From Limisphaerales bacterium (GTDB taxonomy: Bacteria > Verrucomicrobiota > Verrucomicrobiia > Limisphaerales > UBA11358), in contig JANYCI010000117.1 in NCBI GenBank assembly GCA_025360325.1, positions 1 through 40,492 on the forward strand: a stretch of DNA of 40,492 nucleotides, given 5' to 3'. Within the stretch, counting starts at the first letter, position 1. The number at the start of each line of letters is the position of its first letter. The notes beneath the pieces were generated by a model that was given only the letters and a program-made list of their open reading frames with translations, did not search any database and was not told the DNA's origin. Positions 1 through 40,492 of the stretch are shown piece after piece. Position numbers and translations under genes: made by a program.

Positions 1-1
1 G

Positions 2-3000
2 ATGAATATAACCGGCGGTTTCGTGGATCTCGCGCTAGGCAACGCCAGCAGCGGCGGCAACTCCATCGGCACGCAGATTGGCGCGCTACTTAACCAGAGC
101 GGCGGTATTTTTCAGAACGGTGTCACTGCCGGATTCGGTTCGACGACCAATTCCTTCGCCATCGGCGGCATGGGCAATGGCACGACGAACAATCTTACGG
201 CGTTCACGCTTGCCGGCGGCACTTTTATCTGTGCGGGAATAGTGCTGGCGCCGACCAACGCCGGGCCGGGCAGCGTGAACAATTTTAATTTTAAAGGCGG
301 CGTCCTGGCCGTGCAAAGTTTCAATGCGACTAATCTGGGTTCCAGCCCGGCGGCCACCGTGCTGGCCAATCAAACCAACGTTTCGTTGAGCATCGGCACG
401 CTGGCAAACTATGGCGGCACGGCCAATGGCGCTGTTGTGGTTCACAGCAACACAGCCGTCAATTCCATCAATTGCACCGTCAATGGCACGATCACGGGAA
501 ATGTGGTTGTTGATCCGGCGGTGACGAATGGAGTCGGCATTCCGCTCACACCGCAAAATGCGATTTACACGCCCCTTGCTCCGTTCGGTTATGTGAACGT
601 CAACGGCGGCGGCTCTCTGTCCGTGGGCGGATTCATCACCAACAGTGGCGTGGTGAAATTTTCCGGCAGCGATGTGCCGGTGTCGTTTGGCACGTTCATC
701 ATGCCCAACGGCCTCGGCGGAATCTGGGATGCGAACCGCACGCCGAAAACTTTCACCTTCCCCAACAATTCCTCGCTGGCGTATTTCAAATGTGATTCAA
801 ACGAAGTTTCCACCTTGCAGGTCGCAGGCAACGGCACTTGCTACATCCGCTGGCTCGGCTATCAGGACGCTAACGCCGCCGGCCCCCAGCTATACAGCTA
901 CACCAACACGTTCAACGGTGGCACTTGGAATGTCGGCTACATCGGCCAGAACAATTCCTCCTCCCACTACGTCGGCGTGGCAACGCTGACCGGTGGTGCG
1001 AACATGACGATCACCAACAACGCCAACTTTGCCCACGGCACTTGGAATGTCATCAATGGCTCGCTCACGTTCAATGCGCAGCTGGCCGAAAACCATACGG
1101 CTGGCAACGCCGGTTTAAATATCACGGTGAACAACAGCGGTGGCGGGCCAGGCACGCTCACCGTCACTAACGGCGGTTTTATTCCGGGCTTTGCAGCGGC
1201 GAACACTGGTCCGGAAAATAATTCTTTGAACATCGGCAACGGCGGCACCGTGTTCATCAAAGGCACGACGCAGATCGGCACATCCACCGCTTCGCCCAAC
1301 GCAGAAACGAACGCGATCAATTTGTCCGGCGGTAAGCTGGTGATTTTTGGCACGCTGCAATCCATCGCTCTTGCCGGTGCGCAGGATCACCTTTTCACAT
1401 GGACTGGAGGACAACTCACGGCGCAGACGATCACGACCGGTGCCGGATTCAATGACCCGGCGAGCTGGATCACCACCAGCACGGTCAGCAATACTGCTGG
1501 CATCCTCGCGCCCGGCGACACCAGCGTGCCCGGTAAAACGACCATCACCGGCGGCTATGTGCAAACTTCCGGCGGCACGCTCGCAGTGGATATCGGCGGC
1601 ACGACGCAGGCGAATACGTTCACGAACCTCGGCGGCTTTTATGACTTCGTTTCGGTTTCTGGCAGCGCGAATGTCGCTGGCCTGATCTCGGTGAATCTCA
1701 TTAACGGTTATACTCCGGCGGCGACGACCGCCTTCACCGTGTTGACTGGCACAGGCGGTCTTGTAGCAAACTCCAGCACGATCGGTTACAACGGACTCAT
1801 TCCGGTCTATACCAACGGCGTTTTGTATGGTGGCAAATACATGCAGGTGTTCGTGGCGGGAAATAATTTGATCCTGACCAACTACGGCGTTAGCGTCGCC
1901 GCGCTCGCCGCGAAATTCACGCCGACGAATGCCGTCGGCGTTGCGCCCGCCACGCCGACGTTCACCGACATTTCCACCGGCGTCATCACCAACCGCCACT
2001 GGAGTTTTGGCGACGCCACCACGCTCGACACCACCGCCACGAGCGTTCCGCATACTTATTCGGCGATTGGCACATATACCGTGACGCTCACGGTTTCTGC
2101 GCTGGATGGCTCAACCAGCACGGCGACCGGCACAGTCAAGGCGACGCTGACTGCTGACAATGCACTGTGGAAAGGCGGGCTTTCCGCAAACATCTGGGAT
2201 GGGACCACGGCCAACTGGTTCACCAATGGCGTCGTGGGCGCGTATCACGATCCTGATTTCGTCACCTTTGATGACAGCGGCAACGCCGCCTCGCCCGTGA
2301 ACCTTTCGCTGCTCGTGCAGCCTTCGAGCGTTACCTTCAGTAACGTCGCGAAGAATTACGCCATCTCCGGCGTGGGCCAGATTTCCGGCAACACCAGCCT
2401 CACGCTCGCGGGCGACGGTGTGAGCAGTGGCGGCAACGTCACTCTGTTGACCACCAACAATTTCACCGGCGGAACCACCATCAATTACGGCACGCTTCAA
2501 GTCGGCAATGGCACGGCAGACGGCGGCATTGACAGCACGCCCGCCATCACCAACAACGGCGCGCTCATCTTTAACCAGAGCAGCACACACAGCCTCGTTG
2601 CTTCATTGACTGGGACTGGCCCCATCACCAAGTCCGGCAACGGCACTTTGATTTTGAGCGGCGATAACAGCGCGAATTTCTCCGGCCCTGTCACCATCAA
2701 TGGCGGCACACTTGCCGTTGCGAGCGATGCCACGCTTGGACAAAATAGCGGCACAGTGAATCTCACCAACGCCACGTTGCAGATCAACTCCGGCGGCAGC
2801 TTGAACCGCAATCTGAACATCGGTGGCACCAACGTCTCGCTGAATGTCAACGGCACGGTGATCTTGCCGAACGCCATCAACGGCATCGCACCGGTCACGG
2901 TTGGCGGCGGCGGCACGTTGCAGGTTGACACCGGCGGTTCGTCCGTCTCGCTACCTACCAATGTTGTCCTAAACGGCGCTAGCATTACTTATAACCGCAA

Positions 3001-4603
3001 CGACAATTATGCGCAGCCCGGAACCATCAGCGGTAACAGCGCGAGCAGCGCGATTGACAATCTCGGCGGCGCGAGCACGACCAACACGCTCACTTTCGCC
3101 AATGGCAACAACACTTTCGCTTCGATCATCACCGAAGCAAACAGCTATCTGGTGCTCAACGGCTCCGCGAATTCTTCAAACACCATCGCCGGGGCGGACC
3201 AGACCGGCGGTGGCGCGTTCGGCCCGCGCGGCGCAAACGCGCAGATCATCGTGAACGGCGGAAATTATTTCATCACCAACTCGACGTTGTTCGGAACCGT
3301 TGGCGGCGGCTTCCAAGCCAGTGACAACTTCATCGTGAATGGTGGCACAGTCGTTTGCTCGTGGTATGGAGCAAACACGGCTGCCACCGATGGCGGCCTT
3401 CATTTCTTCCGTAATAATCTGGAGATTGATTCAGGCACTCTCTACACCAAGGTCTGGGGCGCGGCGATTGCGCCCGGCTTTGACGCGACGTTCAACATGA
3501 ACGGCGGCACGTTCCGTCTCGACGACTCCGGCACCTTGCCTGGCGCAAGCGCAGCTACAACCTTCTTTGGTCTCGGTCTCGGCAACCATTCATTCGCCAG
3601 CATTGCCGACCGTTTCAGCGGCAGTGCAACGGTGAATCAAATCGGCGGTGCGATTATTCTCGCCGCCTCGACGAACAACAACGTCGAACTTGGCTGCGCC
3701 AACAATTCGCCGACTAACCATGCCTCGACTTACACGCTCGCCGGCGGCTCACTTACGGCCATCGGCGGCGTGAACGGCGGCAACATCAAAATCGGCGGCA
3801 GCGCCGACGGCGCGAGCACCGCGCTATTCACGCTCACCAACTCCGGCAAGGTTGTTGTCAGCGGCACGATTCAGGGCTACAGCGGTGCGGCCGGTTCACA
3901 GGCGTTCACCTTTGGCGGCGGCACGCTGGTTGCCGGGGGTGTGAACATGAATTCACTCGCAGATGCATTGGGCAATTCCACCGGCACGCTCGTGAACAAT
4001 GGTGGCACGCTCTCACCCGGTGATTCCGGCGTCGCTGGCAAAACTGCCATCACCGGCGGCTATACCGCCAATTCCGGCTCCACGCTATCCATTGACCTGA
4101 ATGGAGCGACGGCGGCAACGACCTTCACCAACAACGGCGCGTTTTATGACACCGTTGCGGCAAGTGGCGCGGCAACGCTCGGTGGCAACCTGGTTGTCCG
4201 CACGAATGGTTCTTATGTCCCGTCGGCCACGAGCAGCTTCACGATTCTCACTGCGGCAAGTGTCGGCGGCACGTTCGCCAACCTCACCAGCGGACGCGTC
4301 ACCGTGAATGGTTCCACAAATACCTTCGCTGTGGTCATCAACGCGACGAGCGTCGTGCTGACGAACTTCTCCGGTGCCGCTTCCTCACAGCCGTCGCCGG
4401 CGAGCATCACGACGACTTACAATGGCAGCACGCTCACGTTGAACTGGCCGAACGGCCAGGGCTGGCGTTTGCAGGCGCAGACCAACGGCCTTGGCACAGG
4501 CTTGAATACGAACTGGTCGAACGTCACGGGCGCAACGCCGCCGTTCACCACCACGCCGAACCCCGCGAACGGCACGGTGTTCTATCGCCTCATTTGGCCT
4601 TAA
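2..4603 (+). CDS. Autotransporter-associated beta-strand repeat protein with PKD domain, 5' incomplete
   Basis: Large secreted or surface protein, at least 1533 residues, with no signal peptide at the visible start. The reading frame is open to the window edge, so the ATG at 2 is probably internal. Residues about 30-620 and 718-1460 are Gly/Thr/Asn-rich beta-strand repeats of the PATR type (for example GGTTINYGTLQVGNGTADGG), with recurrent LAPGD/LSPGD...GKT.ITGGY elements near 500 and 1340. Between the blocks, residues about 633-713 form a PKD domain with the hallmark WSFGDATTLD and TYSAIGTYTVTLTV strands. Residues 1460-1533 form a compact tail (LTLNWPNGQGWRLQAQTN ... NPANGTVFYRLIWP) shared with the proteins at 6016 and 29615. 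The first half is clearly paralogous to the protein at 6016. The role is probably structural or carbohydrate binding on the cell surface; no catalytic motif is seen. A strong terminator follows. Confidence 0.85.
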   Translation: MNITGGFVDLALGNASSGGNSIGTQIGALLNQSGGIFQNGVTAGFGSTTNSFAIGGMGNGTTNNLTAFTLAGGTFICAGIVLAPTNAGPGSVNNFNFKGGVLAVQSFNATNLGSSPAATVLANQTNVSLSIGTLANYGGTANGAVVVHSNTAVNSINCTVNGTITGNVVVDPAVTNGVGIPLTPQNAIYTPLAPFGYVNVNGGGSLSVGGFITNSGVVKFSGSDVPVSFGTFIMPNGLGGIWDANRTPKTFTFPNNSSLAYFKCDSNEVSTLQVAGNGTCYIRWLGYQDANAAGPQLYSYTNTFNGGTWNVGYIGQNNSSSHYVGVATLTGGANMTITNNANFAHGTWNVINGSLTFNAQLAENHTAGNAGLNITVNNSGGGPGTLTVTNGGFIPGFAAANTGPENNSLNIGNGGTVFIKGTTQIGTSTASPNAETNAINLSGGKLVIFGTLQSIALAGAQDHLFTWTGGQLTAQTITTGAGFNDPASWITTSTVSNTAGILAPGDTSVPGKTTITGGYVQTSGGTLAVDIGGTTQANTFTNLGGFYDFVSVSGSANVAGLISVNLINGYTPAATTAFTVLTGTGGLVANSSTIGYNGLIPVYTNGVLYGGKYMQVFVAGNNLILTNYGVSVAALAAKFTPTNAVGVAPATPTFTDISTGVITNRHWSFGDATTLDTTATSVPHTYSAIGTYTVTLTVSALDGSTSTATGTVKATLTADNALWKGGLSANIWDGTTANWFTNGVVGAYHDPDFVTFDDSGNAASPVNLSLLVQPSSVTFSNVAKNYAISGVGQISGNTSLTLAGDGVSSGGNVTLLTTNNFTGGTTINYGTLQVGNGTADGGIDSTPAITNNGALIFNQSSTHSLVASLTGTGPITKSGNGTLILSGDNSANFSGPVTINGGTLAVASDATLGQNSGTVNLTNATLQINSGGSLNRNLNIGGTNVSLNVNGTVILPNAINGIAPVTVGGGGTLQVDTGGSSVSLPTNVVLNGASITYNRNDNYAQPGTISGNSASSAIDNLGGASTTNTLTFANGNNTFASIITEANSYLVLNGSANSSNTIAGADQTGGGAFGPRGANAQIIVNGGNYFITNSTLFGTVGGGFQASDNFIVNGGTVVCSWYGANTAATDGGLHFFRNNLEIDSGTLYTKVWGAAIAPGFDATFNMNGGTFRLDDSGTLPGASAATTFFGLGLGNHSFASIADRFSGSATVNQIGGAIILAASTNNNVELGCANNSPTNHASTYTLAGGSLTAIGGVNGGNIKIGGSADGASTALFTLTNSGKVVVSGTIQGYSGAAGSQAFTFGGGTLVAGGVNMNSLADALGNSTGTLVNNGGTLSPGDSGVAGKTAITGGYTANSGSTLSIDLNGATAATTFTNNGAFYDTVAASGAATLGGNLVVRTNGSYVPSATSSFTILTAASVGGTFANLTSGRVTVNGSTNTFAVVINATSVVLTNFSGAASSQPSPASITTTYNGSTLTLNWPNGQGWRLQAQTNGLGTGLNTNWSNVTGATPPFTTTPNPANGTVFYRLIWP

Positions 4604-4624
4604 AAATGTTGGGGTTGGTGGGTC

Positions 4625-4663
4625 GCCGGGTGACGTCTTGGGTTGGCGTCACCCGGCTTTTTT
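4625..4663 (+). terminator. Rho-independent terminator
   Basis: A perfect 11-bp inverted repeat (4625-4635, GCCGGGTGACG; 4647-4657) encloses an 11-nt loop and is followed by six T residues (4658-4663). It lies 22 bp after the stop of the upstream repeat protein and ends transcription before the regulator gene. Confidence 0.9.
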
Positions 4664-4718
4664 GCGCCTAAAGAAAACTTTCGCTCCGCCGGTTTTGCAT
4701 TACGTTCAAGGCAATTCC

Positions 4719-5879
4719 ATGTCGCACAGCCGCACCAAAACCAGACGTATCGCTGTCATCGGCGCTCCAGTGCTGCAGGCGCAAAGCGCGTTCAACGCCG
4801 CGCTCATTGACTACGCCGCGCGGCAGGGTAACTGGAAATTCGTCTTCAGCACGGAAGTCAGCGTGCAGACGCTTAAATTTCTCCGGCAACTCGATTGCGA
4901 TGGCGCGCTCATCCGGGTCATCTCGCCCGCCATCGCGCGGGAGGCAAGAAAACTTTCATTCCCGCTCGTCAATTTTTCCTCATGGCTCTCCGATCCCGGC
5001 GTGCCCACGGTGCGCTGCGACAACGCGATGATGGGACGGCTCGCAGCGCAGCATCTTCTGAACAAAGGTTTCCGCCGGTTCGCCGTGGTATTGAGCAAAG
5101 GCGGCTGGTTCGCACACTCGCGCCATCAAAGTTTTTTGGAATGCATCGAAAAAACCGGCTTTGCGGAAAACGTCAGCACGTTTGAACTGCGTTCGCATTC
5201 GGCGGATGCAGAAGACTTGAAACGCTTCCGCGTGTGGGCGGAAAAGCTGGAATCGCCGACCGGCTTATTTTTAACGAATGACGATCCTGACGCGCCGGTG
5301 CTCATGGACGCCTGCCGCGCGGCGGGCAAAAAAATTCCGCGCGACCTCGCCATCGTCACGAGCCATGGGCATCCCGAAATCTGCCGCGCCTGCTCCCCAC
5401 CGTTGACTTACGTTGATCAGAACGAACAGGGCATCGCGCTGGAAGCCGCGAAATTTCTCGACCGGCTCATGTCCGGCGAAGCCAACGCCGCGCGCACCAT
5501 CATCGTGCCCTCGGGCGACGTGGTGCCACTTGGCTCGACCGACACCGTCGCGGTGGATGATCGCGAGGTGGCGCACACCGTGGAGTTTATCCGCGAACAC
5601 ATTTCGGAGCCGATTAACATCAAGGATGTGGCGCAGCATTTTTCCATCGCCCGCCGCACGCTGGAGCGTCGCTTCCGTGGCGCGATGAAAATTTCGCTGC
5701 ATGATTTCCAGACGAGCGAGCGCATAGCCCGCGCCGAGGATTTGCTGCGGGCTAAACCGCCGTTGACGCTGGCCGACGTGGCGCGACGCTGCGGTTTCGT
5801 AAGCGCGACGCGCTTGAACCTCGTTTTCCGCCGCGTCAAGGGATCCAGCCCGGCGGATTGGCGGGCTGTCGCAAAATGA
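4719..5879 (+). CDS. XylR-like transcriptional regulator (sugar-binding domain + AraC HTH)
   Basis: 386-residue one-component regulator. Residues about 10-275 resemble a LacI-type periplasmic-binding-protein sensor (RRIAVIGAPVLQAQSAFNAA, FLTNDDPDAPVLMDACRAAG, GCAIVTSHG-like strand near 210). Residues about 282-386 are an AraC double helix-turn-helix (IKDVAQHFSIARRTLERRF and LADVARRCGFVSATRLNLVF). Together this is the E. coli XylR architecture, common in Verrucomicrobiota sugar loci. The ATG at 4719 is chosen because AAGG lies 6-9 nt upstream and the binding domain starts soon after it. A longer TTG start at 4638 would fall inside the terminator and is rejected. The gene sits alone between two paralogous repeat-protein genes with a terminator upstream, so it likely senses a sugar released by the locus and controls the flanking genes. 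The ligand cannot be read from the sequence. Confidence 0.9.
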   Translation: MSHSRTKTRRIAVIGAPVLQAQSAFNAALIDYAARQGNWKFVFSTEVSVQTLKFLRQLDCDGALIRVISPAIAREARKLSFPLVNFSSWLSDPGVPTVRCDNAMMGRLAAQHLLNKGFRRFAVVLSKGGWFAHSRHQSFLECIEKTGFAENVSTFELRSHSADAEDLKRFRVWAEKLESPTGLFLTNDDPDAPVLMDACRAAGKKIPRDLAIVTSHGHPEICRACSPPLTYVDQNEQGIALEAAKFLDRLMSGEANAARTIIVPSGDVVPLGSTDTVAVDDREVAHTVEFIREHISEPINIKDVAQHFSIARRTLERRFRGAMKISLHDFQTSERIARAEDLLRAKPPLTLADVARRCGFVSATRLNLVFRRVKGSSPADWRAVAK

Positions 5880-6015
5880 TTTGCCGCTGGCGCAAATCGC
5901 CAGTTTCATGCCTCGCCCGCTGCGTTTAAGTTGAAAATTGAAATACCCCGCTTCTGCGCCACTTTTGTCCGTTGCGTTTTGAAAACGGGTTTGCTCAATC
6001 AAAACGAAAAAACCT

Positions 6016-8370
6016 ATGACCACACGCAGCATCCAAAAAATAATCGTCGCGCTGATTTGCGCGATGTTCGCGGCCGGCAGCAGCCACGCGGCAGTTTTTC
6101 AAAAGGCAAATAATTCTAATTTGCTTAATGACCCGGCCAGTTGGGTTCCCAACAGCGGCACGCCGGGCAGTGCGGACATCGCGACTTGGGGCACCACCGT
6201 GACTGGCGCCAACACCGTCGGCCTCGGCGCGGCGGCGGGCTGGAACGGTATCGCGCTGATCAATCCCGGCGGTCTGGTGACGATTACGAATGACGGCAAC
6301 ATCCTGACGCTAGGTGCTGGGGGCATTGACCTTTCGCAGACAAACAACGGGCTGACTTTGAACTGCCCGCTAAACATTTCGGCGAATCAGATTTGGAGCG
6401 TGACCAACAGTCGGACGCTCACCCTCAACGCGGCGGTCGCTGACAGCGGCAGCGGCTTTGGCTTGACCAAAAATGGAAATGGCGGTGTCACCCTCGCTGG
6501 CACGAACAATTTCAGCGGGCCAATCGTGTTGAACGCCGGCACCCTGACGCTCGCCAGCAGCAACGCCTGGCCCGGGGCCGCCTCCTTGAGTTTCAAGGGC
6601 GGCACGCTGGCGATCAACGCGGGCGTAGTGGTGACGAACCTTTCCGTGGTGACTTCCAACACGACGGCGGCGGCGAATGTTTCCTGCTCCGGCACACTCC
6701 CAAACAACATCACGATCAATCCCGGCACGAACAACATTCCGCCGACGGCTTCAGGCATTTACACCATCCCGGCCTCCGGGTTTGTGCAAGTGAATGTGGC
6801 TGGCTCCGTCAGCGCGGGCGGCTTCATCACCAACTATGGCGTGCTGAATTTGACCGGCAGCAGTGTGCAGACCATTGGCATCATCATCGGCTCCGGCTCG
6901 GAAGCCGCCGGCACGCTTGGAGGTGTGCAAGACAACAACACCATTGCGGCGGGAAAAACCCTGACCTTCGGCAACGGCAGCGCGTTTTCCTATTTCAAGC
7001 CCGGTGCCGCCACGCGTTCGACACTACAGGTGGTTGGCAACGGCTCGGTTTATTTCAAATGGTTTGGCTACAATGATACGGCGGGAATGATTCCCTACAC
7101 CAATACGCTTAACGGTGGCACTTGGATTTTTGGTCAGATGGGCCAGAACAACAGTGGAACGCATTACGTCGGTCAGCTCAACATCACTAGCGGCGCGGCG
7201 GTCACAGTCACAAACCAAAATACCGGCAGCGGTCCTGGCCCGGCATATTCGCACGGAACTTATAACATCATCAACGGCTCGATGACGTTCTACAATACCG
7301 TGGCGGAAGGTCATGCTGCCAACAACTTTGGCTTGAACATTTTCGCCAACAACAGCGGCGGCGGCTCTGGCACGTTCACTGTGACGAACGGCGGCATCGC
7401 GCTCGGATTTGCCTCCACTTTTTTGAACACCGCTGCGGAAAATAATTCGCTTAACGTCGGCACAGGCGGCGCGGCCAACATCACCGGTAACCTGACTGCG
7501 GGAACCACGCAGGCGCAATCCAATCCTGAAACAAATTCGGTGAACCTTTCCGGCGGCAAACTGGTGGTCAGTGGAACGGTGCTGGCGCAGGCGGCGGCGT
7601 CCGGCCAAACCAGAAGCTTCAACTGGACGGGCGGACAGTTGTCCGCCGCGACCATCACGCCTTCGGCGGGTTTCAACGATCCCGCCAGCGCCATCAGCCC
7701 GACGGGCGTGACCAATAGCGCGGGCATCCTCGCTCCCGGCGACGACGGCATTCCTGGCCGCACTATCATCAACGGCAGCTACGTTCAGACCAACGTCGGC
7801 ACGATTACGATGGATCTCGGCGGCACGACGCGCGCTTCCAGTTTCCAAGCCAGCACTAATGGCTTTTATGATTACCTTCAGGTGGTCGGGCCGCTCGCGC
7901 TCGGCGGCAGCTTGAAGGTGAAATTGGTCGGCGGCTACAATCCGGCTTATACCGATCAGTTGAACATCATCGCCACGTCCGGCGCGGGAAACCTTATCAG
8001 CGGCCTGTTCACGAATCTGGTGGCTGGGCCGGCCCTCGGTCGCGTGGCCGTCGAAGGAATGACGAACACCTACTTCACCGTGGTTATCAATTCACAGTCC
8101 AACACGCTTTATCTGATCAACTATACCAACATCGCCTCGACCGCCAGCTACGCCACGAACATCACCGCCACGGTCATCAACAGCGGCACGACGCTGCAAG
8201 TCTCCTGGCCCATGACGCACCTCGGCTGGACGTTGCAGGCGCAGACCAACACTCTCAATGTCGGCCTCGGAACCAACTGGGTGGATCTTTCCGGCACTTC
8301 GGCAGTCATCAGCACCAACTTGCCGATTGTGTCGGCCAACCCCGCCGTGTTTTACCGGCTGCGGAATTAA
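6016..8370 (+). CDS. Autotransporter-associated beta-strand repeat protein
   Basis: 784-residue secreted protein. An N-terminal Sec signal peptide (MTTRSIQKIIVALICAMFAA, cleavage near GSSHA-AVF) supports the ATG at 6016. The mature part is nearly all Gly/Asn/Thr-rich beta-strand repeat, including NGNGGVTLAGTNNFSGPIVL and ILAPGDDGIPGRTIINGSY. Residues 715-784 are the first type of C-terminal tail (WPMTHLGWTLQAQTNTL ... ANPAVFYRLRN). From about residue 250 to 620 it aligns visibly with residues 195-560 of the protein ending at 4603 (GGFITN, YTNTLNGGTW, FNDPAS, ILAPGD), so the two are duplicates flanking the regulator. No transmembrane barrel is apparent, so despite the family name it is not a classical autotransporter. 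The 136-bp gap upstream must carry its promoter; no confident -35/-10 was found. Confidence 0.87.
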   Translation: MTTRSIQKIIVALICAMFAAGSSHAAVFQKANNSNLLNDPASWVPNSGTPGSADIATWGTTVTGANTVGLGAAAGWNGIALINPGGLVTITNDGNILTLGAGGIDLSQTNNGLTLNCPLNISANQIWSVTNSRTLTLNAAVADSGSGFGLTKNGNGGVTLAGTNNFSGPIVLNAGTLTLASSNAWPGAASLSFKGGTLAINAGVVVTNLSVVTSNTTAAANVSCSGTLPNNITINPGTNNIPPTASGIYTIPASGFVQVNVAGSVSAGGFITNYGVLNLTGSSVQTIGIIIGSGSEAAGTLGGVQDNNTIAAGKTLTFGNGSAFSYFKPGAATRSTLQVVGNGSVYFKWFGYNDTAGMIPYTNTLNGGTWIFGQMGQNNSGTHYVGQLNITSGAAVTVTNQNTGSGPGPAYSHGTYNIINGSMTFYNTVAEGHAANNFGLNIFANNSGGGSGTFTVTNGGIALGFASTFLNTAAENNSLNVGTGGAANITGNLTAGTTQAQSNPETNSVNLSGGKLVVSGTVLAQAAASGQTRSFNWTGGQLSAATITPSAGFNDPASAISPTGVTNSAGILAPGDDGIPGRTIINGSYVQTNVGTITMDLGGTTRASSFQASTNGFYDYLQVVGPLALGGSLKVKLVGGYNPAYTDQLNIIATSGAGNLISGLFTNLVAGPALGRVAVEGMTNTYFTVVINSQSNTLYLINYTNIASTASYATNITATVINSGTTLQVSWPMTHLGWTLQAQTNTLNVGLGTNWVDLSGTSAVISTNLPIVSANPAVFYRLRN

Positions 8371-8396
8371 AACGTATACAATCCAACGACAATTTC

Positions 8397-8433
8397 AAAA
8401 ACGGGAAGAAGCCAAAACTTCTTCCCGTTTTTT
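8397..8433 (+). terminator. Rho-independent terminator
   Basis: A 15-bp perfect inverted repeat (8397-8411 and 8418-8432) with a 6-nt loop. The stem has an A-rich left foot and a T-rich right foot (CTTCTTCCCGTTTTTT), so it could work in both directions. It lies 26 bp after the stop of the repeat protein and separates it from the beta-helix gene. Confidence 0.9.
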
Positions 8434-8467
8434 CTGAAATCTATCCGCTTTTTTCCCGTCTCTTGAT

Positions 8468-10579
8468 ATGCCCCGCATGAAAATCAAATTGCTGCTCCTT
8501 CTGACCTGCACCTGTGCCGCCACCCTGCCGGCGGCGGAATGGTTCGTAGCCCCGACGGGCAACGATGCCAGCGACGGCACGCGCTCCCGGCCATTTGCCA
8601 CTGTGACCCGCGCCCGCGATGCCGCTCGCGCGGGAAAAAACGGCGAGGCCAAGGTTATCTATCTGCGAGGCGGCAATTATCCCTTGCTGCAAACCCTCGA
8701 ACTCACCGCCGCCGACAATGGTCTGACCATTCGCAGCGCGGAAAATGAAGAAGCAGTTCTTTCTGGTGGACGCACCTTCACAGCCAAAGATTTGCACGCC
8801 GTCGCGGATGCCAACACCCTCGCGCGCATCGCACCTGCCGTGAGCGGGAAAATTGTCGAGGTTGATCTCGCCGCGCTTGGCATCACGCATCGCCGCGCAT
8901 ATCCCGACACCTTCACGGACAATGGAAACCTGATCGAACTTTACTTCAACGGCGAGCGGCTGCCGTTGGCGCGATTTCCGAACGAAGGTTACATGACCAT
9001 GAAGCGTGTGCTCAATAACGCCGGCGGCATCACAAACCGCAATTGGGAAAATGCCGTTTGGGAAACAATGAACACCAACGGCCCCGGCGGCACGTTCGTT
9101 TTCCGTGACGAATTTTTCCCGCAACACGCGACTTGGGCCAAGGTTTTGGATCACGGCGTGTGGTTCAAAGGCTATTGGCGCATCCCGTGGCAGAACGAAG
9201 CCGTGCGCGTCGGCACGATTGATCCCAACGCCAGGACGGTGACCTTCGCCAAACCAATTGCCGGTGGCATCGGCAACAAATACACACGGCCCGAAGGCAA
9301 CGGCCAGGAAAAATACTGGCTGATGAATCTGTTGGAAGAGATTGATCGTCCCGGCGAATGGGCCGTGGATTTTCCTTCCGGCAAACTATATTTCTATCCG
9401 CCGGGAAAAATGGACGACGCGAATATGGTCATCTGCGATAGCGACCAGCCAGTCGTGCGAATCACCGGCGCGACGAATGTGCTGCTGCGCCAGTTGACAA
9501 TTGAAAACAATCTCGGCCACGGCATCCAGATTGACGGCGGCAGCAGCAACCTCGTCGCCGGTTGCACCGTGCGCAATGTTTCGCGTTACGCCGTTAAAAT
9601 TGACGGCGGTTTTCACCACGAGATTTTGAGCTGCGACCTTTACCATCTTGGCGCGGGCGGCGTGTGGCTGGGCGGCGGCGATGAAAAAATTTTACCGCGC
9701 ATTCCCGCCGGTCATCGCGTCGTGAACAATCACATCCATCACTTCGCCGAAATTGAGCGTGTCTATGCTCCCGCCGTGAACTCCGGTTTCACCGGCGGCG
9801 GTGGTGGGGGTCATCACGCAGCGGTCGGGATGTATGTCGCGCATAATTTGATTCACGACACGCCGCACGTCGGTATTTTGCACGGCAGCTTCGATTCCAT
9901 TTTTGAGTTCAATGAAATTCTGGAGTTCTGCAAAGTCTCGAACGACATGGGGGGCTGGTATTGCTACGACCAGTTCGCGCGCATGGGCAACCAGACGTTC
10001 CGCTACAATTACATTCACAGCACTGGCGAGGGCGACGCCGTCTATTTCGACAACGATCATCCGGACATGCACGTTTATGGCAACGTGGTTTGCCTCGACA
10101 GCAAAGGCAAACGCGGCACGGCGTATCTCTACAAGAAAGGGACGCAGGCGAAATTTCCGCAGACGATTGATTGCACCAACAACATCGCCATCAACTGCAA
10201 CTACGGATTTGAAATCGTCACCGCTTTGCCTTCGCGCGTGAACAACAACGTGGCCGTGAACTGTCAGACACCGTTCACGTGGAAACTTGTGAGCGGCACG
10301 AACATCATCAGCACCAACGCGCTGCTCGTGGCTGGACAAAAAAACATGAGCTATACGAACGATCCAGGCTTCGTGAATTTCGCGAAACGCGATTTCCGCT
10401 TGAGGCCGGATGCGCGGGTGTTCAAGGATTTGCCTGGCTTCCAGCCGATTCCGTTCGACCGGATCGGATTATCCACCGACAAATTTCGCAAACGCCTGCC
10501 CACTGACGAAGAAGCGGGGCGCACGGAAAAAACTTCCAACCACGAAGCCCTCGGCGTGGAAATTCAGGACCGCAAATGA
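8468..10579 (+). CDS. Secreted right-handed parallel beta-helix protein, putative polysaccharide-active enzyme
   Basis: 703 residues. The signal peptide (MKIKLLLLLTCTCAATLPAA) is followed by the typical N-terminal signature of secreted beta-helix proteins, WFVAPTGNDASDG...RPFATVTRARDAAR. The centre contains DRPGEWAVDFPSGKLYFYPP, a signature of beta-helix glycoside hydrolase/lyase-like proteins (possibly GH141-like; family not certain), then PbH1-type coils with repeated NN(H/V)I, YNYIH and similar steps (residues about 320-600). The C terminus (IPFDRIGLSTDKFRKRLP) matches the paralogue at 16500-18656 (IPFEKMGLQTDEYRRSLP). There is no FYRL tail. ATG at 8468 or the internal ATG at 8477 are both possible; neither has a clear ribosome binding site. 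It probably cleaves or binds polysaccharide outside the cytoplasm. It converges with the 10601 gene, 21 bp away, and no terminator hairpin is visible between them. Confidence 0.85.
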   Translation: MPRMKIKLLLLLTCTCAATLPAAEWFVAPTGNDASDGTRSRPFATVTRARDAARAGKNGEAKVIYLRGGNYPLLQTLELTAADNGLTIRSAENEEAVLSGGRTFTAKDLHAVADANTLARIAPAVSGKIVEVDLAALGITHRRAYPDTFTDNGNLIELYFNGERLPLARFPNEGYMTMKRVLNNAGGITNRNWENAVWETMNTNGPGGTFVFRDEFFPQHATWAKVLDHGVWFKGYWRIPWQNEAVRVGTIDPNARTVTFAKPIAGGIGNKYTRPEGNGQEKYWLMNLLEEIDRPGEWAVDFPSGKLYFYPPGKMDDANMVICDSDQPVVRITGATNVLLRQLTIENNLGHGIQIDGGSSNLVAGCTVRNVSRYAVKIDGGFHHEILSCDLYHLGAGGVWLGGGDEKILPRIPAGHRVVNNHIHHFAEIERVYAPAVNSGFTGGGGGGHHAAVGMYVAHNLIHDTPHVGILHGSFDSIFEFNEILEFCKVSNDMGGWYCYDQFARMGNQTFRYNYIHSTGEGDAVYFDNDHPDMHVYGNVVCLDSKGKRGTAYLYKKGTQAKFPQTIDCTNNIAINCNYGFEIVTALPSRVNNNVAVNCQTPFTWKLVSGTNIISTNALLVAGQKNMSYTNDPGFVNFAKRDFRLRPDARVFKDLPGFQPIPFDRIGLSTDKFRKRLPTDEEAGRTEKTSNHEALGVEIQDRK

Positions 10580-10600
10580 CCGCCGCGTTCGGCTACGAAC

Positions 10601-13600
10601 TCATGGCAGCTTCAGCCGGTAGAACAACGAGCTGCGCTGCGGGTCGAGTGGATTGGTGAAGTTCACCGCACCCCCCGGGCCAAACTGGTTGGTGGAAACA
10701 ATCATCCAGTTCACAAGTTGGGTTGCGAGATTGGTCGTGGTCAGCACGAGATAATTTGCCCCGGCTATTCCATTCGTTCCGGTGATGACGAGGTTGGTTC
10801 CGCTCAACTGGATGCCGTCCAGCACCGGCGGGTTGGTGGCGGTAACGTTGAGGAAAAGTTCGCCCCCGGAAATTTGCAGCGCGGAACTCGCCCCCGCCGA
10901 AATCCCCCCGCCGTTCACGATGCAGGCCGGCACAGTTCCCGCCACGTTGCCGGTATTTCCGTTCAGAACGCGGGCGATGAGTTTGAAATTGCCGGGCAGG
11001 AGGGTCGGGCCGGTGTTGTTGACTTTGAAAACGGTTGTGGCTGCGAGCGTGAATGCGCCGTTCGTCATCAGCAAACACGGCAGGCCGTTGGTGAAGGCGA
11101 AATAATTTGTGCCGAGCGCGGCATTGAAATTACCGTTGATGATGCCGGTCGCGCCGGCGGAATTGGAAAGTGTCTGACTCGCGCCCAACGCGAAGGCGTT
11201 GGTCAGGCCGGAAACATCCAAAACGGAATTGCCACCGAGGGCAATGAGCGGCGTGGTGGAAATCGAACCATAGCCGCCCAGGGCGAACGTGCCGGCATTG
11301 ACGAACGTGTTGCCGGCATAAGTGTTCGAGCCGGTAAGCGTAAAAAAACCGCCGCCGGTTTTAACGAGGTTGATGCTGCCGGTGGTGTCGGTGATGACGC
11401 CGCCGAAGATGCTGTTGCTGCCGCCCGCGCCCACGGTGAGCGTGTAGATGCCGGAGCCAGACTTGTTGTCCACGAAGGCATTGGTGTTTCCGGGAGCGAC
11501 GAGGCCATTGATTTGCACGTTACGGCTGTTCAAATCCAACAGCGAAGTTTTTCCCGTCGCCAAGCTGAACACAACATTGCCTCTGCCTGCGCCGGAGGGA
11601 ATGGCATTGTCCGCGCCGAGCTGAACAATCGCCGTGGAGCCGGAACCCAGCGTGTCGGTCGCGCCGATCACGGTGTCGCCTGAATAATTATTCAGGGCGG
11701 AGCCGAGCACCACTGCGTAGGCGTCCCAGACTACGGTGAAACCGCCGGGGCCGGTGACCTGGCCGTTCAAGTTGATCTTGCGGTTTTGCGCCGGATGAAA
11801 CACCGCGCCGCCGGCGCCAAGAATGACAGTGCGCGTCAGGGTGGCGTCGTTGGCGCTGATCTTGAGCGTCGCGCCATTGGACATCGTGAGCGGGCCGGTC
11901 GCCGCGCCGAGGCTCGATTGGTTTGTAATGGCAACGTAGCCGCCGACAATCGTGAGGCCGCCGGAAAATGCGTTCGTGCAGTTGAACGTCAGACCGCCGC
12001 TGCCAGTTTTCACCAGCACGCCGCCGCCGGCAATCGGCGTGGCGAAGGAAAGGTTGTTCGCCATCGTGTCCACGGTTGCGCTCGCGCCGTTTTCAATTTT
12101 CAACTGCGCGGAAAAATCGGTGGTGATGCCGTTCCATTGGAGCGCGCCATTGCCGCCAAAATCAATGGTGTTTGTGCCGAGCGCGTTGGGTGTGGTGATG
12201 GAGACCACACCGGCATTGATGACTGTGCCGCCGGTGAAATCGTTCGGCATCGTGACGGTGAGCGTGCCGCTGCCGTCCTTTTGCAGCGCGCCGTTGCCGG
12301 TGATTTTGCCGCTGCCGGAAAGCGTGTAGCTGTTGCTCGTGTTGAATTGCACAAACGCTGGCGCGAGAGGTTGGAACAAATTCAGCGTGAGCGCGAACGA
12401 ACCCGCGTCGCTAAAGAGGACGGAGTCGCCGTTCCAAAAAGTCGTGTTCGTGCCGTTAATCGTCCAAACCGGATTGTTGGTATTCTGGATGTCCCAGATG
12501 TTCCAAACATTGTCGCCGAGCCACACCAGATTCGCCGCCGGGTGCGCGCCGCCAATGCCGGGCGTGATGCTGGCCTCGATGGAATTGATGCTCTCGCCGC
12601 CGGCGTTGACAGCAGTGACGACGTAGAAATAAGTCGTGCCGTTGGCAACCGTCGTGTCCACGACGTTCGTAAAAAGGGTTTGCGTCAGGATGCTCGCGTA
12701 AGGCCCGCCGCTCGTCGTTGAGCGTTTGAGATTGTAGCCCGTCGCGTTGGTCACGGCCGGCCAGGTGAGCGTGACGGAATAACTCCCGGCGTAGGCAGTG
12801 AGATTGGTCGGCGCGGACGGCGGCGAACCGGATAACGAAACACTGCTGGCGAACGGCTCGATTTGATTGCGGTAATCCACAATGTTCGTGCCACTGCGCG
12901 TGACTTGAAATTCGCTCAACTTCACCGTGCGCGCGTCGGCGGTCGTCACGCTGCGCGGTGTGAAGGTAAAAGTATCGGTCTGGTTGCTGATGGCGACGGT
13001 GAAAATATTCGTCGCCGTCCAAACATTCGTGGGAATCGGGTCGCCGGCGGCGAACGGATAAATCATAACCTTGAACGCCGGTGTAATATTGGTGGTGACG
13101 ACGGTGAGCCGGTAAAACTGCTCGGAGTTGTAGGTGAGGTTGGAAACGGTTTCTGTGTAAGCCGTCCAGTTGGTCGGACTCAAGATACGGACGAGGAGGC
13201 TGCGGTTGCCATTGGTCGCGGGTTCGGGCAATAAGCAGTCGGTGTTGGTGTTGAAACCAGCGGGCAGCGACGCGCCGGTTTTGAGCGTGAGGTCTTTGGG
13301 GATTTGCAGCAGCCATTTGTAGGCGTGCGGTGAATTGTCCTTCTGGATGTCGTCGGCGACAAAGACGTAGGGCTTCACACCGCGCACGAGGCCAGCGGTG
13401 CGGATGACCTGCTGCATCGGGTTGTAAGCTTGGCGCTGGATGCCTTCCAGCATGCCGGGCGTGTCCCAGTGCGGATAGGAAACAAACGGAGTGTTGCCGT
13501 AGTTTTCGGAGATGAGATTGTTGCTCCGGCGGAAGTTGTTGAATGAATTAGTTTCGGCCTGATAGCCGGAGTTGATCGTGACCGTGCCGCCGACGGAATA

Positions 13601-15412
13601 ATTGTTCCAGATCCACCCCCAAGTGTAGGCATAAGTGGAATCGCACGTTGCGAAGAGTGCATTGGACTGGCTGCTCCAGCCCGCGAGCTTGGCGGGGATG
13701 CGCATCTTGTAGCCTTCCTGCTGGGTGATATACATCGCCTTGTCATCCACCAGAACCATGCTGCTGAAACCGCTGTCCTGCCCGTAACTCAACGCATACG
13801 GAAACCAAACCCAGCAGCGTCCCAGTCCGCTGACGGAAAAACCACCTCGCTCCGCATAGGTATGCCCGCCGAAATCCTGCCGTGTGTGAAACTGGAGCGC
13901 CACGGCGTTGGAGGAAGAATCGCTGCGGCCCACAATGGTCGAGCCGTGAGGGTCAATGAAATCCAGATTAGTGCGGCTGGCGGCGTTCTGCACATTCCAA
14001 TCTACATTCGTCAGGGGGTCTTGAACAAACAGCGCGGCTTCAACCAAGTCCTGTAAATACACGGAGCTGACGGTGAACTTGCTGTCACGAAAATCGAGGA
14101 AGGTTTTGTAATTATTCGTTCCGGTGGCCGGACTGTTTGAACACCAAGAAGTCATGACATAGTTGCGCCAAAGAAATGCGGCGGCAGGCGTGTTGGTATA
14201 TACCCACTGCATCGCGACCTGATCGCTGGCCATGTAGAGCCGGCCACCACGCAAGTTGTCCGTGCCTTCGCCGCCGATCAAATCGTAATGCTTCCAGGAA
14301 TAGCCAAATGGCTGGAGACAGGCGGGCCAGACGTTCTTCACAAAATTTTGCAGATGCGGATGGCCGAAAAAATTATAGCCACGCTTCGCGAACGCGATGT
14401 GCCGCGCCCCGCCAAACCATCCTTTGCCCATGCCCTCGAACGGTTCGCCGGACGGATGCCAGCCATAGGTTATGAAGTCGTAAAAACTGCCCATTGCGTT
14501 CACGAAATAGGCGTTGAAATAATTTGTGTCAAAGCCTTCGACTGCCGCGCTCGTCTCGCCTTCCAGCGCCATCGCCATGATGAGATTGAAACCGTCGAGC
14601 GAAACCCAGTTGGACGTATCCGCTTCCGGCGAGAGGCCGACACCTTGATAAGGCGCGGCATACATCACGCGGGCAATGGCCGTCCGCACATGGGCGCGCT
14701 GCGCGGGTGTCATCGCCCAATGATTAAAATCATACGCCTCGGCAAATGCGCCGCCGCCGCCGATCATCCAGCGCGCGTTGGAGTTCGTGTATTCCGGGCG
14801 GGACAAAACATACGTCGCCCAAGTATCCATCGCCACGGCGAGATTCGTGGCGCGCGTTTGATTCGTGGCGACATTCAGAAAAATCCAGTTCTCCAAGGCT
14901 TCGAGCGCAAATTCGCCCGCCATCGTCCGCATATAAACATCCGCCGCGCCGTTCCCCGCGACCTTGTTGCTGATGCCGACGTTAAGGTTGTTCGTCAATC
15001 CGGCAACGAGGTTGGTGTAATAGCCTTGATTGTATGGATCGTTGTAGAAGCCCACGTTGCCGATCCGCGCAGAGCCGTCCGGCATCAGCTTGATGGAGTT
15101 CGGCAGCGAGTCATAAACACTGCGCGGATTGCGCAGCAGCGCAGTGTAACGCTGGATGTAATTCGTGAACAATTCCTGCCCGGCCCAGGTATTCGTAAGC
15201 CGGTTGCAGACATCAGCACGATCCGATGGCCCGATAAACACGCGCGGATGCACGCCGATGGCCGGCACCGCGGAAATCGGGCGCAGAGCGGTGTAGTTCC
15301 AATTTACCTGTCGCTGACCAAGAATATTTACCGGAAAACTTGGCGGCGTTTGCGCGTTGGAATTGAAAACGGTGCTTAAAAAAGCGCCGAGAAGAATCAG
15401 TTTTAACTTCAT
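10601..15412 (-). CDS. Multidomain heparinase II/III-like polysaccharide lyase with FN3 domain and beta-strand repeats
   Basis: 1603 residues. Signal peptide MKLKLILLGAFLSTVFNSNA. Residues about 50-830 look like an alpha/alpha-toroid plus beta-sandwich lyase. It has HPRVFIGPSDR, TSNWVSLDGFN near 275, FEGMGKGWFGG near 324, and FGGHTYAERGGFSVSGLGR near 514, the His-containing beta-sandwich strand typical of heparinase II/III-type enzymes. The same landmarks occur in the giant protein at 18736 (EGMGKGW, GGHSEADRNMF). Residues about 867-951 are a fibronectin type III domain (PPSAPTNLTAYAGSYSVTLTW). Residues 960-1500 are beta-strand repeats, and the last 75 residues are the second tail type (NYLVLTTTNLATQLVNW ... 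TNQFGPGGAVNFTNP ... FYRLKLP). It likely acts on a uronic-acid polysaccharide; substrate unknown. The MITE-like element ends 8 bp before the start codon. Confidence 0.85.
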   Translation of the reverse strand: MKLKLILLGAFLSTVFNSNAQTPPSFPVNILGQRQVNWNYTALRPISAVPAIGVHPRVFIGPSDRADVCNRLTNTWAGQELFTNYIQRYTALLRNPRSVYDSLPNSIKLMPDGSARIGNVGFYNDPYNQGYYTNLVAGLTNNLNVGISNKVAGNGAADVYMRTMAGEFALEALENWIFLNVATNQTRATNLAVAMDTWATYVLSRPEYTNSNARWMIGGGGAFAEAYDFNHWAMTPAQRAHVRTAIARVMYAAPYQGVGLSPEADTSNWVSLDGFNLIMAMALEGETSAAVEGFDTNYFNAYFVNAMGSFYDFITYGWHPSGEPFEGMGKGWFGGARHIAFAKRGYNFFGHPHLQNFVKNVWPACLQPFGYSWKHYDLIGGEGTDNLRGGRLYMASDQVAMQWVYTNTPAAAFLWRNYVMTSWCSNSPATGTNNYKTFLDFRDSKFTVSSVYLQDLVEAALFVQDPLTNVDWNVQNAASRTNLDFIDPHGSTIVGRSDSSSNAVALQFHTRQDFGGHTYAERGGFSVSGLGRCWVWFPYALSYGQDSGFSSMVLVDDKAMYITQQEGYKMRIPAKLAGWSSQSNALFATCDSTYAYTWGWIWNNYSVGGTVTINSGYQAETNSFNNFRRSNNLISENYGNTPFVSYPHWDTPGMLEGIQRQAYNPMQQVIRTAGLVRGVKPYVFVADDIQKDNSPHAYKWLLQIPKDLTLKTGASLPAGFNTNTDCLLPEPATNGNRSLLVRILSPTNWTAYTETVSNLTYNSEQFYRLTVVTTNITPAFKVMIYPFAAGDPIPTNVWTATNIFTVAISNQTDTFTFTPRSVTTADARTVKLSEFQVTRSGTNIVDYRNQIEPFASSVSLSGSPPSAPTNLTAYAGSYSVTLTWPAVTNATGYNLKRSTTSGGPYASILTQTLFTNVVDTTVANGTTYFYVVTAVNAGGESINSIEASITPGIGGAHPAANLVWLGDNVWNIWDIQNTNNPVWTINGTNTTFWNGDSVLFSDAGSFALTLNLFQPLAPAFVQFNTSNSYTLSGSGKITGNGALQKDGSGTLTVTMPNDFTGGTVINAGVVSITTPNALGTNTIDFGGNGALQWNGITTDFSAQLKIENGASATVDTMANNLSFATPIAGGGVLVKTGSGGLTFNCTNAFSGGLTIVGGYVAITNQSSLGAATGPLTMSNGATLKISANDATLTRTVILGAGGAVFHPAQNRKINLNGQVTGPGGFTVVWDAYAVVLGSALNNYSGDTVIGATDTLGSGSTAIVQLGADNAIPSGAGRGNVVFSLATGKTSLLDLNSRNVQINGLVAPGNTNAFVDNKSGSGIYTLTVGAGGSNSIFGGVITDTTGSINLVKTGGGFFTLTGSNTYAGNTFVNAGTFALGGYGSISTTPLIALGGNSVLDVSGLTNAFALGASQTLSNSAGATGIINGNFNAALGTNYFAFTNGLPCLLMTNGAFTLAATTVFKVNNTGPTLLPGNFKLIARVLNGNTGNVAGTVPACIVNGGGISAGASSALQISGGELFLNVTATNPPVLDGIQLSGTNLVITGTNGIAGANYLVLTTTNLATQLVNWMIVSTNQFGPGGAVNFTNPLDPQRSSLFYRLKLP

Positions 15413-15420
15413 CGAAAAAT

Positions 15421-15574
15421 CCGGGAGTGGGTAGATAACGCAAATCAGGGCAAAAGCAGCAACCGGCTTTCACTGTCAGTCCCTTTTGCCGGCCCGCCCA
15501 GCAACACGATTGCCCGTTTTCAAAAAATACCTTTTCGCAGAAATCTCCAATTTGCGTTATCTACCTACTCCCGG
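15421..15574. mobile_element. Candidate MITE: 154-bp element with 25-bp terminal inverted repeats and 6-bp target duplication
   Basis: The left arm 15421-15445 (starting CCGGGAGTGGGTAGATAACG) and right arm 15550-15574 are inverted repeats matching at 24 of 25 positions. The single difference is at the ninth base (G against A). Immediately outside both arms lies the direct repeat AAAAAT (15415-15420 and 15575-15580), as expected for a target-site duplication. The 104-bp interior has no gene and contains a smaller inverted repeat, GGCAAAAG at 15449-15456 with CTTTTGCC at 15483-15490. Removing the element and one AAAAAT copy leaves the pseudopilin stop and the lyase start just 7 nt apart. A long regulatory RNA hairpin is the alternative reading. 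No second copy was seen in the window and no parent transposase is known from this sequence. Confidence 0.65.
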
Positions 15575-15579
15575 AAAAA

Positions 15580-16410
15580 TCAGTGTCCCGCGATTCCGCC
15601 GCACCAAAATTTTGCCCACGCCGAGTCGCCATCCGCATGGTTGGCCGCGCGCACGAGCGGAATCATTCCTTCTTTCAATCCGGTGATGTCCGGCTTGCGC
15701 GCTTCCGAGTGGCCGTCAAAAAAAACGATTACGCCCGTGCCGTCGGCGTAATAAAAACCTTGGTTGGCTGCAAACCCGCCGGTATTTTGCGCGACCTGCC
15801 GGCCGCTGTGCGGGCAGAGCGGATAATACCCGGCGTTATTGCCATCGGTGAAGCTGGCAAAACTTGTTCCGCCATTTTGCGTGATCGCTCCAGCACACGC
15901 CATGATGCAGCCATCGGAAGGCTTCTTGACCATGGTTGTTTTAACGATGAACTGGTTCGGATCAGTATCCTGTGGTGTCCACGGGATGAATCGGTTGCCC
16001 GAGTAGGAGGGGATGTTTGTGTAGATGCCGTAGCTCTTGATGCGCTCATACGCGGCGGGACATTCGGCGAAACCGGCGAGGTTGTCCGACTTCCAGCCGA
16101 TATAACTTTTCCACGAATCCATGCACGCGCCATTCGGGTCTTGATACGTCCCGTTGCGTCCCGACATGACGAAGATCGGACAAATTCTTTCCTTATTATC
16201 CGAGGCATACATATGCGCCGCCAGGCCGACCTGCCTCATGCCGTTGACACATTTGATGCGGAGAGCCTTTTCCTTGGCCTTCGCCAAGGCGGGCAAGAGC
16301 ATCGCTGCGAGAATGGCAATGATGGCGATGACCACCAGCAGTTCAATCAAGGTGAACCCGCCGGGGTGGGTCGGGCGGCGTGGCGAGACGGGAAAATTCG
16401 GCGATGTCAT
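15580..16410 (-). CDS. Prepilin-type N-terminal cleavage/methylation protein (pseudopilin-like)
   Basis: 276 residues. A short basic leader ends in GG, followed by [20 protein letters not shown], the class III signal cut by prepilin peptidase after Gly with Glu at position +5. The ATG at 16410 gives an 18-residue leader. After the hydrophobic helix comes [24 protein letters not shown], then a globular domain. The C-terminal part contains [21 protein letters not shown], the H-x-DG type motif of Planctomycetes/Verrucomicrobia type II-secretion-G-like proteins. Six Cys residues lie in the globular part. It lies upstream of the lyase gene at 10601, and without the intervening MITE-like element the two would be 7 nt apart. 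Such proteins are abundant in this phylum; whether they serve type II secretion, pili or surface display is unsettled. Confidence 0.9.
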
Positions 16411-16499
16411 ACGGGTTTGGAGTCAGTCTCACATTAACTCGAAAACTTTTTTTAGGCAGGGTGCATTTTGCGTTTTGCCCGTGCCATTTTGCGGCGGTG

Positions 16500-18656
16500 T
16501 CACGTTCCGAAATTCTTGTCGCCGCTTGGACGCTGCATCTGATGCCCGGCGGCCGCCGGCAGCGAGCGCCGATACTCGTCTGTCTGAAGGCCCATTTTTT
16601 CAAACGGAATTTTTTCAAAACCGGGAATTTTCTTGAACACCACCGCGTTCGGCTTCAGCGAAAAATTTCCTTTTGCCGCGTCCACGAATCCCGGATCATT
16701 GGCCGTCACCCAATTGTCCTTCGCCAGAAACAGGTTGGTGTCCGCCTGCCGTTCCTTGCTCATCTTGAGCGCGAACGGCTGGTTGGTTTTCATAATAATC
16801 AAGTTCCGTTCAAATACTGTCCGCACCGGCAACTCGGGATGATTCGCCAGCAACGTCGCCATTTCAGGAAAACGTTCCGACCACGGCGGCTGGGTCGGCT
16901 TAATTTCCGCGACGCCTTTCAATAAATGCGAATTCGTCGCGTAACCACGCGCCGTGCCGCGATCATCCATGCCGAACACCGGGCCTTCCTCCTTCACGAA
17001 AATGTTGTTGATGATTTTGTGATCCGGCCCGGACGCGATCCACACGCCCGTGCGGTCGCCGGCGAAAATATTTCCGTAAACCAGATTGCCCGACGCGCCG
17101 TCGTCCGGGTTCACGCCGCCGACGGTGTCGTGAATGTAATTGTAGCGGATGATCACGCCGCGAATGGTCCAGTCCAGCCACGAATAAAACGCGCCCACAT
17201 CGCCGGATTGGAAACCGCAGTTGAAAATTTCGTTGTATTCAAAAACATTGTCCTGCCCGCTCACCAACACCGCGTCGCGCGGCGCGTCGTGAATCAAGTT
17301 ATTCGCCACGCGAATGCCGACGGCGGTGATGGGCACTTTCCCGGCGTTGTTTTGCCCGCCGTAGCCGACATCCACGGCCGCTGAATACATCGCTTTCAAG
17401 ACGGCGTAATGATGCAGATGGTTGTTGACGACAAAATTTCCGCTCGGCGTAAGCGTGGCCTTGTCACCGCCCGAAATCATGATGCAGCCTTCGCCCACAT
17501 CGTAGATGTCGCAACTCTGCACGCCGCTGTGTGAACCCGAAAGCACCACCCCGCGACGGGCGAGATTGCGAAAGGTGCAGCCGGCGATCAAAACCGAATC
17601 TGCATTCACCGCATTGATGCCATCGCCCAGCGCGGCTTCAAATGTGAGGCCGATGAACTTCAGGTTCGCAGCGCCGTTGATTGAAATCATCGGCTGATCA
17701 AGCTGGGAAACTATCAGCTCGCCATCCGCGCTTGGCGGCCAGAAGAACAGGGTTTGCGAATCGAAATCAATCGCCCATTCGCCGGGCCGGTCAATTTCCT
17801 CCATAAGATTCAAAGCGCACCACGGCTCTTTTCCGTTGCCCAATGGTCGCGTGTATTTGTTGCCGATGCCGCTCGCCAAGCCGACGGCAAAAGTAATGGT
17901 GTGGGTGTTCGGGTCAATCGTCGCCACACGCATCGCCGGGTCTTCCCACGGCACACGCCATTGGCCTTTGAGCCAGACACTATGATTTTCCAGCCAGCGC
18001 GACGGGCGTTCATCGCGATACTCAAACGTGCCGCCGTTTTTTACGTCACCATTGACGACGGCTTTTTTCATCGTCGTCCAGTCTTTTGGATCGGTGGCAT
18101 TGGGCCAGCGCGAAAGGGGCAGGCGCTTGCCGTTCCAAAACAATTCAAAAATTCCACCGCTGTCACTGAACAAAGCCGGAAATGGCCCGGCGTGTTTCAA
18201 ACCTAACTTTGCAATCGGTGCGCAAACGACTTTGCCGCGTGCCGCCGGATCCAGCCGCGACAAGATTTTTTCATCCGTCACCGGCGCGAACTCGGAAAGT
18301 TTCAACACCCGCCCGCCGAGGATTTCCACCGGATGATTTTGATAGGCCCGATAAACAATCGGCGACGCTTTCGTGCCGGAATCGGCGCTTGAAAATTCCA
18401 GCGAATTTTCCAGGCTATATTTGCCACCAAGAATTTCCACCGTCACGCCGCCCTTCGGCAACTCGCCGCCTGATTTCATTTTGCGGATTTCATCGCGTGC
18501 CCGCGCAATCGTGGCGAAGGCCGCCGGGATGGATTTGCCGTCGTGCGCGTCGTCACCGTCCGGTGCGACGAACAACTCGACGGCGAAAAGGTTTTGAAGA
18601 GCGAGCGTCGCCACTACGGCGGCGACACAAAATAAATGGCACTTTGGCTTGTTCAT
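16500..18656 (-). CDS. Secreted right-handed parallel beta-helix protein, paralogue of the 8468 gene
   Basis: 718 residues from the ATG at 18656. A TTG 27 bp upstream is possible but would place extra residues before the signal peptide MNKPKCHLFCVAAVVATLAL. The mature N terminus, ELFVAPDGDDAHDGKS...FATIARARDEIRKMK, matches the 8468 protein. Other matches are KGQWRVPWEDPAMRVATIDP, GIGNKYTRPLGNG, MEEIDRPGEWAIDFDSQTLF and the C-terminal IPFEKMGLQTDEYRRSLP. The middle region (residues about 325-600) is beta-helix with NNLIHDAPRDA, FEYNEIFNCG and RYNYIHDTVGG steps. It is probably an extracellular glycoside hydrolase or lyase; family assignment is uncertain and no catalytic residues are claimed. 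It lies between the giant lyase gene (79 bp upstream) and the pseudopilin gene (89 bp downstream) on the same strand, so it is likely co-expressed with both. Confidence 0.85.
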   Translation of the reverse strand: MNKPKCHLFCVAAVVATLALQNLFAVELFVAPDGDDAHDGKSIPAAFATIARARDEIRKMKSGGELPKGGVTVEILGGKYSLENSLEFSSADSGTKASPIVYRAYQNHPVEILGGRVLKLSEFAPVTDEKILSRLDPAARGKVVCAPIAKLGLKHAGPFPALFSDSGGIFELFWNGKRLPLSRWPNATDPKDWTTMKKAVVNGDVKNGGTFEYRDERPSRWLENHSVWLKGQWRVPWEDPAMRVATIDPNTHTITFAVGLASGIGNKYTRPLGNGKEPWCALNLMEEIDRPGEWAIDFDSQTLFFWPPSADGELIVSQLDQPMISINGAANLKFIGLTFEAALGDGINAVNADSVLIAGCTFRNLARRGVVLSGSHSGVQSCDIYDVGEGCIMISGGDKATLTPSGNFVVNNHLHHYAVLKAMYSAAVDVGYGGQNNAGKVPITAVGIRVANNLIHDAPRDAVLVSGQDNVFEYNEIFNCGFQSGDVGAFYSWLDWTIRGVIIRYNYIHDTVGGVNPDDGASGNLVYGNIFAGDRTGVWIASGPDHKIINNIFVKEEGPVFGMDDRGTARGYATNSHLLKGVAEIKPTQPPWSERFPEMATLLANHPELPVRTVFERNLIIMKTNQPFALKMSKERQADTNLFLAKDNWVTANDPGFVDAAKGNFSLKPNAVVFKKIPGFEKIPFEKMGLQTDEYRRSLPAAAGHQMQRPSGDKNFGT

Positions 18657-18691
18657 GCTGGTGCAGGCAAAAGTGAACGACAAATCCGGCG

Positions 18692-18715
18692 AAAACGTAA
18701 GATGCCATCTTGCGT
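18692..18715 (-). terminator. Weak hairpin after the giant lyase gene
   Basis: A 9-bp inverted repeat with one mismatch (18695-18703 and 18707-18715) and a 3-nt loop. Read on the minus strand it is followed by GTTTTC, and it starts 21 bp after the stop of the giant gene. The T run is short, so it may only reduce read-through into the beta-helix gene. Confidence 0.35.
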
Positions 18716-18735
18716 CGCCGACGGGTCAATTTGCG

Positions 18736-21700
18736 TCACGGCAGTCGCAGGCGATAGAACGTCGGCGGCGAATTTATGTTGAGCGAGTTGGTAAAATTGA
18801 CCGCGCCGCCGGGGCCAAACTGGTTCGTGGAATAAATTGTCCAGTTCGTCAGCGGCGTGGAAAGATTCGTCGTGATGAGGACCAAATAGTTTGCGCCGGT
18901 CGTGCCGTTGGTGCCGGTGATGATCAGGTTGGTGCCGGACAGGCTGATGCCACCGATGACCGGCGGCTGGGGCGGCGCCGAGACGATGATAACAAGATTG
19001 GCGGTGTTGGTTCCGGCGAAGCCGCTTACGGTGAGCGTCACGAGATTGCTTCCAGTGGAATTAAACGTGTGGGATACGTTCGTCGCAGTCGTATTAGTCG
19101 TGAAGCCGTCGCCGAAATTCCAATTGCGGTTGGTGATGGTGCCAATCGAGTTATCGGTGAAGTTCACGGTGAGCGGCGAAGTGCCATTGGTCGCACCGGC
19201 GGTGAAGCTTGCGAGCAAGATTTGAAAATTGGTCAACACCACGCTCGTTGCCGTCGTGACAACGAGGAAACTGCCGCCGGCATAGTTCGCCACCGGCACG
19301 CGATTGCCGACCACACTGGTGAACGCGCCGCTCAACGCGCCGCTGCTCGCGGTGAGAATTGTGAAGCTGTTGTTGGTCGCGGGAACAAAGTTGTTGACCA
19401 GCCGCACGCCCAAACTTCCGCCCAACGCCGCCGTGCCGCTGATGGAAATAAAATCGTATTTATTCGACGAATCCTGGAACGCGCTGGCTTGGGTCGTGCC
19501 GCCGATGTCAATCGCCAGCCCCGCCGCCGCGTTCGACACGGCGTAGTTGCCGGTGATGGTCGTCTTGCCCGGCGTGCCGACATCGCCGGGCGCAAGCGTG
19601 CCGCCGTTGTTGACCAAGGTGCCGGGAGCGTCGTTGGTGTTGTCGCGCAAGTTTGCGACGTTGATGGTGCTCGACGCCAGCGTGCCGCCATTAAAAACGA
19701 ACACTTGTTTTCCGCCAACCTGATTCCCAGCCAGCGTGCCGCCGATGGCGAGTTTACCGGTGCCGCTCAACGTGAGTGTCGTGGTGCCGAAACCGCCGAT
19801 GTCCGCGCCGATGTTCATGTTGATGCCGCTCCAAGTGCCGAGCGCACCGCCGGAAAGCGAGTAAGTGACCACTTTGTTAGTCGTGGCGCTGCCGAGTTCC
19901 AAACTGCTGCGGTTGACTGCGAGAGTGCCACCATCTTGAATGCCAGTGAAATTCGCGCCGCTGTTGTTGTTCGCGCCAAACGTGCTGCCCATGCGGAAGC
20001 CATATTGGTTCGTGCAAGTCATGGAGCCGCCGTGCATCGTGAAGGTCTGGCCGTTTTGATCGAGATAAAAGTTGCGGTTGGCGAAGATTAATACGCCGCC
20101 ATCAACTTCCGAATTGCCGGAAAATATTGTTCCGTCGCCATTCAAATACCAGGTGCCGCCGCCAAACTTGATGGTCATGCCGGCGGTGCTGAAATTGTTG
20201 CGCACCGCTGTTGCCGAAGCGGGATCGCCAGCGAGCGAAACGGTCGCGCCGCTGACACCGCTGACGGTGCCAATGGTGCGAGCGCCGGGACTTTGATAAA
20301 GCGTGATCATACCAGTGACGTTATTGTTCTTCACCGTGGCATACGCGCCGTCCACGCTCCCGTTGGTCAGGCTCGTGGTGGTGTTGAAGATGAGGGTGGC
20401 ATTGCTCGCGAGCAGGCTGCCAACGCCGCCCAGCGGATAAGCTGCGCCGCCGTTGCCGACTTGCACCGTGCCCGCGTTGATAAAATTCGTGCCGGTATAA
20501 TCGTTGTAATTCAGGAACGTCAGCGTGCCCGCGCCATCCTTTTGCAGGCCGCAACTGCCGGCGATCTTACCGCTGCCGCTGAAAGTGTAAGTGCCGCTGT
20601 TGTTGACTTCCACCACGCCGCCGGGCGACACGTTGGTAAGAATCGTCACTGGCGTGGAGGAATAACCGCTGTCGTTAAACGTCACGGAGTCGCCGTCCCA
20701 GAAGGTCACATTCACCCCGCCGCTCAACCAGTCTTGGTTGGCCGGATTCTGCTTGTCCCAGTTGTTCGCCAGTGCGCTGCCTTGCCAGACCAGCGAGGCA
20801 GCGACGTGGATGTTTGGAACCGCGCTGACTTCCGCTGAGTTGGCACTGTGGCCGAGCGCGTTCACCGATTGCACGACATAGTAATAAGTGGTGCCGTTAG
20901 TCAGTCCAGTGTCGTCGTAAGTTGTCGCAGGCCAGTTGGTCGCAATCGTGACATAGTTGCCACCGCTGGTGAGCGTGTGAAGCACGTTGTAACCTGTGGC
21001 ACCGGTAGTTGCGGTCCAGCCGAGATGAATAATCGTGTTATCCGGATTCGCACCTAGACCGGTGGGCACCGGCGGCGCGCCGGTGGGCACGGCGCTGGCT
21101 TCGGGCGAGTTCATGCTCTCGCCGTTGGTGTTCAGCGCGGTGGCGACAAAATAATACGTCGTGCCGCTGACAATGTTGGTTGCGACATAATTTGTCCCGG
21201 TGACATTCGTGGCGGCCAAACTGTAAGGCCCGCCGCTCGTCAGCGAACTGCGGACGTTGTAGCCGCTCGCGCCGGTCACGCCGTTCCAGCGCAGCGACGC
21301 CGACGCCACGCCGCCGGTCGCGGTCAAATTCGTCGGCGCGGACAACACTACGCCGACGCCGGCGACGCGGTAAGGATTCACGCGGGTGCGGCCGTCGGCG
21401 AATTTCGTGTAGTAAATTAAATCTTTCTGGCCATCCGCCATCTGCACGGTAAGGACGTTGTTACTCCACGAAGTCGTGACCGGCGTGACGGCGTTGGTGT
21501 AAGGCAGGATGAGCATCTTGTAATCCGGCGCGATGTTGGTGACGAGCGCGCTCAATGCCACCTGACCGGAGTGCGGGCCCACCGCATAGCTGCCAAGCCA
21601 GTTAGTGGTTAGCACGCGCACCAGCATTTTGCAGGCTGGATTGGTCGAAGTGAACGTGATGTCGTTGCCGCTGACGGAATAAGTTCCCGCCAGGTCGGCC

Positions 21701-24700
21701 GGCAAAATCATGCGCCAATCATAGGCGTGGCTGGCGTTGTCTTTCTGGAGATCGTCGGTGATGAGGACGTAGGGCGTGCTGCCGCGCATCAGGCCGGCGG
21801 TGCGGAACGCGCGCTTCACCGGCGTGTTGGGTGTCCAGTAAGACGGCGTATAAAGCGAGGAATACCAGTTGGGCAGAATCCCCACTGGCAGGTTCGCCCA
21901 ACCTTGCGAGATCGGATTGAGCAGCTTCGCATTGTAAGTCGAGCTCCACACGGTGGTGCTGCCGCCGCTTTGCCAGTTGTAACTGTCGCCCGCGTCGCCG
22001 ACGCCGTAGGTGTAATTGCCAGAGTCGCCAAATTCCAGGAACGTGGCGGAAACCGTGGACGGCCCGACGCCGTCAATGCGCGGCACCGAGGAAATGTCGG
22101 AGAAATCAGAGACATTGGCCCAACCGTTGCACTGCGGCACCAGGATGCGTCCGAAGCCGTCGAGGTTGAACATATTTCTATCCGCCTCGGAATGACCGCC
22201 CGGCTCGCTGCGCGGCTGGAACATCAGGCGCAGGCCGTTGGTCGTCCAGTCGGTGCGTGTGATCATCAGGCCGCGCTGATTGAAGACGCAGCTTACCGGC
22301 GCGTTCGGCGCGACCTGGTTGGTGATCGCCTGATTATAAGTCAGGTTGGTGTTGTAATCCGACGCACAAATCGCCTGAAGCAGCGCGTGATACATCGGGC
22401 TGCCGCCACTTACCGACTGAATGCCGTTGGTGTAATTGGGGCCGAACGTGTTCCGATACATGAAGTCCACGAGCGGATCAGTCGGGAAAAGATTTTTCGC
22501 CACGATCACATCGTCGTATTTCGCGCCTTGATTATTGCTGCCCAGCATTTCGTCCCAAGTCCAGCCGTAGCCGAACGTCTCCATCGCGTGCAGATAATAT
22601 TGCCGGATGTGATTGCGGACGTTCGGCGTCACCAGCGCCATATCGCCGCGGCGCGCGAGTTCCCAAAAAGTTTGTTCGCCGATCCAGCCTTTACCCATGC
22701 CCTCGTAAATGCAGCCGTCCGTGAAAACAAACGCCGAGCACATCCGGTCGTATTGCGCCTGATAACGCGGCAGCAAATTCGGATCCGCGCCGTTCTCGCC
22801 TTCGATCGCGAGGCCGTTGACCAGCAGCGTCTGGCCGGTGAGCGGAATCCAGTTCGAGCAGTTCGCGTTGAATCCGGGCAGCGCGTCCATGCCAATGTTC
22901 CACATGTTCGTGGTCATCAACGCCAGCGTGCGGCGCACGGAAGCCTGCTGGGTCGCGTTCATGAAGTTATAGGCGAAGTCATAACTCCAGCCGATGCAAT
23001 CGCTATACACCACGCCGGAGTCCTGCAGCGGTCGCCAGTCAATGCTACCCTGGGCTGATTGTGCGGCCACCGCCAGATTGCCCGGCAGGGTGCGATACAT
23101 GGATTCCGCCAGCGTGGCCAGCGCTGCACCGGCCTTCGCGCCGCCGGCGGTGTCATTGTCAATCAGGCAGCGAAAACATTCGTCACGCAGCGAGTTGATG
23201 AAGTTCGCCCAGTTGTTGTAAAGCCCATTGAACGCCGTCGGATCTCCGGTCGCCAAGCTGTCGTAAGCAGTGCGCCACGACGTGCCGAGCGCCGTGATCA
23301 AAACGGCACTGGAACGGATTTTGCCCATTGCTATCGGGCCGGCCAAAGTGTTCGTCAGCCGCGCACGGATGTCCGGCATATCTTCCGGGTTGAACAAAAT
23401 GCGCGGATGCACGTAGCTCGGCGGCGGCGGCTTGATCTTTGACCAGGCGAGATCGGTGTAGTTGTAAGTTAGGCCGATGTCATTGGTAAAATTGTTCAGC
23501 GTGGCCGAGGTGTAACCGAAGTTATTCATCGCCTCATAGACTTCCACGACGAGGAATCCTTGACCGGAATAACCGCTGTTGTTGGTCGCCGTCAGGCACA
23601 GGCGATACTTGCCGGAATTCGTAAAGGTCGCCGTCGTGGCCAGCGAATTTGGATTCGAGAACGACACGTTCGCCGGACCTTGCGTGCAGGACCACGCCAC
23701 CGTGACCGCGCCGGTGATCGCGGTGTAAGAGCCTTGAAGACCAACTACGGCGTTCGGCAGCCACGCCACGCGGCTGCTGCCGGCGTTGATCTGCGGCACG
23801 CCGGGCGACCAGACATTGATGTAAGTTGTCGCGGTGTTGGTTTGACCATTGTTGGAAGCGGCCAGTCGCCACACATACATGCCCACCGCCGGGAACGTGA
23901 CTATTGTGGAAAGCGCGTTGGCATTGGCGATGGTCGCAGTTGCAGGGCCGCTCACTTGCGTCCAAAGCAGACTGCCGCCGGATGCCGTGCCCGTCAGCGT
24001 CGTGCTGTTCGTCGGCCAGTAAATAATGTGCGTCGCCGCGTCCGCTGTAACCACTGGCGGAAGATTTGTGACGACGCTGATACTCACACTATTGGTAGCA
24101 AAGGCCGCGCCATCGCCGGCGACAATTTGCAAAACGTAATTGCCGACGGTGGCCGGAATCGTGACCGGCGTGTTGGCCGTCCACGGCGTCAGGAAACTCA
24201 CCGCCGCCGGCCCGCTCACCTGCGTCCAGAGCGAGGTGACAATTCCCGGCGGCAGCGGCAAACCATCGTCGAGCACTACGGCGGAAAGATTGATCGTGGT
24301 GGCATTGGTGTTCAGCAAAGTAGTCTGGCTGGCCTGACAAACGCCGATGCTCGGCGGCTGGTTACTCGCGACAATCAAAGTCAGTTCATCGTAATCCGTC
24401 AGCCCACCGCCATCAGTGACCGTGCAGCGCAGGATATAAGTTCCCAGCGCGGACAAAGTCGCAGTCGTATTCGCAGCCGAGGTGCTGCCATAGTTGACCG
24501 TCGCGCCGGTCGGCGTGCTGCGCGTGCTCCAAGAGTAGGTCACGCCGCCATTGAAATCACTGGCGACGGCATTGATCGTGGTGGTGACACTTGACGCGCC
24601 GTTGGTCCAAAACAAAATTCGCGGCGCGCCGACGCTGACAGTCGGAGCGGGATTCGCCAGCGCGCAATAGTTTGTAGTGCTGGCGTTGGTATTGATGCCG

Positions 24701-27198
24701 GTGTTTTGATAGAGCTGCGTCACTTCCGCCGCGCTCAAGGCTTTGGTATAAATCGCAAATTCATCCAGCCCGGACTTCCATTGGTTGGCCCCACCCGCGT
24801 CCGCGCCGAGGTTCAGCGCCGAAGTCAGATTGGGCGTGAGGCTCGTCGTGAGCGCGGTTTTGATGGTGAGCGCGCCTTGGGAAACGCCGTCGAGGTAACA
24901 CGCGCCGGAGTTGTTGCGGAAGTCGCTAGTGAAGACGACATGATGCCAGTTGCCATCGGCGATGGACGGCAGGGAATAAGAAAAAAGCGGATTGTAAAGC
25001 AAATCTCCGCCGGCGTAGTAATTCAACCCGCTGCCATCGCAATAGATTTTGAACAGCCCGTTCAGCGCACAAACAGAAGCATTGTTGACGTTGTTTGTCA
25101 TCTTCACCCAGAAACTGAAACTCAAACCGAGCGTCTGGTTGTAATCACCGAGCGATTGAATTGTCGGATTCGAGGTGACGTTCAAATAAGAACTTGCCGC
25201 CGAGAAATCCCAGGCGTTGCTCGTCAAACCTGTCGCGCCGGTGACTGTCAGCGGCAACGTCGCACCAACCATCGTTCCCGCCGTCTGTCCTGTGGCGTCG
25301 GTGATCGCGCCCGCGCCGGCCAGCGGCGTCTGATCCATGTGATATATCAAGGCCGCTGGATTATCCCACACTGGCGTCACTGCCAGCGTCGCGGAACTGG
25401 CGACCGCCGTGCCGCCGGGATTGATTACCACTACGTCGTAAATGCCGGCGTTCTGCGGCTGGTTGTAAATGTTCAATGTCGGTGAAGTTGCGCCGCCGAT
25501 GGGTGCGCCATTAAAGCGCCATTGATAGCGGCAGGCCGTGGCACTCGTCACGTTCACCGTAAAAAGCGTCGCGCCGCCTTGATTTGTCGTGACGCTCGCC
25601 GGCGTGATGTTGACCACCGGCGCACCCGGCCAGACGGTCGGCGTGAACTGACTTAGGATGACATTCTTGCCGTCGGTGGTGACGAGGAACGAACCTTCGC
25701 CGCCGGTCGTGGTCACGCGCGAACCGAACGCGGCGTTGGTGAACGCGCCGAGAATGTTGCTCGCGCCGACGACGTAGTAAGTGTCGCCGTAAAGCGGAAT
25801 GAAATTGGTGCTAATCGTCACCGCCAGCGTGCCGCCGAGCGTTGCCGTGCCGCTGACCACCAAAACGTCGTAGGCGCTGCCGCCACTCTGAAATCCCGTC
25901 GCCTGGCTCGTGCCGCCAAGGTCAATTGCCAGGACGCCGCCATTCGTCTGCGTGTAATTACCGGTGATACTGATGACGCCCGCCGTGCCGACATCGCCGG
26001 GCGCAACAGATGATCCGGGATTGAACAGCGTGCCTTGGACAGTCGGTGATGCCGCACCAGAAATTTGAGTAGCGTTCACCGTCTTGACGACAAACGTGCC
26101 GCCGTTCAAGGCGAGAATTTGCTTGGCACCCGCACCCTGCGCCCCGGCGAGCGTGCCGTTGATAAATAGTTTTCCCGTGTTCGTCAGCGAGAACGTCGTC
26201 GTGCTGCCGCTCGTTCCGGAGCCGATGTTGAAATTATTATTCACCGTGGAAAAAGTGCCGCCCGACAAAGTGTAGCTCACCGTGAAGCCGCTGGAGTTGT
26301 TGCCGAGTTCAAGCGAACTGGCGGAAAGCTGAACGAGTCCGCCGTCCTGCAAGCCGGTGAAATTGCCGCCGCTATTGTTCGCGCCAAACGTGCTGCCGAG
26401 GCGCAGGCCATAGAGATTCTGGTTCAGCCAGGTGCCGCCATGAATCGTGAACGCCTGCCCGCTGTTGTTGAGATAAAAATTTCGGTTTGGACACAGCACC
26501 GTGCCGCCGTCGAGTTCGAAGTTCACGGCGTAAGCGCCGTCGCCGATTAAGGTCCAGTTGCCGTTGGTGATTTTCACCAACATACCGGAAGTGCCGAGCG
26601 AGTTGGAAACGGTGCCCGACGAACCGGCGCCGCCCCCCAGGGTGAGCGTGCGCCCGCTCGCGCCGCCGATGGAACCGCCGATGATCAAGTTGTTCGAGCC
26701 GCCCAGCCAGGTCTGGTTCGCGCCGACGGTCACGGCGCAGTTGATTGCGACGTTCTGGTTCGCCGAACTTAAGTCGAGACCATTTGTGTTCAGTGTCAGC
26801 GTGCTACCGGTGCCAACAATGACCGGGCCGTTCAGGCTATTGGTGAAGACGAGTCCGCCAACACTCAAGTTCGCACCGAGCGTCAAACTGCTCGCCCTGC
26901 CCGCGCTGAGATTGGCGTCGAACCAGCCGATGTCATTCGCGCCGGGAACGATATTATTCGTCCAGTCGGCCGCCAGGTTCATCGTCGAGGTGTCGGCCTT
27001 GGTAAAGGTCGCGGCAGGCGCTTCGATCGCTGCCCCGAGACCAGCCAAAACCGTGAGTGAAACGGGGACTGAAAAACCGCGCAAAATTCCGTAGCCACCG
27101 GCATTTGCCTTTCGGAGGAAGCGAGCGGAAGGCGTGATCAGGTCGCCAACCAAACGGAGCCGGCGCGCGGCACAGAATATGTTTTTCAAGAAGCTCAT
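18736..27198 (-). CDS. Giant multidomain secreted protein: beta-strand repeats, Ig, LamG, PKD-like, heparinase-like lyase, two FN3, repeats, PKD, FYRL tail
   Basis: 2820 residues from the ATG at 27198 (MSFLKNIFCAARRLRL, with a hydrophobic signal near residues 43-60 ending PAATFTK). An ATG at 27261 would add 21 residues. Domain order: repeats about 60-500; Ig-like 528-604 (CRYQWRFNGAPIGGATSPTL); LamG-like 609-839 (LSFSFWVKMTNN, DGNWHHVVFTSD, GLDEFAIYTKAL); three or four PKD/REJ-like beta-sandwiches 850-1223; lyase 1263-1940 with HPRILFNPEDM, a CSNWIPLTGQTL strand, YEGMGKGWIGE near 1499 and GGHSEADRNMFNLDGFGR near 1668; FN3 at 1951-2036 and 2041-2126; second repeat block 2140-2660; PKD about 2666-2740 (RNWNFGDGFTTN); tail of the second type ending FYRLRLP. 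The lyase is a paralogue of that at 10601. The likely role is a surface-displayed polysaccharide lyase with binding modules; substrate unknown. Confidence 0.85.
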   Translation of the reverse strand: MSFLKNIFCAARRLRLVGDLITPSARFLRKANAGGYGILRGFSVPVSLTVLAGLGAAIEAPAATFTKADTSTMNLAADWTNNIVPGANDIGWFDANLSAGRASSLTLGANLSVGGLVFTNSLNGPVIVGTGSTLTLNTNGLDLSSANQNVAINCAVTVGANQTWLGGSNNLIIGGSIGGASGRTLTLGGGAGSSGTVSNSLGTSGMLVKITNGNWTLIGDGAYAVNFELDGGTVLCPNRNFYLNNSGQAFTIHGGTWLNQNLYGLRLGSTFGANNSGGNFTGLQDGGLVQLSASSLELGNNSSGFTVSYTLSGGTFSTVNNNFNIGSGTSGSTTTFSLTNTGKLFINGTLAGAQGAGAKQILALNGGTFVVKTVNATQISGAASPTVQGTLFNPGSSVAPGDVGTAGVISITGNYTQTNGGVLAIDLGGTSQATGFQSGGSAYDVLVVSGTATLGGTLAVTISTNFIPLYGDTYYVVGASNILGAFTNAAFGSRVTTTGGEGSFLVTTDGKNVILSQFTPTVWPGAPVVNITPASVTTNQGGATLFTVNVTSATACRYQWRFNGAPIGGATSPTLNIYNQPQNAGIYDVVVINPGGTAVASSATLAVTPVWDNPAALIYHMDQTPLAGAGAITDATGQTAGTMVGATLPLTVTGATGLTSNAWDFSAASSYLNVTSNPTIQSLGDYNQTLGLSFSFWVKMTNNVNNASVCALNGLFKIYCDGSGLNYYAGGDLLYNPLFSYSLPSIADGNWHHVVFTSDFRNNSGACYLDGVSQGALTIKTALTTSLTPNLTSALNLGADAGGANQWKSGLDEFAIYTKALSAAEVTQLYQNTGINTNASTTNYCALANPAPTVSVGAPRILFWTNGASSVTTTINAVASDFNGGVTYSWSTRSTPTGATVNYGSTSAANTTATLSALGTYILRCTVTDGGGLTDYDELTLIVASNQPPSIGVCQASQTTLLNTNATTINLSAVVLDDGLPLPPGIVTSLWTQVSGPAAVSFLTPWTANTPVTIPATVGNYVLQIVAGDGAAFATNSVSISVVTNLPPVVTADAATHIIYWPTNSTTLTGTASGGSLLWTQVSGPATATIANANALSTIVTFPAVGMYVWRLAASNNGQTNTATTYINVWSPGVPQINAGSSRVAWLPNAVVGLQGSYTAITGAVTVAWSCTQGPANVSFSNPNSLATTATFTNSGKYRLCLTATNNSGYSGQGFLVVEVYEAMNNFGYTSATLNNFTNDIGLTYNYTDLAWSKIKPPPPSYVHPRILFNPEDMPDIRARLTNTLAGPIAMGKIRSSAVLITALGTSWRTAYDSLATGDPTAFNGLYNNWANFINSLRDECFRCLIDNDTAGGAKAGAALATLAESMYRTLPGNLAVAAQSAQGSIDWRPLQDSGVVYSDCIGWSYDFAYNFMNATQQASVRRTLALMTTNMWNIGMDALPGFNANCSNWIPLTGQTLLVNGLAIEGENGADPNLLPRYQAQYDRMCSAFVFTDGCIYEGMGKGWIGEQTFWELARRGDMALVTPNVRNHIRQYYLHAMETFGYGWTWDEMLGSNNQGAKYDDVIVAKNLFPTDPLVDFMYRNTFGPNYTNGIQSVSGGSPMYHALLQAICASDYNTNLTYNQAITNQVAPNAPVSCVFNQRGLMITRTDWTTNGLRLMFQPRSEPGGHSEADRNMFNLDGFGRILVPQCNGWANVSDFSDISSVPRIDGVGPSTVSATFLEFGDSGNYTYGVGDAGDSYNWQSGGSTTVWSSTYNAKLLNPISQGWANLPVGILPNWYSSLYTPSYWTPNTPVKRAFRTAGLMRGSTPYVLITDDLQKDNASHAYDWRMILPADLAGTYSVSGNDITFTSTNPACKMLVRVLTTNWLGSYAVGPHSGQVALSALVTNIAPDYKMLILPYTNAVTPVTTSWSNNVLTVQMADGQKDLIYYTKFADGRTRVNPYRVAGVGVVLSAPTNLTATGGVASASLRWNGVTGASGYNVRSSLTSGGPYSLAATNVTGTNYVATNIVSGTTYYFVATALNTNGESMNSPEASAVPTGAPPVPTGLGANPDNTIIHLGWTATTGATGYNVLHTLTSGGNYVTIATNWPATTYDDTGLTNGTTYYYVVQSVNALGHSANSAEVSAVPNIHVAASLVWQGSALANNWDKQNPANQDWLSGGVNVTFWDGDSVTFNDSGYSSTPVTILTNVSPGGVVEVNNSGTYTFSGSGKIAGSCGLQKDGAGTLTFLNYNDYTGTNFINAGTVQVGNGGAAYPLGGVGSLLASNATLIFNTTTSLTNGSVDGAYATVKNNNVTGMITLYQSPGARTIGTVSGVSGATVSLAGDPASATAVRNNFSTAGMTIKFGGGTWYLNGDGTIFSGNSEVDGGVLIFANRNFYLDQNGQTFTMHGGSMTCTNQYGFRMGSTFGANNNSGANFTGIQDGGTLAVNRSSLELGSATTNKVVTYSLSGGALGTWSGINMNIGADIGGFGTTTLTLSGTGKLAIGGTLAGNQVGGKQVFVFNGGTLASSTINVANLRDNTNDAPGTLVNNGGTLAPGDVGTPGKTTITGNYAVSNAAAGLAIDIGGTTQASAFQDSSNKYDFISISGTAALGGSLGVRLVNNFVPATNNSFTILTASSGALSGAFTSVVGNRVPVANYAGGSFLVVTTATSVVLTNFQILLASFTAGATNGTSPLTVNFTDNSIGTITNRNWNFGDGFTTNTTATNVSHTFNSTGSNLVTLTVSGFAGTNTANLVIIVSAPPQPPVIGGISLSGTNLIITGTNGTTGANYLVLITTNLSTPLTNWTIYSTNQFGPGGAVNFTNSLNINSPPTFYRLRLP

Positions 27199-27285
27199 AA
27201 TTGGATTGGGGTAATCTATCCTGCGACGGCGGAATAACGAGGGTTCAAATTGCATTACCATAGGGCATTTTTGCTTCGCGATGAT

Positions 27286-28758
27286 TCAAGGCAGACGTAA
27301 CCGGTAAAAAGTCTGCGGCGAATTCGGATCCAGCGGATTCGTGAAGTTCACGCGGCCGCCCGGCCCGAACTGGTTGGTTGCAAGCATCGTCCAGTTCGTC
27401 GCGGCCAGCGCAAGATTGGTCGTTGCCAGCACGAGATAATCTTGCCCGGCCGTGCCGTTCGTGCCGGTGATGATCAGATCGCCGCCGGAAATTTGGATGC
27501 CACCAATCACCGGTGGCTGGCCCAATACGACCACAGCAAGACTGGCAGCATTCGTTCCCGAGGCTCCGCTCACGGAGAGCGTCACAAGGTTCGTGCCAGT
27601 AGAAGTAAACGTGTGCGTCAGGCTCGTCGCAGTTGTGTTGGTCGTGAAACCGTCGCCGAAATTCCAACTGCGGTTCGTGATGCTGCCAACCGAGGTGTCG
27701 GTGAAATTCACGGAAAGTGGCGAAGCGCCATTTGTCGCGCTGGCGGTGAAACTAGCGAGCAGCACCTGGAAGTTCGTCAGCACCACGCTGGTCGCCGTGG
27801 TCACGACGAGGAAGCTGCCGCCGGCATAGTTCGCCACCGGCACGCGATTGTTCAAGATGTTGGTGAAGGTGCCGCTCATGCCAGCGCCATCGGTGAGAAT
27901 CGTGAAACTGTTGTTTGCGGCACTGCTGACGCCCGGCAAATCCGAGGCGAGGTTCGTCGCATAAATCAGATTCGCCGTGGCGCGGTTCGTGTCCAGCAGC
28001 GTCCAGTAGAACAAGAGATTGCTCGCCGTGTTCGCCACGCCGTTGAATGTGAGCGCGAGGTGATACCATTGATTGCTCGCGATGACATCCGGCCCATTTG
28101 TGGGGATCGGCACCACCGCCGCCGTGGCCGTGCCGTTGATGAACTCGATGCGGACGAAATTTGTGTCGCCACCGCCGCCCGCGTAACCGACCGGCAGCAG
28201 GCGGAACTGGAACACGCGCGTGCCCGTGCCGTTCACATCGCAGTTCAAAACCTGACACGGCTGCGCGCGGACGAAGTTGGTGGGATTGAAATTGATTTGC
28301 AGCAGCGCCTCGAAGGTGAACGCGCCGTCCGTCCCGGCATAAGTGAACGGGCTGGCCGTGCCGACGTTGCCGGAACCGGCGGGCATCGCGATGGCGTTCG
28401 AGGTGGTGAGCGGGCCGAAGTTGAGCGCCTTCTTGAAATTCACCGCGTTGTTGGAAAGCCCCGCGCTGCCCACGTTCACGCCGCCGATGAGGAAGGCGAG
28501 GTTCGTGCCGCCCGCGATAGAATCCACGCACGGCGCGCTGGTCTCGTCAAAATGCCAGAGGTGAAGCGTGGCGGTGTCTGCGGTGTAGCTCTGAATGGCC
28601 GCCGACGCCACGCCCGCTCCCAGCAGAGTCAGCGCAAAAATACAGAAGCCGGAAGCCAGAAACCGGAGGGCGGAAAAACCAAATGTGCGGCGCGAATGAT
28701 TTGGCGGCCTGATGGACACAGGCAAGTTTACGACAATTTTTTGAAAAACGCCAAGCAA
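27286..28758 (-). CDS. LamG-like/PKD secreted protein with FYRL tail, chimeric with the giant gene
   Basis: 490 residues. The start is uncertain: TTG at 28758 or GTG at 28719. Both precede a signal peptide (FLASGFCIFALTLLGAGVASA). Residues about 60-260 are LamG/concanavalin-like (TATLHLWHFDETSAPCVDSI, AFTFEALLQINFNPTNF, NQWYHLALTFNGVANTASNL). The LamG fold stops early at YATNLASDLPGVSSAANNSF and runs directly into the last strands of a repeat block, then a PKD domain (RSWNFGDGFTTNTTATSLTH) and the second-type tail ending FYRLRLP. From VPVANYAGGSFLVVTTATSV to the end it is nearly identical to the giant protein, also at DNA level, so a deletion or recombination made this hybrid. It likely binds carbohydrate at the surface. 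The pseudopilin gene upstream ends 9 nt before it. Confidence 0.8.
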   Translation of the reverse strand: MLGVFQKIVVNLPVSIRPPNHSRRTFGFSALRFLASGFCIFALTLLGAGVASAAIQSYTADTATLHLWHFDETSAPCVDSIAGGTNLAFLIGGVNVGSAGLSNNAVNFKKALNFGPLTTSNAIAMPAGSGNVGTASPFTYAGTDGAFTFEALLQINFNPTNFVRAQPCQVLNCDVNGTGTRVFQFRLLPVGYAGGGGDTNFVRIEFINGTATAAVVPIPTNGPDVIASNQWYHLALTFNGVANTASNLLFYWTLLDTNRATANLIYATNLASDLPGVSSAANNSFTILTDGAGMSGTFTNILNNRVPVANYAGGSFLVVTTATSVVLTNFQVLLASFTASATNGASPLSVNFTDTSVGSITNRSWNFGDGFTTNTTATSLTHTFTSTGTNLVTLSVSGASGTNAASLAVVVLGQPPVIGGIQISGGDLIITGTNGTAGQDYLVLATTNLALAATNWTMLATNQFGPGGRVNFTNPLDPNSPQTFYRLRLP

Positions 28759-28767
28759 CGGCGATGA

Positions 28768-29538
28768 TTATTTGACGGTGTTGAGCTGGGCGGGATTCAA
28801 CGTGCCGAGGTCGTCCTGCCAGAAATAAATTTCCCGCGTGGCCGGGTTCCAACTGTGGATGAAAAACATTTTCTTGGCGCTGATCCATTGCGCGGAGCCG
28901 TCGCAGAAAACTTCATTGCCGCCGACGGGCAAACCGCTTTTATCTTTGTGCGCGGGCAGATTGGAGAAGCCGCTGGGCGAAGGATTGTTGGCGTTGTCAC
29001 CCCACTTGCCGTCGAATTTGCAGACGAAATCCGCCGCGATCATCCACGTCGGCTTGGCCGTCGCGAGCTTGATGGGGCTGCGCGAAGGAACGGTGGTGAT
29101 GTTGTTCGCCCAAGTCGGGATGCCGCCGAAGTAAGCGTAGCCGAGCGTCCATTGGTTGTTAGCGGTGTTCAAATTAGCGAGGCCGGGACGATTCGGGCAG
29201 GACCAAGTGTTGGCGCTCCCGTTCGTGTTGACCACCAAACCTGCCGCCGCCCACACGGCGATGTTGGTGTTCTCCAAAAGAATCGGATGATTCGGCGTGG
29301 TGCCAAAACCGCCGGTGGCTCCAGCCACGGGAAGCAAATCAATGTTGTCGCCCGCCGCAATCTGGCAGGCGATGCCAACCTGCCGTAAATTATTCACACA
29401 AGCGATGCGCTTGGCGCGTTCCTTCGCGCTCGCCAGCGCCGGCAGCAGCATCGCCGCGAGAATGGCGATGATGGCAATCACGACGAGCAGTTCAATCAGC
29501 GTGAAGGCCGGGCTTCTTTTCAATTTCAGAATTTTCAT
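28768..29538 (-). CDS. Prepilin-type N-terminal cleavage/methylation protein (pseudopilin-like)
   Basis: 256 residues from the ATG at 29538 ([20 protein letters not shown]). The TTG at 29604 would add 22 residues before a leader that is already normal and is not preferred. A short basic leader ends in Ala rather than the usual Gly before FTLIE, which may affect prepilin peptidase cleavage. The hydrophobic helix and [24 protein letters not shown] match the pseudopilin at 15580. The C-terminal domain carries [20 protein letters not shown], the DG motif of this family. It directly precedes the LamG/PKD gene (9 nt). A perfect 11-bp inverted repeat lies in its leader at 29558-29590. Confidence 0.88.
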
Positions 29539-29557
29539 CTCAATTTTGGAAATGGCG

Positions 29558-29590
29558 CGGGGTGAAAGCGAACCAGCCACTTTCACCCCG
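29558..29590 (-). terminator. Perfect 11-bp hairpin between the truncated repeat gene and the pseudopilin
   Basis: The arms 29558-29568 (CGGGGTGAAAG) and 29580-29590 are perfect inverted complements around an 11-nt loop. It starts 24 bp downstream of the repeat gene stop on the minus strand. No T tract follows on either strand, so it may be an atypical terminator, an RNA-processing or stability hairpin, or an operator. Confidence 0.45.
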
Positions 29591-29614
29591 GCCAGGGATT
29601 TCAATCCAGCCGGC

Positions 29615-30196
29615 TCACGGATAAACGATGCGATAGAAGACTGCGCCGTTGGCTGGGTTGATTGTGTTCGTCACCGAAGTGACGCTGGCCGAGTTGGACA
29701 CGTCCACCCAGTTGCTGCCGAGGCCGCCGCTCAAGGAATTTGTCTGCGCCTGCAAACGCCAGCCGAGATGGTCAGCGGGCCAGCTCAATTCCAGGTTGCC
29801 GCCGTTCACCTTCGTCGTGATGTTCGTCGGATTCGTGGCGACCGTGACGGCCACCAGCAAACTGCCCGAACCAGTGATGTAAGGCGCACCGGTGGTGCTG
29901 TCATACACGCCCGGAGCTTGCGTGACACCGTTCAGGATCAAGGCTCCCACGCGATTCGTGACGCCGGTGAAATCCAACTGCAACATCGCGCTGCTCGCGA
30001 TAGATACGGTCGAGTTCGTGGCCAGCGAGGCGGTGGCAAGTTCAAGTGTGCCACCATTGACGGTCGTGTTGCCGGTGTAAGTGTTCGTGCCGGTGAAAAT
30101 CTGCGTGCCGGAACTCATGACAAGCGCGATGTTGCCGACGACATTGCCGCTGAAGGAATAATTGCCCGCGCCCAGGTCGAGCGTGAGCGTCTTCAC
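29615..30196 (-). pseudogene. 3' remnant of a beta-strand-repeat protein gene, cut at the 30.2-kb junction
   Basis: The frame encodes a typical repeat (SSGTQIFTGTNTYTGNTTVN followed by GGTLELATASL) and a complete first-type tail (LELSWPADHLGWRLQAQTN ... [14 protein letters not shown]). There is no signal peptide. The only nearby start is a GTG at 30196. Upstream the frame runs a few codons into sequence that encodes VirB4 on the other strand and stops at 30242-30244. Related proteins in this window have 700-2800 residues, so most of the gene is missing. It is a remnant or an assembly-cut gene rather than a working 193-residue protein. Confidence 0.75.
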
Positions 30197-30215
30197 CGTG
30201 GCGCGCGTCCTGCCG

Positions 30216-32426
30216 ATGACCGACCTCGACCATTTCCGGCATTACAAACAATTTCTCAACCCTTCGCTCAGCGACCGCTTTGATTTCAATCCGGCAGAAA
30301 GTTTTTCGCCCGAGCTTTCGATTCAGGACAATTGCTGGCACAGCGAAGGCAATGGCCAGTCCGATTTTGGGTTCTTCCTCGACGGCCATTATCACAGCAT
30401 CATCGTCCTCACCCGCTGGCCGCGCACGACCTATCCCGGCATCATCCAGCGCCTCACCAACCTTCGGCTGCTTGATTACACGATCACGGTCAACGTGGAT
30501 CCCCTGCCCATCTCTCGCGAGATAACCAAGGAGGAAAAAGAACATGACCGCGTGGCGGGCGACTATGCCAGCGAGAAGAAAATTTCCCTGCTAACCGTGA
30601 TGGAGAAAAAACAGAAAAAAATCCATGCGCTGATGCAGGGCCAGACGATTCCGTTCCACGCCATGTTCACCATCCGCGTTTGGGACAAGACCCGCGATGG
30701 CCTCAACGCGAAAACCGGCGCGATCAAGAACGCCATCAATTCGATGAACGCGGCGCAATACTTCGAGAGCAATCTGCCGAGCACATCGCGGAATTTATTT
30801 TTCCAAACGTGGCCGGGCTGGACGTGGGGACGCTACGAACATCGCAAGCTCTACGCCGAGCATCGTTTCCTTGCCGATATGCTGCCGGTGTCCAGCACGT
30901 TCACCGGCCACTTGGCAACTGCCGAGGCAATCTATGATGGCCCGCAGGATAACCTCGTCGGCATCGAAACATTTTCCGGTTCGGTGGACAATAAATCGCC
31001 GCAGCACGCGGTGTTGCTCGGCATGAGTGGGGCGGGCAAATCCGTGACGGTTTGCGACCTCCTTTCACAGACCGAGGGCTATTTTGGTTATACCGTCATC
31101 ATCGAGGAGGGCTTGTCCTACGGCATTTACACCGCGACCGTCGAACCCGGCGCTCGGCCGATCATCATCCATCCCGATGGCGACCTTACCATCAATTATC
31201 TCGACACAAAAGGTCTGCCGCTTACGCCCGATCATCTTTCCGCCGCGACCGCGCTTGTCGCACGGATGATTGGCACGAGTTCGCAGGAGGATAAACAAAT
31301 GCTCCGGCAGGCGCAGATCGCCAAATACCTGAACCTACTTTACGAGGATGCGTTTCAGGACTGGCAAAAGAAACGCCACGACCAATTGCTCGACATCGCC
31401 CGGCACGCGATGGCGCTGCAAAAATTTCGGGCGGAGAAAATGCCGCCGGGGGCAACCACGCTGGAGACATTTGCCGATTTCCGCGACTGGCGTGCGGCTC
31501 ATGCCGACGAGGCGCAGAATTATTTGCAACAATTCGTCGAGGCAGATGCTCTGAAATTTCTGAAGGATCCGCGCACGAGCAAGGAAGTCCGCAATCTCGC
31601 TTTCGCCCATTTCACGCCGGAGGAATTCCCGACTCACCGGATGCTTCAGGAGTTGATGATGCTCGACCCGATGGGCGGCGAACGCGACCAGATCATGGAA
31701 ATCGCCACGCTCATCTTGCCGTGGTGTCGCGACGGCAATTACGGCTGCCTGTTCGATGGCACAAGCAATCTATCTCTCACCGGCAAGATTGCTCACTTCG
31801 AGTTGGGTTACATCCCGGAGTCGGCGAAGGAATTGAAAGCCGCCGCCGGGTTCCTCATCACCAACCACGCGCGCAAGCACATCATGACGCTGCCGCGCGC
31901 CATTCGGAAACGGAACATCTACGAAGAGGTTGCCCGCTTCCTCGACATCCCCGGCGGTCAAGAGATCGTCCAGGAATCCTATGCCCAGCTTCGGAAGTTC
32001 AATTGCTGGAACATTTCCATCGTTCAGCAATACGCGCGCTTCAAACAGTCGCGCATCCGCTCCGCCGTGTTCGGCAACAGCCGTCAGTTTTTTATCATGC
32101 GCCAGAACGATCGCGCTGACCTTGAGGACATGGGCAAGGACATCGCGCTGCCGGAAGTGACGCAGCACGCGATCATGAATTATCCCCTGCCCGACCATCA
32201 AACCGGCCAGAAGTTTTCGCCGTTCACTTATCTGCACACCGACGCGACCCGCAATCTTTGCGGCACGGTTCACAACGTCGCGTCGCCGGAGATGCTCTAT
32301 TGCAGTTCGTCCAGCGGCGAACACTTCGACAAACGCGCCCGCGAACTTCGCCAATGTCCCAGCGTCATCGAGGGCATCATTCTCAACGCCAATCGTCCGA
32401 CCGATCCAAAATCTGACGCCAAATAG
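30216..32426 (+). CDS. virB4: VirB4/TraC-like conjugation ATPase, 5' truncated
   Basis: 736 residues from the ATG at 30216. This family powers substrate transfer and pilus assembly at the inner-membrane face of type IV secretion systems. Walker A is GMSGAGKSV at residues 269-277. The Walker B position reads NIYEEVARFL, with Glu570-Glu571 in place of the usual Asp-Glu. Downstream ISIVQQYARFKQSRIRSAVF and RQFFIMRQNDRADLEDMG fit the C-terminal motor domain. The N-terminal part (SDFGFFLDGHYHSIIVLTRW, LRLLDYTITVNVDPLP) fits the VirB4/TraC-specific domain. In VirB4 and TraC, Walker A usually lies beyond residue 400, so some 150-200 residues appear missing. The gene starts right at the junction with the truncated repeat gene. 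The 54 bp before 30216 in the same frame are antisense to that gene. It may be inactive if the truncation is real. Confidence 0.85.
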   Translation: MTDLDHFRHYKQFLNPSLSDRFDFNPAESFSPELSIQDNCWHSEGNGQSDFGFFLDGHYHSIIVLTRWPRTTYPGIIQRLTNLRLLDYTITVNVDPLPISREITKEEKEHDRVAGDYASEKKISLLTVMEKKQKKIHALMQGQTIPFHAMFTIRVWDKTRDGLNAKTGAIKNAINSMNAAQYFESNLPSTSRNLFFQTWPGWTWGRYEHRKLYAEHRFLADMLPVSSTFTGHLATAEAIYDGPQDNLVGIETFSGSVDNKSPQHAVLLGMSGAGKSVTVCDLLSQTEGYFGYTVIIEEGLSYGIYTATVEPGARPIIIHPDGDLTINYLDTKGLPLTPDHLSAATALVARMIGTSSQEDKQMLRQAQIAKYLNLLYEDAFQDWQKKRHDQLLDIARHAMALQKFRAEKMPPGATTLETFADFRDWRAAHADEAQNYLQQFVEADALKFLKDPRTSKEVRNLAFAHFTPEEFPTHRMLQELMMLDPMGGERDQIMEIATLILPWCRDGNYGCLFDGTSNLSLTGKIAHFELGYIPESAKELKAAAGFLITNHARKHIMTLPRAIRKRNIYEEVARFLDIPGGQEIVQESYAQLRKFNCWNISIVQQYARFKQSRIRSAVFGNSRQFFIMRQNDRADLEDMGKDIALPEVTQHAIMNYPLPDHQTGQKFSPFTYLHTDATRNLCGTVHNVASPEMLYCSSSSGEHFDKRARELRQCPSVIEGIILNANRPTDPKSDAK

Positions 32427-32437
32427 AATTCACAACC

Positions 32438-32863
32438 ATGAAAACCAAACTCATTTTCCTCTCGCTAAAAATGCTCCTTTGCATCGCCGTTGCCAGTTTG
32501 TTTGCCGGGTGTTCGACCATGCGCCCGATTGATGACGCCGCGCTCGGGGCGGGCGGCGCGTATCTCGTCCACGAACTTTCCCACGGCAACGCCGCCGCCA
32601 CCGTGGCTGGAGCTGCGGGCGGCGTGCTCATCAGCGAGGGACTTCATTACGCCGCCAAAAGCCAGGCCGACAAGGCATTCACTAGCGGTTACGACAAGGG
32701 CAAGAGCGATGCCGTCAAACAGCAATACTGGCTTTACGTCTCGATGCAACATCAGCGCAACGAGACTGGTAGCGTCCGCCTTTACCCCGTGCAATTGCCG
32801 GAACAACGCATCGACGGGGTAACGTTCCAACCATCCACCAAATACCTCCGCATCGAGGAATAG
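32438..32863 (+). CDS. Small lipoprotein, VirB7-like position
   Basis: 141 residues. The N terminus MKTKLIFLSLKMLLCIAVAS ends in a lipobox, LFAGC, with Cys25 as the lipidated residue. A glycine/alanine-rich stretch follows (DDAALGAGGAYLVHE, AAATVAGAAGGVLISEGLHY), possibly a glycine zipper, then a charged C-terminal half. It lies 11 bp after VirB4 and before VirB5. It likely takes the role of the VirB7/TrbH-type lipoprotein that stabilises the outer-membrane core, though sequence similarity to those is not visible. Confidence 0.75.
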   Translation: MKTKLIFLSLKMLLCIAVASLFAGCSTMRPIDDAALGAGGAYLVHELSHGNAAATVAGAAGGVLISEGLHYAAKSQADKAFTSGYDKGKSDAVKQQYWLYVSMQHQRNETGSVRLYPVQLPEQRIDGVTFQPSTKYLRIEE

Positions 32864-32885
32864 CAGGCGAAGCCTGCACGCAACC

Positions 32886-32896
32886 AAGAAAGGAAA
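32886..32896 (+). promoter_or_regulatory. Strong Shine-Dalgarno before virB5
   Basis: AAGAAAGGAAA with AGGA 8 nt before the ATG at 32903. This is one of the few clear ribosome binding sites in the window and fixes the start of the VirB5-like protein. Confidence 0.7.
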
Positions 32897-32902
32897 CACA
32901 CC

Positions 32903-33703
32903 ATGAAAAAGTTAATCGCCCTCGCCCTCGTCACGGTCAGCATCAGTTTGACGGCTCGCGCCCAGATGATTGTTTATGACCTGACCAGCAACATTCAGGA
33001 AATCGTGTCGCAAGCGGCCAACATTGCGAAATACATCCAGATGATCGAGAACCAGGTGCAGCAAATCGAGACGCTCACCGACCAGCTCGATGAGTTCAAA
33101 CATTACGAAGACCTGTTTGGTAACCCGCAAAGTGTTGCGCTGTCCACCGCTTCATCGCTTCTCGATGACCTCAAGAAAACCGAGGTCGGCCAGACGCTCA
33201 CCACGCTCGAAGGCTCCATCAAAACCAGTGATGCCATGCTCTACAATGCGAATGGATTGTTCCAAAGCATCGGCACAACGTTCACCACGCCGGACGGACA
33301 GATCGTCACGCGGCCAGACGCACCGTTCAAACCCATCGCCGCAATTCAGAAAACCACGGACAACTATTTGTCCGTCTCCACCGATGCCGCCGCCCGGCGC
33401 AAGGCATTGAAAGACCAGATCGCCTCGACCACCGAGCAACTCAAGTCCGCCAGCACCGATGCCGAGGTTCAAAAACTGCAAGGCGTCCTCACGGGCTTGT
33501 CCGCTGCGCTCAACAACACCGACTACGAAATCAATCAGGCTACCTCATCCGCGCTGGTCCAGGACATCGCCAACCGCAATGACGCGCAGCGGCAGGTCGA
33601 GGCGCAGCAGCAACAGCAACACGCCGAGTTCACCGAGGCGATTCAGAAATACGGACAGACGTTCCGGCTGATGAATGCGCCGACAGCGTTTCCGGCTCCC
33701 TAA
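32903..33703 (+). CDS. virB5: VirB5/TrbJ-like conjugation protein
   Basis: 266 residues. Sec signal peptide MKKLIALALVTVSISLTARA, then VYDLTSNIQEIVSQAANIAK and KYIQMIENQVQQIETLTDQL, the helical N-terminal signature of P-type TrbJ/VirB5 proteins. Most of the protein is predicted helix or coiled coil, with a Gln-rich stretch (QRQVEAQQQQQHAEF) near residues 230-245. Members of this family are periplasmic and can sit at the pilus tip or help pilus assembly. It is the third gene of the type IV secretion operon, between the small lipoprotein and VirB6. Confidence 0.85.
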   Translation: MKKLIALALVTVSISLTARAQMIVYDLTSNIQEIVSQAANIAKYIQMIENQVQQIETLTDQLDEFKHYEDLFGNPQSVALSTASSLLDDLKKTEVGQTLTTLEGSIKTSDAMLYNANGLFQSIGTTFTTPDGQIVTRPDAPFKPIAAIQKTTDNYLSVSTDAAARRKALKDQIASTTEQLKSASTDAEVQKLQGVLTGLSAALNNTDYEINQATSSALVQDIANRNDAQRQVEAQQQQQHAEFTEAIQKYGQTFRLMNAPTAFPAP

Positions 33704-33739
33704 CTAACCACCGGCACACCCCTCAATCGTCCCGACGTT

Positions 33740-34810
33740 ATGGCCTCATTTGAAAGTCTGTTTCCAACGTTCCTGCTCAAATGCGTCGAGCTGCACGAAC
33801 TCCTTCGCATCGTGGCTTTCATGTTGTTCATCGTCGGGACGATTACCTTTGTCGTCCACGGCTTCAGCGGCAAGACGCTGCTGTTGCACATGGTTCGCTT
33901 GTTCATCCTGACGGCGCTGCTCGTGTTCCTGCCGCAATGGGGCAACCAGATTCAATCGCTCATGCAAACTTCAATTCTCAACGGCCTCGGCGTTGACCCG
34001 TCAAATGTTCAGGACCAATACAACCAATTGCTCGTCGTCAAACGCAATACCGCCAGCGGCAGCCATTCCTGGTGGGACATTCTCGGCGACATCCAGAGTT
34101 TTACCGTCGAGACGCTCATCTCCGGCATTCTCTGGCTCGTCGGCGAGTTCGCATCGCTGCTCCTGTTCTGGGCCTACATCATCCAGAAATTTATTCTGTT
34201 CTCTAGTTACGCACTCTCGCCCCTGCTCATCGGTCTCATGGCCATCCGACCGCTGCGTTCCACCGGCAGCCGCTATCTGATGAATATTTTCGGCGTGTTG
34301 CTTTGGCCGCTTGGCTGGGCCGTCGCCGCCCTCATCACTCAGGGCATTCTTGATTTCATGACCGACCCGTCCTTCAAGTTCATTGATCCAACCGCCACCC
34401 TGTATTCCCTTCAAGCCACCGTTGGCGTCGTGGTCGTCGCGTTCTGGATTGTGTTCAGCACGATTGCCGCGCCGCTCGTCATCCAAAAAGTTCTCTCCTC
34501 CGGGGTGTTGGCGGGCGGTCAGTTGCTGGCCGGGGCGGCGAGCAGCGCCATTCAAACCGCAGCCACCACCGCCGGTGCTGCCGCCGCTGCCGCCACGACC
34601 GGCGTTCCGTTTGCTAGTGTCGGTGCCGCCGGTTTGGCCGCCGTGATGAGCACCATGTCATCCGCCGGTGGCCACGGCAGTGCCGGCGCGATCATCATCG
34701 CCGGTTCGGGTTTGCCGCCGCGCTCCGCCCGTGGCCGTCCCGGTGATGACATCTCCGGCGACAAATCCGTTCGCGACCTCATCGCCAAAACCAAAGGCAA
34801 CCACTTCTGA
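33740..34810 (+). CDS. virB6: VirB6/TrbL-like polytopic inner-membrane protein
   Basis: 356 residues with about six or seven hydrophobic segments: LRIVAFMLFIVGTITFVVHG (about 20-40), MVRLFILTALLVFLP (50-67), TLISGILWLVGEFASLLLFW (125-150), FILFSSYALSPLLIGLMAI (153-172), FGVLLWPLGWAVAALIT (185-205) and VGVVVVAFWIVFSTIAAPLV (228-250). An Ala/Gly/Thr-rich linker and a short charged, probably cytoplasmic C terminus (KSVRDLIAKTKGNHF) follow. This topology and the position after VirB5 fit VirB6/TrbL, the inner-membrane channel component. The downstream VirB8-like gene starts 5 nt after the stop. Confidence 0.85.
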   Translation: MASFESLFPTFLLKCVELHELLRIVAFMLFIVGTITFVVHGFSGKTLLLHMVRLFILTALLVFLPQWGNQIQSLMQTSILNGLGVDPSNVQDQYNQLLVVKRNTASGSHSWWDILGDIQSFTVETLISGILWLVGEFASLLLFWAYIIQKFILFSSYALSPLLIGLMAIRPLRSTGSRYLMNIFGVLLWPLGWAVAALITQGILDFMTDPSFKFIDPTATLYSLQATVGVVVVAFWIVFSTIAAPLVIQKVLSSGVLAGGQLLAGAASSAIQTAATTAGAAAAAATTGVPFASVGAAGLAAVMSTMSSAGGHGSAGAIIIAGSGLPPRSARGRPGDDISGDKSVRDLIAKTKGNHF

Positions 34811-34815
34811 ATTTT

Positions 34816-35484
34816 ATGGAAACCACCGAACTTGATCCTCGCCACACCCCAACCGGCCAAGGCCCCACACCCTGGCTTGCCCACAAGCGTTTCGACCCGA
34901 CCCAACTTTTCGCGCAGCGCGACCGCCTGCCGTGGTTTTGGTTTTTTACGGCGGTCGCCATGACCCTGGTTGCCGCGCTCGACCGCTATCATCTCATCAG
35001 CGAGTTCAAACAGCGTGAGCGCGTCGTCATCATTGACCCGGCGCAGACTTATTACATAAGCCCGCTGTTGCAATTTCAGGAGGCGAAGGATTTGCACGTC
35101 CAGCAGGCCACGCTGGCAACCACCGCCCTGCTCGAACGCAGCCCAAAGGATTTTGACCACGCTGATTTGCTGAAACAAATGTTTCTGAAGCCCGCGTTTC
35201 AGAAAGCCCAGGACCAGCACACGCGCGAAACGGTCGAATTTCGCTCCAAGCAACTTCATCAAAAACCAGAGGTTGCTCGCGTGGACATTCTGGCCACGCG
35301 GGAGAATGAAGTGCTCGCCACCGTCACCGGCCAGTTGATCCGTTCCGGCATTTTTCAGGAAAAGGTTTTCACCGAGGCGTTCACTTTCAAGTTGAGCCTC
35401 CGTCTCGTCCGCAACCCAAACATGGCCGTCAATGGTCGCTTCCCGACCGCCGTGGCCGACTACAAATATGAAATCAATAATTAG
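34816..35484 (+). CDS. virB8: VirB8/TraE-like bitopic inner-membrane protein
   Basis: 222 residues. A short cytoplasmic N terminus (about 37 residues), one transmembrane helix (LPWFWFFTAVAMTLVAALDR), then a periplasmic domain of about 160 residues consistent with the NTF2-like fold of VirB8/TrbF/TraE. Landmarks are VVIIDPAQTYYISPLLQFQE and the C-terminal strand FTFKLSLRLVRNPNMAVNGR. Position between VirB6 and VirB9 supports the call. The following gene starts inside its 3' end (17-nt overlap), suggesting coupled translation. It could equally be called TrbF-like. Confidence 0.75.
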   Translation: METTELDPRHTPTGQGPTPWLAHKRFDPTQLFAQRDRLPWFWFFTAVAMTLVAALDRYHLISEFKQRERVVIIDPAQTYYISPLLQFQEAKDLHVQQATLATTALLERSPKDFDHADLLKQMFLKPAFQKAQDQHTRETVEFRSKQLHQKPEVARVDILATRENEVLATVTGQLIRSGIFQEKVFTEAFTFKLSLRLVRNPNMAVNGRFPTAVADYKYEINN

Positions 35485-36370
35485 CACCCTCCTGTTGTCC
35501 GCCGCCATCGCGTTCGCTGAATCGCCCGAAGCCATCCAGCACGTCACGCTCGACGAAACGGCGGTCGTCACTGTGCCGGTCGCCACGAACCGCGTGACTA
35601 CCATCAGCTTTCCCAGCTCCATCGCCGCGATTGATGCAGCAGGCGTGACCGCTGACGGCAAGACGTCAGGCCAATTTCAACTTGCGCACACGAAAGGTTC
35701 AACGTTCCTCTCCGTCCGCGCGCTTGCGCGCAAGGCCGCGACGAATCTGAACATCCGGTGGAACAAACGCACTTACGTTTTTGAGCTAGTGGAAAGTGAT
35801 ACGCCGGTGTTGTCCCTCAATCTGGATGATCCTGCTACATCAGAACCAGTTTTACCTGCGCCGTCCGTGTCACCGACGCAATTGCTCGCCTTGCTCGACA
35901 AGGCCAAGGCGTTTCCGTTGCTGAAAAAACAACACGCCGATGCCGTTGCCCATGCCGAGGTCAGGACTTTTGGCAGCTCCCCGCAAATCACCGATTTCAA
36001 TGATTACGAAATTCGTATCAATGAGGTGTTCCGATTCAATACCGAGGACACGCTGGTTTTTCATGTCACTCTTAAAAACAAATCGGAAAAGGAAATCCGT
36101 TATCTGCCGGAAAGTTTCTCGGCCCGGATTGGCAACCGGCTCTATTACCAGTCCATCAGCGATGCGTCCGGCATCCTGCCGCCGAAATCGGCGAGCATAG
36201 TTTACTTCGCCATCACCGGCACACCGGACGGCGGGCGCAACGAACTGTCGTTGAAAAATGAATTCAGCATTTTGGTGACGCGGCTTTCTCCGCCACCGCC
36301 GCCCGTCGTCGTCACCAACCGTGTCGTCGTCCCCGTTAAACCGATTCGCTCCCCCAGAAATCAGCTATGA
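35468..36370 (+). CDS. VirB9/TraK-like periplasmic core protein
   Basis: 300 residues from the ATG at 35468. The longer in-frame start at 35432 would remove the signal peptide MKSIISTLLLSAAIAFA. The N-terminal domain (VTLDETAVVTVPVATNRVTT, FPSSIAAIDAAGV, FLSVRALARKAATNLNIRW) resembles the beta-rich domain of TraK/VirB9/TrbG. The C-terminal domain (EVFRFNTEDTLVFHVTLKN ... SFSARIGNRLYYQ) is a second beta-sandwich. A Pro-rich tail follows (LSPPPPPVVV). In type IV secretion cores this protein forms the outer-membrane ring with VirB7 and VirB10. The start overlaps the VirB8 gene and the stop overlaps the VirB10 start (ATGA). Confidence 0.75.
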   Translation: MKSIISTLLLSAAIAFAESPEAIQHVTLDETAVVTVPVATNRVTTISFPSSIAAIDAAGVTADGKTSGQFQLAHTKGSTFLSVRALARKAATNLNIRWNKRTYVFELVESDTPVLSLNLDDPATSEPVLPAPSVSPTQLLALLDKAKAFPLLKKQHADAVAHAEVRTFGSSPQITDFNDYEIRINEVFRFNTEDTLVFHVTLKNKSEKEIRYLPESFSARIGNRLYYQSISDASGILPPKSASIVYFAITGTPDGGRNELSLKNEFSILVTRLSPPPPPVVVTNRVVVPVKPIRSPRNQL

Positions 36371-37443
36371 AACCTCGCGACTTTCTCAACTTCTTCAAAA
36401 CCAAAAGCGGCAAGCTTGTCTTGTTCTGCGCGCTCTTCGCCGGTGGCCTTGTTTTGTTCGGCGTGTTCCGTGAACGGCATCGCGATCCCGAAGACATCGC
36501 CGTTACCGCCGCCCGCACCAGCCTCACCGACAAGGCGCAGGTGGTGCAGTCAGTCGAATTGCCGATGCAGCCGTTCCATCCGCCGACGCCAAAGGCCGAG
36601 ACGTTGCCGGTTGTGAAATCGAACGACGCACCGAAAGTCATCGTTGATCCGCGCGCTCAAGAAGCCAAAACGCCGACGCTTGCGCCTATCAGTTTATTTC
36701 CTGATTCGGCCAACGAAAACGCCGCCAAGAAAACGGTGAGCACGATTTACGCGCCGTTTGGCCGCCTCATTTCGTGCGAGACGATCATCACCGTGGACTC
36801 GTCCTCCATTCAGACACCCATCATCGGCCTCGTCACCGAAAACATTTATCACGCAGGCAAGCTGGTGATTCCCGCTGGCACAGAGGTTCACGGCACAGCC
36901 CAGACCGACCGCCATCGCGAGCGCATCGCCAGCGGCAATAACTGGACGCTCGTCTGGCAAGGCGGTGAGGAGTTGCACTTGAAAGCCATCGCCCTCGACC
37001 GCGAATTTTCCGGCAACCAGGAAGGCTGGGCCATTACCGATGGCAGCGCCGGGCTGCGCGGGCGCATCATCAAGTCCGACAACCTCGCGGAGCTAAAATT
37101 GTTTGCCGCGACATTTCTTTCCGGGGCAGCGGGTGCATTGACGGAAAAACAACAAACGGTTTTCGGTTCGGCCACCAGCCCCACCTTGAATAACGCGCCT
37201 TTCGCTGGCGCACAAAAAGTGGTTGATACCTACGCCCAGCAAATCTACGACGCCATCCAGCGGGATGGTTTTTATGTCCGCGTCGCCAGCGGCAAACAGT
37301 TTTATCTCTACGTCCTGCAAACGATTGACCGTGCCGACGCAGAAATCGGCGGCTCGGAAAAACCATTCGCCGAGGATGCCAGCGTCGCACCTACACCCAT
37401 TCCCCGCAATTTTTCTTCAACCTCAACCGCCATCAAACCATGA
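36367..37443 (+). CDS. virB10: VirB10/TrbI-like core protein
   Basis: 358 residues. A short cytoplasmic N terminus, one transmembrane helix (LVLFCALFAGGLVLFGVF, residues 18-35), a Pro/Lys-rich periplasmic linker (about 60-120), then the beta-barrel domain: TIYAPFGRLISCETIITVDS, TPIIGLVTENIYHAGKLVIP and AGTEVHGTAQTDRHRERI, the conserved VirB10 pattern. It spans from inner to outer membrane and links ATPase energy to channel opening. At 358 residues it is close to typical VirB10. ATGA overlaps join it to VirB9 upstream and to the lipoprotein downstream. Confidence 0.85.
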   Translation: MKPRDFLNFFKTKSGKLVLFCALFAGGLVLFGVFRERHRDPEDIAVTAARTSLTDKAQVVQSVELPMQPFHPPTPKAETLPVVKSNDAPKVIVDPRAQEAKTPTLAPISLFPDSANENAAKKTVSTIYAPFGRLISCETIITVDSSSIQTPIIGLVTENIYHAGKLVIPAGTEVHGTAQTDRHRERIASGNNWTLVWQGGEELHLKAIALDREFSGNQEGWAITDGSAGLRGRIIKSDNLAELKLFAATFLSGAAGALTEKQQTVFGSATSPTLNNAPFAGAQKVVDTYAQQIYDAIQRDGFYVRVASGKQFYLYVLQTIDRADAEIGGSEKPFAEDASVAPTPIPRNFSSTSTAIKP

Positions 37444-38018
37444 AATATCTCGCCCTCATTCCGCTCGTGTTCGTTGCTTCGTGCGCCTCGCGCTCGCAAT
37501 TTTCCGTTCGTCCCACGCCATCGGCAACAGTCACTCCGGTTGAATCCGTGCGTTACGCGGAGGTGGTTCGCGCTTACCACATCGGGCGGCAAGTTGATCC
37601 GAACCATTCCGAATTGATGTCCGAAGGGCATCCGGTTTATCGCGTCGAAGTTTCTCCGCGATGGAATCTTCACCCAGGATCGCCGAACACCATCAATTCG
37701 TTGAACGCGCCCACTGATGTCGCCTACACGCCGTCGCCCACCAACGATGCCGTCATCGCCGAGCTGAACCATCAGCGCGAAACGACGGCACTCGTCATGC
37801 AGCAGGCCGCCCGGCTCGGACAATCTTATCAGCAGTTGAATCAGTTGATTGGCGAGATGAAGACCGTCGCCCAAAACAACGCCACCTTGAACGCCCGCCT
37901 CACCGCCACCGAGCAACGGGTCAGCGATTTTGAAAAACAATTGGTGAAAGATTCAGCATCGTCCACCAATGACTTTTCCCACTTTTCACCGGAATCAGAT
38001 GATTCCCCCAAACCATGA
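37440..38018 (+). CDS. Lipoprotein with coiled coil, end of type IV secretion operon
   Basis: 192 residues. MKYLALIPLVFVASC is a lipoprotein signal with lipobox VASC (Cys15). The middle part contains VRYAEVVRAYHIGRQVDPNH and YRVEVSPRWNLHPG. Residues about 100-175 form a probable coiled coil (AELNHQRETTALVMQQAARL, ARLTATEQRVSDFEKQL). The N-terminal portion recalls TraV/TrbK-type accessory lipoproteins only by position and length; no family is recognised. The start overlaps the VirB10 stop (ATGA), which places it in the same operon. Confidence 0.7.
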   Translation: MKYLALIPLVFVASCASRSQFSVRPTPSATVTPVESVRYAEVVRAYHIGRQVDPNHSELMSEGHPVYRVEVSPRWNLHPGSPNTINSLNAPTDVAYTPSPTNDAVIAELNHQRETTALVMQQAARLGQSYQQLNQLIGEMKTVAQNNATLNARLTATEQRVSDFEKQLVKDSASSTNDFSHFSPESDDSPKP

Positions 38019-38108
38019 AATGAATTTGCCGGAGCGGGACAAACTAACCGCCTCGTTCCGGTGAACACGGCAAATGCCGCGTAAACCAAAACAACAAAAA
38101 TAAATCGT

Positions 38109-38516
38109 ATGACAAAACCAAGAACATCCGCGCCATCAAGCGCCAACGGCAATGCCGCCCCCGGAGAACAGCCCACCTTCCGTAGCAACCCGGAGGTGGA
38201 TGCCAAGATTGATGCCTACATCAAAGAGAACCCAAAGTATTGGACCTACGTTCAAGCCATGCCGCGTGAACGGCTGGAGCGCAGCGTCGTTCTCAATGAG
38301 GTGCGCGAACTGGACCGGCAACAACGCATCCGTGAAGGCATCTTGAAACAGATCAACCGCAGCCCCGAACTGAAACAGGCTTACGATCTCCTCGTCAAAG
38401 ACCTGCCGGAAGACCAGAAAGAATCGGTCATCGCCCAGATCGGTCGCACCACCCGCCGTGCCGTCGCCCGCCTCCAAGGCCAGCAGCAGCAGAAGCGCGA
38501 AGGTGTCGGAGTTTGA
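38109..38516 (+). CDS. Small soluble protein of unknown function, last gene of the transfer operon
   Basis: 135 residues, no signal peptide or membrane segment. Charged and mostly helical: EVDAKIDAYIKENPKYWTYV, VLNEVRELDRQQRIREGILK and a basic, Gln-rich C terminus (TTRRAVARLQGQQQQKREG). It could be a DNA-binding or relaxosome accessory protein, but no family is recognised. The 90-bp gap before it contains an imperfect 10-bp hairpin (38029-38038 with 38052-38061, two G-T pairs) and no clear ribosome binding site. A terminator follows 13 bp after the stop. Confidence 0.65.
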   Translation: MTKPRTSAPSSANGNAAPGEQPTFRSNPEVDAKIDAYIKENPKYWTYVQAMPRERLERSVVLNEVRELDRQQRIREGILKQINRSPELKQAYDLLVKDLPEDQKESVIAQIGRTTRRAVARLQGQQQQKREGVGV

Positions 38517-38529
38517 TTCGCACATCGCC

Positions 38530-38567
38530 ACCCCGGCTTGAGGTTCTCCAAGCCGGGGTAATTTTTT
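38530..38567 (+). terminator. Rho-independent terminator of the transfer operon
   Basis: A perfect 11-bp inverted repeat (38530-38540, ACCCCGGCTTG; 38549-38559) with an 8-nt loop, followed by AA and six T residues. Confidence 0.9.
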
Positions 38568-38632
38568 GTCCGTGCTCTGGACTGGCTGTTGGCAATTGAT
38601 TTTTCAACGTGAGGTCCTACCATTACCGCACC

Positions 38633-38974
38633 ATGAGTAACCTATTATCACTTACCTCAGCCCAATTGAAACGGGCGGCGGACATAAAAGATAAAATTGA
38701 GGTGCTGACCAAAGAACTGACCGGCATCCTCGGCGCTTCCACTCCCGCCAAGACGGAGGCTCCAAAAGCCAGGCGTAAAATGAGCGCCAGTGCCCGTGCC
38801 AAAATCGCCGCCGCTCAAAAAGCGCGCTGGGCCAAGACTAAAACTGCCGCCAAGGCCCCGGCTAAATCAGCGGTCAAGAAATCCAAGATGAGTGCCGCTG
38901 GCCGCGCCCGAATTGCAGCGTCAGCCAAGGCTCGTTGGGCCAAAGCTAAGGCTGCCGGCAAAACTAAGTTGTAA
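38633..38974 (+). CDS. Lys/Ala-rich DNA-binding-like protein with duplicated KARWAK motif
   Basis: 113 residues from the ATG at 38633; a GTG at 38609 is less likely. Residues 1-35 form a short coiled coil (SAQLKRAADIKDKIEVLTKE). The rest is strongly basic and carries the same motif twice: KMSASARAKIAAAQKARWAK and KMSAAGRARIAASAKARWAK. This motif recurs in small bacterial proteins and in tails of DNA-binding proteins; a nucleic-acid-binding or histone-H1-like role is inferred. It stands alone between the operon terminator and the AbiE pair. Confidence 0.7.
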   Translation: MSNLLSLTSAQLKRAADIKDKIEVLTKELTGILGASTPAKTEAPKARRKMSASARAKIAAAQKARWAKTKTAAKAPAKSAVKKSKMSAAGRARIAASAKARWAKAKAAGKTKL

Positions 38975-39018
38975 GAATTGGCTTGCCACCTGATTGATTT
39001 AGAGCAAATAGTTCAAGT

Positions 39019-39762
39019 ATGGCTTTAACTATTCGCCACAATTCAATCAAAACGCTCCAAGGGGCCATCCCTCGCGGAACGCCATTTGACAGCCACCAGC
39101 TTCAGGAACTGGGGGTTTCCTCGGCACTGTCGCATCACCATCTTAAATCGGGCTGGCTGGAACGCTTGGGCCGTGGCGTCTTCATGTTCCCAAAAGACAT
39201 CTTGCGCCGGGAAGACTCATTGAAGTTTTTGGCCGCCTCCGGTGAAGGTTTCCATGTCGGCGGCAAGACCGCATTAGCATGGCGAGGAATACGCCATAAT
39301 CTTCCCACCCGCGAACCTCTGTCACTTTGGGGTGAAAGCCGAGTCGTCTTGCCGCCGTGGTTCACTGACCGCTTTCCCGCCCGTTATACGAAGAGGAATT
39401 TGTTTTCGCCCAAGTTACCTAAAGGCTATGGCCTGCAACCTTTGCCCGAAACACCGCATGGCGTGTTGGTCTCCGAACCGGAAAGAGCCTTGCTGGAAAT
39501 GTTGAGCGAGGTCGGAGTTTATCAAGGCGTCGAGGAAGCGCGCAACATCATGGAGGGAGTCCGTTCCTTGCGAACTGACACGCTGGCAACTTTGCTGAAA
39601 CGGTGTGAGCGCGTGAAGGTGCGGCTGTTGTGCATCAGCTGGGCCGAGGAACTGAATCTGCCGTGGGCTGCCGCCGCGCGGAAAGCCGCCGGTAAGTCGC
39701 AAGATCAAAGCCGGTGGACCGCTCGGCTCAAAGACGGAACCGTCCTGAACATCAAACCATGA
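39019..39762 (+). CDS. abiEi: AbiEi-family antitoxin (type IV toxin-antitoxin)
   Basis: 247 residues. The N-terminal winged helix region (FDSHQLQELGVSSALSHHHL ... GWLERLGRGVFMFPKD) is typical of AbiEi antitoxins, which bind their own promoter and counter the toxin. The central part (SGEGFHVGGKTALAWRGIRH and LVSEPERALLEMLSEVG) matches the AbiEi C-terminal domain. The stop overlaps the toxin start by ATGA (39759-39762), the usual antitoxin-first, coupled order. The family was first known as a phage abortive-infection system and is common on mobile elements. It appears intact. Confidence 0.88.
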   Translation: MALTIRHNSIKTLQGAIPRGTPFDSHQLQELGVSSALSHHHLKSGWLERLGRGVFMFPKDILRREDSLKFLAASGEGFHVGGKTALAWRGIRHNLPTREPLSLWGESRVVLPPWFTDRFPARYTKRNLFSPKLPKGYGLQPLPETPHGVLVSEPERALLEMLSEVGVYQGVEEARNIMEGVRSLRTDTLATLLKRCERVKVRLLCISWAEELNLPWAAAARKAAGKSQDQSRWTARLKDGTVLNIKP

Positions 39763-40391
39763 CGGACAAAATCTACGTTGATACCGTCCGCCTGTTGCTG
39801 GAATGCGTGCCGGTGATTTTTGAGACACCACACTTTGCGATGAAGGGCGGCACGGCCATCAATCTGTTTGTTCAGGAAATGCCGCGTCTGTCCGTGGACA
39901 TTGACGTGGTTTACACCGACCACACCACCCCGCGCGTGAAAGCGTTGAAGGCCATCGCGGACGGTCTCAATCAAACTCGCATCCAACTCGCCAAATTCGG
40001 GTTGCAAGCCCAAGTAGCCGCCACGAATAAAGGCGACGAAATCAAGCTGTTCATCCAGCGCGGAAAAGTTCAGGTGAAGGTGGAGGTTAATCATGTCTTC
40101 CGGGGAACGGTTCTGCCGGTCGAGACGCGTGCATTGAGCGCAGCGACACAACGCTTGTTCACCACTGATTTGTCCGCGCCCATTCTTGCTCCCGCCGAAC
40201 TTTACGGCAGCAAGCTGGTCGCCGCGATGGATCGGCAGCATCCGCGCGACATCTATGATGTTCACGGTCTATATGCGCAGGGCGGGTTGACGCCCGATAT
40301 CATCGAGTGCTTTGTTTGCTATCTTGCCGGTCATAACCGGCCGGTGCATGAAGCATTTGTGTCCTGCATGAATGATCAGAGTTTGGCGTAG
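39759..40391 (+). CDS. abiEii: AbiEii-family nucleotidyltransferase toxin, probably 3' truncated
   Basis: 210 residues from the ATG at 39759. It has the nucleotidyltransferase motifs of AbiEii: KGGTAINL (residues 29-36), then VDIDVVY with Asp47 and Asp49 as metal ligands, a later QVKVEVNHVF strand, and RDIYDVHGL near 166. AbiEii toxins of this type are usually near 300 residues. Here the family-like sequence runs through IECFVCYLAGHNRPVHE (to about 40348), then becomes AFVSCMNDQSLA and stops within a segment that reads as a transposase end on the other strand. An insertion sequence has therefore probably removed the C-terminal helical domain. The catalytic core remains, so activity is uncertain. 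Confidence 0.8.
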   Translation: MTDKIYVDTVRLLLECVPVIFETPHFAMKGGTAINLFVQEMPRLSVDIDVVYTDHTTPRVKALKAIADGLNQTRIQLAKFGLQAQVAATNKGDEIKLFIQRGKVQVKVEVNHVFRGTVLPVETRALSAATQRLFTTDLSAPILAPAELYGSKLVAAMDRQHPRDIYDVHGLYAQGGLTPDIIECFVCYLAGHNRPVHEAFVSCMNDQSLA

Positions 40392-40492
40392 AGGGTGCGT
40401 AGGTGGAGCAGGGCTTGCGGCAGCGGGGTCGGCCGATGCCAGTGGACGCGCAGCCAGCGGATCAGTTTGAACGTCGCCTGCGTGAAGCGTTG
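40376..40492 (-). CDS. C-terminal end of a probable transposase (partial)
   Basis: The minus-strand frame from the window edge to a TGA at 40376-40378 encodes 38 residues, with landmarks TFKLIRWLRVHWHRPTP and PLPQALLHLRTLYAKL. The tone resembles the C terminus of DDE-type transposases such as IS4-like ones, but the piece is short. It overlaps the abnormal 3' end of abiEii, which supports an insertion sequence whose left end lies near 40348-40375. No terminal inverted repeat can be tested because the other end is outside the window. Confidence 0.45.
   Translation of the reverse strand, partial: QRFTQATFKLIRWLRVHWHRPTPLPQALLHLRTLYAKL

Follow-up and report, generated by a model that had tools for sequence, protein, structure and literature searches.

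Among described systems, relics of ICEs that were degraded by deletion and retain truncated T4SS operons come closest to the locus presented here: like it, they combine a truncated virB4 and the loss of the upstream pilin gene and virB3 with a downstream operon that can still be read. Unlike in such relics, the truncation at this locus appears very recent, with no frameshift and a dN/dS as in whole genes, and the partner gene at the break encodes a secreted repeat protein. The ATPase itself resembles the VirB4/TraC proteins (TIGR00929, TIGR02746) of the type found in Limisphaerales, with up to 94% amino acid identity and a Walker A motif, from which it differs in the absence of its first 170–172 residues; its lineage falls under both curated cut-offs. 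Chimeric contigs from short-read metagenomes (PMC11261854) likewise switch abruptly from one gene to an unrelated one within a fragmented draft bin, whereas here about 2–5 bp are common to both sides at the join and the bin contains no competing contig. The stretch of DNA analyzed (hereafter “the window”) is a complete contig of 40,492 bp (G000:C62) from a draft, Limisphaerales-like metagenome-assembled genome (MAG) of 4.03 Mb in 372 contigs, estimated to be 88.6% complete and 4.9% contaminated. Overall, we consider a recent short-homology deletion between two divergent genes, leaving behind a remnant of a conjugation (T4SS) operon, to be the most probable explanation, at somewhat better than even odds. 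The locus reflects an ordinary kind of genome damage and not a new system.

The initial annotation had described a head-to-head junction at 30197–30216, at which two genes are each cut off at the 5′ end, with both sides meeting within about 20 bp. This proved accurate, with the true junction lying inside that interval at 30200–30204 (no strand assigned), where a minus-strand repeat gene and a plus-strand virB4, both without 5′ ends, meet head to head, and the homologies in fact meet within 2 bp. Specifically, repeat-gene homology on the left stops at 30202 and VirB4 homology on the right starts at 30201, leaving a strict overlap of 2 bp. At the DNA level, across 49 genomes of the genus, homology to the left side extends to 30202–30204 at most and homology to the right side starts at 30194–30202, while none of the 49 spans the junction. 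Left-side homologues read ...GTGGC and then GCTGCTGTTGG or CCCGCTG across the join, and virB4 homologues read ...GGCGCG and then CGCATCCTGCC; comparison of the flanks of both families thus suggests a possible microhomology of at most about 5 bp, GGCGC. No N bases occur in the contig, junction included, the junction sequence is absent from IMG/VR, and junction-flanking sequence was not found on any other contig of the bin. The left end of the window overlaps no other contig. An element boundary at the join was rejected, as there are no direct or inverted repeats ≥12 bp around it, no tRNA gene was found, and the junction sequence occurs just once in the window. The evidence rejects a clean element insertion, which the initial annotation had already considered unlikely. 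A deletion mediated by an insertion sequence (IS) was rejected as well, since there is no IS at the junction and the IS of the bin sits at the far right end of the contig. Composition was uninformative regarding a foreign origin of one side: the tetranucleotide distance between left and right (0.18–0.25) does not exceed the spread found when other bin segments are compared, and GC3 values are 0.74 and 0.72 for the two sides.

On the left, the interrupted gene (29615–30202, minus strand) retains the C-terminal 195 codons and the stop of a secreted protein with passenger-associated transport repeats (PATR), recognized through a match to Pfam PF12951 above the 27-bit cut-off (31.2 bits, E = 2.2e-7). 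Full-length homologues from three congeneric genomes occupy frames of 1367, 1406, and 1388 codons; the first codon of the remnant (30202–30200) aligns with their residues 1173, 1212, and 1192, respectively, and the alignments, at 64–75% amino acid identity, continue through to the end. About 1,170 of approximately 1,365 residues are thus missing from the N-terminus, a loss far larger than that of VirB4 and one whose size had not been estimated before. Residues 1–1150 of the repeat protein had no ortholog-quality match in the bin. The repeat gene is followed on the same minus strand by genes for a pseudopilin-like protein (28768–29604, Pfam N_methyl) and a PKD protein (27286–28758, Pfam PKD), and this order is the same in the relative G007 and in the window. 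In G007 and another relative, G066, the repeat gene is preceded by a response regulator (84% identical between the two) located beside a probable sensor gene. Since the best match to this regulator in the bin is only 51% identical, we consider this neighbor to be missing there as well. The left side, which encodes large secreted PATR, PKD, and beta-helix proteins along with pseudopilin-like genes, had been labeled a polysaccharide locus meeting a conjugation operon; the second half of that description held, while the first is too loose.

On the right, an open virB4 frame of 754 codons spans 30162–32426, and homology to VirB4 covers 30201–32426 on the plus strand, i.e., 741 residues from about codon 171 of the family to the end. 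In relatives holding this region, homology starts at residues 6–15 of the open reading frame and nearly always at residue 14 (codon 30201–30203, “ARVLPMTDLDHF”), from which amino acid identity to homologues reaches 94% over the 741 residues. The 13 in-frame codons before it (30162–30200) are antisense of the repeat gene rather than VirB4. Where relatives offer enough upstream sequence, the frame runs about 168–172 residues further, unbroken, to the family start MFERxPNGFF... and its variants, and two other virB4 copies in the bin likewise continue upstream to this start. Whole homologues measure approximately 905–913 residues, of which the first 170–172 are absent here, in line with the 150–200 previously estimated, and the N-terminal domain is incomplete. 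The translation contains the Walker A motif GMSGAGKS of a P-loop ATPase, and most of the nearest named relatives of this VirB4 come from MAGs assigned to Verrucomicrobia subdivision 3 / Limisphaerales. Matches to TIGR02746 (TraC, F-type; 87.6 bits against a curated cut-off of 567, E = 4.7e-25) and TIGR00929 (VirB4_CagE; 51.8 bits against 643, E = 3.9e-14) both remained below threshold. Because an intact paralogue from the bin (L010, 570 residues available) also scores low on these models, the low scores reflect divergence of the lineage and not truncation alone. A search of solved structures with this VirB4 returned no match.

Downstream, the rest of the conjugation operon (32438–38516, plus strand; Pfam T4SS, CagX, and TrbI matches) is intact, and its gene order is the same in the relatives L047, L049, and L051 and in C137 and C208 of the bin. 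After virB4 come genes for a small lipoprotein-like protein, a VirB5-like protein, a membrane protein at the VirB6 position, a protein at the VirB8 position (both named from position only), a VirB9-like protein (CagX), and VirB10/TrbI, followed by two small open reading frames; the VirB5-, VirB9-, and VirB10-like genes identify the setting as a virB operon. Upstream of their virB4 copies, contigs C36 and C194 of the bin carry virB2 (TrbC/VirB2 pilin), a gene at the virB3 position, and two small genes, all of which are absent here, so that the T4SS is not the complete one of an intact ICE. No relaxase, coupling protein, integrase, or att site was seen in the part scanned, and the contig ends at 40492. 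A working conjugation channel requires the pilin and VirB3 as well as a VirB4 with its N-terminus, and, judging from its gene content, the operon should have no secretion channel of its own in cis. Directly downstream of the operon lies an AbiEi/AbiEii type IV toxin–antitoxin pair (39019–40391; Pfam AbiEi_3 and AbiEii), whose AbiEii toxin gene appears to be truncated near its 3′ end by an IS at 40353–40492 (transposase reading frame in C364, minus strand, ending ...LHLRTLYAKL).

We also evaluated the state of the remaining virB4 and of related copies. Its median dN/dS is 0.051, compared to 0.048–0.057 in full-length relatives, indicating no relaxation, and it contains no frameshift. Pseudogene decay therefore could not serve as a clock for the event, and normal purifying selection on a gene without frameshifts suggests that the join is either very recent or artefactual. 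Damaged virB4 copies also occur in related genomes. In L093 (JAHCLO010000040.1), a headless virB4 beginning at residue 540 is joined, at an internal contig position, to another gene, the truncated end of what its sequence suggests is a metal-efflux gene. Two virB4 copies of a single MAG, L098 and L103 (JAJYHY010000378.1 and JAJYHY010000435.1), share an internal deletion of approximately residues 568–762 (567 joined to 763) while being 94.7% identical to each other; its presence in two divergent copies suggests that this deletion is real and inherited there, and makes it hard to attribute to an assembly error. A further virB4 of the same MAG (L099) has lost approximately residues 75–344, and L097 and L099 represent virB4 fragments. 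The bin itself contains at least four related yet divergent T4SS operon copies (64–86% DNA identity; C36, C194, C137, C208, and C115, corresponding to L009, L010, L147, L148, and L149), which stem from a mixture of strains or else from a single genome with several elements. In one of these (C208; L148/L169), the last gene of the conjugation cluster encodes a 1,713-aa SNF2/methyltransferase-like protein and is followed by alpha-L-fucosidase and alpha-L-rhamnosidase genes. As this related cluster directly adjoins sugar-degradation genes, the neighborhood of the conjugation cluster in the window is not odd in itself.

Taken together, the observations all fit the set of explanations proposed initially, in which the join is either a chimera of the assembly or the end point of a deletion or recombination, and we favor deletion over chimera. 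The two genes point apart with their 5′ ends facing the junction, which is exactly the picture that one deletion between them would give. The damaged virB4 copies in L093, L097, L098, L099, and L103, along with the C208 operon lying next to sugar-degradation genes, the 2-bp spacing of the two homology limits, and the lack of N bases at the join, also count for a deletion, while the lack of relaxation or frameshift in virB4 counts against it unless the event was very recent. Nevertheless, there is a substantial, if less than even, chance that library preparation or assembly fused two separate stretches, derived from one population or in part from a strain binned with it, and that both genes are whole in the organism. 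The absence of decay in virB4 would be expected in this case, and the several divergent operon copies in the bin may tangle the assembly graph. The right end of the contig runs 140–141 bp into an IS copy common to the ends of C91 and C101 and the interior of C364, and is probably a de Bruijn branch point at k of about 141; this would suggest a MEGAHIT-like assembler, for which one benchmark reported approximately 22 chimeric contigs per genome (PMC11261854). The draft nature of the MAG and the lack of a second genome with the junction similarly count against a deletion. However, with no more than about 5 bp in common, far below any assembly k-mer, the two halves can have been joined only if at least some reads cross the junction, and, given how such assemblers work, a well-covered true continuation would be expected to branch and break the contig at this point. 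No true continuation of either half was found in the bin, where the only two N-terminal virB4 copies belong to other operons (80–82% DNA identity). The lack of both missing halves and of competing flank contigs counts for a deletion, as assembly and binning of the true continuations should have left such pieces in the bin, yet the lack of the halves represents weak evidence because the bin is incomplete.

The remaining alternatives are far less probable. Another form of recombination, be it the end point of an inversion or translocation or a deletion within an element present in several copies, would place the reciprocal join elsewhere and would find material for rearrangement in the related T4SS operons and the multi-copy IS of the bin, but the bin contains no reciprocal piece (the 5′ part of the repeat gene beside a virB4 N-terminus) and the junction lacks any repeat or IS, making this very unlikely. 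Least credible of all is a naturally short VirB4 starting at the ATG at 30215 (MTDLDHF) with nothing missing: while the frame is open and the ATG present, the frame of relatives runs about 168–172 residues upstream to the family start. The alignment with full-length homologues proposed in the initial annotation, whose first matching residue is the residue 14 noted above, included none that begins at MTDLDHF, and a natural start there is refuted in the sample of homologues examined. Finally, the deletion could be real and fixed with the headless VirB4 and its operon still in use, for example through complementation in trans by the other T4SS operons of the bin; such complementation is conceivable, but we regard continued use as highly improbable.

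Under the favored deletion, a conjugative element with a plus-strand VirB-type operon would once have been located to the right of the minus-strand secreted-repeat gene, the two pointing apart. A single recent deletion with end points inside both genes, and 2–5 bp of common sequence at the join, would then have removed about 3.5 kb of the 5′ part of the repeat gene together with the genes preceding it (in relatives, the response regulator and the probable sensor gene), and, on the element side, the left end, virB2, virB3, the two small genes, and the first 170–172 codons of virB4. The conjugation operon that remained would be expected to be unable to build a secretion channel in cis, and thus presumably inactive. 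For annotation purposes, this VirB4 needs to be marked as truncated at its N-terminus, and the join should be taken neither for the edge of an integrated element nor for an indication of the sites into which such elements insert. If real, this deletion would represent one more case of conjugation clusters in these Verrucomicrobia decaying by deletion.
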